Shown here: in pieces, positions 1 to 64,000 of the stretch | Layout: each line of letters begins with the position of its first letter | Numbering within the stretch: position 1 is the stretch's first letter | From: Actinokineospora inagensis DSM 44258 | GTDB taxonomy: Bacteria; Actinomycetota; Actinomycetes; Mycobacteriales; Pseudonocardiaceae | Assembly: GCF_000482865.1 (NCBI RefSeq) | Contig: NZ_AXWW01000005.1 | Location: 62,001-126,000 of the forward strand | Length of the DNA: 64,000 nucleotides | Direction: 5' to 3' | Made by a program: the position numbers and the translations under genes | The notes under the pieces: model-generated | Database searches by the model: none | What the model saw: only the letters and a program-made list of their open reading frames with translations | What the model was told of the DNA's origin: nothing

Positions 1-132
1 CGGTCCCGCGTCGCGTTGGGCCGCCCGGATTGCGGCACGCCTACGGGGTCATGCGACCCAGCCTGGCCTCCCTGCACCGACTACTACCAGTGGTGCCGGT
101 CTTCGTGTGCAACACCCGCGAGGGCGCAGCGC

Positions 133-600
133 TCATCTGTTCCTCGCCCCCATTCTGCGGGTCATGCGGAAGGTGGAGTACTCGACGGTCCAGGTGTCGC
201 GGGTGTGGGTGGTGGTGGCGAGGGTGTCGATCGTGAGGCGCGCGGCGGTGGCTTGGGCGCGCAGGTGGTCGAGGTCGCCGGAGGTGCCGAAGAAGACCAG
301 CAGCCGACCGCCGGGGCGAGGTCCATGTCGTCAGCCACTACCTCGGCCGCGGTGGTGGCGAGGATCGCGTTGACGCCGCTGCCGGTGCCCATGTCCAGTA
401 CCCGATCGTCTGCCCGGACCTCGTTGAGGAAGGCTTGGCTGAGCAGGCGGGAGGTCGAGGTGGTGGGTCGCACGCCCGGTGGCCGGCCGAGGTAGTCGAC
501 GGTGGTCTGCGGGCGCGCCAGGGATTCTTGGTAGGCGTGCTCGTGCTGGCGCCGGACGCGTTCGACGTGGTCGGGGCCGAACCTGGGACCGCGCCCGGTT
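133..600 (-). pseudogene. Remnant of a class I SAM methyltransferase (HemK/PrmC-like)
   Basis: Seen: the leftward frame directly after the winged-helix gene reads like a methyltransferase N-terminus (DHVERVRRQHEHAYQ..., then TTVDYLGRPPGVRP) and motif I, DRVLDMGTGSGVNAILA. Just past VVADD it jumps to a late strand reading GGRLLVFFGTSGDLDHL, but one base out of frame (CCCCGGCGG around 320). It then runs to a normal-looking end ...RMGARNR and stops at 133. The centre, which in HemK-like enzymes carries the NPPF/NPPY substrate motif, is absent; about 70 residues are missing by comparison with the usual layout. The start codon is not clear. It follows the upstream gene without a gap, so it was probably in its operon. 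Inference: dead gene with a central deletion plus a frameshift. Confidence 0.75.
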
Positions 601-1683
601 TTAGATGACGTGGACGTCTGTGAAGCCGCGGGCGGTGGCGACGTGTTCGGCCTCGGCGGCGATCGTCTTCACGGTGGTGGCGGGGAGGGGCTCGAACGGG
701 TCGAGGGTCAGGGTCAGGGTTTTGCCGGTGGTTTTGGTGCGCCAGGTGCCCGCGATCTCGCCGTGGATGAGGAGGGCGCCGGGGTTGCCGATGACCTTCC
801 ACACCTGTTTCTGCCGGGTGACGTCGGGGACCAGCAGGGCGCGGTCGCGGGTTTGCAGCCAGGGGTCGAGTGGGGGCAGCAGCCGGACCACGTCCGGGGT
901 GGGGGCGGTGCGCAGGGTGTCGAGGTCGGACTCGGGGAACCAGCGGCCGTCGCCGAGTTCGACCAGGTTGGTGGGCCAGGCGGGTTTGACCTGGGTTTGG
1001 GTGGTGTCGAGGAACGCGGCGACGTCGGCGATGGTGGCGGGGCCGTGCAGGCGCAGGTAGTCGGTGATCACCGGGGTGGGGTCGCCGGTGGTGGGGACGG
1101 GGTGGCGGTCGGGCAGGGGCCGCAGCAGGGTGGGGCGGTGTTCGGCGTGGACGGTGACGCCCGCGAACAGGCCGATGAGTTGGAAGAGGCTGCCGTAGAC
1201 GTGGGTCGTGGCGCAGGGGCCGCAGTCGAAGGCGTATGCGGCGGGCAGGCGGGCGGTGAGTTCGCCGCTGACCTGGCCGCGTGGTTTCTCCGTGTCGACG
1301 ACCTCGCGCAGGGCGGTGGCGGCGGTGGTGTAGGCGTGCAGGCCGGGGACACCGACGCGTTTGAGGGCGGTGCCGCAGGCGCCGAGGCGGGCCCACGCGT
1401 CGGCGTCGGTGCGCGGCCACAGCGCCCCGGCGAGGGCGGTGACGTCGGCGCGGCGCAGCAGGTGCGGTGCGCCGCGGTGCGCCCAGAGGGTGACGAAACC
1501 GTCGAGGTCGGGTTCGCCGGGGAGGCGGGCGGCGAGGGCGACCTGGGGGGAGCGGCTGCCTGCGTCCTGCACGCCGAGGTCGAACACGGCCAGGTCGGTG
1601 GCGGTCGTGGTGTCGCGGTGCAGGCCGTGGCGCAGGGCGCGGTAGGCGATGGTCTGCTCGCGGGGGATGTCCAGGTGCGCCAT
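601..1683 (-). CDS. Winged-helix DNA-binding domain protein (HTH_42, YcaQ/AlkZ superfamily)
   Basis: 360 residues, the usual length for the family. It has the HTH_42 layout, with FDLGVQDAGSRSPQVALAARL near residues 30-50, a central winged-helix region and the C-terminal half (PLDPWLQTRDRALLVPD, then VWKVIGNPGALLIHGEIAGTW). Relatives include YcaQ/AlkZ-type DNA glycosylases, but the catalytic Gln-x-Gln of AlkZ is not visible at the expected place (QVALAARL instead), so glycosylase activity should not be assumed. ATG start chosen because GGAGGAA lies 5 nt upstream. A decayed methyltransferase follows it. A second, more canonical family member lies at 3723. Function unknown beyond probable DNA binding. 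Confidence 0.8.
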   Translation of the reverse strand: MAHLDIPREQTIAYRALRHGLHRDTTTATDLAVFDLGVQDAGSRSPQVALAARLPGEPDLDGFVTLWAHRGAPHLLRRADVTALAGALWPRTDADAWARLGACGTALKRVGVPGLHAYTTAATALREVVDTEKPRGQVSGELTARLPAAYAFDCGPCATTHVYGSLFQLIGLFAGVTVHAEHRPTLLRPLPDRHPVPTTGDPTPVITDYLRLHGPATIADVAAFLDTTQTQVKPAWPTNLVELGDGRWFPESDLDTLRTAPTPDVVRLLPPLDPWLQTRDRALLVPDVTRQKQVWKVIGNPGALLIHGEIAGTWRTKTTGKTLTLTLDPFEPLPATTVKTIAAEAEHVATARGFTDVHVI

Positions 1684-1710
1684 GGTGTTCCTCCGGGCTA
1701 GTCGATCGGG

Positions 1711-2628
1711 CTAGTCGATGCGCAGGACGCGGTAGCCCGCGACCGGGCCGGGTGTGGCGCCGCAACTGGCGGGCCGGGCGGGGCCGGTGGCGGGGCATTC
1801 GGCGACGGTGACCCGCCAGCCGCGGCCGTCGACGTGCCACACCCCGACCCGCCAGTTGCCGTCGTCGTCGGGTTCCGGGTCGCGTACGCGCAGCACGTCG
1901 GGGTGCACGGTGTTGGTCAGTTCACGCACCGCGAGTTCGGCGGCCTGCCCGGCGGGGACCCAGGTGGAGCGGCCGCGGCAGCGGTCGGTGACGACGGCGC
2001 CGTCGGCCAGCAGCGCGCGGGCGCGGGTGGTGTCGAGGTCGCCGTAGGTGTAGCCGGTGGGCAGCAGCAGCCCGGTGGGGGCGAAGCGGTGCCCGCCGAT
2101 GTGGGTGCACTCCCACACGGCCTCGCCGTGGGTGGCGGCCAGGTCGTCGGCGACGGGGCGGCCGCGCACGGCGCAGCACAGGTCGCGGCGGCCGTTGGTG
2201 CACACCAGCAGCAGCGGCCAGGTGACCGGCTGCCCGAACCCGCCGACCACCCCGGCGCCCGCGGCGGCGAAGTCGAGGTCGAGCAGGTGTTTGGCGTCGG
2301 CGAACACGTCGCGGCGCAGGAACGCGCGGCCGGGGGTGGTGTGCGCGAGGTAGACGTGCCGGGGCGCGGGGCGGTGCCGGTCGGGGTGGCGGCCGGGTCG
2401 GCGGATGAGCACGACGCGGACGCCGGTGCCCCGGGCGCGGGCGGCCAGTTCGGCGGCCAAGCCGGTGTCGAGGTGGCTCTGGGCGAGCGCGTCGCGGCCC
2501 CACGGTCCGGGCTGTTCGAGGCACAGCCAGGTCGTGGCGGTCGCGGCACTGCCCGCGAACGGTTCGTCGAGGGCGCGCGACACCGCGGAGCAGGCGGTGG
2601 CGGGCAGCGCTGGGGGAGTGGTCGCCAT
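1711..2628 (-). CDS. Sucrase/ferredoxin-like family protein
   Basis: About 305 residues. Cysteine-containing segments typical of the Suc_Fer-like, thioredoxin-fold ferredoxin family are visible: LVCTNGRRDLCCAVRGRP followed about 25 residues later by VWECTHIGGHRFAPT. These are expected to hold a 2Fe-2S cluster and a small-molecule or redox site. The N-terminal part contains WLCLEQPGPWGRDAL, also characteristic of the family. Cytosolic; no signal or membrane segment. The start is uncertain: ATG at 2628 (MATTPPALP) is preferred, but a GTG six codons upstream is in frame. Physiological role in actinomycetes is not established. Confidence 0.8.
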   Translation of the reverse strand: MATTPPALPATACSAVSRALDEPFAGSAATATTWLCLEQPGPWGRDALAQSHLDTGLAAELAARARGTGVRVVLIRRPGRHPDRHRPAPRHVYLAHTTPGRAFLRRDVFADAKHLLDLDFAAAGAGVVGGFGQPVTWPLLLVCTNGRRDLCCAVRGRPVADDLAATHGEAVWECTHIGGHRFAPTGLLLPTGYTYGDLDTTRARALLADGAVVTDRCRGRSTWVPAGQAAELAVRELTNTVHPDVLRVRDPEPDDDGNWRVGVWHVDGRGWRVTVAECPATGPARPASCGATPGPVAGYRVLRID

Positions 2629-2694
2629 CGCGCACAAGGCTCTCACGGAAGATACCGCCGTTCGAGTGCACCCACGGTATCCGTCGGGTGAAGA

Positions 2695-3660
2695 TCACGG
2701 GTCGGTGCGGCCAACCGCCCTGGTCAGCCTGCCCGCGACCACCGCCAGCCGGTCGACCAACTCGGGTGGGGACCGGACCTCGAACTCGCAGCCGAGCAAC
2801 GCCAACCACATCGCGAGCCCGTCGAGGGAGTTGCCGCCCGCGCGCAGGACGCAGCGCCCGTCGTCGAGCGGTTCGAGGACCCCGGAGGTGGGGGTGACCT
2901 GCTCGGCGGCCCGCTCCAGCGGCAGGTGCAGGGTCACCACGGCCTGGTGGCGGTAGGCGGCGTTGGACAGCCCGTAGGCGGTGTAGGCGGCCACGTCCCC
3001 ACCGGGCGGCTCACGTGGCGCGAACTTGGGGCCGGTGGGGGTACGCGGGGTGAGCCGGTCGACGCGGAAGGTACGCCAGTCGTCGCGGTCGACGTCGAAG
3101 GCGACCAGGTACCAGCGGCGACCGGTGTGCACCAGGCGCAGCGGCTCGACCTGCCGCAACGACTCCTCCCCGGCTCGGGCCCGGTAGTCGAACCGCAGCC
3201 GCTCACGGTCGCGGCAGGCCGCCGCGATCACCGCGAGGGTGTCGGCGTCGACGGTGGGGCCGCGCCCGGTCAGCGGCAGCACCGCCGACTGCAGCGCATT
3301 GACCCGGTTGCGCAGCCGCGCCGGCAGCACCTGTTCGAGCTTGGCCAGCGCCCGCACCGACGTCTCCTCGATCCCGGCCACCGAACCGCTCGCCGCCGAA
3401 CGCAGCCCGACCGCGACCGCGACGGCCTCCTCGTCGTCGAGCAGCAACGGCGGCAACGCGGCCCCCGCGCCGAGCCGGTAGCCACCCGCGGTGCCGGTCG
3501 TGGCGTGCACCGGGTAGCCCAGCGAGCGGAGCTTGTCCACGTCGCGGCGCACGGTGCGGTCGGTGACCCCGAGCCGGTCGGCCAGGTCGGCGCCGGACCA
3601 GTCGCGGCGGGTCTGCAACAACGAGAGCAGCCGCAGCAGGCGGGCGGAGGTTTCCAACAT
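2695..3660 (-). CDS. WYL-domain (YafY-type) transcriptional regulator
   Basis: 321 residues. The N-terminal helix-turn-helix reads LLSLLQTRRDWSGADLADRL then VTDRTVRRDVDKLRSLGYPV. The WYL domain starts near residue 130 (RERLRFDYRARAGEESLRQVEP, then RWYLVAFDVDRDDWRTFRVDR), followed by the WCX-type C-terminus. In this family the WYL domain senses a nucleic-acid or nucleotide ligand, often linked to DNA damage. ATG at 3660 chosen; upstream in-frame codons would run through the shared operator. Divergent from the AlkZ-like gene at 3723 with a perfect 11-bp inverted repeat between them, so it probably controls both itself and that gene. Confidence 0.92.
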   Translation of the reverse strand: MLETSARLLRLLSLLQTRRDWSGADLADRLGVTDRTVRRDVDKLRSLGYPVHATTGTAGGYRLGAGAALPPLLLDDEEAVAVAVGLRSAASGSVAGIEETSVRALAKLEQVLPARLRNRVNALQSAVLPLTGRGPTVDADTLAVIAAACRDRERLRFDYRARAGEESLRQVEPLRLVHTGRRWYLVAFDVDRDDWRTFRVDRLTPRTPTGPKFAPREPPGGDVAAYTAYGLSNAAYRHQAVVTLHLPLERAAEQVTPTSGVLEPLDDGRCVLRAGGNSLDGLAMWLALLGCEFEVRSPPELVDRLAVVAGRLTRAVGRTDP

Positions 3661-3676
3661 GCCCGCAGTGTCCCAG

Positions 3677-3705
3677 CCGTTGCGGACGACACCTGTCCGC
3701 AACGG
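3677..3705. promoter_or_regulatory. Perfect 11-bp inverted repeat, likely WYL-regulator operator
   Basis: Left arm CCGTTGCGGAC at 3677-3687, right arm GTCCGCAACGG at 3695-3705, 7-nt spacer. It occupies the 62-bp gap between the divergent WYL regulator (start 3660) and AlkZ-like gene (start 3723), the place expected for a shared operator. Binding is inferred, not shown. Confidence 0.7.
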
Positions 3706-3722
3706 CTCGTAGAGTTCCCGCC

Positions 3723-4829
3723 GTGCCCACGCCCGTGCTGACCCGCCGCGCGCTCAACCGCGCCCTGCTCGCCCGCCAGTTCCTGCTGGAGCGGGTGCCG
3801 CTGTCCCCGTTGGCGGCGATCACGCACCTGGTGGGGCTGCAGGCCCAGGCGCCGCACCCGCCCTACATCGGGCTGTGGTCCCGGCTGGTCGACTTCGACT
3901 TCGCCGAACTGTCGACGTTGCTGACCGAGCGTCGGGTGGTCCGGATGGCGAACCTGCGCTCCACGATCCACCTGGTCACCGCCGCCGACGCCGCCGGGCT
4001 GCGCGCCGCCGTGCAACCGGCCGCCGACCGCGGGTTCCGCGGCCTGGTCGGCCGCGCCTTCGACGACCTGGACCAGGCCGCGGTGGCCGAACACGCCGCC
4101 GCGCTGCTGGCCGCCGAACCGATGACCGCGACCGACCTGGGCCGCAGGCTGGGCGAGCGCTGGCCCGACCGCGACCCGGACTGGCTGGCGAACCTGGCCC
4201 GCACCCGACTCCCACTCGTGCAGGTCCCGCCGCGCGGGCTGTGGGGGTCCTCCGGCCGCGCCCGGCACACCCCCCTGTCGACCTGGCTCGGCGAACCGGC
4301 GGGGGAGACCATGCCGGTCGACGAGCTGGTCCGCCGCTACCTGGCCGCGTTCGGCCCGGCCACCCCCGCGGACGCGCAGACCTGGTCGGGGCTGACCGGG
4401 CTGCGGGAGGTCTTCGAGCGCCAGACCGACCTGCTCGTCTTCCACGACGAGGACGGCCGCGTCCTCTACGACCTGCCCGAGGCACCCCGACCCGACCCGG
4501 ACACCCCCGCGCCCGCCCGGCTGGTCGCCGCCTTCGACAACCTCGTCCTCTCCCACGCCGACCGGTCCCGGGTCATCGCCGACGAGCACCGCACCCCGGT
4601 GATCATGGGCTCGGGCAACGGCAACGTACTGCCCACCGTGCTGGTCGACGGGGTCGTGGTCGGCACCTGGTCCACCCAGCGCACCCGGGGGATCGCGCGA
4701 CTGGAGGTGCGGCCCTACGTGCCGGTCGCCGCCAGCGACCGCCGCGCCGTGGAGGCCGAGGCGCGGCGGCTGCTGGCGGCGACGGAACCGGGAGCCGACA
4801 CGGTGGACGTCCGGTTCCCGGCAACCTGA
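3723..4829 (+). CDS. AlkZ-like winged-helix DNA glycosylase family protein
   Basis: 368 residues, GTG start. Full HTH_42 layout: N-terminal HLVGLQAQAPHPPYIGLWSR, then RRVVRMANLRSTIHLVTA, a central TDLGRRLGERWP winged-helix part, and a C-terminal beta domain ending near VVVGTWSTQRTRGIARLEV. The Q40-A-Q42 pair matches the catalytic Gln-x-Gln of AlkZ, the glycosylase that unhooks azinomycin-type interstrand crosslinks (family knowledge). Many such genes sit in or near antibiotic clusters as self-protection or repair factors; here it is paired with a divergent WYL regulator and a palindromic operator, suggesting damage-induced expression. The substrate cannot be told from sequence. Confidence 0.85.
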   Translation: MPTPVLTRRALNRALLARQFLLERVPLSPLAAITHLVGLQAQAPHPPYIGLWSRLVDFDFAELSTLLTERRVVRMANLRSTIHLVTAADAAGLRAAVQPAADRGFRGLVGRAFDDLDQAAVAEHAAALLAAEPMTATDLGRRLGERWPDRDPDWLANLARTRLPLVQVPPRGLWGSSGRARHTPLSTWLGEPAGETMPVDELVRRYLAAFGPATPADAQTWSGLTGLREVFERQTDLLVFHDEDGRVLYDLPEAPRPDPDTPAPARLVAAFDNLVLSHADRSRVIADEHRTPVIMGSGNGNVLPTVLVDGVVVGTWSTQRTRGIARLEVRPYVPVAASDRRAVEAEARRLLAATEPGADTVDVRFPAT

Positions 4830-4842
4830 CCAGCCCCGTGAG

Positions 4843-5517
4843 TCAGCCCGTGACCAGGATGAGGGTGAACCCGTCGTAGCCCTTCTCGCCGACGGTCTGC
4901 ACGGCGGTGGCCTCGACCCGCGGCTCGGCCTTGATCAGCTCGTGCATGGCGCGGATTCCGACCACGAACGGGCTGTCGTCGGCCGGGTCGGCGATCTTGC
5001 CCGCGCGGACCACGTTGTCCACGACGATCACCGAGCCGGGTCGGGTCAGCTTCAACGCCCAGGTGAAGTAGTGCGGGTTGTTGTTCTTGTCGGCGTCGAT
5101 GAACACCAGGTCGAACGGCTCGTCGGCGGGCAGCGTCGGCAGCGTGTCGAGCGCGGCGCCGACGCGCACCTCGACCCGGTCGGCGAGCCCGGCGTCGGCG
5201 ATGTTGGCGCGGGCGACCTCGGCGTGCGCGGGGTCGAACTCCAGGGTGGTCAGCCGCCCGTCGTGGGGGAGGGCGCGGCCGAGCCAGATGGTGCTGTAGC
5301 CGCCGAGGGTGCCGATCTCCAGGATCCGGCGGGCGCCGCGGATGCGGGCGATCAGGTTGAGCATCCGGCCCTGGGGCGGGGAGACGGCGATGGCGGGCAG
5401 GCCCGCGTCGTGGCTGCGGCGCAGCGCGGCGTCGAGCACCGGGTCGGCGGGCAGCAGGGCGTCGGTGAGGTGGGCGTCGACCGCGGCCCACAGTGATTGG
5501 TCGGTCACGGACGCCAC
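4843..5517 (-). CDS. SAM-dependent O-methyltransferase (CCoAMT/Methyltransf_3 type)
   Basis: 224 residues, typical length. SAM motif I is ILEIGTLGGYSTIWLG (near residue 66). Metal-linked acidic motif DLVFIDADKNNNPHYFTWAL and the following VIVVDNVVRAGKI match the catechol/caffeoyl-CoA O-methyltransferase family, which is Mg-dependent and methylates small hydroxylated substrates. GTG start at 5517. It converges with the AlkZ-like gene, with 13 bp between stops. Substrate unknown; in actinomycetes these often act on secondary metabolites or detoxify catechols. Confidence 0.88.
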   Translation of the reverse strand: MASVTDQSLWAAVDAHLTDALLPADPVLDAALRRSHDAGLPAIAVSPPQGRMLNLIARIRGARRILEIGTLGGYSTIWLGRALPHDGRLTTLEFDPAHAEVARANIADAGLADRVEVRVGAALDTLPTLPADEPFDLVFIDADKNNNPHYFTWALKLTRPGSVIVVDNVVRAGKIADPADDSPFVVGIRAMHELIKAEPRVEATAVQTVGEKGYDGFTLILVTG

Positions 5518-5601
5518 CCTATGCCGTTGCGGTCATATTCAACGCCCGAGATACGCGTGGTCGTGGCGGGGGGAGACCCTCGACCTGCACCGGAGGTTCA
5601 C

Positions 5602-5620
5602 CCTCAACCTCTACTTGAGG
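5602..5620. promoter_or_regulatory. CCTCAA/TTGAGG palindrome upstream of the DinB gene
   Basis: Arms CCTCAA (5602-5607) and TTGAGG (5615-5620) with a 7-nt spacer, embedded between two copies of GAGGTTCACCC (from about 5593 and 5617). It resembles MerR/SoxR-type operators in arm sequence (CCTCAA...TTGAGG), but the spacing is one base longer than the SoxR box. It is about 60 nt before the DinB start. Regulator unknown. Confidence 0.4.
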
Positions 5621-5680
5621 TTCACCCGGTGGACCGTCGTTGACCCGCGACTGTCGGTGGGTTGCCATAGACTCCCGGTC

Positions 5681-6190
5681 ATGTCGATCACCGGCGTGCA
5701 GCGGTCCTGGCCCGCCACCAACGCCACCGACGAACTGCGCCTGCACTGGGAGTTCCTCGACTTCCTGCGCGCCACCGCCCTGATCAAAGCCACCGGCCTC
5801 ACCCCCGACCAGGCCATCGAGACACCCCTGCCGACCTCACCGCTGATGAGCGTCCTCGGCGTCGTCAAGCACCTCACCGCCGTCGAGCGCTACTGGCTCA
5901 CCCGCACCGCGGGCGGCTCCACCGCGCCACTGCTGTGGGACCCCGACGACGCCACCGCCGAATGGCACATCGGCCCCCACGACACCCCCACCGCCGTCCT
6001 CGCCGCCTACCGCGACGAATGGACCACCGCCCGCGACGCCTGCGCCGGACTCACCCCCGACGACCCCACCCGCGGCGACCCCGACCGCACCGTCCGCTGG
6101 GTCCTGGCCCACCTCATCCAGGAAACCGCCCGCCACGTCGGCCACCTCGACATCCTCCGCGAACACCTCGACGGCGAAACCGGCGAATAA
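5681..6190 (+). CDS. DinB family protein (DUF664-type)
   Basis: 169 residues from ATG at 5681 (MSITGVQRSWPATNATD). The four-helix DinB fold is indicated by LRLHWEFLDFLRATALIKATG, the metal-site helix VLGVVKHLTAVERYWLTR (His near residue 66) and the C-terminal HLIQETARHVGHLDILREHL with two further histidines. Family members bind a divalent metal through three histidines; related proteins are mycothiol- or bacillithiol-dependent transferases or stress proteins. The exact reaction is unknown. Several in-frame upstream starts run through the antisense of the O-methyltransferase and were rejected. Confidence 0.85.
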   Translation: MSITGVQRSWPATNATDELRLHWEFLDFLRATALIKATGLTPDQAIETPLPTSPLMSVLGVVKHLTAVERYWLTRTAGGSTAPLLWDPDDATAEWHIGPHDTPTAVLAAYRDEWTTARDACAGLTPDDPTRGDPDRTVRWVLAHLIQETARHVGHLDILREHLDGETGE

Positions 6191-6343
6191 CCACCCCGGG
6201 GAGGCAGGCCGGCTCGGGGTCGTTACCGCCACCAGACGGCCACGAACACGAACTCACCCCCGCCTCGGCGAACGTGCAAGCCCCCCAGGCCGCGAAACAC
6301 GCCCACCAAACCCGCCTAGGCCTCCGCCAAACGCCGACACGAA

Positions 6344-6359
6344 CAGGTGGAAACACCTG
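6344..6359. terminator. Small hairpin between convergent genes
   Basis: CAGGTG and CACCTG separated by GAAA, extended by two further pairs across a mismatch. It lies in the 217-bp gap between the convergent DinB and small hypothetical genes. No T-run on either side, so terminator function is only suggested by position; nothing else is seen in this gap. Confidence 0.3.
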
Positions 6360-6407
6360 CTCCTAGGGCCGAGGCGATTGCCCGACCTCAGACCGCCCGC
6401 GGCTCCC

Positions 6408-6674
6408 TCAGGACGCGATGCGCCCCAACGCCCGCACTCCCGCCTCGGTCACCCGCACCACCGTGTCCCGCGTCCCGACAGCCGCGCGGAACACCACCAG
6501 GCCGCGGCACTCCAGCATCGTCAACGCCTCCGCCACCCACTGCGGCACGTGACCCGCCGGGGCGCCATCCGACCCCGCCCACAGGAAACCCGCGGGCACA
6601 CCCCACAGCCCGGAGTGGAACAACACCGCCCCCTCGGCGGCGTGGCGCAAAGCTCGTGTCTCGTTCTCGGTCAT
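6408..6674 (-). CDS. Small hypothetical protein, possibly winged-helix
   Basis: 88 residues starting at [24 protein letters not shown] lies just upstream of two adjacent ATG codons (6677 and 6674). The pattern WVAEALTMLECRGLVVF followed by TVVRVTEAGVRALGRI resembles the recognition helix and wing of small winged-helix proteins, but no named family is recognised. It stands alone, upstream in the same direction of the adenosine-deaminase-like gene, 63 nt from that gene's stop. Confidence 0.55.
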   Translation of the reverse strand: MTENETRALRHAAEGAVLFHSGLWGVPAGFLWAGSDGAPAGHVPQWVAEALTMLECRGLVVFRAAVGTRDTVVRVTEAGVRALGRIAS

Positions 6675-6766
6675 CATGACCTCCCCAGGTCCCGTCCGTG
6701 GCACCGATCACAGGACTTATCGGCAGGCTGCCCGCCCACTCAAGGAACCGACACCCGGAACAGCCC

Positions 6767-7738
6767 CTAGCGGCGCCACGCCTCAATCCCCGCCAGCAGC
6801 TCGCGCCGCAGCGGCTCCGGTGCGAACGACGCGGCCACCCCGGCCCGCGCGACACCGGCCACGGCGTCGTCGTCCCACCCGAACACCGACCGCAGCACCC
6901 CGTACTCGGCGGCCAGCGACCGCCCCGTCACGTCCGGCACGTCGGTGTTCACCGTCACCACCACCCCGGCGGCGACCAGATCCGGCAACGGGTGCTCCGC
7001 CACCGACCCCACCAACCCCAACACCGCGTTCGACGACACACACACCTCGACCGGGATCGCCCGATCGGTCAGCATCGCCACCACCTCACGGTCCTCCACC
7101 GCGCGGAACCCGTGCCCGACCCGCTCCGCGCCACCCACCTCGACCGCCTCCCGCACACTCGCCGCCCCCGCGGTCTCCCCGGCGTGGTGCACCAACCGCA
7201 GACCCGCCGACCGCGCCGCCCGCAACACCGGCGCGAACGGCGCCAACGGATACGCCTCGTCCCCGGCCAACCCGACCCCCACCACCTCCTCGTAGCGGCA
7301 CGCCAACTCGACCGTCCGCTCCAACCGGCCCACCGGCCTGCGCCGGGAGTGATCCAGGATCAACCGCACCACGATCCCGTGCTCGCGCTGCCCCACCCGC
7401 AACCCGTCCACCACCGCGGCCAACGGCATCCCCGGATCACCCACCCGATCACCGTGCGACGCCGCCGTGAACGTCACCTCCGCGTACCGGGTGCCCTGCG
7501 CCGCCTCGTCCGCGCAGAACTCCACCGCCACCCGCCGGAAATCCTCCGCCGACCGCACACACCCCCGCACCACCGAGTTCCGGTCCGCGAAATCCCGAAA
7601 ACCCCGAAACCGCGACGGCACCGGCGCCACCACCACCCCGTACCGCGCCGCGAACTCAGCCAACGTCCCCGGCCGCACCGTGCTCTCCAGGTGGACGTGC
7701 AAATGCGCCTTCGGCAACGCCAACAGATCCCGCACCAC
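6767..7738 (-). CDS. Adenosine deaminase family protein with altered purine pocket
   Basis: About 323 residues from GTG 7738 (VVRDLLALPKAHLHVH); further upstream GTGs are possible. Metal-site pieces of the family are present: HLHVH near the N-terminus, HHAGE (catalytic Glu) and RVGHG, then VEVCVSSNAVLG and VTVNTD. Two usually invariant spots differ: HLEG is HLES, and the D-D-P motif is D-V-P, so the zinc-ligand Asp is kept while the Asp that contacts the purine N7 in adenosine deaminase is Val. This suggests a hydrolase of the amidohydrolase superfamily acting on a different substrate. Isolated gene, divergent from a STAS gene. Confidence 0.82.
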   Translation of the reverse strand: MVRDLLALPKAHLHVHLESTVRPGTLAEFAARYGVVVAPVPSRFRGFRDFADRNSVVRGCVRSAEDFRRVAVEFCADEAAQGTRYAEVTFTAASHGDRVGDPGMPLAAVVDGLRVGQREHGIVVRLILDHSRRRPVGRLERTVELACRYEEVVGVGLAGDEAYPLAPFAPVLRAARSAGLRLVHHAGETAGAASVREAVEVGGAERVGHGFRAVEDREVVAMLTDRAIPVEVCVSSNAVLGLVGSVAEHPLPDLVAAGVVVTVNTDVPDVTGRSLAAEYGVLRSVFGWDDDAVAGVARAGVAASFAPEPLRRELLAGIEAWRR

Positions 7739-7859
7739 CGCAGGGTAAAAGCCACCCCCACCCCACCGCCGCCGGATTTCCCACACAACCGGCAACCTTC
7801 CGCCGCCCCCGGCGATCACAACCAATGGACACCGACCAGCGAGAGGCGTGGAGAACCCC

Positions 7860-8261
7860 GTGGCACTCACCTTCGCCCGACCCACCGACCGCGGCCTGCA
7901 CATCACCGTCCACCGCACCCGGCACACCACCACGGTCGCCGCCACCGGCCGCATCGACCTCGCCACCGAGACCCCCTGGCACGACCACCTCATGCGCGCC
8001 TGCACCGCCCCCGACGACACCACCCGGGTGAGCGTCGACCTCACCGACGTCACCTTCCTCAGTTGGGCCAGCACCGCCGTCCTCCTCCGCGCCCACCGCG
8101 CCTGCCAACGCCGCGGCCGCACACTGCGCGTCCTCGCCCGCGGCCCCGTCCTCACCGCCCTGCACCTCGCCGGACTCGACCAGGACATCACCATCTCCCC
8201 CGCCATGCGCCCGGCCCGCACCACCCGACCACACGGCTCCACCGGCTGGCTCATCGCCTGA
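7860..8261 (+). CDS. STAS-domain protein (anti-sigma-factor antagonist-like)
   Basis: 133 residues from GTG 7860, chosen because GGAGA lies six bases upstream; an in-frame GTG at 7848 is the alternative. The STAS fold is recognisable from TTTVAATGRIDLAT, VSVDLTDVTFLSWASTAVLL and RGRTLRVLARGPVLTALHLAGLD. In SpoIIAA-type antagonists the segment after the beta strand reads like FLDSSGL or FLSSAGL, and its serine is phosphorylated by the partner anti-sigma kinase. Here the serine position is tryptophan (FLSWAST), so phospho-switching is probably lost. No kinase or sigma gene is adjacent. Confidence 0.8.
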   Translation: MALTFARPTDRGLHITVHRTRHTTTVAATGRIDLATETPWHDHLMRACTAPDDTTRVSVDLTDVTFLSWASTAVLLRAHRACQRRGRTLRVLARGPVLTALHLAGLDQDITISPAMRPARTTRPHGSTGWLIA

Positions 8262-8328
8262 TCCGGTACTCGCCTGATCCGGTAACCCGACTGGCAGCAC
8301 CCCCGGCCGACCGCGAGCCTGGAACCCG

Positions 8329-8994
8329 ATGAACACCGCCTTCCACACCCACACCGACCAGCACCGCGCGGCCAACCGCCACCTGGCCGACCTCGCCGAC
8401 CGACTACCCCGGCACACCCTGTTCGTCGACGCCGGGGCGGGCACGGGGGAGACCACCGGCCACCTCGCCCCGCGCTTCACCACCACCATCGCCCTCGAAC
8501 CCGACCCCACCCACCACGAACGGCTCGCCACCAACGCCCCCACCGCCACCATCCGCGGCGAAGGCATCCTGCACGCCACCATCGACACACCCGCCGACCT
8601 CGTGTACTGCGGCCACGTCCTCGGCCACATCCCCCTCGACCGGTGGCAAACCCACCTCGACACCCTCACCGGCTGGACCGCCCACGACGGCTACTGCGTC
8701 ATCGCCCTGCAAAACCCCGCCAGCGACTGCATGCGCATCCTGCGCGAGTTCGGCGGCCCCCGCCTCGACCTCACCCGCGAAGCCGTCACCGTGGTCGACA
8801 CGGTGACCATCCCCGGATTCGTCCAAGCCCCCGACCTGGACACCGCCGTCGACATCGCCGCGTCCTTCGTCGCCCTCGCCCCCCTACCGGTACCCCGCGA
8901 CCTCATCGAGGACTACGTCCGCACCCACTTCGCCGCCGCAGGCGGCTACCTGTTCTCCTGCACCCAGGACTTCCACCACATCACCCGCGCCTGA
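8329..8994 (+). CDS. Class I SAM-dependent methyltransferase
   Basis: 221 residues. Motif I is TLFVDAGAGTGETTGHLAP (near residue 30), followed by TTTIALEPDPTHHERL (acidic motif II) and the later ADLVYCGHVLGHIPLDRW and GYCVIALQNPASDCM. Typical length for small-molecule methyltransferases of the Methyltransf_25/23 type. No target-recognition domain and no membrane segment. It follows the STAS gene by 67 bp in the same direction and ends tail-to-tail with the chemotaxis receptor gene. Substrate unknown. Confidence 0.82.
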   Translation: MNTAFHTHTDQHRAANRHLADLADRLPRHTLFVDAGAGTGETTGHLAPRFTTTIALEPDPTHHERLATNAPTATIRGEGILHATIDTPADLVYCGHVLGHIPLDRWQTHLDTLTGWTAHDGYCVIALQNPASDCMRILREFGGPRLDLTREAVTVVDTVTIPGFVQAPDLDTAVDIAASFVALAPLPVPRDLIEDYVRTHFAAAGGYLFSCTQDFHHITRA

Positions 8995-9003
8995 CCACCG
9001 GAA

Positions 9004-10587
9004 TCAGCCGCTGGTGCGGAACCGCGACACCAAACCACTCAACCGAGCCGACAACAACGACAACTCACGAGCCGCACCCCGAGTCTCACCGGCACCCTCC
9101 GCCACCGACTCGGCCACCGCCGCCACCTCCGTGATGTGACTGGAGATGTCCGACGAACCCGCCGCCGCCTCCGCCAGGCTCCGGTTCATCTCACCCGTCG
9201 TCGCCTCCTGCTCCTCCACCGCCGACGCGATGGTCAACTGGTGGTTGTTGATCTCCGCGATGATCTCGCTGATCTCCGCGATCGCCGACACGGCCGCGGC
9301 CGTGTCCGCCTGGATCGCCTCCACCCGACGCGCGATGTCCTCGGTCGCCCGAGCCGTCTCCTGGGCGAGGTCCTTCACCTCACCCGCCACCACCGCGAAC
9401 CCCTTACCCGCCTCACCGGCCCGAGCGGCCTCGATCGTGGCGTTGAGCGCCAACAGGTTCGTCTGACCCGCGATCGCCGTGATGGCCTTGACGACCGTCC
9501 CGATCTCCTCACTCGACGTACCCAACCGGCTGACCGTCTCCGTCGTGCTGCTCGCCGCCGTCACCGCCCGCTCCACCACCCGCACAGCCTCACCGGCACT
9601 GCCCGCGATCGCCGACACCGCCACCCGCATCTCCTGCGAACCCGCCGCCACCGACTGCACGTTCGTCGTCACCCGCGTCGCCGACCCCGAAACCTCACCC
9701 GCCCGACCACGCCCCACCTCCGCGTCCTTCGCCAACCGACCACTCGCCGCCGACACCCGACCCGACGCGCCACGCAACTCGACCGACGACCGCTCGATCT
9801 CACCCAAGGCATCGCCGATGCTGGTGACCGCCTCGTTCAACGTCGCCGCCATCCGACCGACCTCGTCACGACCGCGAACATCGACCCGCGCCGTCAGATC
9901 ACCCCGGGCCATCCCCGCCAACACCGCCGCCACCGACCCCAACGGGCGCACGATCCGACGGGTCACCACCACACCCAGCGCGATCGCGGCGACCAACGCC
10001 AGACCGAGCACCACCAACATCCACGTCTCACCCGAATCACGGGTCGACCCCGCGGCCGCCACCTCAGCCGCCCCCTCCGCGCCCCGCCTGGCCTCCAGGC
10101 TCTCCAGCGCCGCGACCGCCTGCTTGATGGCCCCCTGGACCTGACCGTCGTACGCCGCCCACCACGCCACCGAGTTCCCCGCCTCCGCCGCGGGCAACAA
10201 CAACGACGTGTACAACGACCGCACCTGCGACCAGGCGTCGCTGAACGGCGCCAAATCCGCGCCCGACCCCACCAGCTCGTTGTACTTCACCACCGCCGCG
10301 TCCAACTCGGCCTCGTCGTCGGTCACCGCCTGCCGCCACGACGAACGCTCCGCGACCGGGGCCCCGGCATACGCCACCAGGTCCATCCGGACCTTGATCT
10401 CCTGCTGGTGCACCACCGACTCCTGCAACCCCGCGGCCACCCCCCGCCGGTACAACGCCGTCGCGCTGTCGGCCATCGACCCCAACGCCAGGTGCGTCGA
10501 CACCGCGACCGCCACGAGCCCCACCGACGCGACGCCCAACACGGCGAAGATCTTGGTCCGCACACCACGGTCATCGAGGAACCGCAT
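9004..10587 (-). CDS. Methyl-accepting chemotaxis protein
   Basis: 527 residues from ATG 10587 ([18 protein letters not shown]). Architecture: membrane helix 1 (about 12-34), a periplasmic four-helix-type ligand domain (about 35-190), membrane helix 2 ([19 protein letters not shown]), HAMP ([19 protein letters not shown]), then the long coiled-coil signalling domain with the hairpin tip [20 protein letters not shown] and [17 protein letters not shown]. It would signal to CheA/CheW at a cell pole. No che or flagellar genes are nearby. Its presence suggests that the organism has a motile stage, such as zoospores. Confidence 0.95.
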
Positions 10588-10660
10588 GACAAACCCCAAT
10601 CCCAACCACCGACGTTGATCTACCCATCGGCAACGGGGGAGAGGAGCTGAGCGGGCCCGG

Positions 10661-11629
10661 CTATTCCTCACCCGCCAGGTCGGCCAACGCCCGGTACGTC
10701 CGGTTGCTCGCCGCCGCCGCCCGCCGCTGCGTCCCCGTCGCGTCGATGTAGTTCTGACTCGTGTTCAGACTCGCGTGCCCCAACAGCACCATGATCTCCA
10801 CCGCGTTCGCCCCATCCTCCGCCAACCGCGTCGCGAACGTGTGCCGCAACGCGTGCAGATTCGCCCCCGCAGGCACCCGATCGTGTACACCCGCGCCCCG
10901 AAAACACGCCTTCACCAGGTAATCCAGCGCGCCCCGCCCAATACCCCCACCATCGGACCCCACCACCAGCGGCGATTCGGGACCGAACCGGGCCACCGGG
11001 AACCGCGCGGCACACGACTCCAGGTACGACTCGATCACCCGCTCCAACGGCGGCTCGATCGGGATCGACCGCTCCCGGTTCGCCTTCCCGTGCACGAACA
11101 ACCGCCGCTCACCCGCCCGCCCCACCACCGACGACCGCCGCAACGCCCGCATCTCCGACGCCCGCAACCCCGCCACCAGCCCCAACGCCAACACCAGCAG
11201 ATCCCGCTCCGGCCACGGCACCCGCGCCCGCCGCGCCCCACCCGCCACCGCCGCCAACAACTGCTCCGGCGTCTTCTCACCCCGCAGCGGCTTGGGGGAC
11301 AGGGGAGCGGGCCTCGGCCGACCGATCGCCCCCATCGGGTTCCCGAACACCAGCTCGTCGGCCACGCAGAACTGGAAGAACTGGTTCCACGTCGACCACG
11401 CCCGCGCCACCGAACTCTTCGCGTGCGTGTCCGCGAACCGCCCGAACGCCTCCCGCAACACCCGCGCGTTCACCCCGTCCAGGTCCACCCGCTCCACCGA
11501 CAACCCCAACGCCTCGGCCACCAGGGCGTTCACCCCCGCCAAATCCCGCCGATACGCCGCCGTCGTGTGCGGCGAGTCCTTCCTGGACCGCCGAGCCTGG
11601 AAGAACCCGTCCTGAGCCTCGATCAACAT
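10661..11629 (-). CDS. Tyrosine recombinase (phage-integrase/XerC-D family)
   Basis: 322 residues from ATG 11629 ([16 protein letters not shown]). N-terminal SAM-like core-binding domain ([17 protein letters not shown]...) and C-terminal catalytic domain with the family residues: Arg in [26 protein letters not shown] (His and second Arg), [14 protein letters not shown] (His/Trp position and Tyr nucleophile). Complete. No excisionase, relaxase or direct att repeats were seen around it, so it may be a stand-alone XerC-like recombinase rather than the integrase of a live element. Upstream, the imperfect palindrome ATAATCGCGGTTAT (11679-11692) may be an operator. Confidence 0.9.
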
Positions 11630-12074
11630 CACCCCCTGTACATACCCGACCACACCGACAGCCCGGCGTGGGGCATGCATAATCGCGGTTATCCATCAAA
11701 CATGTGTTCGAGGGGCCCGGAGGCCGGGGTAGGCGACAGGCCGATGTGACGGCATGCTTGCGGGATGTTTTCGCGCGCCGAACCCTAGGCGTGCGTGTTC
11801 GGGGGCTTTTGTCGACGGGAGTTCGCTCTGGCACCTGTAGAGCGTCCGGGAACCCAGCAGGCGGCGATCGACAGCGAATCGTCACCGTGACGTTAGAGGG
11901 CCGTCTGGCGAGACTTCGATCAGGCGTTCTGACAGGTCGCCGTTTGCTCGATAATGTACATTATGTCAAGTAGGGCTGATCCAGGCCCGCTCCTAACGCT
12001 CGACCCACGTGCTCGGGCTGCGACCGGCCCGTAGAGTTCACCGGCCATGCACGTGAGCCTGTCGTCGGGCCTGA
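11630..12074. other. Intergenic stretch with palindromes, no gene recognised
   Basis: About 445 bases of lower GC than the surroundings. Two features stand out: an imperfect 14-bp palindrome at 11679-11692 in front of the recombinase and a perfect one at 11951-11964. Frames that span parts of the region have no protein-like character. Confidence 0.5.
11951..11964. promoter_or_regulatory. Perfect 14-bp palindrome ATAATGTACATTAT
   Basis: Self-complementary 7+7 sequence in an otherwise GC-rich region, about 125 bp before the hypothetical gene at 12090. AATGTACATT-like cores are typical of GntR-type operators, but no GntR gene is in the window; the regulator is unknown. Confidence 0.4.
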
Positions 12075-12089
12075 CTGCCTCGGCAGTGC

Positions 12090-12518
12090 GTGGAGCGCGT
12101 CAAGTTGCTGGTCGTGCGGTTGTCCGGCCGTTACGGCGGCTACTTCCCGCAGCGTACGAGCGAGTGGAACGATCGCCTGGCCACGCAAGCTCACTACGCC
12201 GAGCACTTGACCGAGCAAGCGACAAGCTGGCAACGGATCACTCTGTTGCGCGACTACTGCGAGGCGTTGGAGCGTCGAATCAGTGATGCGCCGCACGATG
12301 ATGAGCGTCTCGACGGTGCCCGAGAGTGGTTGGCCTGGGCGCGTCGGTACGTCGCCGTCGCGGACCCGTTGACGAATCTACCTGTCATGCCGATCGCGCC
12401 AGAGCCTGCGGATGCGGACATCAAGCCCTATCTCGGCAAGTGGAGCCCATATGGACCGGAGGCTGGACAGGCCGTTGGCAGTGACCCTGGCCGAGGTCAG
12501 GCGTTGGGATTGAGCTAG
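12090..12518 (+). CDS. Hypothetical protein, probably 5'-truncated
   Basis: 142 residues, GTG start. The C-terminal half is protein-like and acidic/aromatic: REWLAWARRYVAVADPLTNL then KPYLGKWSPYGPE. The N-terminus begins abruptly (VERVKLLVVRLSGRYGGYFP), with an in-frame TGA only six codons upstream, so this may be the tail of a longer ancestral protein. It shares the four bases CTAG with the stop of the TmrB-like gene on the other strand. No family named with confidence. Confidence 0.5.
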   Translation: MERVKLLVVRLSGRYGGYFPQRTSEWNDRLATQAHYAEHLTEQATSWQRITLLRDYCEALERRISDAPHDDERLDGAREWLAWARRYVAVADPLTNLPVMPIAPEPADADIKPYLGKWSPYGPEAGQAVGSDPGRGQALGLS

Positions 12519-13141
12519 AACCGGATGTGCCGTATCCCGATTGTCTTGCGGCGGAGCCAGCCGCGGAGTGGGGTGTCGGTGTTCGGGGTCAGGTGGAGTC
12601 CGGCGGAGTGGGCGATGTGGTTGGCGACCTCGGCGATGGTGAGGTTGTCGGTCCAGATGTGTTCGGTGAACTTCGGTTGGGTGAGTCGCTCCAGGCAGAG
12701 GTCCAACTGCTCGATGGCCCAGCTCTCCCGGGGTGGTGTGGCGGCGCCGGTGAGGCGGGCGGCGAGGTGGCCGAGGCCGCGTTCCCAGAGGCGTTTGACG
12801 ACGGTGTCGCGGTGGGCCAGGAGGGCGAAGTGGTGGACGTCGTGGCCGTGGTGGCGGAGTTGGCCGATGATGTCGTCGTAGTAGGCGGGGTTGGTCAGGG
12901 TCATCGGGACGACCACCACTCCCCCGTGCTCGCGTAGAAGTTGATCCAGGACTTCGGCGACACCGGCTCGCCAGGCGCGCAGGTCTTGGAAGTCGCGGCG
13001 CAGGGCGGGTGGGAGCATGCGGTGGAAGCCGAAGCCGGGGTGTTCGGGGTCGCTGAGGGTGGCGCCGGGGAGTCGGCGGGTGAGTTCGTGGGCGGTGTGG
13101 GTCTTGCCGCCGCCGAAGGGGCCGTTCACCCAGATGAGCAT
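12515..13141 (-). CDS. tmrB: TmrB-like P-loop ATPase (tunicamycin-resistance type)
   Basis: 208 residues, close to the ~200 of Bacillus TmrB. Begins MLIWVNGPFGGGKTHTAHEL, a Walker A with the Asn-Gly-x-Phe-Gly lead-in that is characteristic of TmrB. Further shared segments are WRAGVAEVLDQLLREHGGVV, VPMTLTNPAYYDDIIGQLR and HHFALLAHRDTVVKRLWERG. TmrB is an ATP-binding, membrane-associated protein that gives tunicamycin resistance by an incompletely understood route. The gene follows the pseudouridine synthase by 19 bp in a three-gene leftward operon. Resistance function is inferred from similarity only. Confidence 0.83.
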   Translation of the reverse strand: MLIWVNGPFGGGKTHTAHELTRRLPGATLSDPEHPGFGFHRMLPPALRRDFQDLRAWRAGVAEVLDQLLREHGGVVVVPMTLTNPAYYDDIIGQLRHHGHDVHHFALLAHRDTVVKRLWERGLGHLAARLTGAATPPRESWAIEQLDLCLERLTQPKFTEHIWTDNLTIAEVANHIAHSAGLHLTPNTDTPLRGWLRRKTIGIRHIRF

Positions 13142-13160
13142 GTTTTGTGTCTACCAGTGT

Positions 13161-14084
13161 TTACCAAAGGTCTGGGGTGTGCCAGGCGGCGAGGGTGCGT
13201 CGGCTTTCGAATCGGCGCTGCTCCCCCGTTGTCGGGTCGGTGAACTCGAGTGTTCTGGCGAGTAGTTGCAGTGGTCGGGTGAAGTCGTCGAGGGGTTTCT
13301 CGGTGAGGACGGGGTAGAAGTCGTCGCCGAGGATGGGGATGCCGATGCGGGCCATGTGCAGGCGGAGTTGGTGGGTGCGGCCGGTGGTGGGGTGGAGTCG
13401 GTAGCGGCCGAGGCCGTCGCGGTGGTCGAGGAGGGTGATGGTGGTGACGGCGTTGGGTTCGCCGGGGACTTCCTGGGCGGTGATGACGCCGCGTTCTTTC
13501 ATGATCCGGCTCTGGACTGTGGTGGGTAGTCGCAGTGTCGGGTTGTGTGCGGCGATGGCTTCGTATTCCTTGGTGACGCGGCGGTCGCGGAAGAGGGTTT
13601 GGTAGCGGCCGCGTAGTTCGGGGCGGACGACGAACATGAGGAGTCCGGCGGTGGGGCGGTCGAGTCGGTGCGCGGGGCTCAGGGTCGGTATGCCGAGGTC
13701 GCGGCGGAGGCGGACGAGGGCGGTCTGGACGATGTGTTTGCCGCGTGGGATGGAGGCGAGGAAGTGGGGTTTGTCGATGACGACGATGTCGTCGTCCTGG
13801 TGGAGGACGTCGAGCGGGAACGGGACGGGGACTTCGTCGGGGAGGTCGCGGTGGAACCAGATGGTGAGTCCGGGCGCGTAGGGGGCGTCGATGGGGATGG
13901 GTCCGTCGAGGCTGACGATGCGCTGGTCGCGGAGCATGTGGTCGATGCGGGTGGGGTCGACGCGGGGTAGGCGGTCGACGAGGTGGTCGCGGATGGTGGT
14001 CCACTCCCCCGTCTCGGGCAGGCGGAGGCGGGCGGCGTCGAGTCCGTGCCGCTGTGGGAGGGGTGAGGGGAGCTTGCGCCGCAC
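13161..14084 (-). CDS. RluA-family pseudouridine synthase
   Basis: 307 residues. N-terminal S4-like segment (TTIRDHLVDRLPRVDPTRID), then the catalytic core: DDIVVIDKPHFLASIPRG, SPAHRLDRPTAGLLMFV with the active-site Asp in HRLDR, and YRLHPTTGRTHQLRLHMA with GIPILGDDFYP. The family isomerises uridine to pseudouridine in rRNA or tRNA. Which RNA is modified is not decidable; the sequence resembles the actinobacterial stand-alone RluC/D-like group. It starts 4 bp after the stop of the APH(6)-like kinase, so the two are co-transcribed. Confidence 0.92.
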   Translation of the reverse strand: MRRKLPSPLPQRHGLDAARLRLPETGEWTTIRDHLVDRLPRVDPTRIDHMLRDQRIVSLDGPIPIDAPYAPGLTIWFHRDLPDEVPVPFPLDVLHQDDDIVVIDKPHFLASIPRGKHIVQTALVRLRRDLGIPTLSPAHRLDRPTAGLLMFVVRPELRGRYQTLFRDRRVTKEYEAIAAHNPTLRLPTTVQSRIMKERGVITAQEVPGEPNAVTTITLLDHRDGLGRYRLHPTTGRTHQLRLHMARIGIPILGDDFYPVLTEKPLDDFTRPLQLLARTLEFTDPTTGEQRRFESRRTLAAWHTPDLW

Positions 14085-14088
14085 CTGG

Positions 14089-14967
14089 TCAGGGTAGGCG
14101 GGTGAGCAGGGCGGTGGCGATGGCGGCTTGGACTGGGTCGAGGGTGGTGGCGCCGTCGTGCAGGTCCCAGAGGGTGTTCTGCAGGACGCGGGCGAGGGTC
14201 CAGGCGGTGGCGGCGGCGCGGTCGAGGTGTTCGGTGAGTTGGTCGAAGCGGTGTGGGGTGTTGTCGGTCCACTGGTTGGCGAGTGCGGGCATGAGGTCGA
14301 AGCCGGGGTGGCCGGTGAGGGGTTTGGGGTCGATGGCGAGCCAGGGTTCGCGGTCGGCGGCGAGGGCGTTGCCGTAGTGCAGGTCCCAGTGCAGGAGGCG
14401 GTCGCCGGGGGGTTCGGTGGCGATGTCGGCGGTGGCGTCGGCGCAGGTGAGGGCGAGTGCGCGGTCGTGTGCGTGGGTGAGGCGGTGCAGGAGTGGGCGT
14501 TCGGTGAGCATCGCGGTGGTGATGGTGGTGAGGGGGCGGATGCCGGGTGGGGCGGTGGTTCGGTGGAGGCGTTCGAGCAGTTGCGCGATCACGGGTAGGG
14601 CTTGGTCGGTGGGGAGGGTGGACAGTGGTCGGTCGGGGTTGAGGCGTTCCAGCAGGAGCGTGCCGGTGGGTTCGTCGTGGTCGAGGAGGTGGACGGTGCC
14701 GTCGCCGTGCCAGTGGCGCAGGGCGGGTGCCTCGCCGTCGTTCTCGTGGTCGCGGGGTTGGAGTTTGAGGGCGGCCGGGGTGCCGTCGGGGCGGTGGACG
14801 GGGATGACGATGGCGACCATGCCGTGGCGGGGTGGTCCGTCGGGGTGCAGGTTCCAGCGGTCGAGCGCGGTGGTGGCGAGGGTGGGCAGGTCGGTGAGCC
14901 AGGGCAGGTGCTCGGGGCTGTGTTTCGCGTAGTACGCGCGCAGGCGTGGCGGCACGGTGATGGGCAT
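14089..14967 (-). CDS. Aminoglycoside/hydroxyurea resistance kinase, APH(6) type
   Basis: 292 residues from ATG 14967, with AAGGAGA seven bases upstream. The APH_6_hur family layout is visible: AALKLQPRDHENDGEAPALR (ATP-site Lys and paired Glu), TGTLLLERLNPDRPLS, the catalytic loop LLHWDLHYGNALA (HxDxxxxN) and WLAIDPKPLTGHPGFDLMP (metal-binding Asp). Enzymes of this group phosphorylate streptomycin at O-6 or hydroxyurea. First gene of a leftward operon with an RNA-modifying enzyme and a TmrB-like protein; the grouping suggests a resistance or self-protection unit, but the true substrate is unknown. Confidence 0.85.
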   Translation of the reverse strand: MPITVPPRLRAYYAKHSPEHLPWLTDLPTLATTALDRWNLHPDGPPRHGMVAIVIPVHRPDGTPAALKLQPRDHENDGEAPALRHWHGDGTVHLLDHDEPTGTLLLERLNPDRPLSTLPTDQALPVIAQLLERLHRTTAPPGIRPLTTITTAMLTERPLLHRLTHAHDRALALTCADATADIATEPPGDRLLHWDLHYGNALAADREPWLAIDPKPLTGHPGFDLMPALANQWTDNTPHRFDQLTEHLDRAAATAWTLARVLQNTLWDLHDGATTLDPVQAAIATALLTRLP

Positions 14968-15248
14968 GGTGGGGTCTCCTTCGGGTGGGTGGTGGGCGCG
15001 AAGGAGCGGGTGGTGGCGCCCGGGGTCAATGCCGCATGCCTGCCACGGTAGTCGGTTTGGGTGTTTCGTGTCGGTGTTCGTGTTCGGTGAATTGTGGGTG
15101 CGCCCGTTTTGGGTGGGGTGGTGGCATTCGCAAGCGACAATTCCGGCAAAGTCGTTCCCAGGGAAAATTCGACCATTGAACAGTGCGGTGGCGCGGTTGA
15201 CCCTGTGGCTGGCCCAACCCGATTCCGGGGCCGGGAAAGGACGATCCG

Positions 15249-17339
15249 ATGAGAAGAAGAGCGCTCCCTGCCGCGCTCGCGCTCGCCGTCGGCCTGGGCG
15301 GGGTGGCGCTTGTCGCCTCCCCGTCGGCGCAGGCGGCGGCGTGCGGTGACCAACTCGTGGCCAACGGTGGCTTCGAGAACGGCACCACATCGTGGACCCA
15401 GACCAGCGGGGTCATCTCCGCCGCCACGTCGAGTCAGCCCGCGCACGGCGGGTCGTCGATCGCGTGGCTCGACGGTTACGGCAGTGCGCACACCGACACG
15501 TTGTCCCAGTCGGTGACGCTGCCTTCGGGGTGTACTTCGGCGACGTTGTCGTACTGGGTGCACGTCGACACGAATGAGACGACTGCGGTCAAGTACGACA
15601 CGTTGGCCGTGCAGGTCGGTTCGGACACGGTGGCGTCGTATTCGAACGTGGACAGCGCGGCCGGGTACAAGCAGGTCACGTTGGACGTGTCGAAGTACTT
15701 GGGGCAGACCGTGGTGCTGAAGGCCACGGGTATTGAGGACCAGTCGTTGGCGACGGATTTCGTGTTGGACGACTTCTCGTTGACGACGGCCGGTGGTGGT
15801 GGTTCGCAGTCGCCGACGGTGACGAGTCCGGGGAACCAGTCGACCCAGGTGGGTCAGGCTGTGTCGCTGCAGGTGCAGGCCAGTGACCCGCAGGGTGACG
15901 CGTTGACGTATTCGGCGTCGGGTCTGCCCGCGGGGTTGTCGATCGCGGCGTCGACCGGGAAGATCACCGGCTCCCCCACCACGGCGGGTACGTCGTCGGT
16001 GACGGTGACGGCGACCGACCCGGGTGGCAACAGTGGTCAGGCGACGTTCTCGTGGACGGTGTCGGGGACGACTCCGCCGCCGACGGACACGACGCGGACG
16101 CCGGTGAACCCGAAGTACACGGTGAGCTTGACGTCGAACTCGTCGGGTGACACGTGGACGGGGCACCAGTCGGTGAGTTTCACCAACGGCTCCCCCACCG
16201 CGTTGAACGAGGTGTACCTGCGGTTGTGGGACAACGCGCACGGTAGTTGTCCGTCGACGCCGATCACGGTGACGAACGTGACCGGTGGTACGCCGTCGGC
16301 GTTGTCGGTGAACTGCACGGCGTTGAAGGTGACGTTGCCGTCGCCGTTGCAGCAGAACCAGTCGGCGACGGTGGCGTTCGACCTGAGCATCGTGGTGCCC
16401 GCGGGCGCGGACCGGTTCGGCAAGGACGGTACGGCGGTCATGGTGGGCAACGCGTTGCCGGTGTTGGCGATCCGGGATGGTTCCGGGTGGCACCTGGACC
16501 CGTACACGAACAACGGTGAGTCGTTCTACACGGTGATCAGCGATTTCGACGTGACGTTGGTGCACCCGTCGTCGCTGTTGATCCCGGCGACGGGTACGTC
16601 GACGGACACGGTCAACGGCACCACGACGACGACGCGCGCGACGGCGTCGAAGGTTCGTGACTTCGCGTGGGGCGCGGGTCCGTTCTCGCACGTGTCGGGG
16701 ACGTCGCCGAAGGGTGTTCGGGTGAACGTGTACGGGGCGAGTGGTATCGCCACGTCGGACCTGAACTCGATGTTGAACCTGTCGAAGGACGCCATCGATG
16801 TGCACTCGGGCCGGTTCGGGGACTACCCGTACGGCGAGGTGGACGTGTTGTTGGACAACAACTACTGGTTCGGTGGCATGGAGTACCCGGGTTTCGTGAT
16901 GGACCTGGTGTCGACCACGGCGTTGCCGCACGAGTTGGCCCACCAGTGGTGGTACGGCATCGTGGGTGACGACGAGTACAACTCGCCGATGTTGGACGAG
17001 AGCTTCACCGACTACGCGACGGACCTGTACCGGGGTATCACCGGTTCGGGGTGTGGGATCACGTGGCAGTCCAGCGCGGAGAAGTTGACGGATTCGATGG
17101 CGTACTGGGACGCGCACTCGTCGCGGTACTCGACGGTGATCTACGGCTACGGCAAGTGCATGTTGCACGACCTGCGGCGGTTGATCGGTGACACGGCCAT
17201 GGCGAACCTGCTCAAGTCCTACGCGCAGTCGCACTGGTACGGGGTGTCCACGGTGGCGGAGTTCAAGGCCGCCGCCCAGGCCGCGGCGGGGTCGACGAAC
17301 CTCACCTCGTTCTGGACCCAGCACCGCGTGGAGGGCTGA
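15249..17339 (+). CDS. Secreted M1-type zinc metallopeptidase with Ig-like domain
   Basis: 696 residues. Signal peptide MRRRALPAALALAVGL...SAQAA (cleavage near residue 32). Then a carbohydrate-binding-like beta domain (DQLVANGGFENGTTSWTQ, about 35-170), a He_PIG/cadherin-like Ig domain (YSASGLPAGLSIAASTGKIT, about 180-275), and the peptidase part with an aminopeptidase-N-like beta domain and the zinc site HELAHQWWYG followed 18 residues later by the Glu ligand in DESFTDYA. The GAMEN-type substrate motif appears as FGGMEYPGF. Extracellular aminopeptidase or endopeptidase. RBS GGGAAAGGA precedes the ATG. A strong hairpin terminator follows. Monocistronic. Confidence 0.92.
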   Translation: MRRRALPAALALAVGLGGVALVASPSAQAAACGDQLVANGGFENGTTSWTQTSGVISAATSSQPAHGGSSIAWLDGYGSAHTDTLSQSVTLPSGCTSATLSYWVHVDTNETTAVKYDTLAVQVGSDTVASYSNVDSAAGYKQVTLDVSKYLGQTVVLKATGIEDQSLATDFVLDDFSLTTAGGGGSQSPTVTSPGNQSTQVGQAVSLQVQASDPQGDALTYSASGLPAGLSIAASTGKITGSPTTAGTSSVTVTATDPGGNSGQATFSWTVSGTTPPPTDTTRTPVNPKYTVSLTSNSSGDTWTGHQSVSFTNGSPTALNEVYLRLWDNAHGSCPSTPITVTNVTGGTPSALSVNCTALKVTLPSPLQQNQSATVAFDLSIVVPAGADRFGKDGTAVMVGNALPVLAIRDGSGWHLDPYTNNGESFYTVISDFDVTLVHPSSLLIPATGTSTDTVNGTTTTTRATASKVRDFAWGAGPFSHVSGTSPKGVRVNVYGASGIATSDLNSMLNLSKDAIDVHSGRFGDYPYGEVDVLLDNNYWFGGMEYPGFVMDLVSTTALPHELAHQWWYGIVGDDEYNSPMLDESFTDYATDLYRGITGSGCGITWQSSAEKLTDSMAYWDAHSSRYSTVIYGYGKCMLHDLRRLIGDTAMANLLKSYAQSHWYGVSTVAEFKAAAQAAAGSTNLTSFWTQHRVEG

Positions 17340-17368
17340 TCCCCGCTGAGCCGGGAGTGAGCTAGGTG

Positions 17369-17398
17369 GTGGGGGTGGTGCTTCGGCGCCACCCCCAC
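17369..17398 (+). terminator. Strong hairpin after the metallopeptidase gene
   Basis: 13-base arms GTGGGGGTGGTGC (17369-17381) and GCGCCACCCCCAC (17386-17398) around a TTCG tetraloop, one G-T pair, 30 nt after the stop. No T-run, as is common for actinomycete terminators. Confidence 0.85.
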
Positions 17399-17555
17399 TG
17401 CCATGTCCAGGTGGGTGTCCAGGTGGGCGGCGCGGGTGAGCAGGTGATGGGTTCAGGTGGCGAGGGTGGCGACGGGGTCGACGCGGTCGGCGATGGTCAT
17501 GGCGAGCCATTCGGGGGTGGTTTTGACCAGGATGAACGCGGTGACCGGGGTCGGG

Positions 17556-18452
17556 TCAGTGGGCATCGGTGGTCTCCGGGGTGAGGGCGGGCTTGAGGGT
17601 GTGGGCGCACCAGTGGGCGAACTCGGTGCCGGGGCCCGCGTGTGGGGGGCGGGTGGTGGCGTCGAGGCTGCGGTCTTTGGCGCGTTTCATGTTGACCACG
17701 GCTTCGACGAACTCGGCGTTGAGGCCGTGGCCGAGCATGGTGGTGCGCAGGTCGTCGAGGGTTTCGCGGTGGTAGCGGACGGGGCGGCCGAGTTCCTCGG
17801 TCATGATGCGGGCCAGGTCGTTGGGTGAGAGGTCGCGGGGGCCGAGGACGGGGACGGTGTCGACGCCGGTCCAGGAGCGGTCGAGCAGGAGTGTGGCGGC
17901 GGTCGCGGCGATGTCGGCGACGGCGACGAGTGGGGTGGGGCGGTCGGGGTCGGTGGTGTCGGTGAAGACGCCGTGGTCGCGGATCGAGTCGGTTTCCTCG
18001 AGGAGGTTGTCGTAGAAGGACGGGTTGGCCAGGGCGCGGTAGGCGACGCCGGTGGCGGCGATGAGGTTGTCCATGGCCAGGGAGGCGGTGACGAGTCCGG
18101 CGTGGTCGGCCAGTGGGGTGCCGCGGCCGAGGGCGGAGACGCCGACGACGTGGGTGATGCCGTGGGTGGTGAACGCGTGGGCGGCGGGGCGGGTGAAGCC
18201 GCTGTAGGCCTGGTCGGGGGTGAGTGAGCCGTCGGGTGGGACGAGCCAGAAGACGGCGTCGGCGCCGGTGAGGGCGCGGTCGATGGTGGTGGGGTCGCCG
18301 TGGGAGCCGGTGATCACTTCGACTCGGTCGCGGATGGTGTCGGGGAGGCGGGCGGGGTCGCGGACCACGACGCGGAGTGGTTCGTCGTGTGCGGTGAGCA
18401 GGGGCAGCAGCCTGCGGCCGATGTTCCCGGTGGGGGCGGTGATGACGATCAT
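17556..18452 (-). CDS. NmrA-like NAD(P)-binding oxidoreductase
   Basis: 298 residues from ATG 18452. Rossmann start MIVITAPTGNIGRRLLPLL, then PLRVVVRDPARLPD, ADAVFWLVPPDGSLTPDQAY, VVGVSALGRGTPLADHAG and a C-terminal VEAVVNMKRAKDRSLDA. This is the atypical-SDR NmrA/azoreductase-like group, often quinone or redox sensors or reductases without the canonical catalytic Tyr-Lys pair. Divergent from a LysR regulator at 18555 with 102 bp between them, so control by that regulator is likely. A decayed relative lies at 27745-28036. Confidence 0.88.
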   Translation of the reverse strand: MIVITAPTGNIGRRLLPLLTAHDEPLRVVVRDPARLPDTIRDRVEVITGSHGDPTTIDRALTGADAVFWLVPPDGSLTPDQAYSGFTRPAAHAFTTHGITHVVGVSALGRGTPLADHAGLVTASLAMDNLIAATGVAYRALANPSFYDNLLEETDSIRDHGVFTDTTDPDRPTPLVAVADIAATAATLLLDRSWTGVDTVPVLGPRDLSPNDLARIMTEELGRPVRYHRETLDDLRTTMLGHGLNAEFVEAVVNMKRAKDRSLDATTRPPHAGPGTEFAHWCAHTLKPALTPETTDAH

Positions 18453-18554
18453 GGTTCCTCGTGGGTGTGGGTCGGGTGGTGTGCCTCCAGCGTGCGGGCT
18501 GGGCGGGTGTTGCCACAATGGGAACCTCAGCATCCAATTTTTGCCTGGATCGGA

Positions 18555-19502
18555 ATGATGCCGGTGAGCAGCTCATCCCCGAGTCTTGACGCCAACCTCG
18601 CGGTCGCCTTGGACGCCCTGTTGACCGAGCAGAGCGTCACCCGGGCAGCCGCGCGGCTGCGTACCTCCCCCGCCGCGATGAGTCGCACCCTGGCCCGGTT
18701 GCGTCGGGTGTTGCAGGACCCGCTGTTGGTGCGGGCGGGGCAGGTGATGGTGCCGACTCCGCGCGCCGAGGCGTTGCGGGACGAGGCGGCGGCTGTGGTG
18801 CGCCGGTTGGCGGTGTTGTTGACCCCCGGTGGTGGGGTCGACCCCGCGACCTTGCGGCGCACGTTCACCGTGCAGACCTCGGACCTGGTGGGTGTCGCGT
18901 TGGCGCCGGGGTTGCTCGCGTTGGCGCGGCGGGAGGCGCCGGGGGTGTCGCTGCGGGTGTTGGCCGAGGAGTGGGAGGCGGGTCCGGCGTTGCGGGAGGG
19001 TCGGGTCGATCTGGAGATCGGGTCGATCGATCACGTCGATCCGGAGACGCGGGTCGAGGAGTTGGTGACGGTGCGGATGGCGGCGGGCGTGCGGGCCGGG
19101 CACCCGCTCGCGGCGGCGGCGTTGACCCCGGCCGGGTTGGCGGCGGCGGAGCATGTGGCGGTCAGTCGTCGGGGGCGTTTCACCGGGCCGCTGGACGCGG
19201 CGCTGGCCGAGCACGGGTTGGCTCGTCGGGTGGGCGCGGTCTTGCCTGGGCACTTGGCGGCGATGGTGTTCGCCGCGGCGGGCGACGCGGTTTGCCTGGT
19301 CCCGGCCGCCTTGCCCGACCAGCCCCGGTCGCCGTTGAGTGCCCCGGCCCACGCGCTTGGTCTGCGGCTGCTGGACATCCCGGTGCCGCTGCCGCCGCTG
19401 ACCATTGGGATGGCCTGGCATCCCCGCCATACAGCCGACGGCGCCCACCAGTGGCTGCGCGGCGCCGTCCGCCGGGTGCTGCGGCCCGGTCACGCCGGTT
19501 AG
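18555..19502 (+). CDS. LysR-family transcriptional regulator
   Basis: 315 residues from the tandem ATG at 18555. N-terminal HTH: NLAVALDALLTEQSVTRAAA with RLRTSPAAMSRTLARLRRVL and DPLLVRAGQVMVPTPRA, the LysR hallmark. C-terminal effector domain of periplasmic-binding fold from about residue 95 (RRTFTVQTSDLVGVALAPG) to LPPLTIGMAWHPRHTADGA. Probably controls the divergent NmrA-like gene, whose intergenic region carries the AT-rich stretch AGCATCCAATTTTTGCC. The following dienelactone hydrolase gene starts 52 bp after its stop and could be co-transcribed. Confidence 0.92.
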   Translation: MMPVSSSSPSLDANLAVALDALLTEQSVTRAAARLRTSPAAMSRTLARLRRVLQDPLLVRAGQVMVPTPRAEALRDEAAAVVRRLAVLLTPGGGVDPATLRRTFTVQTSDLVGVALAPGLLALARREAPGVSLRVLAEEWEAGPALREGRVDLEIGSIDHVDPETRVEELVTVRMAAGVRAGHPLAAAALTPAGLAAAEHVAVSRRGRFTGPLDAALAEHGLARRVGAVLPGHLAAMVFAAAGDAVCLVPAALPDQPRSPLSAPAHALGLRLLDIPVPLPPLTIGMAWHPRHTADGAHQWLRGAVRRVLRPGHAG

Positions 19503-19554
19503 GCTGCGGGGGCGATGATCAAGCGCAGGCGCGTCAGATCAACAGGAGACGGTC

Positions 19555-20289
19555 ATGCCCAGCAAGACCTTGTGGATTCCCACCGCCGACGGCCAGGCCG
19601 AGGCCTTCGCCGCGTACCCCGAGGACGGCGGGCGGCACCCGGGGGTGCTGATGTACGCGGACGCGTTCGGTATCCGGCCCGCGCTGCGGGAGATGGCTCT
19701 TGAGCTGGCCGGGCACGGGTACTACGTCCTTGTCCCCCACTTCTTCTACCGGCACGGCCCGGTGCCGGTGGTGGAGTTGCCCGAGTACATCGCGGGAGAG
19801 GCCCGGTCCGCGCTCATCGGCGAGTTGATGCCGCTGATCCGGGCGCACACCGCGGAACTGACCCTGCGCGACGCCGACGCCTACCTGGGGTTCCTCACCG
19901 GCCTGCCCGAGGTCAGCGCCGGGCCGGTCGCGGTGACCGGCTACTGCGTCGGTGGTCTCCTCGCGGTGCGTACCGCCGTCGCTCACCCCGCTCAGGTGGC
20001 CGCTGTCGCCGCGTTCCACGCCCCCGTGGGCGCTGACGGGCTCGAGAGCCTGAGCACGCTCACCGCCCACGTCCATTTCGGTCACGCGGAAACCGATCTC
20101 ACCGCCGATGCCTTGGGCGAGCTCAACCAGGCTCTCGACGCCGCGGGGGTCGACTACACCTCCGAGATCTACCCCGGCACCGTCCATGGTTTCACCATGT
20201 CCGACACCGACGCCTTCAACCCCGCCGCGGCGCGGCGGCACTGGGACCGGCTGGTGTCCCTGCTGGACCGGACCCTGACGACCACCTGA
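19555..20289 (+). CDS. Dienelactone hydrolase family protein
   Basis: 244 residues. Alpha/beta hydrolase of the DLH type: PGVLMYADAFGIRPALREMA (oxyanion region), nucleophile elbow VAVTGYCVGGLLAVRTA (Cys in G-Y-C-V-G-G), acidic residue near HVHFGHAETDLT and catalytic His in YPGTVHGFTMSD. The Cys-His-Asp triad is therefore complete. Family members hydrolyse dienelactones in aromatic catabolism or other activated esters. The context gives no aromatic pathway. ATG start with AGGAGA upstream. Ends 1 bp from the convergent amidase stop. Confidence 0.9.
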   Translation: MPSKTLWIPTADGQAEAFAAYPEDGGRHPGVLMYADAFGIRPALREMALELAGHGYYVLVPHFFYRHGPVPVVELPEYIAGEARSALIGELMPLIRAHTAELTLRDADAYLGFLTGLPEVSAGPVAVTGYCVGGLLAVRTAVAHPAQVAAVAAFHAPVGADGLESLSTLTAHVHFGHAETDLTADALGELNQALDAAGVDYTSEIYPGTVHGFTMSDTDAFNPAAARRHWDRLVSLLDRTLTTT

Positions 20290-20290
20290 G

Positions 20291-21748
20291 TCACGGCGAC
20301 CCGGGTGTGTGGAAGCCGCCGATCTTCTGTTCGAGCAGGGCGGCCAGTCGCAGTGGGGTGCGGTCCTCGAACAGCGGGCCGATGAGCTGCACGCCGACCG
20401 GCAGGCCCTCGGGGGACCGGCCCGCCGGTATGGCGGTGGCGGGCAGGCCGGGCATGGTGGCCACACCGGCCCAGACGAGCTGGTCGAAGTACGGGTACTC
20501 GACGCCGTCGATGTCGATCCGGCGGGCCAGCGGATCGGGGTCGTGGTCGTGCGGGAACGCGGGGGTCGGCGTGATCGGGCACACCACGGCGTCGAACTCG
20601 GCGAACAGTTGCCGCCAGCCGTGGCGGTGGAGCTCGCGGCGGTTGGTGGTCTCGATCCAGTCGCGGTGGCTGAACACCATGGCGCGCAGCCGCGCCGCGT
20701 CGAGCCCCTGGTCGTCCGCGCTCAGCGCGGCGGCGCGGGTTTGTAGCTGTTCGTACGCCTCGACGGGGAACCGCGCGACGGAGCCCGAGAACTGCAACGT
20801 CGTGTACAGCGTCGCGGCCTCGGCCAGGTCGGGCAGCAGCGGGCTGTGCCGTTCGACGCGGGCGCCGCTGTCGGTGAGCGCGTCGGCCACCCGGTTCACC
20901 CCCGCCCGCACGGCGGACCCGGTCGGGATGAACGGGTGGTCGTCGACGACCAGGACCCGGAAGTCGCGGAGCCGTTCGTGGCGGGCGGGCGGCAATGTCA
21001 CGTGGTGCGCCTTGCCGAGTGTCAGCGGGTCCGGGCCGGCCATGACGTCGAGCAGGAGAGCGAGGTCGCGGGCGGTGCGCGCCATCGGGCCTGCGACGGC
21101 GAGGTCGAGGTCGGTCGGCAAGGCGGGCTCGCCCGGTGGCACCATGCCGCGGGTCGCGGCCAGCCCGAGTGTCGGTTTGTGGGCGTAGACGCCGCAGAAG
21201 TGCGCGGGGGTGCGCAGCGAGCCCGCGAGATCGGAGCCGATGGACAGCGCGCCGAACCCGGACGCCAGGGCCGCCGCCGACCCGCCGGAGGACCCGCCCG
21301 GGGTGCGGTCGTGGTCCCACGGGTTGGTGGTGGTGCCGTAGATGGCGTTGAAGGTCTGGATGTCTTGCAGCCCCACGGGCACGTTGGTCTTGCCGAGCAC
21401 CACGGCGCCCGCGGCCTTGAGTCGTGACACCTGGACCGCGTCCTCGGCGGGCAGGTGGTTCGCGTGGTGTGGCAGGCCCCAGGTCGTGGGTAGCCCGGCC
21501 ATGTTGTAGGACTCCTTGACCGTCACCGGGATGCCGAGCAGCGGCCGGTCCTCGCCGCGGGCGCGCGCTTGGTCGGCGTCGCGGGCGGCGGCTCGGGCGC
21601 GGTCGAAGTCCGGCACGCAGATCGCGTTGATCGTCGTGTCGTGGCGCTCGATGCGGGCGATCGCGTCGTCGGTCAGTTCGGCGGAGGTGACCTCACCGGC
21701 GCGCAACGCGGCCGCGAGCTGTCCGGCCGTCTGATATCCCCAGTCCAT
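20291..21748 (-). CDS. Amidase (amidase-signature family)
   Basis: 485 residues, full length. Amidase signature with Ser-cisSer-Lys triad: Lys in LGIPVTVKESYNMAG (about residue 77), the Gly/Ser-rich block TPGGSSGGSAAALASGFGAL (about 149-168) and the nucleophile in GSDLAGSLRTPAHFCGV. C-terminal PITPTPAFPHDHDPD and LPATAIPAGRSPEGLPVGVQ are typical of stand-alone amidases rather than GatA, as is the absence of gatB/gatC neighbours. Cytosolic hydrolase of aliphatic or aryl amides; substrate unknown. Confidence 0.93.
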   Translation of the reverse strand: MDWGYQTAGQLAAALRAGEVTSAELTDDAIARIERHDTTINAICVPDFDRARAAARDADQARARGEDRPLLGIPVTVKESYNMAGLPTTWGLPHHANHLPAEDAVQVSRLKAAGAVVLGKTNVPVGLQDIQTFNAIYGTTTNPWDHDRTPGGSSGGSAAALASGFGALSIGSDLAGSLRTPAHFCGVYAHKPTLGLAATRGMVPPGEPALPTDLDLAVAGPMARTARDLALLLDVMAGPDPLTLGKAHHVTLPPARHERLRDFRVLVVDDHPFIPTGSAVRAGVNRVADALTDSGARVERHSPLLPDLAEAATLYTTLQFSGSVARFPVEAYEQLQTRAAALSADDQGLDAARLRAMVFSHRDWIETTNRRELHRHGWRQLFAEFDAVVCPITPTPAFPHDHDPDPLARRIDIDGVEYPYFDQLVWAGVATMPGLPATAIPAGRSPEGLPVGVQLIGPLFEDRTPLRLAALLEQKIGGFHTPGSP

Positions 21749-21825
21749 GAATCCGACCGTACCGACCTCGGGAAACGGCCATGAAACACCGATTCGCGCA
21801 ACGGGACGGACGCCTCAACACACTC

Positions 21826-21852
21826 ATGGTCCCGCCCCGGGGGCGTGACCAT
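21826..21852. promoter_or_regulatory. 27-bp near-perfect palindrome in the amidase/recombinase gap
   Basis: Arms ATGGTCCCGCCCC (21826-21838) and GGGGCGTGACCAT (21840-21852) around a single G, 12 of 13 pairs matching. It lies 78 bp upstream of the amidase start and 220 bp beyond the recombinase stop. The one-base centre favours a protein-binding site over a terminator. Nothing else is recognised in the 324-bp gap 21749-22072. Confidence 0.5.
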
Positions 21853-22072
21853 TCGCCCGACCGCGGGCCATGGCGACGTGCGCGAAGTCCGGCCGAATCT
21901 CTGGCGGACAAGCGGCCCCAGGCAGCCGCCAACGCCGTCCGCTGTGGCTCCGGCGCGGCCTTGCCTGCCATGGCGCGCGCCGGCGTCGCCGACCGTTCGA
22001 TCCGTACGCGGGACGGGTTCACCGGCCCGGAGGTCTCGTTGCCTCCGTCCAACGTCAACGGCCGTGCCGCCG

Positions 22073-23269
22073 CTACTCGGTCCCGAAGACGCGGTGGGCG
22101 ACCAGGGAGCTGGAGGAGCGGGCGGGGTCGGGGGCGGCGGAGTTGTAGGTGTGGCGGGTGGTGTCGACGCTGGCGTGGCCGACGTCGGTGGCGACGTCGG
22201 TGAAGGCGGCGCCTTCCTGGATGGCGGTGGTGACGTAGTAGTGGCGCAGCGCGTGCGGGTGCAGGGTGGCGGCGAGGCCCTTCTCGTCGGGGTCGATGGC
22301 GCGGGCGATGCGGCGCAGCAGCTCCCAGATGGCTTGGCGGGTGCAGCGGCGGCCCGCGCGGTTGAGCAGCAGTGGGGTGCTCGCGGCGGCGCGGCCGCGT
22401 AGCGCCGGGGTGGGGGTGGTGTGGGTGTCGCGGGCGCGCAGGTAGTCGTCGATGGCGGTGGCGACGGGGGCGGCGAGGTAGACGATGCGGTCCTTGGCGC
22501 CCTTGCCGTGCACGCGCAGGGCGCGGTGGCCGCGGTTGCGGTGCAGGTCGGCGCGGTCGAGGTCGCACAGTTCGCTGACCCGGATGCCCGCGGTGAACAG
22601 GGCGACGACGGCGCGGGCGCGGAGTTTGTCGAGTTCGCGTTGGCGGGGCAACCTGCCCGCGAAGTGGTAGAGGGCGGCGACCTCGGCGTCGGCGAGGGTG
22701 ATGGTGGCGGTGGCGCCGGGGCGGCCGGTGAGGCCGAGGCGTTTGCGGTTGAGGGCGGCCGGGTTGGCGTCGGCGAGGTCGTCGGCGACGAGGTGGTCGT
22801 AGAGGGCGCGCACGGCGCCGAGCATCTTGTCGCAGGTGCTGGTGGCCGCGCCCGCGGCGACGAGGTCACCGAGCCAGGACTTGACGTGGGTGGCGCGGGC
22901 GGCGCGCGGGTCGAGGTCGTGGCTGGCGCACCAGCGGAACCAGTGCAGGTGACGCAGCCGCCCGGGTGGGGCCGGTGGGGGCGCGGTGCCGCGGCGGGCC
23001 GTGGGGCGGTGCACGACGGTGGCGTAGCGGGCGACGGCGGCGGACCAGCCGGGTGGGGCGTCGGGCAGGTCGGCCCAGCGGGTGACGTCGTGCAGGCCGG
23101 TGGGCAGGCCGAGTGCCTGGCCGCAGTAGGTGAGGCGGGTGGTGGTGTTGCCGTACCCGGCGAGCCAGTCGGCGATGGCGGTCAGCAGCCGCGCGGGGTC
23201 GGTGACGCCAGGCCACACCCGGGCCGGTCCGAGGTCGTCGGGGTGGGGTGTGGTGGCGAGGGGGTGCAC
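22073..23269 (-). CDS. Tyrosine recombinase (phage-integrase family)
   Basis: 398 residues from GTG 23269 (VHPLATTPHPDDLGPARVWP); the longer frame upstream is antisense to nothing protein-like and overlaps the PEBP gene, so it was trimmed. Core-binding domain about residues 100-190, catalytic domain with TAGIRVSELCDLDRADL (Arg), VHGKGAKDRIVYL (beta-hairpin Lys), HPHALRHYYVTTAIQEG (His-x-x-Arg) and VGHASVDTTRHTYN (His and Tyr nucleophile). All catalytic residues present. Unrelated in detail to the recombinase at 10661. No attachment-site repeats were found beside it. Confidence 0.88.
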   Translation of the reverse strand: MHPLATTPHPDDLGPARVWPGVTDPARLLTAIADWLAGYGNTTTRLTYCGQALGLPTGLHDVTRWADLPDAPPGWSAAVARYATVVHRPTARRGTAPPPAPPGRLRHLHWFRWCASHDLDPRAARATHVKSWLGDLVAAGAATSTCDKMLGAVRALYDHLVADDLADANPAALNRKRLGLTGRPGATATITLADAEVAALYHFAGRLPRQRELDKLRARAVVALFTAGIRVSELCDLDRADLHRNRGHRALRVHGKGAKDRIVYLAAPVATAIDDYLRARDTHTTPTPALRGRAAASTPLLLNRAGRRCTRQAIWELLRRIARAIDPDEKGLAATLHPHALRHYYVTTAIQEGAAFTDVATDVGHASVDTTRHTYNSAAPDPARSSSSLVAHRVFGTE

Positions 23270-23328
23270 CCGGCAAAGCCTAGAGCGGCGCCGTCCCCGC
23301 CGTGACCGGCCGGCGGGTGGCGTGCGGG

Positions 23329-23892
23329 TCAGGACTCGCCGGTGGTCCTGGCCGTGCCGAGGGACGCCGCGGCGATCACGCGGGCGGCGGTCTGGGTGGT
23401 GGAGGTGGTGTTGAGGTTGGTCAGCGACGCCTGGTTGAGGGCGTAGACGACGAACTCGTAGGTGTTGACGGTGGTGGGCGAGCAGGGGCCTTGGTAGCCG
23501 TAGAGGCTGGCGCTGCCCCGGTAGTAGACCTGTCGGGCGCCCGCGGGGACGGACGGTTTGTAGGCGTGGTCGACGTTCTGCGGTAGCGCGGTGGTGCTGG
23601 GTGGGATGTCGTAGATGACCCAGTGGATGAGGTTGTTGTTGTCCAGGTCCCGCATGACGATGGCGTAGCTCTTGGCCGCGGCGGGGGCGCCGGACCACGT
23701 CAGCGGTGGGGACTGGTTCTTCTTGGCGGGGTCGTTGCCGCCGCCGCTGGTGCACTCGTGGACCTTGGGGATCGTGCCGCCGTTGGCGAAGGCCGCGCTG
23801 GACAGGGTGAACGCGGCGCGGTCGGCGGTGGCGGTGGGGCAGGCCGTCGCGGTGACGAGCAGGGCGGACAGCACGATCGTCGTGCTTCTCAC
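23329..23892 (-). CDS. Secreted YbhB/YbcL-type PEBP (Raf-kinase-inhibitor-like) protein
   Basis: 187 residues from GTG 23892 with GGGAG seven bases upstream. Signal sequence STTIVLSALLVTATACPTA, possibly a lipobox or simple cleavage. PEBP ligand-site motifs: PPLTWSGAPAAAKSYAIVMR with the downstream DLDNNNLIHWVIYDIPPSTT, then YRGSASLYGYQGPCSPTTVN and TYEFVVYAL. Bacterial PEBPs bind small anionic ligands; their roles are mostly unknown. The recombinase gene follows 59 bp downstream in the same direction. Confidence 0.9.
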   Translation of the reverse strand: MRSTTIVLSALLVTATACPTATADRAAFTLSSAAFANGGTIPKVHECTSGGGNDPAKKNQSPPLTWSGAPAAAKSYAIVMRDLDNNNLIHWVIYDIPPSTTALPQNVDHAYKPSVPAGARQVYYRGSASLYGYQGPCSPTTVNTYEFVVYALNQASLTNLNTTSTTQTAARVIAAASLGTARTTGES

Positions 23893-24022
23893 TGGCGGGC
23901 TCCCGAGTCTCTCGTCGGTGTCGTGGTCCTTTCGTGGCGCGCCGGTGGGTAGCGGGCGCCGCACCCAGCGTAGGCAGGTCGCCGGTTCCGGGCACTGGAT
24001 CACGCTTGCCGGATACGCGGAG

Positions 24023-24060
24023 ATCCATACCAACAGAAGAACACTTCTGTAGGGATGGAT
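24023..24060. promoter_or_regulatory. 17-bp imperfect inverted repeat in a divergent promoter region
   Basis: Left arm 24023-24039 and right arm 24044-24060 match at 15 of 17 positions (outer ATCCAT/ATGGAT, inner ACAGAAG/CTTCTGT) around AACA. It sits in the AT-rich 248-bp gap between the divergent PEBP (start 23892) and coiled-coil (start 24141) genes. TetR-like operator or a hairpin; regulator unknown. Confidence 0.55.
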
Positions 24061-24111
24061 GATCAGAGCCCTTCTCGTGGCTGATTGGTTGGATATGACT
24101 ATGATTGAGTT

Positions 24112-24129
24112 ATAGTTAGCAGCAACTAT
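24112..24129. promoter_or_regulatory. ATAGTT/AACTAT palindrome before the coiled-coil gene
   Basis: Perfect 6-bp arms (24112-24117 and 24124-24129) with spacer AGCAGC, ending 11 bp before the start codon at 24141 and immediately upstream of its ribosome-binding GGAG. Protein bound here would block initiation; this is a likely autoregulatory site. Confidence 0.5.
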
Positions 24130-24140
24130 GGAGGCTGGAG

Positions 24141-25418
24141 ATGGACGAGGTCGCGGCGGACACGTGTCTGTGCTGTGGGCAGGGCCTGCCCGAACGCGTC
24201 GGCGCCCGCGGCGGACCACGACTGCGCTACTGCCCGGACGGAGAAGGACGCTGGGACGACGGCACGTTCTCCTGCAAACGCCACGGCGCCACGGTCGTCC
24301 TCTACCGGGCCGCGCGGGGTGACACCGCCACCGACGACCCGCTCGTCGTCCTCGACCAGACCCTGACCCGGCTGCGTGACGTCCTGTCCCCCGTGACCGT
24401 CGCGCTCGGGGAGACCACCGCGGTCGTCGAACGGCAGGGGGAGGTCGTGCGCGCCGAGACCGTCCGCGTCGCCGAGGCGGAAGCGCACGCCGAAGCCGCG
24501 TCCCGGGCCGCCGCCGAGGCCGAACGCCTCCGTCGCGACGCCGAGGCCGCCGCCGTCACCTGCCGCGCCGAGACCGACCAGGCCCGCGTCGAGCGGGAGA
24601 CGTCGCTACGCGCGGCGGCCGAGGCCCGTAAGACCGCCGCCGAGGCCGTCGCCCAAGCCGCGACCGCCGAACAAGCCCGCCGCGACGCCGTCCTCGCCGC
24701 CACCGACGCCGCCAAGACCCGCGACGCCGCCGGCGCCCGCGCCGACACCCTCACCGACCAGGTCACCCGGCTCACCGCCGACCGCGACACCGAACGCGCC
24801 CATGTCCTGGAACTGCAGGGCAAACTCGCCGCCGCGGACGACCTCGCGTCCCGCCTCGCCCAGGCCACCGCCGACCGCGATCACCTCACCGCGGGCCTCG
24901 CCGTCGCCCGTGCCGACACCGAACGCCTCACCACCGAACTGGCCGACCTCCGCGACGCCCACACCGCCGCTACCCGCACCCTGCACACCGCCCGCCACCT
25001 CGCCGCGCTCCCCCACAGCACCAACCACCTGCGCGCCCTCCTCGACAGCCCCACCCCACCCGACGGCAACACCCTGCTCGCCGAGATCGGCACCCGCACC
25101 CTCCTCGACCAGGCGCTCACCGGTCGACTCACCCCACTGCCCGCCGCCGAACTGCACACACCCACAAGCACACCCGACCCGAACACCACGACCCTGCGGC
25201 TCGACCCCGCCGCCCCCCTCATCACCCGCGCCCTGTTCCGCACCGAGGTCACCCGCATGGCACCCCGGCACGCTGCCACCACCGACCCCGACCTCACCGA
25301 GATCCGACTCCCCCACCCCACCGCCCGCGTCATCGACTACCTCGCCACCCTCGCCACCGCCCTCGGCCTCACCGTCACCGCCACCCGCCCCGTCCCCACC
25401 CGGCGCACACCGTCATGA
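24141..25418 (+). CDS. Zinc-ribbon and coiled-coil protein of unknown function
   Basis: 425 residues. The N-terminal 45 residues hold a probable zinc ribbon: CLCCGQGLPERVG, RLRYCPD and FSCKRHG. Residues about 75-290 are a long Ala/Glu/Arg-rich heptad-like coiled coil (AEAEAHAEAASRAAAEAERL and similar). The C-terminal ~130 residues are a separate Thr/Pro-rich, then globular part (TLRLDPAAPLITRALFRTEV ... RVIDYLATLATALGLTVTAT). The layout recalls KfrA-like or mobile-element DNA-organising proteins, but no HTH is evident and no family is claimed. Close to a recombinase and behind two palindromes; overlaps the GNAT gene by ATGA. Confidence 0.8.
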   Translation: MDEVAADTCLCCGQGLPERVGARGGPRLRYCPDGEGRWDDGTFSCKRHGATVVLYRAARGDTATDDPLVVLDQTLTRLRDVLSPVTVALGETTAVVERQGEVVRAETVRVAEAEAHAEAASRAAAEAERLRRDAEAAAVTCRAETDQARVERETSLRAAAEARKTAAEAVAQAATAEQARRDAVLAATDAAKTRDAAGARADTLTDQVTRLTADRDTERAHVLELQGKLAAADDLASRLAQATADRDHLTAGLAVARADTERLTTELADLRDAHTAATRTLHTARHLAALPHSTNHLRALLDSPTPPDGNTLLAEIGTRTLLDQALTGRLTPLPAAELHTPTSTPDPNTTTLRLDPAAPLITRALFRTEVTRMAPRHAATTDPDLTEIRLPHPTARVIDYLATLATALGLTVTATRPVPTRRTPS

Positions 25419-25951
25419 CCGTCGAACTCGACACCGACCGGCTGCTGCGCCCCTGGCGAGTCGTCGAGGCCCACATCCAGCGCGAACTGTGGACCGAACG
25501 CGACCCCCGAGTGCCCCCACACCGCCGGATCGACCCCGAAGGACACCCCACGGTCGCCGAGTTCGAACAGCGGATCCACGCGAGCCTGCCGTCGTCGACC
25601 GGGCTGCTCGCCGTCGAACGCAAGACCACCGGCGACGTCATCGGCCACTGCGGGCTCGTCGACGGCGAACGGGCGGCCGAACCGGAACTGGCCTACGAAC
25701 TGCTGCGCCGCGCGTGGGGGCAGGGGTACGCGACCGAGGCGTCGGCGGCGGTACTGGACTGGGCGAGGTCCTCGGGGTACCGGCGGGTGTGGGTGACAGT
25801 CTGGGATTGGAACACCGCGTCGCGGCGGGTGCCGGCCAAGCTCGGGTTCACCGAGACCGGCGCGGGGACATGGACCCGGTCCACGGGACCACCCTGTTCA
25901 CCACGAGAGCGCTCTGAGGTCAGCCGGTGGCGTGGACCTGGGTGGCGGTGA
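25415..25951 (+). CDS. GNAT N-acetyltransferase with frameshifted C-terminus
   Basis: 178 residues as read. GNAT core: VIGHCGLVDGERAAEPELAY, the acetyl-CoA loop LLRRAWGQGYATEASAAVL and WDWNTASRRVPAKLGFTETG (RimJ/RimL type). After GFTETGAG the frame turns into a Ser/Arg/Pro tail, while the neighbouring frame gives the expected family ending DPVHGTTLFTTRAL with a stop at 25917. One base lost from the GGGG run near 25862-25866 explains this. The restored gene would end 2 bp before the convergent lipoprotein gene instead of overlapping it. Either a real recent frameshift or a sequencing error. Starts in a 4-nt overlap with the coiled-coil gene. Confidence 0.75.
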   Translation: MTVELDTDRLLRPWRVVEAHIQRELWTERDPRVPPHRRIDPEGHPTVAEFEQRIHASLPSSTGLLAVERKTTGDVIGHCGLVDGERAAEPELAYELLRRAWGQGYATEASAAVLDWARSSGYRRVWVTVWDWNTASRRVPAKLGFTETGAGTWTRSTGPPCSPRERSEVSRWRGPGWR

Positions 25952-26420
25952 TCGTGTCGCCGGTGACGGTGTAGGTGCCGTGGAAGGAGCGGGAGGTGCC
26001 GTCGGTCTGGTGGGCGACCAGGTCGATGGTGACGGTGGGGCCGGTGACCGACTGGATGGTCAGCACGTCGTGGTCGGTGCCTGCGAAACCGGTGGAGAAG
26101 TCGGTGAAGGACTTGCCGGTGTTCTTGCCGCCGAGGTCCCAGGCGCGTTGGTAGTCGTGGGCGTTGATCGCGTCGAAATACGCGCGGACCACTGACTCCG
26201 GGGTCGGGGGCGCTGGGGAGGTCTCGGACGGCTCCGTGGACGTCTGGACGGATGTCTCGGTGGGGGCCGCGGCGGACTCGGACGTGGGAGGCGCCGGGGT
26301 GGTGAAGGTGGGGACGACCGGGGCGGCCACGGGGGTGCCGGGCACGGGGGCGGCGCAGGAGGCCACGAGCAGGGCGAGCGCGGGCCAGGCGCGGCGGGTG
26401 GCGGTGCGGGCGGTCATCAC
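25920..26420 (-). CDS. Putative lipoprotein with NTF2/DUF4878-like domain
   Basis: 166 residues. Signal with lipobox ALALLVASCAAP (Val-Ala-Ser-Cys), then a 45-residue Thr/Pro/Glu/Ser-rich linker, then a compact domain ESVVRAYFDAINAHDYQRAW DLGG region, resembling NTF2-like small secreted domains, ending in a beta-rich tail (SFHGTYTVTGDTITATQVH). Extracellular, membrane-anchored; function unknown. Start GTG 26420 or ATG 26417. A 15-bp hairpin separates it from the upstream SRPBCC gene, so it is probably transcribed on its own. Confidence 0.8.
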   Translation of the reverse strand: MMTARTATRRAWPALALLVASCAAPVPGTPVAAPVVPTFTTPAPPTSESAAAPTETSVQTSTEPSETSPAPPTPESVVRAYFDAINAHDYQRAWDLGGKNTGKSFTDFSTGFAGTDHDVLTIQSVTGPTVTIDLVAHQTDGTSRSFHGTYTVTGDTITATQVHATG

Positions 26421-26440
26421 TGGACGGATCGGAACGCGGC

Positions 26441-26475
26441 TGGTGGGCGTTACCCCTTTTGGGTAACGCCCACCA
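26441..26475 (-). terminator. Perfect 15-bp hairpin after the SRPBCC gene
   Basis: Arms TGGTGGGCGTTACCC (26441-26455) and GGGTAACGCCCACCA (26461-26475) with loop CTTTT. It begins 6 bp beyond the SRPBCC stop codon and lies before the lipoprotein start, the expected place for a terminator of the arsR-SRPBCC pair. Confidence 0.8.
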
Positions 26476-26480
26476 GGGGG

Positions 26481-26966
26481 TCAGGCGGTGAGGATGTCGT
26501 CGATCTGGCCCATGGCCAGGCGCATGCCCTCTTCCATGCCCATGCCCGCCAACTGTTCGAGGGCGGCCAGGGTGGGGAAACGGGTGACGCTGGTCATCCG
26601 GGTGCCGGAGTCGGCGGGGGCGAGCGTGACCACGATGTGCGTCGCGGGCATCGACGGGTTGGGGTTGCCGTCGTCGTCGGCGAAACCGTCGTCGAACTCC
26701 AGGTGGGTGGGGGCGTCGAGGGCGGTGACCCGCCACCAGCCGCGGTACTTCTCGCCCTCGGGGCCGGACATGTGGTAGGCGCTGGCGCCGCCGACGGTGA
26801 ACTCGTGCCGCTCGAAGGTCGCGGGCCAGGTCGGCGGCCCCCACCAGCGCTCCAGTTGCCGCGGGTCCTGCCACACCTGCCACACCCGCTCGACGGGGGC
26901 GGCGAACTCGGCGACGAACGTCATCGTCAGCGCCTCCGGGTCCTTGTGCGTGCTGATCACGGTCAC
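26481..26966 (-). CDS. SRPBCC/AHSA1-family protein
   Basis: 161 residues. START/Bet v1-like fold of the AHSA1 type: VAEFAAPVERVWQVWQDPRQ then LERWWGPPTWPATFERHEFT, GEKYRGWWRVTALDAPTHLE and a long C-terminal helix (MEEGMRLAMGQIDDILT). Binds hydrophobic ligands in its cavity; in actinomycetes such genes are usually coupled to an ArsR-type regulator, as here (4-nt overlap with the gene upstream). Ligand unknown. Confidence 0.9.
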   Translation of the reverse strand: MTVISTHKDPEALTMTFVAEFAAPVERVWQVWQDPRQLERWWGPPTWPATFERHEFTVGGASAYHMSGPEGEKYRGWWRVTALDAPTHLEFDDGFADDDGNPNPSMPATHIVVTLAPADSGTRMTSVTRFPTLAALEQLAGMGMEEGMRLAMGQIDDILTA

Positions 26967-27319
26967 TGTGCTGTCCTCTCGGTGTCGATGTCCTCGGCGA
27001 GGATGTCGTCGATGGCCCGCGCCCGGTCCCGCCAGATCCGCTCGTAGGCGTCGAGCAGGTGGACGGCCCGGCGCAGGACGTCCGGGTTGCCGCGCACGAT
27101 CTGCTCCCTGCCCCGGCGTTGCTTGGTGACCAGCCGGGCGCGTTCGAGCACCGCGACGTGCTTCTGCACCGCCGCGAAGCTCATGTCGTAGCGGCGGGCC
27201 AACGTCGAGACGGACTGCTCCCGACTCAGCACCTGTTCCACGATGTCCCGCCGAGTGGCGTCGGCCAGGCCGTGGAAGACCCGGTCCACCTCACTCGCGT
27301 CCCACTGACGTACAACCAC
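26963..27319 (-). CDS. ArsR-family transcriptional regulator
   Basis: 118 residues. Winged HTH: VDRVFHGLADATRRDIVEQV, then STLARRYDMSFAAVQKHVAV (recognition helix) and LERARLVTKQRRGREQIVRG. No conserved metal-binding cysteines, so it belongs to the non-metal SRPBCC-linked subgroup. The GTG start at 27319 lies inside a perfect 10-bp inverted repeat, indicating tight autorepression and perhaps leaderless translation. Overlaps the SRPBCC gene by ATGA. Confidence 0.9.
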   Translation of the reverse strand: MVVRQWDASEVDRVFHGLADATRRDIVEQVLSREQSVSTLARRYDMSFAAVQKHVAVLERARLVTKQRRGREQIVRGNPDVLRRAVHLLDAYERIWRDRARAIDDILAEDIDTERTAQ

Positions 27320-27331
27320 GCGGTTGTACGT
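27308..27331. promoter_or_regulatory. Perfect 10-bp inverted repeat over the arsR start codon
   Basis: Arms ACGTACAACC (27308-27317) and GGTTGTACGT (27322-27331), spacer ACGC. The arsR GTG start (27319) is within it. Probable operator for the regulator's own operon. Confidence 0.75.
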
Positions 27332-27385
27332 TAGGTGGGGTCGGCATCGTCGTCAAGTGTCGGTCCCGGTCCCTATGCTGCGGCC

Positions 27386-27736
27386 ATGCCACAGAGCGGT
27401 CCGGACTTCCTCGAGGTCGTCGACGCCCTTCCCGACATCACCCGGGGCGAGGGCCCCACCTACACGTCGTTCAGCGTCGGCGGCCGCAAGTTCGGCTACT
27501 ACTGGCCCCGCACCCAGACCGTCGGGCTCAAGCAGACCCTGTCCGAACAGCTCGCCCTGGTCGCCGAACGCCCCGACGTGTTCGAGGTCCAGTTCACCTC
27601 CGGCGGATTCGGCTGGGTCGTCGTCACCCTCGCAGGCGTCGACCGCGCCGAACTCACCGAACTCGTCTTCGAAGCCTGGCGGCTCACCGCGCCCGAGGAC
27701 CTGCTCACCCTGGCCCCGGACCCGGCGGGTCGGTGA
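27386..27736 (+). CDS. MmcQ/YjbR-family protein
   Basis: 116 residues from ATG 27386 (MPQSGPDFLEVVDALPDI). CyaY-like YjbR fold: GPTYTSFSVGGRKFGYYWPR, SEQLALVAERPDVFEVQFTS, GWVVVTLAGVDRAELTELVF, EAWRLTAPEDLL. Family members are small, possibly DNA-binding, cytosolic proteins of unknown role. Divergent from the arsR gene with 66 bp between them, so it may share the palindromic control region. Confidence 0.85.
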   Translation: MPQSGPDFLEVVDALPDITRGEGPTYTSFSVGGRKFGYYWPRTQTVGLKQTLSEQLALVAERPDVFEVQFTSGGFGWVVVTLAGVDRAELTELVFEAWRLTAPEDLLTLAPDPAGR

Positions 27737-27744
27737 CAGGAGTC

Positions 27745-28036
27745 GGGTACCGATGTGGCCGGCGGCTCGGCGGGCACCGGTGCAGCGGCGGGTGTGCGGG
27801 TTCGCGCAAACTCGCCGCCTGGCCTTTTAGGAGGAGTGTCGCCGACCGCGTCAAGATCGAGGTCCCTGACGCGCTTCATCTCGACCATGGCTTCAACGAG
27901 GCGTTCGCCCAGGCCATGGTCGAGCGCAGTCCGTCGATCGACGGGCGCGCGTGCGGTCCCAGGCGGATGAACCGCCGTAGGCCTCGTCGGGGGTGAGCGA
28001 GGCGTCTGGCGTGACCAGCCAGGACACCGCGTCGCT
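27745..28036 (-). pseudogene. Remnant of an NmrA-like oxidoreductase gene
   Basis: Read leftward, one frame gives SDAVSWLVTPDASLTPDEAY, closely matching residues ~66-87 of the intact NmrA-like protein at 17556. It then jumps to LRSTM in one frame and, shifted, GLGERLVEAMVEMKRVRDLD plus LDAVGDTPPKRPGGEFARTR, matching that protein's C-terminus. About 145 residues are missing and the frame is broken at least twice. No start or proper stop. Dead gene lying between the YjbR gene and the immunity genes. Confidence 0.75.
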
Positions 28037-28109
28037 GACGACGCCGCCCGACCCGGGCGCGTCACCGAACTCACCGCGCCGACCCGGCCGGGCCGATATG
28101 GTGAGTTGG

Positions 28110-28592
28110 TCAGTCCTCGCGCGGCGGTCGGTGCCCCGGGCGGATTGCGGACTCCCGCATGTCGATCACTCCGGTGTCCCGCAACCGCAGGAGTTGCGTG
28201 CGCAAGGGGGTGTAGTCCGTCGCCGGCGGCACGTTGACCGCCCAGAACCCGTGCCTGCCGCTGGATTCCCATTCGCCGCCCGCCTCGGTCAGCAGCGCAC
28301 CGATCTCGTCGGCTCGCGCGGCGTCGGCGAGGGTGAACTGGATCGTGGAGTTGCCCGACTCGGCCACCAGTTCCTCGTGGAGGAACTCGCGGTTCACCAG
28401 GTCGATGCGGATCCGGATCGTGTCACCGAAGGCGATCCCGGGCACGTAGAAGGGGATGTTGGCGACTGTGAGCAGGTACGGGGTGGTCGTGCGCTCGGCC
28501 CACATCGCCTCGGTCATCCCGGGAGCACGGGCGATGACCTCGTCCGGGAGTTCGAAGACAACCTTGCACATCCCGGTCGGCGAACCCGTCAC
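28110..28592 (-). CDS. DUF4265 protein, second of a tandem immunity-type pair
   Basis: 160 residues from GTG 28592, overlapping the preceding gene's stop as GTGA, with AAGGAG just upstream. DUF4265 features: GMCKVVFELPDEVIARAPG, MWAERTTTPYLLTVANIPFY, VPGIAFGDTIRIRIDL, then ELVAESGNSTIQFTLADAA. Paralogue of the gene at 28589-29095 (similar layout and length, clearly diverged). DUF4265 proteins recur as immunity proteins behind polymorphic toxins (family knowledge); here it follows the RHS-HNH toxin gene, which supports that role. Confidence 0.82.
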   Translation of the reverse strand: MTGSPTGMCKVVFELPDEVIARAPGMTEAMWAERTTTPYLLTVANIPFYVPGIAFGDTIRIRIDLVNREFLHEELVAESGNSTIQFTLADAARADEIGALLTEAGGEWESSGRHGFWAVNVPPATDYTPLRTQLLRLRDTGVIDMRESAIRPGHRPPRED

Positions 28593-29095
28593 CCGCGCTC
28601 CTTCGACAGACCGGCGGACTCGCGGTGGCCCGGCCGGAGGGCGGCTTCCACGAAGTCCAGCGAGCCGGCTTCCTTCAGCCGCAGCAGTTCGGCGCGCAGC
28701 GCGGCGTAGTCCGTTTGTGCGGGTACATGGACCGCCCACAATCCGTCCTCCGGGTTTGTGTCCCAGGGACACCGGGCGTTCACCAGCAGTTCGCGCGCCT
28801 CGGTGACACACGACCGGTCGAGCACGGTGATTTGAATCGCCGAGTTCTCCGATTCGGAGATCAACTCTTCGTAGACGAACTCCCGCCGTTCGTGGTCGAT
28901 CCGGAAGCGGATCACATCATCGATCGCGATCCCCCGCACGAAGAAAGGGGCGTTCCGAACGCAAAGCTGGTATTGGGTGTCCGTGTATTCGGTCCACAAC
29001 TGCTCGGTGAACATCATTGTCCGGGCCACCACGTCTTCCGGCAGGTCAAAAGCGACCTTGGTCAAACCGAGCGGGTCCCTATCCCAGTCTGCCAC
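28589..29095 (-). CDS. DUF4265 protein, probable cognate immunity protein of the RHS toxin
   Basis: 168 residues from GTG 29095 with GGAAGGA eight bases upstream, 33 bp after the toxin stop. Contains GLTKVAFDLPEDVVARTMMF, LWTEYTDTQYQLCVRNAPFF, VRGIAIDDVIRFRIDH, ELISESENSAIQITVLD and a C-terminal PAQTDYAALRAELLRLKEAG. Third codon positions are visibly less GC-rich than in neighbouring housekeeping genes, as often seen for horizontally exchanged toxin tips and immunity genes. Expected to bind and block the HNH nuclease in the cytosol. The assignment rests on family and position. Confidence 0.84.
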   Translation of the reverse strand: MADWDRDPLGLTKVAFDLPEDVVARTMMFTEQLWTEYTDTQYQLCVRNAPFFVRGIAIDDVIRFRIDHERREFVYEELISESENSAIQITVLDRSCVTEARELLVNARCPWDTNPEDGLWAVHVPAQTDYAALRAELLRLKEAGSLDFVEAALRPGHRESAGLSKERG

Positions 29096-29128
29096 TAGGC
29101 AATCCTTCCAGACTCCGAAGTGATGATC

Positions 29129-32100
29129 TCACCTGACTCTGATCTTGATCCCGAAGTCTCCGAGGGTCCGGATAATCTTCGTGTCCCACTCGCCCATGGT
29201 CAGCGGACCCTTCGACCGGTTGCACGAACGGCACGACACGGCGCCGTTGGACGCGACTCCCAGCCCACCCTGCGACTTCGGGACCACGTGGTCGATCTGC
29301 GCGTCGTCATGCTGGCCCGGCACGCCCTTCTCGGAAGGACGTCTCGTGACCTCCTTGCCGCAATACTCGCACTTGTACACCCCGCCGTTCGCTTCGGCGT
29401 TCGCCGCGTAGACCTTCTCCCGCTCGACGTCGGTGAAGTCCGAGCCGCAGTTGTGGCCGAGTACGGGGACGAGGCCAGCGAGCACATAGTACGTGTGGAC
29501 CACATCGACCGTGAGGTCGTAGCTGGTCCTAGGCCCGGTGTGGGTGGTGACCCCGGTGACGACCGTTTTGCTGCCGTCGGCGGTAGCCAGGTCGTCGCCT
29601 GTGGCCAGGTCAACGGCGTCTTGCCAGGTGTGGGTGGTGGCGTCCCAGAACTGGTGTCCGGCCGTCGTGTGGACTACGGCCTCGGCGCCGTCGGAGCCGC
29701 GGACGGTGACGTCGGCGAGGTCGAGGTCGTTGTTGACGTGGAGGGCGGTGACGGTGTGTTCACCCTGTTCGCCGGTGCCGGGGTCGGCGGCGACGACTCG
29801 GTCGCCGACGTGGATGTCCTTGATGGGCTTGGTGAGGCCGCCTGCCATCAGGACGCGGGTGGCGCCGTCGAAGCTGTGGCAGCCGCTGGATGAACTCTCC
29901 GACGGGGGTCTGCCTGAGCTGCCGGAGGGCTTGGGGGTGCCTGCGGTGTCGGCGGCGGTTCGGCCGCTGCCTGCGGCTGCCTTGCCACCGCCGGTGTCGG
30001 TGGCGGCGCGGACCGCGTCGGAGGCGGTGGCTTCGGCGGTGCCTCGGCCGAAGGCGCCTGCGGCGGCCTTGGCGGCGTAGCCGAGGACTTTGCCGCCCGC
30101 GTAGCCGAGGGGGCCCATGACGGCGCCGACGCCGCCGCCGGTGAGGGCGGCCATGCCGAGGTCGCTCCAGGAGAACTGGCCGGACTGGGCGGCTTGGACG
30201 CCGTAGGCGGCCGCTCCCCCGGCGGCGCCTGCGAGGGCTCCGCAGCCGGCGGCGCCCGCGACCGCGCCGATCCCGGCGGTCGGGATGCCGATGACGGCCT
30301 CGCAGCCGAGGAACACCGCGGTGGAGACGACGAAGTCGACGATGGCGGGGGCGTGGTTCTCGACCCACTGGGTCGCCGACGTGACCGCTGTCTGGGCGGC
30401 GTTGTAGGCGGTGGCGACCCCCACCCTGACGGTGTCGACGACGTCGGCGGCGAACTGGGTGACCGTCTCGAGGGTCTTCTGGGCGACGCTTTGCAGTTCG
30501 TGGTAGGCCTCGACGACGGCGGCGCGGCCGGTTTGGTAGAGGTCGTCGATCTGGTCGGCGACGGTGGTCACGGCGTGGCGGACGGCGCCTGCCGCCGCCT
30601 TCGCGGCCGTGGCTCCCGCGTCGTAGACCTTGCCGGCGACCTTGGCCACGGCCTGGCCGACTCCCTTGGCGGCGTTGCCGACGGCTTTGGCGCCCGCGGC
30701 GACCTGTCTGCCGAGCCACTTCGCCGCGTCGGACACCGCGTGGCCGACCGCAACGGCGGCGTGGCCGACGGCGACCGCCGCGGTCTTGACGCCGTTCCAC
30801 GCCCAGTTCACCGCGTCGGACGCGGTGTTCCACGCCCAACTCGCGGCGTCCGACGCGGTGTTCCAGGCCCAACTCGCCGCGTCGGTGGTGGCGTTCCAGG
30901 CCGTGTCGGCGGCGCTGGTGACGCCGTCCCAGGCGTCGCAGGCCCAGCCCCAGAACCCGCCGCAGGTGCCGCTGGTGTCGGTGCCGTTGAGCGGGTTGTT
31001 GCCGAGGTAGGCGTAGCGGTGACCGGCGATGGGGGTCGGGACGGGTGAGTTGTCGGCGGTGTCGCGGGTGGTGAACTGGCCGATCCCGGGGCTGTACCAG
31101 CGGGTGCCCATGTTGACCTGGCCGTTGCCCTGCTCGGTCCACCCCGACTGGAAGCCCAGGTTGCCGATCGGGGTGCTCGACGCGGTCTTCGCGCCCCACG
31201 GGTCGTAGCTGGTGGACCCGCCGAGCGACGAACCCGCCGCCGAGAAGGTGCCGATGACGTCGTCGTGCTGGTCGGTGTACGCCAGCTCCGACCGGCCGCC
31301 CTGTTTGACGCCGAGCAGGTCGTCGCCGGGGCCCCGGCTGTACAGCGCGGTCCCGTCGCTCACGACCGAGTTGCCGGTGCCGCTGTAGACCATCTGCCGG
31401 GCGCTCTGGCCCATGGTCGTGGCGGTGTTGACCCGACCGAAGGCGTCGTAGGTGTAGGTCTGCACACCCCGGGTGATCTCCTCGTCGAACGCGTTCGAGG
31501 TGATCTGGGTCGTGTTGCCCGCCGTCGTGATGCCCGACAGCGTTCCGCGCGCGGTGTAGGCGTAGTCGCTGGTGCCGTCGTTGAGCAGTTGGTTGCGGGC
31601 GTTGTAGGTGAAGGTCTTCGACCCGGCCTGGGTGCGGTTGCCGGAGGCGTCGTAGCCGTAGTTCGTCGTGGTCGAGCCCGTGGTCCAGGAGGTCAACCGG
31701 CGGGCCTGGTCGTAGGTGTAGGTGTTGTTCGACGCCCCCGCGGCCCCGGTGGTGTTCTTCGAGGTCATGTCGCCGTTGCCGTTGTAGCCGTAGGCGATCG
31801 AGGCGACCTGCGCCCCTCCGGCCGTCTTGACCACGTCGGAGGTGAGCTGCCGCAGGTCGTCGTAGCCGAAGGTGCGGACGTTGCCGCCGGTGCCGTAGGT
31901 GATCTTCGACAGCAGCGACGCCTGGCCGTAGTCGTAGGTCAACTGCGCGCCGGTCAACGGGTCCGACGCGGTGTGCAGGCGACCTGAGCTGTCGTAGCCG
32001 TAGTTGGCGGTACCGGCGGCGTCCGTGCGCTGGGTCAGTCGACCGCCGTTGTCGTAGGCGAAACCGGCCGTCCCGCCCGGACCCGCGGTGGTCAGCACCA

Positions 32101-35100
32101 TGCCGCGGTCGTCGTAGGTGTAGTTGTTGGTCGTCCCACCCGGCGCCGAGGCCGAGGTGACGCGACCGGCCAGGTCGTAGCCGAAGGTCCGGTCGATCGT
32201 GCCCGCGGCCGCGCCGGTGCCGGTCTGCTTGGTGACCCGGTCCATGTCGTCGTAGGTGAACGACGTGCTCACCCCGCCCGGCGAGGTCCGACCGGTCAGT
32301 CGACCGTTGAAGTCGTAGCTCGCCGTGAACGTGCGGTCCGTGGCGTTCGGGTACTGCGTGGTGGCGGGCTCCACGATCTGGCGGGGCAGGTTCCACGCGT
32401 TGTAGACGGTCTTGAAGACCCCGCCGCGGCCGTCGGTGAACCGGGTCAGGTTGCCCGAATTGTCATACCCGTACGACGACGTGATCGAACTGGTCGACGT
32501 GACCGGTTGGACGGTCTGGGTCAACCGGTCCAGGTCGTCGTAGGAGTAGGTGGTGGTCGCGCCTGCCGCGTCGGTCTGGGTCAGCAGCCTGCTGCCCTTG
32601 TCGTAGGTCGCCTTGACCTCGTTGAGCGTGGCGCCGTTCTTGGTTTTCTTGACCGAGGTCGCGTTGCCCAGGTCGTCAAAGGTCGTCTCGCTGGTGAGGC
32701 CGTCGGCCTGGTAGGCGCGGAACGGCCTGCCCAGGTGGTCGTAGCTGAAAGACGTCATGAAGCCGGTGGGGTCGATCTGCCAGGCCACCTGGCCGAGGGT
32801 GTCGTACTCGTAGGTGGTGCTGCCCGACCCGGGCGACGCCACGCCCCGCACCTGGTTGTAGTCGTTGTAGTCGAACGTCGTGGTGGCCGCGTGCGGGGTG
32901 GGCTGGCGGATCACCTCGGTCGCGGTCAGCGGTTTGCCGAGGTGGTTGTAGGTCGCCTGGGTGACCGCGCCGGTCGGGTCCGTCGTGGACAGTCGCTCGC
33001 CGTTGGTGTCATAGGTGTAGGTGGTGACACCGCCGTCGCGGGCCACGACCTTCGAAAGATCACCGAGCTGCGTGTAGGAGTACGTGGTCGCCTTGCCGAA
33101 CGAGTCCTTGACCTCGGTCAACTGGCCCAACCCGTTGTAGGCGTTGGTCTTCGTGGCCGTGGACGTACCCGGGGCCCGCACCGAGGTGACCCGGCCCCCC
33201 GCGTCGTAGGCGGTCCTGGTCACGCCTCCGTTGGGGTTGACCTCCTCGACCTGCTCGCCGAAGGTGCTGTACCCGTACTTGCTGTTCGGCTGGGTCGCGC
33301 CGGGCGCGTCGACCCCGTTCTCCACCTGCACCTGTGGGGCGAGGACGGAGAACACCTTGCCCGCGTCGTCGTAGGAGTAGGTGGTCACCCGCCCCAGTGG
33401 GTCGGTCACCGTGGTCGGCAGGCCGAGCTGGTTGCGCACGGTCGTGGTGGTGACCGGCCCGGTCGCGGTCGACACCGTCTGGGTCAACGCCAGACCGGAC
33501 GGGTCGTAGGTGGCCGAGGTGACCCGGGTCTTGCCCGCTCCGGTGGTGGTCTGCTTGGTGATCTTGTCGTCGGCGGAGAACTCGTAGGCGGTGCGGCGGA
33601 TGCCGTCCGGGTCGGTCACGGCCGCGGTGCGGCCCGCGGCGTCGATCTCGTAGAGGACAGAGGTGGCGCCGTTGTCCTTGCTCTGCCCGGTCAGGTGGCC
33701 CGCGCCGTCGTAGCTGTCCATCTCCAGGCCCATCTCGGAGGTGTTGGGCCCGACCCGGATGACCTGGAAGACCTTGCCGTCGTCGTAGTAGGTGTAGCGG
33801 GTCCGCCTGCCCATCGAGTCGGTGATCGACGCGAGCCGTCCCGCCGGGTCGTACGCCCGCGACGACTCCACCAGGTCGGTGGGTGTGCCCGGGTTGTTCG
33901 GGTCACCGCGGTAGCCGACCAGGGTTTGCGTCAGCAGCTTGTGGTTGGGGTCGTAGGCATAGCGGACGACGTTGCCCGCGGGGTCGGTGTCCTTGGACTT
34001 GTTGCCGTAGACGTCGTACTCGTAGGTCCACGACGCGTTCGTCGCGTCCGTGACACCGGTCAACTGGCCGCGCGGGTTGTACGTCGAGTGGACGACGCGG
34101 CTGGTGTCACCGCCGGTGATGTCGTCGACCGTCTGGATCGTGGCGTTGCCGTCGAGGTCGTAACCGGTGGTGGCGCGTGCGGTGTGGGTCACCCCGGAGA
34201 CCCGGTCGCGGACACCCGGGTCGGTCTGCACGGACACCAGACCCAGGTTGTTGTACTCGTAGCGCGAGGTCCGCTCCACGCCGTCGGCGACGACGTGCCT
34301 GGCGGTCATCCGGCCGAGGTTGTCGTACTCGTAGTCGGTGACCACGCCCGCGGCGTCGGTCGAGGAGTAGACGTCGCCCGCGGCGGTGTAGAGGGCCGTC
34401 TGGACCGAGCCGCCGGGCGTGGTCGTCTTCGTCGGCAACCCCGGCGGTGGGTCGACCCCGTTGGCGCCTTGGGCGGTGTACTCGAAGGTCATCGTGCGGC
34501 CGTTGGGGAACCCGGCCACCGGTGGGGTCTGCACCGAGGTCTGGTTGCCGAACGCGTCGTAGCCGAACGTGGTCTTGTACCGGTTGTCGGTGGGCCCGGT
34601 GGTCCGGCCGTCCCGGGTGGAGGCGACCAGCCCGTACTGGGGATCGCCCGCGGCCGCGGAGGTGTAGGAGTAGTAGGTCGTGGAGCAGTGCTGCAACTGG
34701 ATGCTCTGGCAGGTGGTGACCGAACTGGTCTGCCCGTTGCTCGCGTTGTGCGTGGTGACCGTGGTGTTCCCGTTGGGGTCCACCACCGTCTGCAGGTTGC
34801 CCGACTCGTCGTAGCCGTAGCGGGTCGCGTTGCCCAGGGCGTCGGCGCGGGAGAGCATCCGGTTGCCCATCCGCGGGTCGTGCGTCTGGACCAGGGCCTT
34901 GCCGGTGGGGTCGGTGACCGTCACGGACAGCACCGGGGAGGTGCCCGTGGCGCGCTGCCCCGCCTGCCAGATCGCCTTGATCTTGTCCGCGTTCACGCTG
35001 GACGGGAAGTAGGCGACGTCGGAGATGGAACCGGAGAAGAACGTCGCGGTGGCCGAGCCGCCTGTGCCGCTGCGGTTCTGGTCCGGCCAGGTGCCGCCGA

Positions 35101-38100
35101 GGAAGCCCGCGCCGACCAGGGTCACGACCGTCGACGACAGGTCGACCGGGTCGACGGTGCCGCCGCGGCTGCCCACGGACACCCCGTCGAGGTAGAGGCC
35201 CTGGCTCCCGGCGCCCGCGGTGAGGACCACGTGGTGCCAGAGGCCGTCGTCGACCGCGTTCGGTGACGACATGGTGGTGGCGTTGCCGTCCCAGAACTTG
35301 CCCTGCAGCTTGCCGTCGTTGCCGACGTAGAGCGCCGGGGTGTAGTTGGCGCTGCTCGTCGCGCCCGGTGTCACGGCTTGGGCCTGGTAGCTGAACAGCA
35401 CGCCGTTGCGGGCCGAGGTGCGGAACCACATCGAGATGGTCTGGGACGCGCCGGAGCCCTTGGTGCCCACCACATAGGTGCGGGACAGGTCCAGTGCCGA
35501 GGACGTCCCGTTGAACGACGCGGCCGTGCGGTCGCTGAACGGGCCCGGCCCGCCGAGGGTGACCGACTGGTACTCGGCGGCCCCGCCGTTGACCTCGTTG
35601 CGGGGCGTGGTGCCTGCCATGTCGGCGAGCCGCCAGTAGTCCCGGGGCGCGGCGCCGAGCACCGCGCCCGCGTAGACCTGGCTGGAGCCGGTCACGGTCG
35701 GGTTGCCGACCGACCAGTTGCCGCCCGCGCTGTCGACCACCGACGACACGCGGCCGCCTGCCGGGTCGTAGCTGGTGAAGCTGTACGCGCCGCCGCCGGG
35801 CTTGTTGACCGTGGTCATCGAGTTGGCGACGGTGCGGCCGGTGTCGGCGAGTTTGGTGACCGCCGCCGGGTCCAGCACGTGGTTGAAGTACGCGACGTCG
35901 GAGATCGACCCGGTGAAGGTGCTGCGGACACCCTGGTACGAGGTCGACGGGTTGGGCTGGTCCGGCCACTGCCAGCCGAGGAAACCCGCGCCGACGTAGG
36001 TGTAGCGCAGCGCGTCGATGGTGACCGACCGGGTCTTGGTCTGCGTGCCGACCTGGCCGCCGTCGACGAACAGGGTGTAGCTGTCGTGGGTGTTGGACAG
36101 CACCACGTTGTGCCACTGGCCGTCGGCGAGGCTGCCCGCGGTGACGACGGGGCTCGGTGTGTTCTGGCCGTCCTGGTAGGGGGTCGCGTAGATCTTGCCG
36201 CTGGAACCCATGTACAGCACGGGGAGGTAGCTCTCCGTGCTCGACGAGTTCGCCGTCACCGACTGCCCGTTGTAGGACAGCAGCACGCCCGGCCGGGCGT
36301 AGTCGGCCTTGAACCACAGGCTGATCGACCGGTTGTCCGGCTCGTCGTAGAGGGTGTTCGGCAGGGTGACCGACCCGGTGAGGCCGTTGAACCCGACCGA
36401 GCGCGCCGTGGAGCCCGCGATGCCGCCGGGCTGGTTGAACGCCACGGAGTTGTAGGTGCCGTTGGTGGTGTTCTGGTTCAGCACCACCGAGTCACCGGCC
36501 GTGGTGCCGGAGGTCTCCCCCAGCCGCCAGTAGTTCGTCGGCGAGTTGTCCAGGACCGCGCTGGGGTACTGGGTCGTGGCCGTGTAGCCGTAGTGGGTGC
36601 AGCCGGTCGCGGTGCCCGGCGGCGTGCCGGGCGCGGGGACGGTGACCCCGGGTGGGCAGGCGTCGGTGAGCTTGTCGCCGGAGTAGGCGTAGTGCCAGAC
36701 CAGGGCGCTGCCGGGGACGTTCGGGTTGACCGGGTCGGTGCTGACGGTGTCGATGTGCGGGCGCAGCGCGCCGGACGGGGTGGTCCAGGTCAGGGTGAGC
36801 GACCGGCCGGACGCGCCGGTCAGCGACGCCAGCCGGGTCCCGGAGTAGGTGAAGGTCAACTCACGGGACGCGGCGTCGACGATGCTGGTGAGGCCGAAGC
36901 CGGTCGACAACTGCTTGCCGTAGAGCCGGGTGGTGTCCTTGTCGTCGACCATCCGGTACCCGCCCGCGGGCAGGCTGAAGAGTGTGGCGGAACGGCCGGG
37001 TGGCGAGACCAGGGTGCCGTCCGGGTTCCGGCCGAACACGATCTGCTGACCGTTCGCGTCGGCGACCGTGACCGTCATGATCGTGGTGCCGACCCGCTGC
37101 TCGGTGACGCGGCTGTCGTAGAGGCTCGACCAGCCGAGGCCGAACGCGTTGTCCAACCGGGTGTCGACGCTGTTGTAGGTCCGCTGCACCGACAGCGACG
37201 GCCCCACCGTCGACACCTCGGCGTCGGTAGCGGCGGACATGAAGTTGCCCACCACCGGGTCGTAGCCGCGACCGTCCTGGTTGGCCCCGAGCGACCTGGA
37301 CACCGCGGGTTGCGGGATCGTCGTGGTGAAACTCTTGAACTCGACCTCGTCCGCGGGTTGGTCGCGGTAGCCGTCGTTGGCGATCGCTGTCCACAAGTAG
37401 GTCCGGTTCCACTTCAACACACCCGGGGCGATGGTGTGGCTCGACTGGGTCGAGTTGGGGTCGGGCAGGGTGACGACCTCGTCGACGACGTTGTTCGACG
37501 TGTCGTACACCCGCCACAGGTAGCTCAGCGGGCCGGGCCAGTTGTCCGGGTCGTAGCCGGACACCGACAGGGTCGGGGTCAGCGTGGGCGCGGCGTAGGC
37601 GTTGGCGGGCCACATGTCGGTGATGACGGGGGCCTCGTCGGCGACCCAGTCCATCGTCAGGTACGCCTGCCGGACACCGGCGTTGGAGCTGGCGAGGACT
37701 TTCTTACCCGTGGAACCGGCGTCGGTGGTGATGGCCAGGCCCCAGTTGACCTGGGTGCCGCCGTTCCACCGGATCTGGTTCGGGTCCAGGGTGATCTGGA
37801 CCCACTGGCCGTCGTTGATGTTCTGGCTGGTGTTCGCGCACGCCGTGGCGGTCGCGACGTTGACCTGACCGACCTGCGCGCCCAGCGTCGGGCGGGTGGC
37901 CCAGGTGACCGAGTTCGGCGACCAGTAGCTGTTGACCAGCGAGACCTGCATCGGCTTGGCGGCGCAGGTCACGGAGTAGACGACGAACACGTTCAGCGTC
38001 ACGGCGGTCAGGCGCTGACCAGGGAACGCCGTGGTGACCTGGTCGAACGAGACCAGCGACTCGGTGTTCGAGCCGATGTTCATCGTCATCGACGACGACT

Positions 38101-39235
38101 GGTCGCCCACCTCGGGGCTGGCGACCCAGGTGGAGGAGTTGGCGAAGATCGCGCCCATGGACGGGTCGACGACCACCGGGTACACCCGGGCCGGGTCCGA
38201 GAGCCACTTCTTGTCGGCGGTGACCTTGAGCGAGGTCGTGGCGCCGGTCTTGACCAGCTCGTAGGTGATCGCGCTCGACTCGGCGACACCGTCCTGCCTG
38301 GTGTCGTGCATGGTTCCGCGCGGGATCCGCAGCTCGACCTTGCCCGCCGCGTCGACGAAGTCCACGGCGCCGTTGGCCAGGCGCGGGGTCAGACCGGTGG
38401 TGGTCAGCGGGAACGTCCACGAGTTCGTCGCGGCTCGGGTGCGCAGGACCAGCGACTCCTTGACGCCCGCGGGAGTGGAGTCCAGGGTCAGGTCGGTGGC
38501 GGGCAGGACCTCGGCGAAGTCCACAGTGGATGGATCGTCGGTGGACGCCTTCGCCGCCCTGGCGCCGGTGAGGGAGTAGGACACCGACTCCCTCGGGCCG
38601 GTGCCGACCGTGACCAGCGCCGGGTCGTTCGCGGTGGGCGCGATCTCCACCGTGATCCCGGACTTGCGCGGCCGCAGCCGACCATCCGGCCCGGCCTGCA
38701 GAGTGGTGTCGGCGTCGGCGGGGGCCTCGGCGGCGTTCGCCTGCTTCCTGGGTGTCGGGTAGTCCTTGTCGGTCCGCGACCCGTCGGCGTTGGCGAACAC
38801 CTGGTGTTTGGGGGTGCTGCCCGCGCTCACCGGCTTGCTGGTCTTGGGGTCGAAATGCGCGGCCTTCGGCCCCACGGGAGTGGTGTGCTGCTTGCGCTTG
38901 TCCGCGGGGGGCTCGTAGGCGGCCGAGTCACCGGCCGACTTGACCTGCTTGGTCTTCGCGGCGAGCTTCTTCTCGTCCAGCTTGGCCCTGGTCGCGTCGG
39001 TCGGCACGTAGTGGTCCAGACCGGCGGCCGTCCCGGTGACCTGCTTCGGCGTGTCCAGCGGGTCCGCCGAAGCCGACCCCGGCACCAACCACGCCAACGC
39101 CGAAGACCACCCCGGCCACCCCGACCGCCCCAACTGATCCGCGGCGCCGGGGGACACCGCCACCGGGACCACCAGGAAGACGACCAGCAGTGCCGCCGTC
39201 CAGACCGTTCGCCTGGTCCCGTACCTACCGCGCAT
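29129..39235 (-). CDS. Giant secreted RHS/YD-repeat polymorphic toxin with HINT and HNH nuclease
   Basis: About 3,368 residues from the second ATG (39235), which has GGGGAG at proper spacing; the first ATG at 39241 is too close. Order by residue: signal peptide (1-35), N-terminal beta domains including a DNRLRE/TGF-like secreted part, YD entry near 650, two LamG concanavalin-type domains (~900-1130, starting NYWRLGETSGTT, and ~1200-1420, DYWRLADMAGTT), dozens of RHS/YD repeats (~1440-2680), RHS core MGTRWYSPGIGQFTTRD (~2710), a Trp/Ala repeat linker SWAWNTASDAASWAWNT (~2790), helical and Gly-rich region, HINT domain from CHSFDGATRVLMAGG (~3120) to VPVLGHNC (~3264), and a C-terminal HNH nuclease with CEYCGK, QIDHVVPKSQGG and CRSCNRSKG. 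HINT autoproteolysis should release the nuclease from the RHS shell. Two DUF4265 genes follow. Confidence 0.93.
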   Translation of the reverse strand: MRGRYGTRRTVWTAALLVVFLVVPVAVSPGAADQLGRSGWPGWSSALAWLVPGSASADPLDTPKQVTGTAAGLDHYVPTDATRAKLDEKKLAAKTKQVKSAGDSAAYEPPADKRKQHTTPVGPKAAHFDPKTSKPVSAGSTPKHQVFANADGSRTDKDYPTPRKQANAAEAPADADTTLQAGPDGRLRPRKSGITVEIAPTANDPALVTVGTGPRESVSYSLTGARAAKASTDDPSTVDFAEVLPATDLTLDSTPAGVKESLVLRTRAATNSWTFPLTTTGLTPRLANGAVDFVDAAGKVELRIPRGTMHDTRQDGVAESSAITYELVKTGATTSLKVTADKKWLSDPARVYPVVVDPSMGAIFANSSTWVASPEVGDQSSSMTMNIGSNTESLVSFDQVTTAFPGQRLTAVTLNVFVVYSVTCAAKPMQVSLVNSYWSPNSVTWATRPTLGAQVGQVNVATATACANTSQNINDGQWVQITLDPNQIRWNGGTQVNWGLAITTDAGSTGKKVLASSNAGVRQAYLTMDWVADEAPVITDMWPANAYAAPTLTPTLSVSGYDPDNWPGPLSYLWRVYDTSNNVVDEVVTLPDPNSTQSSHTIAPGVLKWNRTYLWTAIANDGYRDQPADEVEFKSFTTTIPQPAVSRSLGANQDGRGYDPVVGNFMSAATDAEVSTVGPSLSVQRTYNSVDTRLDNAFGLGWSSLYDSRVTEQRVGTTIMTVTVADANGQQIVFGRNPDGTLVSPPGRSATLFSLPAGGYRMVDDKDTTRLYGKQLSTGFGLTSIVDAASRELTFTYSGTRLASLTGASGRSLTLTWTTPSGALRPHIDTVSTDPVNPNVPGSALVWHYAYSGDKLTDACPPGVTVPAPGTPPGTATGCTHYGYTATTQYPSAVLDNSPTNYWRLGETSGTTAGDSVVLNQNTTNGTYNSVAFNQPGGIAGSTARSVGFNGLTGSVTLPNTLYDEPDNRSISLWFKADYARPGVLLSYNGQSVTANSSSTESYLPVLYMGSSGKIYATPYQDGQNTPSPVVTAGSLADGQWHNVVLSNTHDSYTLFVDGGQVGTQTKTRSVTIDALRYTYVGAGFLGWQWPDQPNPSTSYQGVRSTFTGSISDVAYFNHVLDPAAVTKLADTGRTVANSMTTVNKPGGGAYSFTSYDPAGGRVSSVVDSAGGNWSVGNPTVTGSSQVYAGAVLGAAPRDYWRLADMAGTTPRNEVNGGAAEYQSVTLGGPGPFSDRTAASFNGTSSALDLSRTYVVGTKGSGASQTISMWFRTSARNGVLFSYQAQAVTPGATSSANYTPALYVGNDGKLQGKFWDGNATTMSSPNAVDDGLWHHVVLTAGAGSQGLYLDGVSVGSRGGTVDPVDLSSTVVTLVGAGFLGGTWPDQNRSGTGGSATATFFSGSISDVAYFPSSVNADKIKAIWQAGQRATGTSPVLSVTVTDPTGKALVQTHDPRMGNRMLSRADALGNATRYGYDESGNLQTVVDPNGNTTVTTHNASNGQTSSVTTCQSIQLQHCSTTYYSYTSAAAGDPQYGLVASTRDGRTTGPTDNRYKTTFGYDAFGNQTSVQTPPVAGFPNGRTMTFEYTAQGANGVDPPPGLPTKTTTPGGSVQTALYTAAGDVYSSTDAAGVVTDYEYDNLGRMTARHVVADGVERTSRYEYNNLGLVSVQTDPGVRDRVSGVTHTARATTGYDLDGNATIQTVDDITGGDTSRVVHSTYNPRGQLTGVTDATNASWTYEYDVYGNKSKDTDPAGNVVRYAYDPNHKLLTQTLVGYRGDPNNPGTPTDLVESSRAYDPAGRLASITDSMGRRTRYTYYDDGKVFQVIRVGPNTSEMGLEMDSYDGAGHLTGQSKDNGATSVLYEIDAAGRTAAVTDPDGIRRTAYEFSADDKITKQTTTGAGKTRVTSATYDPSGLALTQTVSTATGPVTTTTVRNQLGLPTTVTDPLGRVTTYSYDDAGKVFSVLAPQVQVENGVDAPGATQPNSKYGYSTFGEQVEEVNPNGGVTRTAYDAGGRVTSVRAPGTSTATKTNAYNGLGQLTEVKDSFGKATTYSYTQLGDLSKVVARDGGVTTYTYDTNGERLSTTDPTGAVTQATYNHLGKPLTATEVIRQPTPHAATTTFDYNDYNQVRGVASPGSGSTTYEYDTLGQVAWQIDPTGFMTSFSYDHLGRPFRAYQADGLTSETTFDDLGNATSVKKTKNGATLNEVKATYDKGSRLLTQTDAAGATTTYSYDDLDRLTQTVQPVTSTSSITSSYGYDNSGNLTRFTDGRGGVFKTVYNAWNLPRQIVEPATTQYPNATDRTFTASYDFNGRLTGRTSPGGVSTSFTYDDMDRVTKQTGTGAAAGTIDRTFGYDLAGRVTSASAPGGTTNNYTYDDRGMVLTTAGPGGTAGFAYDNGGRLTQRTDAAGTANYGYDSSGRLHTASDPLTGAQLTYDYGQASLLSKITYGTGGNVRTFGYDDLRQLTSDVVKTAGGAQVASIAYGYNGNGDMTSKNTTGAAGASNNTYTYDQARRLTSWTTGSTTTNYGYDASGNRTQAGSKTFTYNARNQLLNDGTSDYAYTARGTLSGITTAGNTTQITSNAFDEEITRGVQTYTYDAFGRVNTATTMGQSARQMVYSGTGNSVVSDGTALYSRGPGDDLLGVKQGGRSELAYTDQHDDVIGTFSAAGSSLGGSTSYDPWGAKTASSTPIGNLGFQSGWTEQGNGQVNMGTRWYSPGIGQFTTRDTADNSPVPTPIAGHRYAYLGNNPLNGTDTSGTCGGFWGWACDAWDGVTSAADTAWNATTDAASWAWNTASDAASWAWNTASDAVNWAWNGVKTAAVAVGHAAVAVGHAVSDAAKWLGRQVAAGAKAVGNAAKGVGQAVAKVAGKVYDAGATAAKAAAGAVRHAVTTVADQIDDLYQTGRAAVVEAYHELQSVAQKTLETVTQFAADVVDTVRVGVATAYNAAQTAVTSATQWVENHAPAIVDFVVSTAVFLGCEAVIGIPTAGIGAVAGAAGCGALAGAAGGAAAYGVQAAQSGQFSWSDLGMAALTGGGVGAVMGPLGYAGGKVLGYAAKAAAGAFGRGTAEATASDAVRAATDTGGGKAAAGSGRTAADTAGTPKPSGSSGRPPSESSSSGCHSFDGATRVLMAGGLTKPIKDIHVGDRVVAADPGTGEQGEHTVTALHVNNDLDLADVTVRGSDGAEAVVHTTAGHQFWDATTHTWQDAVDLATGDDLATADGSKTVVTGVTTHTGPRTSYDLTVDVVHTYYVLAGLVPVLGHNCGSDFTDVEREKVYAANAEANGGVYKCEYCGKEVTRRPSEKGVPGQHDDAQIDHVVPKSQGGLGVASNGAVSCRSCNRSKGPLTMGEWDTKIIRTLGDFGIKIRVR

Positions 39236-39414
39236 GCCCATTCTCCCCAGTCAGAGTCAGCGGGAAAAGTAAGCAGCGCTCACGTCGTTTGAGGGCTTGT
39301 CCGGTGAACAACGAACAGCCGGGTGACTCCCAAGTGTCGTAAAAACGCAGGTAAACCGGACGATCTGGCATGGACCGGACGGTTTGGAGGGTGTGGGTCC
39401 ATGATCACGCCGGT

Positions 39415-39627
39415 CTGAGCAGCCCCCGAATCCAGCCTAGTTTCGGGTGGCCACGGAGCCGGCGGGGTGCGACACGGCTGGGGACGGGTGGGTGGGATGT
39501 GGGTAACTCGGCGGTGGGGGTGTGGTTTGTTCTTGTGTCCACATTGCTGTCGGGTGTCCACAGCGGGGCGGGGGGGCGGGCCGTGTTGTCGGCGTTCTTG
39601 CCTAGGCTGGATTCGGGGGCTGCTCAG
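39415..39627. repeat. 213-bp element bounded by 26-bp perfect inverted repeats (MITE-like)
   Basis: CTGAGCAGCCCCCGAATCCA GCCTAG at 39415-39440 is repeated in inverted orientation at 39602-39627 with no mismatch. The interior ~160 bp is non-coding and includes two TGTCCACA DnaA-box-like octamers. The right arm encodes the last eight codons and stop of the monooxygenase gene. No clear target-site duplication was seen. The rest of the 39242-39414 stretch is the RHS promoter region, with no gene. Confidence 0.65.
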
Positions 39628-41128
39628 GTGGGGTGGCGGGGGGTGGGGTGAAGGTCATGTCCTTGGCGATGGGGGTGCGTCGGAGGGTGAGGGTGTCCAG
39701 GAGGTAGTTCATCGTGGCCTGCCAGGGTGGGCGGGAGCCGTGGCGTGGCAGGTGGTCGAGGGCGCGGACGGCGTAGCCGGAGGTGAGTCCCTTGAAGGCG
39801 GTGATCGCGATCTCCGGGCCGGGGGTGGACGGGGTGGCGGCGGCGATGGCGTTGTCGGTCATGTGCCGCAGGAGTTTGCACACGTAGTCGGCGACCAGGT
39901 CGAGTTTGAGGGTCCAGGTGGCGTTGGTGTAGCCGAGGACGTAGACCATGTTCGGCACGCCAGCCAGCATCATGCCGCGGTAGGTGACCGTCTCGGTGGT
40001 GCGGATGGGGCGGCCGTCGACGGACAGGGTTGCCTCGCCGAAGAGGTGCAGGTTGAAACCCGTTGCGGTGACGAGGATGTCGGCCTCAACACTGTCTCCT
40101 GAGGACAGTTGTATCCGGTCGCGGGTGAAACCGGTGATGGTGTCGGTGACCACGGTGGCCCTGCCGTCGGACACCGCCGTGAAGAAGTCGCCGTCGGGGA
40201 CCATGCACATGCGTTGGTCCCACGGGTCGTAGCGGGGGGTGAAGTGGACCTCGACCAGGTAGCCCGCGGGCAACGCGGACCGCGCTGCCCGCAACAATAC
40301 GCCGCGCATGAACCGCGGGTAGCGTTGGCACACTCGGTACATCGCGGTCGCGACGAGGATGTTCTTCCACCGCACCAGTCGGTGCCCGAGTGCGCCCAGC
40401 AGGCGCGGGAGCACCTCGACGAGACGATCGGTCGACGGCAGCGGCAGCACGTAACTCGGGGAGCGTTGCAGCATCGTCACGTGCGCGGCCGTGCGTGCCA
40501 ACGCCGGGACCAGGGTCACGGCCGTGGCGCCGCTGCCCAACACCACGACCCGCTTGCCCGCGTAGTCGAGGTCCTCCGGCCAGGACTGCGGGTGCACGAC
40601 CCGCCCGGCGAAAGCCTCCACATCCGGCAGCGGCGGACGGTGGCCGCCGTCGTAGCGGTAATAACCGGGGCACATGAGCAGGAACGAACACGTGAACTCC
40701 ATCTGCTCCGCGCCGTCACGCTCGACCCGCAGAACCCAACGCGACCGCGCGGACGACCAGTCCGCGGCGATCAACCGGTGCCGCAACCACACCCGGCCGT
40801 CCACCCCGTACTCGCGCGCGGTGTCCCGCAGGTAGTCCAGGATCGCCGCCCCGGCGGGCATCGTCTCCGGGCGCGTCCACGGCCGGAACCGGTAGCCCAG
40901 GGTGTGCATGTCCGAGTCCGACCGCACCCCCGGGTAGCGGAACAGGCTCCACGTGCCGCCCGTCTCGTGGCGGGCCTCCAGGACCGCGTAGTCGGTGCCG
41001 GGGCGGTGGCGTTCGAGGTGGCAGGCCATGCCGATCCCGGACAGCCCGGCCCCGACGACCACCACGTCCAGGTGTTCGCCGTCCAAGTGCGCGCGCATGC
41101 GCGACAGACTGCCCACCGGCGCGGACAT
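39602..41128 (-). CDS. EthA-like Baeyer-Villiger/flavin monooxygenase
   Basis: 508 residues from ATG 41128; ATG ten codons later (MRAHLDGEHLD) is an alternative. FAD Rossmann motif HLDVVVVGAGLSGIGMACHL, then ETGGTWSLFRYPGVRSDSDM as in EthA, the Baeyer-Villiger fingerprint FAGRVVHPQSWPED (F-x-G-x-x-x-H-x-x-x-W-P) and the NADPH Rossmann motif RVVVLGSGATAVTLVPALA. Catalyses NADPH-dependent oxygen insertion or S-oxidation; EthA of mycobacteria activates ethionamide. It begins 17 bp after the ApbE gene and may be the last gene of that leftward operon. Its last codons lie in an inverted-repeat arm. Confidence 0.92.
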   Translation of the reverse strand: MSAPVGSLSRMRAHLDGEHLDVVVVGAGLSGIGMACHLERHRPGTDYAVLEARHETGGTWSLFRYPGVRSDSDMHTLGYRFRPWTRPETMPAGAAILDYLRDTAREYGVDGRVWLRHRLIAADWSSARSRWVLRVERDGAEQMEFTCSFLLMCPGYYRYDGGHRPPLPDVEAFAGRVVHPQSWPEDLDYAGKRVVVLGSGATAVTLVPALARTAAHVTMLQRSPSYVLPLPSTDRLVEVLPRLLGALGHRLVRWKNILVATAMYRVCQRYPRFMRGVLLRAARSALPAGYLVEVHFTPRYDPWDQRMCMVPDGDFFTAVSDGRATVVTDTITGFTRDRIQLSSGDSVEADILVTATGFNLHLFGEATLSVDGRPIRTTETVTYRGMMLAGVPNMVYVLGYTNATWTLKLDLVADYVCKLLRHMTDNAIAAATPSTPGPEIAITAFKGLTSGYAVRALDHLPRHGSRPPWQATMNYLLDTLTLRRTPIAKDMTFTPPPATPPEQPPNPA

Positions 41129-41145
41129 CGGCCAGTCGGAGCCGG

Positions 41146-41895
41146 TTAAGGCAGGCGGTAGCCGTCGACGACGGTGCTTGAGCCGTCCTCCCACACGACC
41201 AGGCCGCTGCGGCCCACGCGGGTGCGTAGCCACTCGGCGGCGTCGGGCCCGTGCGCGTAAGCGGCGGTAGCGTCGATGTCGGCCCACGTCAACGACTCCC
41301 CCACCACCGTCACCGACGCGACGGCCGCGGGGGCGCGGCCGGTGCGGGCGTCGACGATGTGCTCGCCGCGGTGCGCGGTGCCGGAGGTGGCGACCGCGCC
41401 GGTGGTCACCGGGACGACGGCGATGATCCGGTCCGGGTCGTGCGGGTGTTCCACCCCGATCCGCCACGGGCGCCCGTACGGGTCGAGGGTTCGGCAGACC
41501 AGGTCACCGCCCGCCGACAGGCAGAAGTCGGTGTCCGGCAACGCCCGCAGGTGATCGGCCGCGCGGTCGGCGGCCCAGCCCTTCACCACGCCGCTCGGGT
41601 CCAGGCCGTCGCGCCACACGTCGAAGGCGCCGGTGGAGTCGCGGCGGGCCTGCTCGCCCAGCGCCAACACCTCCGGTACCTCCGGCGGGCACTCGTCCAA
41701 GCCGATCTCACCGCGACCGAGACGGGTGATGTAGGAGTCGTCCCGGTAGGTGCTGAACACGAGGTCGACCGCGCGCAACCGGTTCATGACCGCGGCCCAC
41801 GCCTCGTGGGCCGCGTCGTCGTCGGTGTGCCTACCGCGCAGGGCGAGGCTGATCGGCATCCCCATGACGTGCTCGACGTAGCGTGCGGTGCTCAC
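41146..41895 (-). CDS. apbE: FAD:protein FMN transferase
   Basis: 249 residues. ApbE family: VEHVMGMPISLALRGRHTDD, VDLVFSTYRDDSYITRLGRG, STGAFDVWRDGLDPSGVVKG, the FAD-site region DTDFCLSAGGDLVCRTLD, VATSGTAHRGEHIVDARTG and TWADIDATAAYAHGPDAAEW. Transfers FMN from FAD onto a Thr/Ser of target proteins outside the cytoplasm or during export. No Sec signal is obvious, as in other actinobacterial ApbE proteins. Its target is almost certainly the FMN-binding protein encoded just upstream, with which it overlaps by ATGA. Confidence 0.93.
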   Translation of the reverse strand: MSTARYVEHVMGMPISLALRGRHTDDDAAHEAWAAVMNRLRAVDLVFSTYRDDSYITRLGRGEIGLDECPPEVPEVLALGEQARRDSTGAFDVWRDGLDPSGVVKGWAADRAADHLRALPDTDFCLSAGGDLVCRTLDPYGRPWRIGVEHPHDPDRIIAVVPVTTGAVATSGTAHRGEHIVDARTGRAPAAVASVTVVGESLTWADIDATAAYAHGPDAAEWLRTRVGRSGLVVWEDGSSTVVDGYRLP

Positions 41896-42356
41896 AGGCC
41901 CGCCTCGTCCAACGCGCCCTGCAGGGACTGGACGTAGCCGTCGCTGGTGACGGTGGCGCCGCTGACCATGTCGATGTCGGAGCTCTGCGCGGACAACGTC
42001 TCCTGAACCAGGATGGGCACCGCGCGGGCGTTGATCTCACGGTCGCGGCCGTTGCCGTTGGGCTGCTGCGGCACCGACACGGCGGTGACCTTGCCGTCGG
42101 CGACGGTGATCTGCACCTGCACGTTGCCCCAGCGGGTGTCGGCGACCGGGCCGGTGTAGGTCTTGCCCGACGCGGTGGTCCCCGTCGAGCCGGAGCTGCT
42201 GCCGCTGCCCGCGGTGCCGGTAGTGCCCGCGGTGCCGTTGGCCGGGGCGATGGCGGAGGACTCCGCGGTCATCGCGCCCGAGGTGGACGTGTGGTAGCCG
42301 AACAGCAGCACGACCACGGTCGCGGTGCTCAACAGCCAGAAGACGATGCGTTTCAC
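41892..42356 (-). CDS. Membrane-anchored FMN-binding domain protein
   Basis: 154 residues from GTG 42356. One N-terminal membrane anchor (KRIVFWLLSTATVVVLLFGY), a Ser/Thr/Gly linker, then an FMN_bind domain with GPVADTRWGNVQVQITVADG and the flavinylation motif DMVSGATVTSDGY, whose Thr would carry FMN attached by ApbE. The small extracellular domain is an electron carrier. Sits 4 bp after the ferric-reductase-like gene and overlaps apbE, forming a compact redox operon. Confidence 0.9.
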   Translation of the reverse strand: MKRIVFWLLSTATVVVLLFGYHTSTSGAMTAESSAIAPANGTAGTTGTAGSGSSSGSTGTTASGKTYTGPVADTRWGNVQVQITVADGKVTAVSVPQQPNGNGRDREINARAVPILVQETLSAQSSDIDMVSGATVTSDGYVQSLQGALDEAGL

Positions 42357-42360
42357 GGGA

Positions 42361-43749
42361 TCACCACTCGAAGTTCTCGACGTGCAGCCGCTCGGCGGGG
42401 ACACCGGCGGCCAGCGCCCGCGCCGTCACCGCGGCCGTCCAGGGGGCCGGGCCGCAGACGTAGACGTCGCGGTCGGCGATGTCGGGCACCCACGCGGCCA
42501 GGTCCTCCGACCCGCGCACGGCGGTGCCCAGCCACGACCCGTCGTGGCGGCGGTGCCCCGGCAACCACACCAGGTCCAGTCCGCGTTCACGGGCCAGGAC
42601 ATCGAACTCGCGCTCGAACAGCGGCTGCTCGGTGAACCGGTGCAGCACGACGGCGTCACCGGGCGCGTAGGTCATGCCCTCCGCGAGTGCCCGCAGCGGT
42701 GTGATGCCGACACCCGCGCCGATCAACGCGACCTTGCGGCGGGTACGCGCGCGGGCGGTGAGCCTGCCGTAGGGTCCCTCGAAGAACACTGGGGTGCCCA
42801 GGCGTAGCGACGGGGTCTTCGCGCTGTTGTCGCCCAAGGCTTTAACCGTGATCCGCAGGCTCTTACCGTCGGGTGCGGCCGATAGGGAGTACGGGTTGCC
42901 ACGCGTCCAGCCCTGCCTGTTGAGGAAGCGCCAACCGAGGAACTGGCCCGCCTCCACCGGCAGCAGGTCCAGGCGGCGCCCGGTGAGGTAGACCGAGAAC
43001 ACGCCGTCCGCCTCCGGCACGACCGAGGTGACCCGCAGCCGGTGCCGCAGATTGCGGGCCACCGGGCCGCCGACCCGCCACACGAGCACGGCGCCGATCG
43101 AGGCCGCCCACAACGTCCACCAGAACACCGTGGCCGCCGTCGAGGACAGGAAGTCCTGGCCCGTCCACAGCTGATGGGGCAGGGCGAGCCCCACACCGAG
43201 GTACGCGTAGAGGTGCAGCAGGTGCCACGACTCGTAGCGGATGCGGCGCCGCGCGGCCTTGATGCTGGTGACCACGGTCAGCACCAGGCAGACCGTGCCC
43301 GCGAGGGCGAGCAGCATGCCCGGGTAGTCGGTGGTCAACTCCCAGAACGTGGCCGGGGTGCGGACCAGGTCACCGGCGGCGTACCCCCAGGTGATCAGGA
43401 CGATGTGCGCCAACATCAGGTTGAACGAGGTGAACCCGACCAGCCGGTGGACGCGGGCGAGCCGGTCCTGACCGTAGGCGCGTTCGAGCAGCGGGATGCG
43501 GGCCATCAGCAGCACCTGGACCAAGAGCAGGTCCGAGGCGAGCAGGCCGGTGAGCCTGCCGGTGGAGGTGAGCCCGGTCGTCCAGCCGGTCAACGCCTGC
43601 AAACCGCCACCGGCGGCCCACCAGTAGGCGACCAGCACCAGGCTCGCCCACAGGCCGACGACCGCGGCCGTGCGCACCCCGGTGTCGAAGCGGGCGCGGG
43701 CGTCGGGCGGCGCGACCCGCACCCGCGCGGGTTCGGCGACGGCGGTCAC
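42361..43749 (-). CDS. Ferric-reductase-like transmembrane flavoprotein
   Basis: 462 residues. N-terminal half: about six membrane helices with haem-ligand-type histidines (RVHRLVGFTSFNLMLAHIVL; ESWHLLHLYAYLGVGLALPH), as in the ferric-reductase/NOX transmembrane family. C-terminal half: FAD domain (GQFLGWRFLNRQGWTRGNPY, SLSAAPDGKSLRITVKAL) and NAD(P) domain (VALIGAGVGITPLRALAEGM, RDVYVCGPAPWTAAV). Would move electrons from cytosolic NAD(P)H across the membrane to the flavinylated FMN-binding protein. Overlaps the upstream anchored-protein gene by 4 nt. Confidence 0.93.
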   Translation of the reverse strand: MTAVAEPARVRVAPPDARARFDTGVRTAAVVGLWASLVLVAYWWAAGGGLQALTGWTTGLTSTGRLTGLLASDLLLVQVLLMARIPLLERAYGQDRLARVHRLVGFTSFNLMLAHIVLITWGYAAGDLVRTPATFWELTTDYPGMLLALAGTVCLVLTVVTSIKAARRRIRYESWHLLHLYAYLGVGLALPHQLWTGQDFLSSTAATVFWWTLWAASIGAVLVWRVGGPVARNLRHRLRVTSVVPEADGVFSVYLTGRRLDLLPVEAGQFLGWRFLNRQGWTRGNPYSLSAAPDGKSLRITVKALGDNSAKTPSLRLGTPVFFEGPYGRLTARARTRRKVALIGAGVGITPLRALAEGMTYAPGDAVVLHRFTEQPLFEREFDVLARERGLDLVWLPGHRRHDGSWLGTAVRGSEDLAAWVPDIADRDVYVCGPAPWTAAVTARALAAGVPAERLHVENFEW

Positions 43750-44210
43750 GTGCCCGTGTACCCGTCCGGCTGACCGCCGTCCTGCTGGTCACCGCCCTGG
43801 CTGTTTTGGTCGTTGTGGCCGCCCTGCTGGCCGGGGCCGCCGCCGGGGAAGCCCTGGCCGCCGAAGCCACCGTCACCGCCGGATTGCGTACGGCCGCCGA
43901 ACCCGGGGCCGCCGGTGGAGGTGGCACCGGGGGTGTCCGAGGTGACCCGGCCGAGGGCGAAACCACCAGCGCCGCCGACGATCAACAACCCGGCCGCGAC
44001 CCCGGCGGCCACAGTCCGCCCGACCTGTCGTCGCGGCTTCGGCGGGACCACCGCGGCCGGTGGGACGGGTGGGACTGGAGTGGGGTTCGGGGTCGGCTGG
44101 GACCCGGTGGTGGTGGTGGTGGTGTCCTCGGTGGACGGCTCCCACCGCGACCCGCTCGGGGCCTGCTGGGGCTGCTCGCTGTGTCCCTGCATGTCGTTGT
44201 GTTCCTGCAC
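43746..44210 (-). CDS. Single-pass anchored protein with Gly/Gln-rich extracellular tail
   Basis: 154 residues from GTG 44210, with AAGGA upstream. A polar Thr/Pro-rich cytosolic N-terminus (~65 residues), one membrane helix (TVAAGVAAGLLIVGGAGGFA), then a low-complexity tail of GGFGGQGFPGGGPGQQGG type. Paralogue of the next gene upstream: both have Pro-Pro-Lys-Lys/Arg-Arg before the helix and end the helix with GGAGGFA. Overlaps the ferric-reductase-like gene by 4 nt. No known domain; may be a structural or scaffold part of the redox complex. Confidence 0.75.
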   Translation of the reverse strand: MQEHNDMQGHSEQPQQAPSGSRWEPSTEDTTTTTTGSQPTPNPTPVPPVPPAAVVPPKPRRQVGRTVAAGVAAGLLIVGGAGGFALGRVTSDTPGATSTGGPGFGGRTQSGGDGGFGGQGFPGGGPGQQGGHNDQNSQGGDQQDGGQPDGYTGT

Positions 44211-44324
44211 GGCATGTCCTTCCGCTCGTTGTCACCAGAATCAGCGGGGCGGCTGAGATCCAGTGGGGAGGAAGCTGTGGGTTGGCTGTGCGGGCGGACG
44301 GACCCCGACGACGTCGGGTGTGGT

Positions 44325-44783
44325 TCAGCCCTGCTGCCTGCCCTGGTCCTGCCGGGTGCCGCGGTTGTCCTGCTCGTCGTTCTGGTCGGTGCCCTGCTGC
44401 TTGCCGTCCCGCTGCCGCGGGATGCGGCTCTGCCCCTGCTGCTGGTCCTGCTGGTTCTGGCCCTGGTTGCCCACGCCGGGACCCTGCTCGCCGTTGGGCG
44501 CCGACCCCGTCTGGCTGACGCCGGGACGGCCGTGCCCGTGGCCGCCGTCGCCCACGCCGAGCCCGATGGCGAACCCACCGGCACCGCCGAGCACCACCAG
44601 TCCGGCGGCGATCGCGGCGACCACGGCCCGGTTGAGCGGGCGGCGGGTCTTCTTCGGCGGCTGGGCCACCGGCGCCTGCGCCACGTACGGCGGCGGGGTG
44701 ACCGCCTGCTCAGCGGCCGCCTCGGTCTGGTTGGTCTCCGGCTGGGTGTTCTCGGGCTGGTTGTCCACGGGCTGGTTGTCCAC
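44325..44783 (-). CDS. Single-pass anchored protein with Gln/Asn/Gly-rich tail
   Basis: 152 residues from GTG 44783, chosen for AAGGGAG eight bases upstream; an ATG at 44819 is in frame. N-terminal Asn/Gln/Thr/Glu-rich segment, membrane helix (AVVAAIAAGLVVLGGAGGFA), then an extracellular Gln/Asp/Asn/Arg-rich disordered tail. Clear paralogue of the product at 43746. First gene of the leftward operon leading to the ferric-reductase-like protein, FMN-binding protein and ApbE. Function unknown. Confidence 0.7.
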   Translation of the reverse strand: MDNQPVDNQPENTQPETNQTEAAAEQAVTPPPYVAQAPVAQPPKKTRRPLNRAVVAAIAAGLVVLGGAGGFAIGLGVGDGGHGHGRPGVSQTGSAPNGEQGPGVGNQGQNQQDQQQGQSRIPRQRDGKQQGTDQNDEQDNRGTRQDQGRQQG

Positions 44784-44931
44784 TGTGTCGCTCCCTTTGC
44801 TCGCTGCCTGTGCCCCCACCTTCGGCGTGGACGCGGGCCGGCATCGAAGAGAGCGCTGTGGGGTCGCTGTGCGTCCGCTGAGCGGAGGTGGCGGTTCGAT
44901 AGGGTCGGCGTGGCGAGTTGCGGGAGGTCGG

Positions 44932-45918
44932 ATGCGGTACGTGGTCGTCGGCGCGGGTGCGGTGGGGAGTTCGATCGGGGGGAGGTTGTACGCCGGTGGG
45001 CATGAGGTGGTTCTTGTTGCCCGGGGTGCTCACGGCGCCGCGTTGCGCGCTGGTGGGCTGACGCTGGTCACTCCGCGCGAGCGTCTGAGGCTGCCGGTCG
45101 CGGTGGCTGAGCGGCCGGACGAGGTGGACCTGCGGGTGGACGACGCGCTGATCCTGGCGGTGAAATCGCAGGACACGATCGCCGCGCTTGACGTGTGGGC
45201 GGCGCGGCCGGTCGGTGGGGTGACCGCCGGGGAGCGGCTGCCTGTTGTCTGTGCCCAGAACGGGGTCGCGAACGAGCGCATGGCACTACGGCGGTTTCGC
45301 AACGTCTATGGGATGTGCGTGATCCTGCCCTCGACGCATCTACGTCCCGGTGAGGTCATCGCCCCCGGTGACCCTTACACCGGTCAGCTCACCCTCGGCC
45401 GCTACCCCACCGGCACCGACAGTGTCGTCGAGCAGATCGCGGCGGACATGGAGAAGTCCGGTCTGCTCGCCCCGGTTGTCGCCGACGTGATGCGGTGGAA
45501 GTACGCGAAGCTGCTCAACAACCTCGCCAACGCCATCGACGCCGTCACCGGCACCGACGCTCCCGACTTGCGCGCGAGGGCGCGCGCCGAGGCATGGGCG
45601 GTCTTTACCGCCGCGGGCATCTCCTGCGTCACCGACGAGGAGTTCGTCACCGCGCGCGGGGGCAACGTCCGGGTCGCCCCGATTGACGGCGTGGACCACA
45701 AGTACAGCTCGTCCTGGCAGAGCCTGACCCGCCATACCGGCACCATCGAGGCCGACTACCTCAACGGCGAGATCACCCTCCTCGGCCGCCTGCACGGCGT
45801 CCCCACTCCCGTCAACGACGCCCTCACCCGCGCCGCGAACGAGTCCGCCCGCCTGGGTCGCGCCCCGGGCACGCTGACCGTTGACGACCTCACCCGGTTG
45901 GTCGCCGCGCACCCGTGA
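44932..45918 (+). CDS. Ketopantoate reductase-like (PanE/ApbA) oxidoreductase
   Basis: 328 residues from ATG 44932 with GGGAGG upstream. NADP Rossmann motif MRYVVVGAGAVGSSIGGRLY, then GHEVVLVARGAHGAALRAGG, DALILAVKSQDTIAALDVWA, VCAQNGVANERMALRRF, and the catalytic Lys in DVMRWKYAKLLNNLANAID. C-terminal SSWQSLTRHTGTIEADYLNG. This is the 2-dehydropantoate 2-reductase family; whether the real substrate is ketopantoate is not certain because actinomycetes carry several paralogues. Divergent from the anchored-protein operon. Confidence 0.88.
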   Translation: MRYVVVGAGAVGSSIGGRLYAGGHEVVLVARGAHGAALRAGGLTLVTPRERLRLPVAVAERPDEVDLRVDDALILAVKSQDTIAALDVWAARPVGGVTAGERLPVVCAQNGVANERMALRRFRNVYGMCVILPSTHLRPGEVIAPGDPYTGQLTLGRYPTGTDSVVEQIAADMEKSGLLAPVVADVMRWKYAKLLNNLANAIDAVTGTDAPDLRARARAEAWAVFTAAGISCVTDEEFVTARGGNVRVAPIDGVDHKYSSSWQSLTRHTGTIEADYLNGEITLLGRLHGVPTPVNDALTRAANESARLGRAPGTLTVDDLTRLVAAHP

Positions 45919-45993
45919 CACTGGGCTGTTCGGCGCTGTCGAGGTCCGGGCGCGCGGGAGGACAATCGCGGCTGTGCGAAGGGAGTTGGCACC

Positions 45994-46149
45994 GTGAAAC
46001 AGCGTAAGAACCCGGCGGCCTGGGTAGTGGCCCTGCTGCTGGTGTGCACGTGGAGCCCGGCGGCCGTGGTGACCACGCACGGCAACACCGTGCAGGCGGA
46101 CGGGGTGTACCTGACCAACGGGATCCAGGGCTCGGGCAAGCCGTCCTGA
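45994..46149 (+). CDS. Short secreted peptide (51 residues)
   Basis: GTG start with GAAGGGAG ten bases upstream. Positively charged start (VKQRKNPAAW), hydrophobic core VVALLLVCTWSPAAVV, then a small mature part ending TNGIQGSGKPS. It looks like a signal peptide plus ~25-residue mature peptide or a simple membrane anchor. Located between the PanE-like gene and the P450 remnant. Not recognised; could be a signalling peptide or a chance frame, but RBS, codon use and signal-like profile favour a real gene. Confidence 0.55.
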   Translation: MKQRKNPAAWVVALLLVCTWSPAAVVTTHGNTVQADGVYLTNGIQGSGKPS

Positions 46150-46245
46150 CCCGGCGAACGCTCCACTGAGGACAGTCGGGCTTCGGGATCTCTTGGGGCC
46201 CGCGCTCTACGGTCTGCCTCCGAACCGGGCCGGGGTGGAGGAGCC

Positions 46246-46913
46246 ATGACCGTCGAACTGTCGTCCGAGTTGCCGTCGTTCCCGATGACCAGGGGGTGTC
46301 CCCACCACCCGCCGTCGGGGTGCGCCGGGTTGCGGGCGGACGGCCCGATCAGCCGGGTCCGGTTGGGTGACGGGCGGGCGGTGTGGGCGGTGACCGACCA
46401 CGCGTTGGCGCGGGAACTGCTGGTGGACACGCGGCTCTCGTCGGACCGGCTGCGGTCGGACTTCCCGGTGCTGGTGCCCAGGATGGCGGCGGCGAAGCTG
46501 ATCCCGCTGGTGGGGATGGACCCGCCGGTGCACACCCGGCACCGGCGGATGCTCATCCCGTCGTTCACGCTGCCACAGGCCGACCGGTTGCGGCCGGAGA
46601 TCGAGCGGATCGTGGCCGAGGACATCGACATCGCCGGGGTCGGCATCCACACCGGTGACGGGGTGTACCTGCCCGCCGTGGCGGCGAACCGGACAGCCTC
46701 GACGTCGGCCGGGACGCGCGCACCCACGTGGCGTTCGGCTACGGCATCCACCAGTGCCTCGGGCAGAACCTGGCCCGCGCCGAGTTGGAGGTCGCGCTGC
46801 GCGGGCTGCTGGGCCGCTTCCCCACCCTGGCCTTGGCCGAACCGGTCACCGACCTTCCGGTGAAGCCGGGTGGGTCGGTGCAGGGCGTGCACCGGCTGCC
46901 AGTCGCCTGGTGA
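46246..46913 (+). pseudogene. Cytochrome P450 remnant with two internal deletions
   Basis: N-terminus intact from ATG 46246 through DPPVHTRHRRMLIPSFTLPQ to RPEIERIV. There the sequence jumps in frame to AEDIDIAGVGIHTGDGVYLP, a segment normally ~200 residues later; the I-helix and the Glu-x-x-Arg motif are gone. After AANR a second small deletion shifts the frame, and the neighbouring frame continues DSLDVGRDARTHVAFGYGIH then the haem ligand loop (FGYGIHQCLGQ) to the normal end LPVAW, stop 46913. The product cannot be a functional P450. Its ferredoxin partner at 47063 is still intact. Confidence 0.9.
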
Positions 46914-47062
46914 ACCGAGCGGACCGGGCCGTCCGGTGCCGGTGTGGCACCCGGAGTACGAACCTCGGCCCTGTCCTGCTGGCGCGCCGGGCGGGGTGAT
47001 CGGGTGGTTGGCGATCCTCGGGCAGGTCCTGTCCGGAACTCCGCTGCCGCCGGGAGACCCGC

Positions 47063-47260
47063 ATGCCCGCTGAGCGGATGTCACTGACCGCCGACCCCAG
47101 CCGATGCGTCGGGGCGGGCCACTGCGTGCGGAGCGCGCCTGAGGTGTTCGACCAGTCTGAGGACGGCACAGTCGTGCTGCTGCGTGCTGAGGTTCCTGAG
47201 TCGGACGGTGTGCTTGACGCCCTCGACCTGTGCCCCAGCCTGGCGACTCGGCTCGGCTGA
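47063..47260 (+). CDS. Ferredoxin of the P450-partner type (3Fe-4S)
   Basis: 65 residues from ATG 47063 (GGGAG seven bases upstream). TADPSRCVGAGHCVRSAPEV then FDQSEDGTVVLL and DALDLCPSLATRLG. Three cysteines in the C-x5-C ... CP pattern bind a 3Fe-4S cluster that passes electrons to cytochromes P450. The usual last residues after CP are slightly shortened. Its natural partner directly upstream is a pseudogene, so it is orphaned or serves another P450. Confidence 0.88.
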   Translation: MPAERMSLTADPSRCVGAGHCVRSAPEVFDQSEDGTVVLLRAEVPESDGVLDALDLCPSLATRLG

Positions 47261-47353
47261 CCCGCTGCGCTATTTGGGCTTTGTTGGCGGTTGGTCTTGG
47301 AGGCTTATTCGGGTGGGTTGATGGGGATTGGGTGTTGACCTGCCCAACGAGGG

Positions 47354-47409
47354 GGCGGTCCGATTGAGAGAATGTGGTTACCACGCCAACATTCACCAAT
47401 CGGACCGCC
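47354..47409. repeat. Nested inverted repeat just before the IS fragment
   Basis: Outer arms GGCGGTCCGATTG (47354-47366) and CAATCGGACCGCC (47397-47409) are perfect; inside them GAATGT and ACATTC pair again. The hairpin ends four bases before the transposase-fragment start. It may be the left terminal region of the IS with an attenuating structure. Confidence 0.6.
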
Positions 47410-47413
47410 TGAC

Positions 47414-47704
47414 ATGTGTCATACCACCGGTCTCACCCGAGACCGTGTCGAGGAATCGTGCGTTCTGATCCATCGTGCCGGGGGCGGTGGGTGGCCGCCG
47501 ATCCTGGGGTTGTTCCGGTCGGTGGTGGTGACCTTGGCTTACCTACGCCGGAACCGGTTGCAGGCGGAGTTGGCCGAGGCGTACGGCGTGTCGCAGTCGA
47601 TGATCAGCCGTGCGGTCTCGGCGGTGACCCCGATCCTGGCTCAGGTCCTCACACGGGGCGTTCCGACGGCCGACGATCTCGACGACCGCCGCACCGCTGA
47701 ATAA
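47414..47704 (+). mobile_element. N-terminal fragment of an IS5-type transposase
   Basis: 96 residues: MCHTTGLTRDRVEESCVLIH, GWPPILGLFRSVVVTLAYLR, AELAEAYGVSQSMISRAVSA and VPTADDLDDR, then RTAE and a stop. This is the HTH-bearing N-terminus (HTH_Tnp_4 type) that precedes the DDE domain in IS5-group transposases; the DDE part is missing. It cannot transpose by itself. Lies in a decayed stretch between the orphan ferredoxin and large inverted repeats. Confidence 0.85.
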
Positions 47705-47806
47705 CCCTCTTGGTGTGAGGGGTCTCTGGGCCTCGGCTGCGCCTCGGGGGTCGGCCTGGTCGCCTTCGGCGACGCCGGCGCTTGGGCGCCAGATTAAAAC
47801 GGTAGT

Positions 47807-47954
47807 GCCCGTTGTGGTGAAGTTGTTTTGTTTGGGGCCCCTAGCGGTGGCCTGGGTAAGGCAAAAAGGCGGGGCCACTGGAAAGCGTGGCCTTACCCGC
47901 CAGCCGGCTTAGGCCACCGCTCCCCCCAAACAAAACAACTCCACCACAACGGGC
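47807..47954. repeat. 148-bp imperfect inverted repeat (possible MITE or large RNA hairpin)
   Basis: Left arm from GCCCGTTGTGG (47807) through GTTGTTTTGTTTGGGG and AGCGGTGGCCT to GGGTAAGGC (about 47861). Right arm is its reverse complement from GCCTTACCC (about 47889) through AGGCCACCGCT, CCCCAAACAAAACAAC and CCACAACGGGC (47954), with a few mismatches and small insertions. Loop about 27 nt. Non-coding and unusually T/A-rich in the arms for this genome. Confidence 0.75.
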
Positions 47955-47971
47955 GGTTGGGATCGGCGGCT

Positions 47972-48019
47972 TTCGAGGCGCGCGGTGCTGGATGGTCGCG
48001 GTGGGTTCGAGGCGCGCGG
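47972..48019. repeat. 14-bp direct repeat TTCGAGGCGCGCGG
   Basis: Copies at 47972-47985 and 48006-48019, 20 bp apart, just beyond the large inverted repeat and before the flavin reductase gene. Could be a footprint of past insertion or tandem operator sites. Confidence 0.6.
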
Positions 48020-48167
48020 GGTGGGTGTGGGTGTGGGGCGCGGGGGGTGCTGGTCTTGTAACCCAACTCATCACGCTTGCTCATGGGTAGTGATCGTGAA
48101 AGACAGTTGGACGTGGTGGGGTGGCGGGGGTCATGGTGGGGGGAGCCGGAGTTGGAAGGACTGCGCG

Positions 48168-48686
48168 ATGACCTGTCTTCCCGAATCGCCGCGACCGCTT
48201 GTTGAGCTGGGGCTGGATCCCGGTAGGTTGCGCGCCGCGTTTGGCGTTTTTCCCAGTGGTGTGGTTGCGGTGGCTGCCCTGGTTGACGATCGGATCGTTG
48301 GTTTGGCGGCGAGTTCGTTCACGTCGGTGTCGCTGGAGCCGCCGCTGGTGTCGTTTTCGATCGCGGCCACGTCGAAGACGTGGCCGGTGTTGCGGCGGGC
48401 CGATCATATTGGGGTGACTGTGCTGGCGCAGCATCATGACGTGGTCGCTCGGCAGCTTGCGGGACCGGCCGAGACCCGGTTCGCTGGGTTGGCGACCGCG
48501 ACTGATCCGCGGGGGGCGGTGACCCTTGCCGATGGGGTTGCGTGGTTCGACACCACCATCGACCGGCATGTCGAGGCGGGTGATCACACCATCGTGTTGC
48601 TTCGGCTGCATGCGGTGGCGCATGTGGAGGATCTGCTGCCGCTGGTCTTTCACCGCAGCGGTTTTGGGCTGCGCAGGCAGGCGTGA
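48168..48686 (+). CDS. Flavin reductase-like (HpaC/DIM6-NTAB) protein
   Basis: 172 residues from ATG 48168; GGAAGGA upstream. FMN-binding split-barrel: RAAFGVFPSGVVAVAALVDD, IVGLAASSFTSVSLEPPLVS with FSIAATSKTWPVLRRADHIG, VTVLAQHHDVVARQLAGP, TRFAGLATATDP, and TIVLLRLHAVAHVEDLLPLV. Either an NAD(P)H:FMN reductase feeding a two-component monooxygenase or an FMN-dependent oxidoreductase. No partner monooxygenase is adjacent. Confidence 0.9.
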   Translation: MTCLPESPRPLVELGLDPGRLRAAFGVFPSGVVAVAALVDDRIVGLAASSFTSVSLEPPLVSFSIAATSKTWPVLRRADHIGVTVLAQHHDVVARQLAGPAETRFAGLATATDPRGAVTLADGVAWFDTTIDRHVEAGDHTIVLLRLHAVAHVEDLLPLVFHRSGFGLRRQA

Positions 48687-48869
48687 GCGCGGAAGTGTCC
48701 TTTGTGGAGGTCAACGGCCACGGGCAACCCGCTGCGTGACCGACTCGCCCACCATTGGATGAATCGGCGAGGGGGCGGAAACGGGCCGACCGGTCGGCTC
48801 GATGGACCGGTCGAACGGCGAATCCTGGTCCCCATCGGCTCTGTCCCAGACAAGCGGAGTGGAGTCGAG

Positions 48870-49820
48870 ATGTCCGATCTCAATGTGAAGCTGACCGCCA
48901 GTGTCGATCCGAGTGGCTGCTCGGCCAACGCCTGGGGCACCTTGGTGCACACCATCACCACCGACGAGGCGGCCGCGTTCGGCTTCGGTGACTGGGGCCG
49001 GATCCAGGCGGCGTGCGGGGCGGCGATCGGGGAGAACCCCGACGAGTGGTTCCTGCACAGCCCGACCACGCCGCACCCGAACCCCGGGGACCACCGCTAC
49101 GACGACGCCTACAACGTGTTCGGGTGGCAGCCGGTCACCATGACGTTGCAGTCCACCAAGGCGGAGTACCTCGGCATCGACGCCGAGCCGGTGATCGCCT
49201 ACCACGTGCAGTGGGACAACGAGGCCGACCACCCGGTGCACTACTCGGCGGGCCTCGCGGTGAACAAGAGCGAGACGGTCAGCCGCACCCAGACGCAGGG
49301 CGGCAGTTTCACCAGCACCAGCACGATCGGCGTGAGCGTGGGCATCGAGGGCTTCGGGGACATCAGCGGCGAGCAGTCCTTCAGCTTCGAGAGCAACTGG
49401 TCGGACAGCACCACGCACAGCCAGACCATCGAGGTCGGCGTCAACGCGGGCGCCGACAGCGACGTCCCGCCGCACTCGACCGAGACCGCGTACCTGTTCT
49501 CCACCCTGGGCAGCGCCCACTTCCGGGTCACCTACCAGGCCAGCCTCAGCGGCACCATCATGGCCATCAACAACGACTGGTACGGCGGCCACGGCTACCG
49601 CGGCCTCGACCCGAGTTGGGTCCTGTGGAAAGCGGGTCTGCCCTGGGTCACCACCATCCAGCACGACTACGCCGTCGGCTTCTACTCCGGCACCGAGGTC
49701 GACGTGGCGCCCGGCCCGTTCGACCCGCACCACCAGCCCGGCCAGTCCCGCTTCCGCCAGGCGACCCCGATCCTGCGCCAGGCCCCGGTGAGCCGACCGG
49801 ACCACTCGTTGACGGTGTGA
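48870..49820 (+). CDS. Aerolysin/ETX-MTX2-like pore-forming protein
   Basis: 316 residues from ATG 48870 (GGAGTGGAG upstream). The middle has the aerolysin-family signature: long amphipathic strands with alternating Ser/Thr (VNKSETVSRTQTQGGSFTST, STIGVSVGIEGFGDISGEQS, FSFESNWSDSTTHSQTIEVG), then a second strand set (VPPHSTETAYLFSTLGSAHF, RVTYQASLSGTIMAI). The ~50 residues between the strands would form the membrane hairpin. N-terminal ~110 residues are a separate Trp/Asp-rich domain. No signal peptide, so release by lysis or a non-classical route. Target unknown; could be defensive, insecticidal or a stress protein. Confidence 0.75.
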   Translation: MSDLNVKLTASVDPSGCSANAWGTLVHTITTDEAAAFGFGDWGRIQAACGAAIGENPDEWFLHSPTTPHPNPGDHRYDDAYNVFGWQPVTMTLQSTKAEYLGIDAEPVIAYHVQWDNEADHPVHYSAGLAVNKSETVSRTQTQGGSFTSTSTIGVSVGIEGFGDISGEQSFSFESNWSDSTTHSQTIEVGVNAGADSDVPPHSTETAYLFSTLGSAHFRVTYQASLSGTIMAINNDWYGGHGYRGLDPSWVLWKAGLPWVTTIQHDYAVGFYSGTEVDVAPGPFDPHHQPGQSRFRQATPILRQAPVSRPDHSLTV

Positions 49821-49905
49821 TCGGATTCGGCCGGTTGCCGGATGCGGGCGCGCGGGGACGCTGTCTAGGTTGGGCGCGTCGCACTCCCCGTCGAGAGAGT
49901 TGGCC

Positions 49906-50622
49906 ATGAGCGAATCCCCCACCGTCGTCCTCGTCCACGGCGGTTTCGCGGACGCGTCGTTCTGGGTTCCGGTCATCAAGGAGTTGCAGGCACACGACAT
50001 CCCGGTCTTGGCGCCACCGAACCCGTTGCGCGGGTTGGCGCACGACGCCGAGTACGTCGCCAGTTACGTCAACCAGGTCGACGGCCCGGTGCTGTTGGTC
50101 GGACACTCCTACGGCGGGGCCGTGATCTCCGTCGCGGGAGCCGCCACCCCCAACGCCGTCGGCCTGGTGTACGTCGCCGCTTTCGCGCTCGACGAGGGTG
50201 AGTCGTTCGCTGAGATCTTCGCCCAGTTCGGCGAGACCCCGCTCCTGGGCGCCGTCCGGCCACGGCACTACCCGACCCCCGACGGGGGGACGGCGGTCGA
50301 GTTGACCATCGCCCCCGAGCACTACCAGGAGGCGTTCGCCGCCGACCTGCCCGCCGACGTCATCGCGGTCGCCGCCGTCAGCCAACGACCGTTCGCGGCG
50401 ATCTTCGAGGACCGAGCGGCGGCCGCCGCCTGGAAGACCCTCCCGTCCTGGGCCGTGGTCGCCACCGCCGACAAGGCGATCCCCCCGGACGCCGAACGCC
50501 ACATGGCCCACCGCGCGGGCGCCTCGACCATCGAGGTCGACGCCTCCCACTCCATCGCCCTGTCCCAGCCGGGCGCCGTCGCCGACCTGATCCGGACCGC
50601 GGTCACCGCCACTCAGCGCTGA
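49906..50622 (+). CDS. Alpha/beta hydrolase
   Basis: 238 residues. PTVVLVHGGFADASFWVPVI (oxyanion loop), nucleophile elbow VLLVGHSYGGAVISVAGA (Ser), and late His in IEVDASHSIALSQPGAVADL; the acidic residue is near VVATADKAIPPDAERHMA. This is the AB_hydrolase_6 group common in actinomycetes and related to the salicylate-esterase/chloroperoxidase-like hydrolases. Substrate unknown. It starts 85 bp after the aerolysin-like gene in the same direction and could be co-transcribed. Confidence 0.9.
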   Translation: MSESPTVVLVHGGFADASFWVPVIKELQAHDIPVLAPPNPLRGLAHDAEYVASYVNQVDGPVLLVGHSYGGAVISVAGAATPNAVGLVYVAAFALDEGESFAEIFAQFGETPLLGAVRPRHYPTPDGGTAVELTIAPEHYQEAFAADLPADVIAVAAVSQRPFAAIFEDRAAAAAWKTLPSWAVVATADKAIPPDAERHMAHRAGASTIEVDASHSIALSQPGAVADLIRTAVTATQR

Positions 50623-50646
50623 GGTCAGTCCGATTGCGGGGCCGCC

Positions 50647-53600
50647 TCAGAAGTTGGAGACGATGGCGGCCACGAGGTCGGGGCCCACGGTGCCGGTCGC
50701 GCCCTTCACCTGGAACGTGGCGGCGTTCGTGGTGTTGGAGATGGTGGTGAGGTCGGTGATCCCGGTGTCGTCGTTGCCGTAAGCGATGGTGAACACCCGC
50801 ACCGGGTCCGTCCCCGGGCTGATCCGTTCGACCAGTGCCGACAGGTCGGTGCCGCCGCCCGGCGGCGGGTTGTTCTTCCCGTCGGAGATCACCACGACCG
50901 CGTCGATCGTCTTGTCCGTGGCGGATTTGGGTACGGCGCGAACGGTGGCGACGGCGTCCTGGACGGTGTCGAACAGGTTCGTGCCGTCCCCCGGGATCAG
51001 CCCGTTGATCTCCTTGTTCAGCTTGGTCCGCTGGTCCTCGTCGACCGGTGCCACCGGCACCACCGGTGTTCGCGTGGACGAGAACGACCAGAGGCCCACC
51101 CGGTCGCGGTCGGTGAAGCCGTCGACGATCTTGCCGCGGAACTTCTTGACCACGCCCATCTTGCTGGGGCACGTCTCGGCGCCGACGTCGGGGCACCGGC
51201 CGGTCAGGTCCTTGCCCGCGAAGTCCTCGCCCATCGAGAACGAGACGTCGACCAGGATCAGCACGGTGGCGGGTTTGCGCAGCTTCTTCCAGGTGTCGAT
51301 GACCTTCGCCAGCACGGGGCCGGACGGGGCGTCGATGGTGTGGATGTCACCCAGCGGCCGCACGCCGCTGTCCGGGGTGGCCAGCGGACCGGAGTCGCCG
51401 GTGAAGTCGCGGAAGCCCAGTGCCTGGAACTTGGCCTGCTCGGTCCCGGTGCGCAGGTAGCCGAAGAAGTCGTCGGACACGGCCTGCTTGGCCGCGCTCA
51501 TGCCGCCCCGGTCGAGCTCGATGTAGGGGTGGTCGAAGACGAGGGTGCCCTCGTTCGGGTAGCGGGCGACGAGTGTGGTGGTCGGTCGGGGTCCCGGACC
51601 GCCCTGCTCGGTCCCGGGGCCGGTGTTGGCGGTGCCGTTGGCGTAGCCCGCGTTGTACGCCAGCATCGAGCTCTCGTCGAGGCTGAGCGCGGAGACGTAG
51701 GTCAGCGCCGTGCCCGCGGCGTCCGCTCGGCGCAGGTTGGCCAGGAAGTCCAGGGTCGTCTGGCCGTAGTGCGTGATGGACTGCTCGATCGTGCGGACGT
51801 TGGCCTGGACCGTGCTGTCGTCGATGTCCTGCGCCAGGAGGCCGACGTTGCCGTCGTGGCGACCGAACGCGGAGAACGTCGCGAACGTGGCGGTCAGCCC
51901 GGAACTGGAGTAGGCCGGGTTCGTCTTGCCGAGCAGGAACGGCCCCCACTCCGGGTGGCCGTAGGCGCTCCACCCGGGACCCGCGGCCAACTCGGCGATC
52001 TTGTGCCACCCGATGTCGGCCTGGCCGGACTGGTCCAGGCGCTCGGCCATCGGCCGCGGCACCGCGATGACCAGCGGTGAGGTCACGATGGCGCCCCGAC
52101 CGGTCGCGGGCAGCACGGCGGCGGCCGGGGTGTCCTTGGCCCGGTCGAGCGCCATGGTCAACCACACCGACGACGCCGGGCTCCACACGTCGGGCCGCGG
52201 ACCGTCCTCGTCGGTCCACCCCTCGCCGAGCCGGTCGGTGATCGTCCCCGAGTTCCCCTCGACCACCGCGACGCGCACGCAGTGGCCCGCGGCGGACCGC
52301 ACGCCGTAGTCCTGCGCCACCTGCCGCATCGTCACGATCTTCTCCTGGGACGAAGCCACCAGCAGGGTCGTGTCCGCCGGGCCCGAGCACGTCGCCAACG
52401 CGGGTGACCGGCGGTCGGAGGACGAGTTCGGCAGCCACACGACACCCACGACGACCAGCACGGCGACGGCGGTCATCCCGGCGAGCAGCTTGCGCCGGGC
52501 AGCCAGTCCGCGCAGCGACCGACCCGTGTTCTCCACCGATTGCTTCGTCGAGGCGATGACGTCGCGGCGGCGGGAGACCTGGGCGCGGAGCTCGGCCGGG
52601 AGCACCGGGGTGGGCGCGTCCCCCGCGTACCGGGCGCAGTCCCGCACGATCTCGTCCGGGGTCGGCCGCTCGGCCGGTTCCTTGGCCAGGCAACGCCGGA
52701 TCAGGTCGACGAGGGGGTCGTCGGTGTCGGCGAGCGGGCCGAGGTCGGGCTCCTCGTAGATGATGCGGTGCATGACCTCCTGGAGCTGACCGGTGCCGAA
52801 CGGCGGCTTCCCGGTCGCGGTGTACACCAGCAGCGCGCCAAGCCCGAACACGTCGGTCGCCGCCGACGACTCGCCGCGGAACTGCTCGGGCGCCATGAAC
52901 GCCATCGTGCCGAGCAGGTCACCGGCCCTGGTCAGGCTGCTGTCGTCCGGCGACTTGGCGATGCCGAAGTCGATCAACCGGGGTCCGCCGTCGTCGAGCA
53001 GCACGTTGGACGGTTTGAGGTCGCGGTGGGTGATCCCGCTGCGCGCCATCGCCGCCACCGCGCGAGCCATGCCGTGCGCGAACCACCCCACCGCGGGCAG
53101 CCGCCACGGACCACCGACCCCGATCACCTCGTTGAGCGGCGACGCGGGCAGGTAGGTCGTGGCCAACCACGGCTTCTGCGCGTCGGCACCCGAACCGAGC
53201 AGGCTGGGGAAGTGCTCGTCCTGCTCGGACTCGACCCGCTGGATGTCCCGGATCTCGCGTTTGAACCGCTCGCGGAACGACGACTCGCGCGCCACCTCCG
53301 GTCGCATCACCTTCACCGCGGCGAACGCGCCGTCGTTGCCGACCCCGAGGTAGACGATCCCGGTCGTCCCCTCCCCCAACCGCCCGACCAGCGCGAACCG
53401 CCCGATCTGCCGCGGGTCGTCGGCCAACAGCGGAGCGACCCCGAGCCGACCGGCCAGGTCGCCCACCTTCGGCCCCGGCCGCGGCCAGCCTGCCCACACG
53501 CCGACCCCGGCCACCACCAACCCGGCCACGTTGACGAACAAGCCGAGCACACTCGCCCACCGGTCGGACTGCTCCAGGCTCTGCCGCGCCATGAAAAACC

Positions 53601-53715
53601 CCAACACCGTGACGCCGACCCCCACCACCACCACGGCGACGGCCCGCACCACCCGCACCCGATCCCCCGGCGCCCTCGACAACCCCACCCGGCGTCCTCC
53701 TCGTCCAACGTTCAC
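50647..53715 (-). CDS. Membrane Ser/Thr kinase fused to a substrate-binding and VWA module
   Basis: 1,022 residues from GTG 53715. Order: two membrane helices (~20-42 and ~53-75), a cytosolic kinase (~105-365) with LVGRLGEGTTGIVYLG, FAAVKVMRPE (Lys), GITHRDLKPSNVLL, LIDFGIAKSP and AFMAPEQFRG, a third membrane helix (GMTAVAVLVVVGVVWLP, ~412), then an extracellular ABC-type substrate-binding domain (TTLLVASSQEKIVTMRQVAQ, VAVVEGNSGTITDRLGE, ~455-760) and a von Willebrand A domain with MIDAS VLILVDVSFSMGED and WSFSSTRTP (~820-1020). All kinase catalytic residues present. The outer part probably senses a ligand or protein and controls the kinase. Monocistronic. Confidence 0.92.
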   Translation of the reverse strand: MNVGRGGRRVGLSRAPGDRVRVVRAVAVVVVGVGVTVLGFFMARQSLEQSDRWASVLGLFVNVAGLVVAGVGVWAGWPRPGPKVGDLAGRLGVAPLLADDPRQIGRFALVGRLGEGTTGIVYLGVGNDGAFAAVKVMRPEVARESSFRERFKREIRDIQRVESEQDEHFPSLLGSGADAQKPWLATTYLPASPLNEVIGVGGPWRLPAVGWFAHGMARAVAAMARSGITHRDLKPSNVLLDDGGPRLIDFGIAKSPDDSSLTRAGDLLGTMAFMAPEQFRGESSAATDVFGLGALLVYTATGKPPFGTGQLQEVMHRIIYEEPDLGPLADTDDPLVDLIRRCLAKEPAERPTPDEIVRDCARYAGDAPTPVLPAELRAQVSRRRDVIASTKQSVENTGRSLRGLAARRKLLAGMTAVAVLVVVGVVWLPNSSSDRRSPALATCSGPADTTLLVASSQEKIVTMRQVAQDYGVRSAAGHCVRVAVVEGNSGTITDRLGEGWTDEDGPRPDVWSPASSVWLTMALDRAKDTPAAAVLPATGRGAIVTSPLVIAVPRPMAERLDQSGQADIGWHKIAELAAGPGWSAYGHPEWGPFLLGKTNPAYSSSGLTATFATFSAFGRHDGNVGLLAQDIDDSTVQANVRTIEQSITHYGQTTLDFLANLRRADAAGTALTYVSALSLDESSMLAYNAGYANGTANTGPGTEQGGPGPRPTTTLVARYPNEGTLVFDHPYIELDRGGMSAAKQAVSDDFFGYLRTGTEQAKFQALGFRDFTGDSGPLATPDSGVRPLGDIHTIDAPSGPVLAKVIDTWKKLRKPATVLILVDVSFSMGEDFAGKDLTGRCPDVGAETCPSKMGVVKKFRGKIVDGFTDRDRVGLWSFSSTRTPVVPVAPVDEDQRTKLNKEINGLIPGDGTNLFDTVQDAVATVRAVPKSATDKTIDAVVVISDGKNNPPPGGGTDLSALVERISPGTDPVRVFTIAYGNDDTGITDLTTISNTTNAATFQVKGATGTVGPDLVAAIVSNF

Positions 53716-54409
53716 CCCCTGATCGTCGAACGCGGGTGATCAGTTACCCATCAACCGGGAGAACCGCCTTCGCGGTGCGAAAACCCATCACCCCCGTAAC
53801 GTTCGCCGATCGCAGCCAAGCCCCGCCGGGATCGGCGTCGGCGACGCGGAGGACGATGTGGGCAGATGCCGGTGCCCGCGAGCCAGACCGGGTGTGCGCC
53901 GTGGCAACCTTCGTGGGTGATGGCCTCGGTCAGCCTGGCGAGACGCCCACGACGGCGGGTTGTCGTCCCGTTTCCAGCGGCGGAGCCGAGACCCGACGAT
54001 CAACCGGCTGCGCGCCAGACGGTCAAGGGCGGCGAAACCGTGCGCGAGGAGTACCGGGGCGGCGGAGGGCGCCGAGACTGACCCGGCGGATGGTCGCAGC
54101 CAGGACAGACAGAACGGCCAGCGAGCCGGGTAAGCCCTAGACCAGCAGACTGTCCGGTCCACGAACCGCGCCCATCCGGACTCCTGACTCCTACCGTCCA
54201 GCCCCCACCCAGCCCAGCCCCCACCCAGTCCCGGGGGGCGTCCCTGGTCCAGTCTACCGGCACCGCCCGGCAGGGTATAGGAGCCTGATGGAGCTGTGGA
54301 CGACCGTGGTGGTTGTGGATAACTCGCCACGAGCTGCTCGGCGTGTTTGCCAAGACCCACTAGGTCCTCCCGGATGTTCGGCGGCGGAAGGTAGCCGGAG
54401 GACACCGGC
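53716..54409. other. 694-bp stretch without a supported gene
   Basis: Frames across it lack protein-like character. It holds a tandem repeat of CAGCCCCCACC at about 54197-54230 and a perfect DnaA box (TGTGGATAA at 54314-54322, with a weaker GCTGTGGACG 20 bp away). A short, possibly decayed coding start (SSGYLPPPNIREDLVGLGKH) reads leftward from about 54405. Confidence 0.5.
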
Positions 54410-54820
54410 TCAGCCCTCGATGAACTGGTAGTCCGCCACGATCCGCCCCTCGGCGTCGATGATCAGGAACTCGGTGCCGACCCCGGCGATCTCGCCGTCG
54501 GTGGCGACCATTTCCCAGGTGAACTTCACCGCGTCCCGCAACCCCGCCACATCGTCGCGACGGCGGAAGGAGAACTGGCCCGGCGCGACGAACTCGTCAT
54601 AGGCCAGCCGCACCCGGCGCTCCAACTCCACGTGGCCGCGGGCCTCGAAAGCGGCTGTCAGGCCCAGGTCGTCAGCGGCCTTCACCACCTCACGCGGAGG
54701 CTGCAGGATGTGCCTGCCGTCCGTTGCCCACAATCGGACGACAGCGGTCCGGCGGGCATCCGCGTCCGGCTCGTTCCACACCGCAACGTAGCGATCGGCC
54801 AACTCGATCAGGTCAGGCAC
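54410..54820 (-). CDS. NTF2-like (SnoaL-type) protein
   Basis: 136 residues from GTG 54820 with GAGGAGG just upstream. PDLIELADRYVAVWNEPDAD, VRLWATDGRHILQPPREVVK, EARGHVELERRVRLAYDEFV, AVKFTWEMVATDGEIAGVGT, EFLIIDAEGRIVADYQFIEG: the cone-shaped NTF2 fold common to small hydrolases, isomerases and stress proteins. Its 5' region carries the same palindrome found before the XRE regulator at 55577, so that regulator likely controls it. Confidence 0.88.
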   Translation of the reverse strand: MPDLIELADRYVAVWNEPDADARRTAVVRLWATDGRHILQPPREVVKAADDLGLTAAFEARGHVELERRVRLAYDEFVAPGQFSFRRRDDVAGLRDAVKFTWEMVATDGEIAGVGTEFLIIDAEGRIVADYQFIEG

Positions 54821-54878
54821 GACTCCTCCTCGGCTCGTTGTGCGCCGCAACCGTGCCGGGACTCCACGCCACTCGGCA

Positions 54879-54894
54879 ATTCCCGCCAGGGAAT
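54879..54894. promoter_or_regulatory. Palindrome ATTCCC-N4-GGGAAT, copy 1
   Basis: ATTCCC GCCA GGGAAT, flanked by CTCGGCA on the left and AGC on the right, about 60 bp upstream of the NTF2-like gene. Same sequence and flanks as the copy at 55528. Probable operator of the XRE regulator. Confidence 0.65.
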
Positions 54895-54954
54895 AGCCAC
54901 GCGGTGCGCACGACCACCACTCCACAGTGGACAGTGTTTGGTCACGCCGTGGCA

Positions 54955-55275
54955 GATGAACCAGGCCTGCCCGCCCGTCACCGCCGCGCGGGCCTTGGTG
55001 AACAGGAGGGGCACGTTGAACCCGGCCGGGTCGGCGGCCGCGTGCAGGTCGAACAGGACTATTTCGTGGTCGCCGTTCTTGATCTTTGTTTTCAGCAGGC
55101 CGCGCGGCCCTTCATCGAAGGGTCGAGGTGTCGGACGTGCCGATGTACGCCGCCTCGGTGATGGTGCCCGCGGCCTGCTCGTTGACCACGAAGGCCAGGC
55201 TGAAATAGCCCGGCCGGGTATTCGGTCCACCGCGACCCAGAGCACGGTCCCGTGCCGCACGGAACGGTGCGCCAT
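54955..55275 (-). pseudogene. Unrecognised decayed gene fragment
   Basis: Leftward from MAHRSVRHGTVLWVAVDRIP the protein-like sequence switches frame twice: GYFSLAFVVNEQAAGTITEA then AYIGTSDTST in one frame, and LLKTKIKNGDHEIVLFDLHA then FNVPLLFTKARAAVTGGQAW back in the first. Both pieces look like real protein; the intervening frames do not. No family recognised. Lies between the two copies of the 16-bp palindrome. Confidence 0.5.
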
Positions 55276-55289
55276 CAATGAACCATCCT

Positions 55290-55480
55290 TGGCGGCGAAG
55301 CGTCTGGGTTGCTCTCGCCGGCCCTGCTGACCGGAGCCGTGCTCCCGGTGGCCGTCGGGGGTGGTCTCGGTGAGCCTGCCGCTGTGGCCGCGAAACGGAT
55401 CCCGGCGGCGGTGAACCGGCGTTCGGGGATCCGGGGCGGGCGGTTGCAGGATGTGTCTACCGTCGGGCGGACTCCACCTC
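55290..55480 (-). pseudogene. Decayed second copy of the NTF2-like gene
   Basis: Contains DGRHILQPP, identical to the motif in the intact NTF2-like protein at 54410, and the surrounding DNA (GCAGGATGTG...CCGTC) matches the corresponding part of that gene. The rest has lost frame and similarity. Together with the repeated palindrome this points to an old tandem duplication. Confidence 0.5.
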
Positions 55481-55527
55481 GGCTCGCACCGCGTCGCGAA
55501 GTGCCCCACCTCCGGTGCCGCTCGGCA

Positions 55528-55543
55528 ATTCCCGACGGGGAAT
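55528..55543. promoter_or_regulatory. Palindrome ATTCCC-N4-GGGAAT, copy 2
   Basis: ATTCCC GACG GGGAAT, with the same CTCGGCA/AGC flanks as copy 1, ending 33 bp before the GTG start of the XRE regulator. Probable autoregulatory operator. Confidence 0.65.
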
Positions 55544-55576
55544 AGCGAGCCGCGCCGCATCGGCTACACAGGACCC

Positions 55577-56347
55577 GTGTCCGACGACCTGCGCACCTGG
55601 CGGCTGCGGCGCAAGGTGAGCCAGATCGACCTGGCCCTGCGCGCCGGAACGACCCAACGCCACATCAGCTTCATCGAGAGCGGCCGCTCCAGCCCCGGCC
55701 GCGCCATGATCATCCGTCTCGCCGAGTCCCTCGACGTTCCCCTGCGCGAGCGCAACGCCTTGCTGCTGGCCTCGGGCTACGCCCCTGCCTACCCGGAAAC
55801 CCCCTGGGACGACACCCTTCTGACCCCCATCCGCGCCGCCGTCGAACAGGTGCTCCAGGCCCACAACCCGTACCCGGCCATCGTCGTCGACCGCCACGGC
55901 ACCCTGGTCTCCGCCAACACCGCCTTCCACACCCTCACCGCCGACGTCTCCCCCACCCTCGTTACACCCCCCGTCAACATTCCCCGCCTCCTCCTCCACC
56001 CCACCGGCCTGGCCCCCCACATCACCAACCTCGACGAATGGGCCCACCACGTCCTCGACGCCCTCCGCACCCAGGCGGCCCGCACCCCCGACCCGGCACT
56101 GGATGCCCTCATCGCCGAACTCACCACCTACACCCCCACCCCGCACGTCCCCCCAACCCACCTCGGCTTCGCCACCCCACTATGCCTGCGCACCCCCGCA
56201 GGCGAACTCCACCTGCTCACCACCCTCACCCACTTCGCCACCCCCCACGACGTCACCGTCGCCGAACTCCGCCTCGAAGCCTTCCTCCCCGCCGACGCCC
56301 CCACCGCCACCCTGCTGACCACCATGGCCACCAGATCCAACCCGTAG
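55577..56347 (+). CDS. XRE-family regulator with MmyB-like ligand-binding domain
   Basis: 256 residues from GTG 55577. N-terminal HTH: LRTWRLRRKVSQIDLALRAG, TTQRHISFIESGRSSPGRAM. C-terminal MmyB-like (PAS-type) ligand domain: LLLASGYAPAYPETPWDD, NPYPAIVVDRHGTLVSANTA and LRLEAFLPADAPTATLL. Members sense small (often fatty) molecules and usually regulate a neighbouring enzyme gene. Preceded by the 16-bp palindrome also found in front of the NTF2-like gene. Confidence 0.92.
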   Translation: MSDDLRTWRLRRKVSQIDLALRAGTTQRHISFIESGRSSPGRAMIIRLAESLDVPLRERNALLLASGYAPAYPETPWDDTLLTPIRAAVEQVLQAHNPYPAIVVDRHGTLVSANTAFHTLTADVSPTLVTPPVNIPRLLLHPTGLAPHITNLDEWAHHVLDALRTQAARTPDPALDALIAELTTYTPTPHVPPTHLGFATPLCLRTPAGELHLLTTLTHFATPHDVTVAELRLEAFLPADAPTATLLTTMATRSNP

Positions 56348-56503
56348 TCGGGCGCATTTCGGGGTCGGCGTGTCCAAAAGCCAGCGTGCTGGTCCGCGCT
56401 GCCAACAACTCCGCCTGCGTCGACCACGCACCAGGCGCGGTCACCGTGGCCCAACTCACCGGCCCAACTCACCGCATCGATCACTTCTGGTCCCCGGGGG
56501 CGG

Positions 56504-56905
56504 TCACCCGCGCAGGCGTGAGTTCCTCAGTGGACGGGACCAATCAGCGCGTCGCGTTCGACGCGGGCCCCGGCGTGCCCTCGGTGGCAGGTGGGGCTTC
56601 GACATTCTCGCCTTGGCCATCGCAAGGTCGACATCCGACTCGCGAGTGCTCAGCCGAAGGTGCCCGCCGCTGGTATATCCGCCGCATACCGCCAGAATCT
56701 CAACTCCGACACCGGGCCACTCGGAGTCTCTGAGTGGAAGGTCATGGATCAACGCTCGGTCCACCACCCCGATCTCTCCCGACGGGATTTCACTCTCAGC
56801 CCGTACGGCATCTTGGCCACCACAGTGTCCGCACACCCGCAGGCAGGGCGGCGACCGGACCGGTCGGGCGCCTTTCAGGACCATGGTCCGGCTCAATTCT
56901 GTCAA
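56504..56905 (-). CDS. Hypothetical protein (doubtful)
   Basis: 133 residues. The central part looks protein-like (LRVCGHCGGQDAVRAESEIP, ALIHDLPLRDSEWPGVGVEI, YTSGGHLRLSTRESDVDLAM) with a CGHC cysteine pair; the C-terminal end is Arg/Pro-rich. Third codon positions are much less GC-rich than in neighbours, meaning either acquired DNA or a non-coding frame. No family recognised. Lies in the 605-bp gap before the glutaminase, which holds nothing else recognisable. Confidence 0.3.
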   Translation of the reverse strand: MTELSRTMVLKGARPVRSPPCLRVCGHCGGQDAVRAESEIPSGEIGVVDRALIHDLPLRDSEWPGVGVEILAVCGGYTSGGHLRLSTRESDVDLAMAKARMSKPHLPPRARRGPRRTRRADWSRPLRNSRLRG

Positions 56906-56952
56906 AAAGCGGTCCTTTGCCCGGTGGGCGCGGTCGGGGATGCTTGGGCGCC

Positions 56953-57837
56953 GTGCAGGGAGTCTTGGAGCAGGTTGCCGCGGGTGTGCGGTCGGTGGTG
57001 GGGCAGGGGAAGCAGGCGGTGTCGATTCCGGCGCTGGCCAGGGTTCCGCTGAACCGGTTCGGTATGGCGGTCGCGACCGCCGATGGGGATGTGGTGGGGG
57101 TGGGTGACTGGGATGAGCCGTTCTCGGTGCAGAGCCTGTCGAAGTTGTTCACGTTGGCGTTGGCCGGGGACATGCGGGACCGGGTTGGGCGTGAGCCGTC
57201 GACGTTGGCGTTCAACTCGTTGAGCCAGTTGGAGTTGGACGAGGGGCGGCCGCGCAATCCGTTTCTCAACGCGGGGGCGTTGGTGACGACCGACCAACTG
57301 CTCAGCACGACTGGGGACGCGGCGGCGGCGTTGCGGGGGTTTCTGGCGGCTGAGTCGGGGGCCGAGGTCGCGGTCGACCTGAGCGTGGCGGAGTCCGAAT
57401 TGGAGACTGGGCACCGCAACGCGGCGTTGGCGCATCTGATCGCGGGTTATGGCAACCTGCACAACCCGGTGACCGACGTGTTGCGGAACTACGTGCACAG
57501 TTGCGCCATCGCGATGTCCTGTCGCGACTTGGCCCTCGCGGGGTTGTTCCTGGCGCGCACGGGGCGGGGGCGGGCGACGCAGGTGTTGTCGGCGTCTGAC
57601 GCGCGTCGGCTCAATGCGACGATGTTGGTCTGCGGGATGTATGACGGTGCGGGCGAGTTCGCGTATCGGGTGGGGTTGCCCGCCAAGAGCGGGATCGGTG
57701 GCGGGGTTCTCGCTGTGGTGCCGAATCGCTGCGTGGTGTGCGTGTGGAGTCCTGGGCTGGACCGGTGCGGCAACTCGGTCGCCGCAGTTGCCGCGTTGGA
57801 GATCTTCAGCGCGTTGACTGGGTACTCGGTGTTCTAG
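56953..57837 (+). CDS. glsA: Glutaminase
   Basis: 294 residues from GTG 56953 (VQGVLEQVAAGVRSVVGQGK). Serine-dependent glutaminase (beta-lactamase-like fold): DWDEPFSVQSLSKLFTLALA with the nucleophile Ser-x-x-Lys (SLSK), REPSTLAFNSLSQLELDEGR, PRNPFLNAGALVTTDQLL, NYVHSCAIAMSCRDLALAGL and GLPAKSGIGGGVLAVVP. All active-site blocks present. Converts glutamine to glutamate and ammonia in the cytosol. RidA follows 8 bp later, so the two are probably co-transcribed. Confidence 0.95.
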   Translation: MQGVLEQVAAGVRSVVGQGKQAVSIPALARVPLNRFGMAVATADGDVVGVGDWDEPFSVQSLSKLFTLALAGDMRDRVGREPSTLAFNSLSQLELDEGRPRNPFLNAGALVTTDQLLSTTGDAAAALRGFLAAESGAEVAVDLSVAESELETGHRNAALAHLIAGYGNLHNPVTDVLRNYVHSCAIAMSCRDLALAGLFLARTGRGRATQVLSASDARRLNATMLVCGMYDGAGEFAYRVGLPAKSGIGGGVLAVVPNRCVVCVWSPGLDRCGNSVAAVAALEIFSALTGYSVF

Positions 57838-57845
57838 CGGGCACA

Positions 57846-58241
57846 ATGGTGACCGTGCAGCACAGCAACCCGAGCGGTCTCCCCCGGCCCAATGGCTACA
57901 GTCACGTCGTCGAGGTGAGCGGGCGCCTTGCGTTCGTCTCCGGGCAGGTTCCGTTGGACGACGCGGGCGCCCTAGTGGGGAACGACACAGAAACCCAGAC
58001 CCGGCAGGTGTTCCGCAACATCGAGACCGCCCTCGCCGCGCTGGGGGCGGCCATGCGGGACGTCGCGAAGTTGACCTACTTCGTGATCGACACCGCTGAT
58101 GTCCCGGTGATCCGCACGGTGCGCGACGAGTTCGTGGACACCTCGGCGCCGCCTGCGAGTTCGCTCGTGCAGGTCGTGGCCCTGGTGGATCCCCGCTTCC
58201 GCGTCGAGATCGAGGCCGTCGCCGAACTTCCTGCGGTGTAG
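57846..58241 (+). CDS. RidA-family protein
   Basis: 131 residues from ATG 57846. YjgF/RidA features: NPSGLPRPNGYSHVVEVSGR, LAFVSGQVPLDDAGALVG, ETQTRQVFRNIETALAALGA, VAKLTYFVIDTADVPVIRTV, ASSLVQVVALVDPRFRVEIE. The Arg that holds the imine substrate in true RidA deaminases should be near the C-terminal strand; here the corresponding stretch is VDPRFRVEIEA, consistent with RidA-like but perhaps an Rid4-7 subtype. Acts on reactive enamines/imines. Downstream of the glutaminase gene. Confidence 0.88.
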   Translation: MVTVQHSNPSGLPRPNGYSHVVEVSGRLAFVSGQVPLDDAGALVGNDTETQTRQVFRNIETALAALGAAMRDVAKLTYFVIDTADVPVIRTVRDEFVDTSAPPASSLVQVVALVDPRFRVEIEAVAELPAV

Positions 58242-58247
58242 TGGGCT

Positions 58248-59318
58248 TCAGCCGTCGCGGAGGACCCGGAATCGACCGGGGTCGGCCGGATCGCGATCAA
58301 CGACCTGGATTGGCGGCTGGGTCCACTGCCATACACTGATCCCTGGGACGCGGGAGAACCGGATCTGGCCGCGGGTACCTTCCACCGAGACACGCGACCA
58401 GTCCGTCCACTGTGAACGCAGCATCTCGGCGAGAGTCGCGATCGTGTCATACCCCTCAAACGCGACAAATGACGGCGCCTCGCCCAGCCGCGCTCGGAGG
58501 GTCAGCCCCACTTGTGTCCCGAGTGGACCAAGGCGCTCGGGAAGGTAACGCAGGAAAGGGATTCCGGCGCCGGCATCACCCAACGCGGACGCCCACGCGG
58601 CGAACTCCGGTTGCCCGGCCGGGGCACCGATGAGGACCTCGGACAACCGGAGGTCGCCGCGAACCCGCTGGACGATCGCCACCGCCGGATCCGGGTATCC
58701 GACCAACAGCAGGAGAGCGGTCGCGCGACTGTCGAGCAGCGCGTCACACACGGCGTCCGGGTCGAGGTCGTCGAGTTCGATGGTGTTGCCGCCGCGTGCG
58801 GTGAAATGGTCTTTCAGGATGTGAGTCCCAGAAGCCCAATACACGCTCGACTGAGCCGCCACCGCGATACGCCGGTGCCCGGCGTCGAGCAAGAAATCCG
58901 CGTAGAACCGCCAACCGCGAGACTGCGGTGGAGACAACCGCGCGACCCATTCCGTCGGCCGTTCTGTGAGCGCGTCAAGAACGGCTGACGAACACAAGAA
59001 CGGCAAACTCAGCGCGTCAGCCGTGCGAGCGGCCGCGCGAGCGACGACGCTGTGGTACTCCCCCACCACCGCGGCCACCCCCATACCGGCAAGCTCGTCC
59101 ACCGCCGCCTCGGCCCGGCGCGGGTCGGCGGCGGTGTCCCGAACCACGAGCTCCAGCGGCCGCCCAGCGATCCCGCCTGCCTCGTTGACTTCGTCCACGG
59201 CCAGCTCAAGCCCGCCGAGCAGGTGCCTACCCGCGGCAGCCCAACCGGGCCTGGTCAGCGGAGCCAGCGCCCCGACCCGCACGGGCGCGCCGGGCGTTGG
59301 GCTCTCGAAGTCGGCCAC
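58248..59318 (-). CDS. Periplasmic-binding-type (LIV-BP-like) protein without signal peptide
   Basis: 356 residues. Peripla_BP_6 fold: VRVGALAPLTRPGWAAAGRH, GGLELAVDEVNEAGGIAGRP, LELVVRDTAADPRRAEAAVD, AAVVGEYHSVVARAAARTAD, FLCSSAVLDALTER, FVAFEGYDTIATLAEMLRS. Branched-chain-amino-acid-type ABC binding proteins are normally lipoproteins, but this one begins MADFESPTPGAPVRVG with no signal or lipobox, and no ABC permease gene is near. A cytosolic ligand sensor, as in AmiC/NIT-type proteins, is more likely. No upstream start would add a signal. Confidence 0.85.
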   Translation of the reverse strand: MADFESPTPGAPVRVGALAPLTRPGWAAAGRHLLGGLELAVDEVNEAGGIAGRPLELVVRDTAADPRRAEAAVDELAGMGVAAVVGEYHSVVARAAARTADALSLPFLCSSAVLDALTERPTEWVARLSPPQSRGWRFYADFLLDAGHRRIAVAAQSSVYWASGTHILKDHFTARGGNTIELDDLDPDAVCDALLDSRATALLLLVGYPDPAVAIVQRVRGDLRLSEVLIGAPAGQPEFAAWASALGDAGAGIPFLRYLPERLGPLGTQVGLTLRARLGEAPSFVAFEGYDTIATLAEMLRSQWTDWSRVSVEGTRGQIRFSRVPGISVWQWTQPPIQVVDRDPADPGRFRVLRDG

Positions 59319-59560
59319 GCGGCCAGGTTACCCAGGTGCGAGCCGGGTCGTTCGTGCCGCGACCCACCCAGGTCACCAGGGGTGTGATGTGGGCCATCCC
59401 CCTAACGGGGGTCACGCTCGGTGCGATGAACTCCGGGCGAGCGGGAAAGGGAATGAGCATGGGACACCGAAATGGCGGCGGGAAATCCGCGAGTGGGAAC
59501 ACTGGGAAAGTTGACACCCAATGGGCCGTTTGGGGGTAATTCTGGCCGCGTTCGGGGGAA

Positions 59561-59589
59561 TTGACACTCGGGGATGGCGGACCTAACAT
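59561..59589 (+). promoter_or_regulatory. Sigma-70-type promoter of the biosynthetic operon
   Basis: TTGACA at 59561-59566, 17-bp spacer, TAACAT at 59584-59589: near-consensus and rare in this GC-rich DNA. It is about 100 bp before the MFS gene start at 59696. A second TTGACA at 59511 has a poorly spaced partner. The rest of the 377-bp gap holds only a CCCCC/GGGGG hairpin near 59399-59412. Confidence 0.75.
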
Positions 59590-59695
59590 GGCCAGTCGCC
59601 GCCTTGACCTGGGGTTCGGTTGACCGGGCCCGGGTTGGGTTTTCTGATCACCGGGGTTTTTCGCCAACAGTCGATTTTCTTGCGACGGGAGCATT

Positions 59696-60916
59696 GTGTC
59701 GACAGGGGCTGCCGGGGCTAAATCCGGGTTCGCGGCGTATCCGCGGTTGTTGCGGGTGCCGGGGGCGGCGGCGTTGGGCTTTTGGGGGATGGTGGGGCGG
59801 TTCCCGATCGCGATGCGGTCGGTGGGGTGCCTGCTGCTGGTGGCGGCGGTGAGCGGGTCGCTGGGTGGGGCGGGCGCGGTGGCGGCGGCGATGCTGGTGG
59901 CGCAGGGGGTGGCCAGCCCGGTGCTGGGGCGCTGGGCCGACCGGGTGTCGCAGCGGCGGGTGCTGCTCAGCGCGGGCGCGGCGCACGTGGTGGCGTTGAC
60001 CGGCCTGTTGGTGGCGATCGTGGGGCGGGCGCCGATCCTCGTGCAGGTGGTCGCGGCGGTGGCGACGGGGTGCGCGTCGGTGTCGTTCACGTCGTTCATG
60101 CGGGCGCGGTGGGCGGCGTTCGTGGAGCCGGGGCTGGTGCGCACGGCGTACGCGCTGGAGTCGGTCCTGGACGAGACGATCTTCCTGGTGGGCCCGTTGC
60201 TGGTGACGGTGCTGGTCACCGGCGTGCACCCGGCGGCCGGGCTCATCGTCTGCGCGGTGTTGACGGCGACGGGCTCGGTCGCGGTGGCCCTGCACGGCCG
60301 CTCGGAGCCCGCGGCGAAAAGACCCGAGGCCGCGCCGCGAAAGGCGATCGCGGTGACCGGCGTACGGGTGCTGGTGGTGGCCTACGCGGGCATGGGGTTC
60401 CTGCTGGGCGCGGTGGACGTGACGATGATCGGCTTCGCCCGCGAGCACGGCAACCCGGCGCTGGCGGGGGTGTTCCTGTCGCTCACCGCGGTCGGCAGCC
60501 TGGTCGCCGGGGCGGTGTTCGGCGCGGTCGACTGGACACTCACCCCCCGTCGGCTGCTGGCGCTGACCACCGCCGTGCTGACGGCGGGCGCGCTGCCGCT
60601 GGCGTTCGCGGGTTCCTCCCCCGTCATGGCCGGTTTGGCGGTGGTCGCCGGGGTGGCGATCGCACCGGGGTTGATCGCGGGCAGCACCCTGCTGGAGGCG
60701 TTGGCGCCCAAGGGTTCGCTGTCGGAGGGGTTCTCCTGGTTGTCGAGCGCGGGGGCGCTGGGCATCGCGCTGGGCACGGGGGTGGGGGGACGGCTCGCCG
60801 ACACGGGTGGGTTCGCGGCCGCGGCGGTGGCGGCGGTGGGCGGCGGTCTGGTCGCACTCGTGTTGGCGGTGGCGGGGCAGTCCGCTCTCGAACCGGAAGT
60901 GGTGGCTGAACAGTGA
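59696..60916 (+). CDS. MFS transporter
   Basis: 406 residues, GTG start with GGGAG five bases upstream. Twelve hydrophobic segments; MFS loop motif A-like RWADRVSQRRVLLSAGAAHV (loop 2-3), central cytosolic loop about residues 205-220 (EPAAKRPEAAPRKA). No substrate-defining motif. First gene of a tightly overlapping operon (4-nt overlap with the next gene), so it probably exports the small molecule made by the downstream enzymes or gives self-resistance. Confidence 0.9.
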   Translation: MSTGAAGAKSGFAAYPRLLRVPGAAALGFWGMVGRFPIAMRSVGCLLLVAAVSGSLGGAGAVAAAMLVAQGVASPVLGRWADRVSQRRVLLSAGAAHVVALTGLLVAIVGRAPILVQVVAAVATGCASVSFTSFMRARWAAFVEPGLVRTAYALESVLDETIFLVGPLLVTVLVTGVHPAAGLIVCAVLTATGSVAVALHGRSEPAAKRPEAAPRKAIAVTGVRVLVVAYAGMGFLLGAVDVTMIGFAREHGNPALAGVFLSLTAVGSLVAGAVFGAVDWTLTPRRLLALTTAVLTAGALPLAFAGSSPVMAGLAVVAGVAIAPGLIAGSTLLEALAPKGSLSEGFSWLSSAGALGIALGTGVGGRLADTGGFAAAAVAAVGGGLVALVLAVAGQSALEPEVVAEQ

Positions 60917-61767
60917 GGGATGCAGTGAGCACAGGGCTCGGGGGCCTGCCGGTCCCCCGGATGGAGTTCGACGAGTTCGTGGCGTTCGGGCGGGAGGCGC
61001 TGATCCGCGCCGACGTGCCGGTCGTCATCACCCTGCCGGAGAGCGTGCGGGGCCTCGGCCGGGCCGGGGTGGCCGAGCGGCTGGGCGACATGCGGGTCAC
61101 GCTGTTCACCGAGCCGAGCGACAAGCAGAACTCCCAGCGGTGGACGACCAGGGACATCCCGCTCAGCGAGTTCTTCGCCGACGAGCGGTACCTGACCGAC
61201 CCGGGCACCTGGAACCGGATCGTGTCCAACATCCGCGACAACCCCGGTGACGTGAACGCGATCCTCGGGTTCGACGCCGAGTCGTTGTTCGACTACCGGC
61301 GCTCGCTCAACGCGGCGAACCTGTGGATCAGCCACCGGGGCGTGTTCACCCAGAGCCACTTCGACGAGTTGGAGAACTTCAACATCGCGTTGGAGGGCCG
61401 CAAGCGGTTCGTGCTCGCCCCGCCCGGGTTCCGGGAGTACTACCCGCGGTCGGTGCGGCACGGGTTCGGCGACAAGTCCCAGGCGTTCGACTTCGACAAC
61501 GTCGATGCCAAGCGGTTCCCGAGGCTGGTCGCCAAGCTCGCGGAACGCCGCGAGCTGGTCCTGGAGCCGGGGCAGATGCTGTACCTGCCGCTGGGCTGGT
61601 GGCACCAGGCGGAGTCGCTGGCGGAGATGAACATCAACATGAACTTCTGGCTCAAGGACCCCAAGATTTTCCGCAGGCCGTACGTCCTGGGCGTCGCCCT
61701 TTACACCGCGGCGTTCCGCAAGCTCAAGGGCGTCTACAACTACCAACCGGCCGAGGCCAACTCATGA
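60913..61767 (+). CDS. JmjC/cupin_8-type Fe(II)/2-oxoglutarate oxygenase
   Basis: 284 residues, GTG start in a 4-nt overlap. Cupin_8 layout: ANLWISHRGVFTQSHFDELE with the His-x-Asp metal pair (HFD), NFNIALEGRKRFVLAPPGFR, and the distal His in MLYLPLGWWHQAESLAEMNI. Such proteins hydroxylate peptides, proteins or carrier-bound/small substrates using Fe(II) and 2-oxoglutarate. In this operon, small-molecule hydroxylation is likelier than protein modification. Overlaps the alpha-oxoamine synthase gene by ATGA. Confidence 0.87.
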   Translation: MRDAVSTGLGGLPVPRMEFDEFVAFGREALIRADVPVVITLPESVRGLGRAGVAERLGDMRVTLFTEPSDKQNSQRWTTRDIPLSEFFADERYLTDPGTWNRIVSNIRDNPGDVNAILGFDAESLFDYRRSLNAANLWISHRGVFTQSHFDELENFNIALEGRKRFVLAPPGFREYYPRSVRHGFGDKSQAFDFDNVDAKRFPRLVAKLAERRELVLEPGQMLYLPLGWWHQAESLAEMNINMNFWLKDPKIFRRPYVLGVALYTAAFRKLKGVYNYQPAEANS

Positions 61768-62999
61768 GCGGGCGCAAGACGATCACCCCTACCCACCGCT
61801 ACCGCGACAACGACAAGGCGGTCGGGGTCGGCAACGCGTTCTGGGACAGGTCCGAACGCGAGGGTGTCGCCGGGATCGTGGCCGAGTTGGCCGGCGGTGT
61901 ACTGCGAACCGCCGACGGGCACGAGTTCGTCAACTTCACCTGCTGCTCCTACCTCGACCTGGACTCCCACCCGGACGTCATCGAGGGCGCGGTGACCGCA
62001 TTGCGCCGGTTCGGGGTGCTCGACCACTGCATCCCGCGCAGCCGCGTGCAGATCCCGGCGCTGCTGGAGTTGGAGGCGTCGCTGGGTGAGCTGTGGTCGG
62101 CCGACGTGATCACCGCGATCTCCGCCGGGGTGGCCAGCGCCGGGCTGCTGCCGCTGATCGCCTCCGGTCACCTCGGCGACGGAACCCGCCCGCTGATGGC
62201 GTTCGACAAGAACTGCCACGTCTCCATGGCCGGGGCCAAGCCGGCGTGCGCGGACGAGACCGAGGTCGTCACCGCCCCGCACCACGACATCGACTGGCTC
62301 GAAGACCAGTGCCGCGCCTACGAACGTGTCTGTTATGTCGTCGATGGCGCCGACAGCCTCGGCGGGTACGCGCCGGTCAAGGAACTGGCGGTGCTGCAGG
62401 ACAAGTACAACCTGCTGGTCTACTACGACGACTCGCACTCGGTGTCGGCCTACGGCGAGCGCGGCATGGGCTACATCCGCGCCAACGCCCCCATCCTCGA
62501 CGAGCGCACCATCACCGTCGCCACGCTGAACAAGGCGTTCGGCACCAGTGGCGCGGCGGTCCTGCTCAACGGCTACGACAAGCACGCGCACCGGGTGATC
62601 GAGCGGTTCGCCGGTGCCCTGTGCTACTCGCAGCCGATGAACACCGCCGCCGTCGGCGCCTCGCTGGCGTCCGCCGAAATCCACCGCAGCGCCGAACTCG
62701 CGACCCTGCAGGGCAAGCTCAACGCCAACGTCGCGCTGTTCGACTCGCTGGTCGACACCGAGCAGTCGGCCACCAGCTACCCGATCCGGATCGTGCCGAT
62801 GGCCGACGACACCGTCATCGACGCCGGCCGCCGGGTCTACGAGGCCGGGTTCTACGTCTCCCCCGTCTTCTTCCCCATCGTCGCGCGCGGCACCGCGGGC
62901 CTGCGGGTCATGCTGCGCGCAGGGCAGACCGAGGACCAGATCCGACGGCTCGGCGCGGTCCTGGCCGAGGTCGGCGCCGCGCGACCCCAGGTGGCGTGA
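61764..62999 (+). CDS. Alpha-oxoamine synthase family PLP enzyme (KBL/AONS-like)
   Basis: 411 residues. PLP fold type I: FVNFTCCSYLDLDSHPDVIE, substrate-loop FGVLDHCIPRSRVQIPALLE, ADVITAISAGVASAGLLP, MAFDKNCHVSMAGAKPACAD, cofactor Asp in NLLVYYDDSHSVSAYGERG, and PLP-lysine in ITVATLNKAFGTSGAAVLL. Family enzymes condense an amino acid with an acyl thioester, losing CO2, to give an alpha-aminoketone (as in 8-amino-7-oxononanoate or CAI-1 synthesis). No biotin genes are nearby, so a dedicated natural-product aminoketone is likely. Key step of the operon. Confidence 0.9.
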   Translation: MSGRKTITPTHRYRDNDKAVGVGNAFWDRSEREGVAGIVAELAGGVLRTADGHEFVNFTCCSYLDLDSHPDVIEGAVTALRRFGVLDHCIPRSRVQIPALLELEASLGELWSADVITAISAGVASAGLLPLIASGHLGDGTRPLMAFDKNCHVSMAGAKPACADETEVVTAPHHDIDWLEDQCRAYERVCYVVDGADSLGGYAPVKELAVLQDKYNLLVYYDDSHSVSAYGERGMGYIRANAPILDERTITVATLNKAFGTSGAAVLLNGYDKHAHRVIERFAGALCYSQPMNTAAVGASLASAEIHRSAELATLQGKLNANVALFDSLVDTEQSATSYPIRIVPMADDTVIDAGRRVYEAGFYVSPVFFPIVARGTAGLRVMLRAGQTEDQIRRLGAVLAEVGAARPQVA

Positions 63000-63868
63000 T
63001 GACGGCCAGAGCGATCCCGCGCAGCATCCTCTACACCCCGGCCCTCTCGCTGGACCGGGTGGTCAAGGCGTGGTCCTACGACGCCGACGTGCACCTGATC
63101 GACCTGGAGGACGGCGTCCCGCCGCCGGACAAACCCGCGGCACGGGCGGTGTGCCGGGCGGCCCTGGAGAAGGCGCCGCACCCGGAGAACACCGGGGTGC
63201 GGGTCAACCAGCTCGGCACGCTGGCCGCCGTGCACGACCTGGCGCTGCTGGCCGACTCGCCGGTCAAGCCCGGGTTCGTGGTGATGACGATGGTCGAGTC
63301 GGCGGTCGAAGTGCGGCTGCTGCGCGCGACGCTGGCCGAGGCGGGCGCGCACCCGCAGGTCTACGTAACCGTGGAGACCGTCGCCGCGATCGCCGAGCTG
63401 GACGCGGTCGCAGCGGCCGCCGACGGGCTCGTCCTCGGCTCGGCGGACCTGGCCGCCACCCTCGGCGTGGAGATCACCTGGGCCGGGATGCTCGCCGCCC
63501 GGCAGGCGATGGCCCTCGCGTGCGCGCACCACGGCACCGCCTGCGTCGACACCGCGAACTTCCGGCTGGGCGAGCCCGGGGTGCTGGCCGAGGAGATCGA
63601 GCGGGTGCGCGAGTTGGGGTTCCACGGCAAGGCCGCCGTCCACCCGAGCGAGCTGGACACGATCAACGCCGCGCTGCGCCCCAACCCCGAACACGTGCGG
63701 CAGGCCCGCCGGGTCACCGACGCCGTCGCCGCCGCTGACGGCGGTATCGCCGTGCTGGACGGGAACATGGTCGGGCCGCCGTTCGCGCGGATGGCCCGCA
63801 CCACCGTCGCCCTGGGCGACGCGTGGACCGCCCGGTTCGGGCGGGTCGGGAACGGAGCCACCGCATGA
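62999..63868 (+). CDS. HpcH/HpaI aldolase / CitE-like lyase
   Basis: 289 residues; ATG shares one base with the preceding stop (TGATG). TIM-barrel family: IPRSILYTPALSLDRVVKAW, VHLIDLEDGVPPPDKPAARA (metal-binding Glu-Asp), VYVTVETVAAIAELDAVAAA, DGLVLGSADLAATLGVEIT and LGFHGKAAVHPSELDTINAA. Cleaves or forms C-C bonds in (acyl-CoA or free) beta-hydroxy acids using Mg and an enolate. May supply or process the acyl unit for the alpha-oxoamine synthase. Overlaps the next gene by 4 nt. Confidence 0.9.
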   Translation: MTARAIPRSILYTPALSLDRVVKAWSYDADVHLIDLEDGVPPPDKPAARAVCRAALEKAPHPENTGVRVNQLGTLAAVHDLALLADSPVKPGFVVMTMVESAVEVRLLRATLAEAGAHPQVYVTVETVAAIAELDAVAAAADGLVLGSADLAATLGVEITWAGMLAARQAMALACAHHGTACVDTANFRLGEPGVLAEEIERVRELGFHGKAAVHPSELDTINAALRPNPEHVRQARRVTDAVAAADGGIAVLDGNMVGPPFARMARTTVALGDAWTARFGRVGNGATA

Positions 63869-64000
63869 CCATCATCGAGGAACCCGCCGTGCACCAGCAC
63901 ACCGGCGCCGGGGTGACCGTCGCCGTGATCGGGACCGGGGCGATCGGGCAGGACCTGGTCAGCAAGGTCCACCGCTCCCCCGCGCTGCGCTGCGGCCTGG
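63865..64000 (+). CDS. Acylating acetaldehyde dehydrogenase-like protein (5' end only)
   Basis: First 45 residues only; the window ends. After a short leader (TIIEEPAVHQHTGAGV) comes the NAD Rossmann start TVAVIGTGAIGQDLVSKVHR SPALRCGL, closely resembling CoA-acylating acetaldehyde dehydrogenases (MhpF/DmpF). These normally pair with a 4-hydroxy-2-oxoacid aldolase, which can be predicted just beyond the window. In this operon it would interconvert an aldehyde and an acyl-CoA. Confidence 0.75.
   Translation, partial: MTIIEEPAVHQHTGAGVTVAVIGTGAIGQDLVSKVHRSPALRCGL

Follow-up and report, generated by a model that had tools for sequence, protein, structure and literature searches.

It is reasonably probable that the window analyzed here, a 64,000-nucleotide stretch of the Actinokineospora inagensis DSM 44258 genome, encodes a polymorphic toxin locus in which DUF4265 proteins act as immunity proteins, a second DUF4265 gene arose as a tandem duplicate, and one copy likely protects against the toxin's own tip and the other against variants. 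A sequence-only reading had described an RHS-HINT-HNH protein of about 3,370 residues with two LamG domains, followed by two DUF4265 genes, and this arrangement was confirmed with the open reading frame (ORF) and Pfam and NCBIfam profiles. The features are as follows:

29129..39241, minus strand, giant RHS/YD-repeat protein with HINT domain and HNH tip at its C terminus (ORF and translation, Pfam, NCBIfam)
35888..36178, minus strand, first LamG stretch, residues 1022-1118 (Pfam Laminin_G_2)
34979..35452, minus strand, second LamG stretch, residues 1264-1421 (Pfam Laminin_G_3)
30968..31207, minus strand, RHS-associated core domain, residues 2679-2758 (NCBIfam TIGR03696, E 1.8e-12)
29450..29881, minus strand, HINT domain, Cys3121 to Asn3264 (Pfam PT-HINT, E 1.8e-17, and residues)
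29132..29449, minus strand, HNH nuclease tip of 106 aa starting at Cys3265 and containing CxxC, DH, and CxxC motifs (Pfam HNH, E 8.6e-11)
28589..29095, minus strand, imm1, DUF4265 protein of 168 aa, GTG start, 33 bases downstream of the stop codon of the toxin gene (Pfam, E 2e-19)
28110..28592, minus strand, imm2, DUF4265 protein of 160 aa, GTG start (Pfam PF14085, E 1.5e-20; sister of imm1 in the tree)

The anatomy of the giant protein can be seen directly. Its ORF (29129-39241, minus strand) begins with ATG and encodes 3,370 aa; the end previously assigned to it, 39235, is six bases short. Profile searches with Pfam and NCBIfam found 14 RHS_repeat stretches (E 5.9e-89) and an Rhs_assc_core match of 47.6 bits against a cut-off of 32.5, as expected of an RHS polymorphic toxin. 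The Trp/Ala linker repeat claimed earlier corresponds to a Trp/Ala-rich linker in the translation, located after the RHS-associated core domain. The two Laminin_G stretches (Pfam E about 1e-19) had been thought to make the shell unusual, a view that did not hold, as giant frames of 2,686-3,570 aa matching the LamG shell region occur in 6 of the 15 genus genomes examined besides this one, and YD-like motifs were recognized by a loose pattern in the five of these six that were inspected. A hydrophobic stretch can be made out by eye close to the N terminus, and the description of the protein as secreted comes from that reading by eye only. The HINT domain scores 64.3 bits with the PT-HINT profile (cut-off 27.7) and possesses the expected catalytic residues: Cys3121, a TTAGH (TxxH) motif, and the HN3264/C3265 junction. 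The Pfam HNH match has an E value of 1.3e-8 within the whole RHS protein and 8.6e-11 for the tip alone. C28xxC31, D54H55, and C74xxC77 (aligned-tip numbering) are invariant in 11 tips and constitute the CxxC, DH, CxxC signature given for the NGO1392-like clade in the accessible part of PMC3482391; Q52 is also invariant in the 11 tips, and that part of the source reports a conserved Q for the clade without its position. The A. inagensis genome contains one match to the tip. The tip is basic (pI 8.3) and the two DUF4265 proteins are acidic (pI 4.7 and 4.9), but of the 10 other tips, some of them cut short, 8 have a pI below 6, and charge therefore provides no support for the pairing.

The two diverged DUF4265 paralogues and their GTGA overlap were found as the sequence-only reading had described them. 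The overlap lies at 28592-28589, where the imm2 start meets the imm1 stop, and a purine-rich ribosome site was discerned by eye ahead of each gene. Imm1 and imm2 score 70.1 and 73.8 bits against PF14085, both above the gathering cut-off of 27, and are the only DUF4265 genes in their genome. They are 48% identical, and the tree places them as sisters (support 100/98) with residue changes in common; the second gene therefore came from local duplication and not from import, and imm2 is, to judge from this tree, a local duplicate that diverged rather than a more distant relative brought in along with a rival tip. The end branches of the two copies are similar in length (0.47 and 0.54), and 15 and 14 of 43 clade-conserved columns have been lost in them. 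No exact word of 10-30 bases is shared between the two genes, and selection on them was not measurable because dS looked saturated. As tandem, same-direction paralogues with little spacing, they resemble the homogeneous polyimmunity locus as defined in the accessible part of PMC3482391, but they lie directly behind a full toxin gene, whereas such a locus is distinct from a regular toxin locus; the region is better named a toxin locus whose immunity gene is duplicated.

The association between HNH tip and DUF4265 was observed directly in gene order across genomes. A genome scan detected 10 near-complete relatives of the tip, all with one DUF4265 gene directly downstream; one of them, L041, is the same genome that supplied the query's second row, leaving nine independent loci. 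Tip relatives include Streptomyces and Couchioplanes loci (L032-L036, L040). An 11th locus, L042, contains a partial tip match without a DUF4265 gene. Approaching from the other side, we collected 99 distinct DUF4265 domains without using the tip as query and then checked their neighbors for a related HNH. Such an HNH is encoded directly upstream of 20 (8 of 17 in the window's clade and 12 of 82 in other clades) and in none of the 316 downstream frames. It was not detected upstream of the remaining 79, including 9 of the 17 in the window's own clade, and these may be orphans, may sit behind other toxins missed by the profile, or may have another function. Orphan DUF4265 copies without a toxin do occur. 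The same order is present in Neisseria gonorrhoeae, where the gene behind a HINT-HNH frame encodes a DUF4265 protein with the very sequence of PDB 5UEB, in Leptospira, and with a more distant Streptomyces tip, so that the proposed pairing gains support from conserved gene order in three phyla. A second, side-by-side DUF4265 gene was found in no other searched genome, making the adjacent pair as exceptional as had been suggested.

Related tips without DUF4265 were also encountered: loci L164 and L165 contain HNH tips of this kind without one, and in the same-genus genome G190, which encodes two related tips, no DUF4265 gene was found. At another locus of the genus, G593, an RHS-like HINT frame has a different tip, and behind it are a partial type-A tip match and a DUF4265 gene. 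Together with the tip relatives followed by DUF4265, G593 displays the exchangeable tip and adjacent immunity gene of RHS polymorphic toxins. Over 17 loci, tip distances correlate with DUF4265 distances (r 0.85; 0 of 5,000 permutations as high), a correlation confounded by host relatedness. Imm1 and imm2 deviate alike from this tip-immunity fit, and sequence thus picks neither as the cognate copy.

Judging by these genomic neighborhoods, DUF4265 proteins most likely form a family that confers immunity to HNH tips. The sequence-only reading had treated that association as known, but in the literature searched, where the name DUF4265 turned up in a single paper, we found neither a paper stating it nor a report of protection by any DUF4265 protein, and the accessible part of the 2012 catalogue (PMC3482391) gives other immunity families for the NGO1392-like HNH clade: Imm-SuFu, Imm13, Imm21, Imm33, and Imm38, without DUF4265. 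NGO1392-like toxins (MafB of MGI-5, N. gonorrhoeae) combine intein-like (HINT) and HNH/EndoVII DNase domains, according to the accessible part of PMC4287609, as does the RHS protein here; the carrier differs, being an RHS shell with LamG in the window and DUF1020 in the MafB toxins. The gonococcal HINT-HNH frame, which may or may not be NGO1392 itself, shows 42% identity to the window's tip and has DUF4265 next to it. PDB 5UEB is an unpublished hypothetical protein of N. gonorrhoeae with no published function (PMC8466066, accessible part); it is the single DUF4265 copy in its stretch and has low sequence identity to the window's pair.

In the proposed mechanism, the RHS shell would be exported carrying the HINT domain and HNH tip, and HINT cleavage after Asn3264 would release the 106-residue nuclease, which would act on competing bacteria as a toxic DNase. 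Inside the producer, the DUF4265 proteins, probably expressed from one transcript with the toxin, would bind and neutralize the tip. Imm2 would have been born by tandem duplication in this lineage, and in the likeliest division of labor imm1, adjoining the toxin, would probably act against its own tip and the diverged copy against tip variants within this HNH type. A similar arrangement is known from EsaD/EsaG of Staphylococcus aureus, for which the accessible part of PMC9484751 describes a nuclease toxin followed by tandem, nonidentical immunity paralogues from a single family, EsaG, of which the first is the one cognate copy, with orphan immunity genes elsewhere; tandem immunity paralogues with one cognate copy also appear in the introduction of PMC13392607. 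EsaD/EsaG differs in its type VII secretion, in having as many as 12 copies, and in its recombination blocks (PMC9484751, accessible part), whereas the window has an RHS carrier, two copies, and no shared exact 10-30-base word; the likeness is one of arrangement.

Both paralogues might instead bind one HNH tip, either as a heterodimer or each at its own site, and be jointly required or additive. The GTGA overlap, the intact frames of both genes, and their similar end branches agree with this, as does the precedent of Tde5 from Pseudomonas aeruginosa, a beta-beta-alpha-metal DNase encoded next to a pair of immunity genes whose products Tdi5a and Tdi5b occupy separate surfaces of the enzyme (PMC13392607, accessible part). 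However, the same source describes Tdi5a and Tdi5b as unrelated and structurally distinct, whereas the window's proteins are paralogues, and the single DUF4265 gene of each of the 10 near-complete relatives indicates that this tip type needs no second. We consider joint binding unlikely; equally doubtful is the corollary that the locus represents dual immunity by gene duplication, as opposed to the two unrelated recruits of Tde5.

The second copy could also be an extra dose or a product of drift, decaying without a separate target. Conserved-column loss is about equal in the two copies, and the side-by-side pair is kept only in this genome and may be short-lived, but a dose copy should resemble its partner more closely than 48% identity and the lack of a common 10-30-base word allow, and the two uninterrupted frames have start sites suited to co-translation; we give this explanation a low probability. 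Least probable, and in our view very unlikely, is that DUF4265 serves HNH proteins in some other accessory way, for example as an export chaperone for the tip. The literature search and the 79 of 99 domains lacking a detected HNH neighbor are compatible with such a role, yet a small gene directly 3' of the tip fits immunity better than a chaperone, as do toxin-less orphan copies, and DUF4265 tracks the tip and not what carries it, which is RHS in actinobacteria and a HINT-HNH frame in Neisseria.

Under the preferred reading, immunity with one copy for the toxin's own tip and one for variants, the overall design of the locus is of a known kind; what the comparisons add is a suggested function for DUF4265. 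A family listed in Pfam as a domain of unknown function, and with it the structure 5UEB, would acquire a candidate role, that of protecting Actinomycetota, Neisseria, and Leptospira against HNH tips. Since none of the 10 near-complete relatives in the scan has more than one copy, the doubled gene would offer a simple two-member case for testing specificity change in a duplicated immunity protein.

The locus, in a host genome of 7.28 Mb (97 contigs), comprises a large RHS protein gene and two DUF4265 genes, here called imm1 and imm2:

39241 to 29129, minus strand, RHS protein frame of 3,370 aa (ORF and translation)
29095 to 28589, minus strand, imm1, first DUF4265 gene
28592 to 28110, minus strand, imm2, second DUF4265 gene

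Pfam and NCBIfam place RHS repeats, DNRLRE, DUF6531, two LamG stretches, an RHS-associated core, PT-HINT, and HNH in the 3,370-aa frame. The HINT residues Cys3121, TTAGH, and HN3264|C3265 are present, and 106 aa, the HNH tip, remain C-terminal to the HN3264|C3265 junction. The toxin gene ends at 29129 and imm1 starts at 29095, with imm2 starting at the GTGA of 28592-28589 within the imm1 stop. Read by eye, the stretch beyond imm2 (27733-28109) contains coding-like debris along with a short inverted repeat, CTCGACCATGGC...GCCATGGTCGAG, perhaps left by a mobile element.

An alignment of the window's tip with that of locus L016 (A1) was scanned against one genome per bacterial or archaeal species and returned 11 loci, 10 with a near-complete tip match. 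One DUF4265 gene lies directly downstream in the examined flank of all 10, among them L041, which is the genome of A1's second row; in the eleventh, L042, tip residues 3-40 alone match, and no DUF4265 was found in the flank. Tip matches were also detected in 11 plasmid-collection records; among the six examined, DUF4265 is next in four (H1, H3, H5, and H7) and is not next to the tip in H8 and H10. At L161 of Neisseria gonorrhoeae (1976-3168), a DUF4265 frame overlaps the end of a HINT-HNH frame and encodes a protein with the same sequence as PDB 5UEB, whose structure is unpublished; this arrangement suggests an immunity role for the 5UEB protein.

For a count independent of the tip as starting point, the distinct DUF4265 domains from all loci collected were pooled (n = 114), and their neighbors were searched with an HNH profile built from the 11 tips of alignment A4. 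Directly upstream of 34 of the 114 domains lies a frame that the profile matched; among 316 downstream frames it matched none (a downstream frame being present for 111 domains). After removal of 13 domains from tip-fetched loci and the window's two, a related HNH lies directly upstream in 20 of 99. The window's clade contributes 8 of these 20 (out of 17 domains), and all other domains contribute 12 (out of 82). This gene order supports the pairing of HNH tip with DUF4265 proposed in the sequence-only reading. Tip and DUF4265 distances correlate over 17 loci (r = 0.85, reached by none of 5,000 permutations), and this may in part reflect common ancestry of the hosts. DUF4265 clades seem to match tip types, because a second HNH tip type (CxYCR...DHV...CN.SK...WPPxWW) precedes a second DUF4265 clade (L022, L023, L024, L027, L063, and L099).

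Genomes of the same genus display the usual pattern, in which tips can be exchanged and immunity genes are left behind. On contig C63 of G593, a clade-A DUF4265 gene and a type-A HNH match over residues 39-99 of the tip, the kinds found in the window, lie downstream of an RHS-like HINT frame that has a different C-terminus; this stretch (L096, 585-1987) resembles a displaced cassette. Clade-A DUF4265 genes of G594 and G595 have no HNH profile match in the frame directly upstream, and orphans of this kind were seen at L092, L093, and L094 in genomes G594, G595, and G593. G190 encodes two large frames ending in related HNH tips (L082 and L090; 46% and 44% identity), and profile and alignment searches detected no DUF4265 match in this genome; DUF4265 is therefore not used by every related tip.

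The LamG pair had been thought to make the shell unusual, a view that the comparison does not support. Of 16 genomes of the genus, 11 contain a match to the window's LamG region. In 6 of the 15 genomes other than the window's own, the matched frame is 2,686-3,570 aa long, and in G592 the region matches two places within one frame. A loose pattern found YD-like motifs in all five of these six long-frame genomes that were examined, and the window's own genome contains eight RHS-core matches. From these comparisons the shell looks ordinary for the genus.

The kind of locus, an RHS toxin with immunity genes, is already known, and passages of PMC13018210 describe C-terminal toxins on RHS/YD shells with immunity genes. 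The DUF4265 immunity association had also been taken as known; no printed assignment was found in the literature searched, where the word DUF4265 occurs in one paper. It is absent from the first 300,000 of the 357,715 characters of the 2012 catalogue (PMC3482391), which in the part covered gives other immunity families for NGO1392-like toxins and presents immunity genes in tandem paralogous copies as possible backups to counter toxins of non-kin. Published examples of toxins with more than one immunity protein are EsaG arrays (PMC9484751), Bsi and BAH for Bxa (PMC11699363), and Tdi5a and Tdi5b (PMC13392607).

DUF4265 matches were detected in 33 of 200 family genomes and 42 of 394 class genomes (over the cut-off in 37 of these 42). 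The clade-A alignment A2, with at most nine candidates scored per genome, matched 36 of 390 family genomes and 93 of 392 genomes of another genus. Across these four overlapping sets, the first three of which include the window's own genome, an adjacent pair was found in that genome alone, which supports the earlier claim that a second adjacent gene is exceptional. The next-closest pairs are separated by 1.7 kb in G530 and by 3.2 kb in G425. A candidate pair in G026 was rejected, its two adjoining matches spanning different profile parts and being read as one broken gene. A tree built from 69 DUF4265 domains places imm1 and imm2 as sisters (support 100/98) that join two genes of G593 (97/86). 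Their sister position and 48% identity indicate that the second copy arose in the window's lineage and that both copies have diverged; the other 21 rows of A2 share 43 conserved columns, of which imm1 keeps 28 and imm2 keeps 29. The distance comparison over the 17 loci distinguished neither as cognate. Judged from sequence, the RHS-HINT-HNH protein is likely a toxin and DUF4265 its immunity family, and the second DUF4265 copy is a real, local duplicate, rare among the genomes searched.
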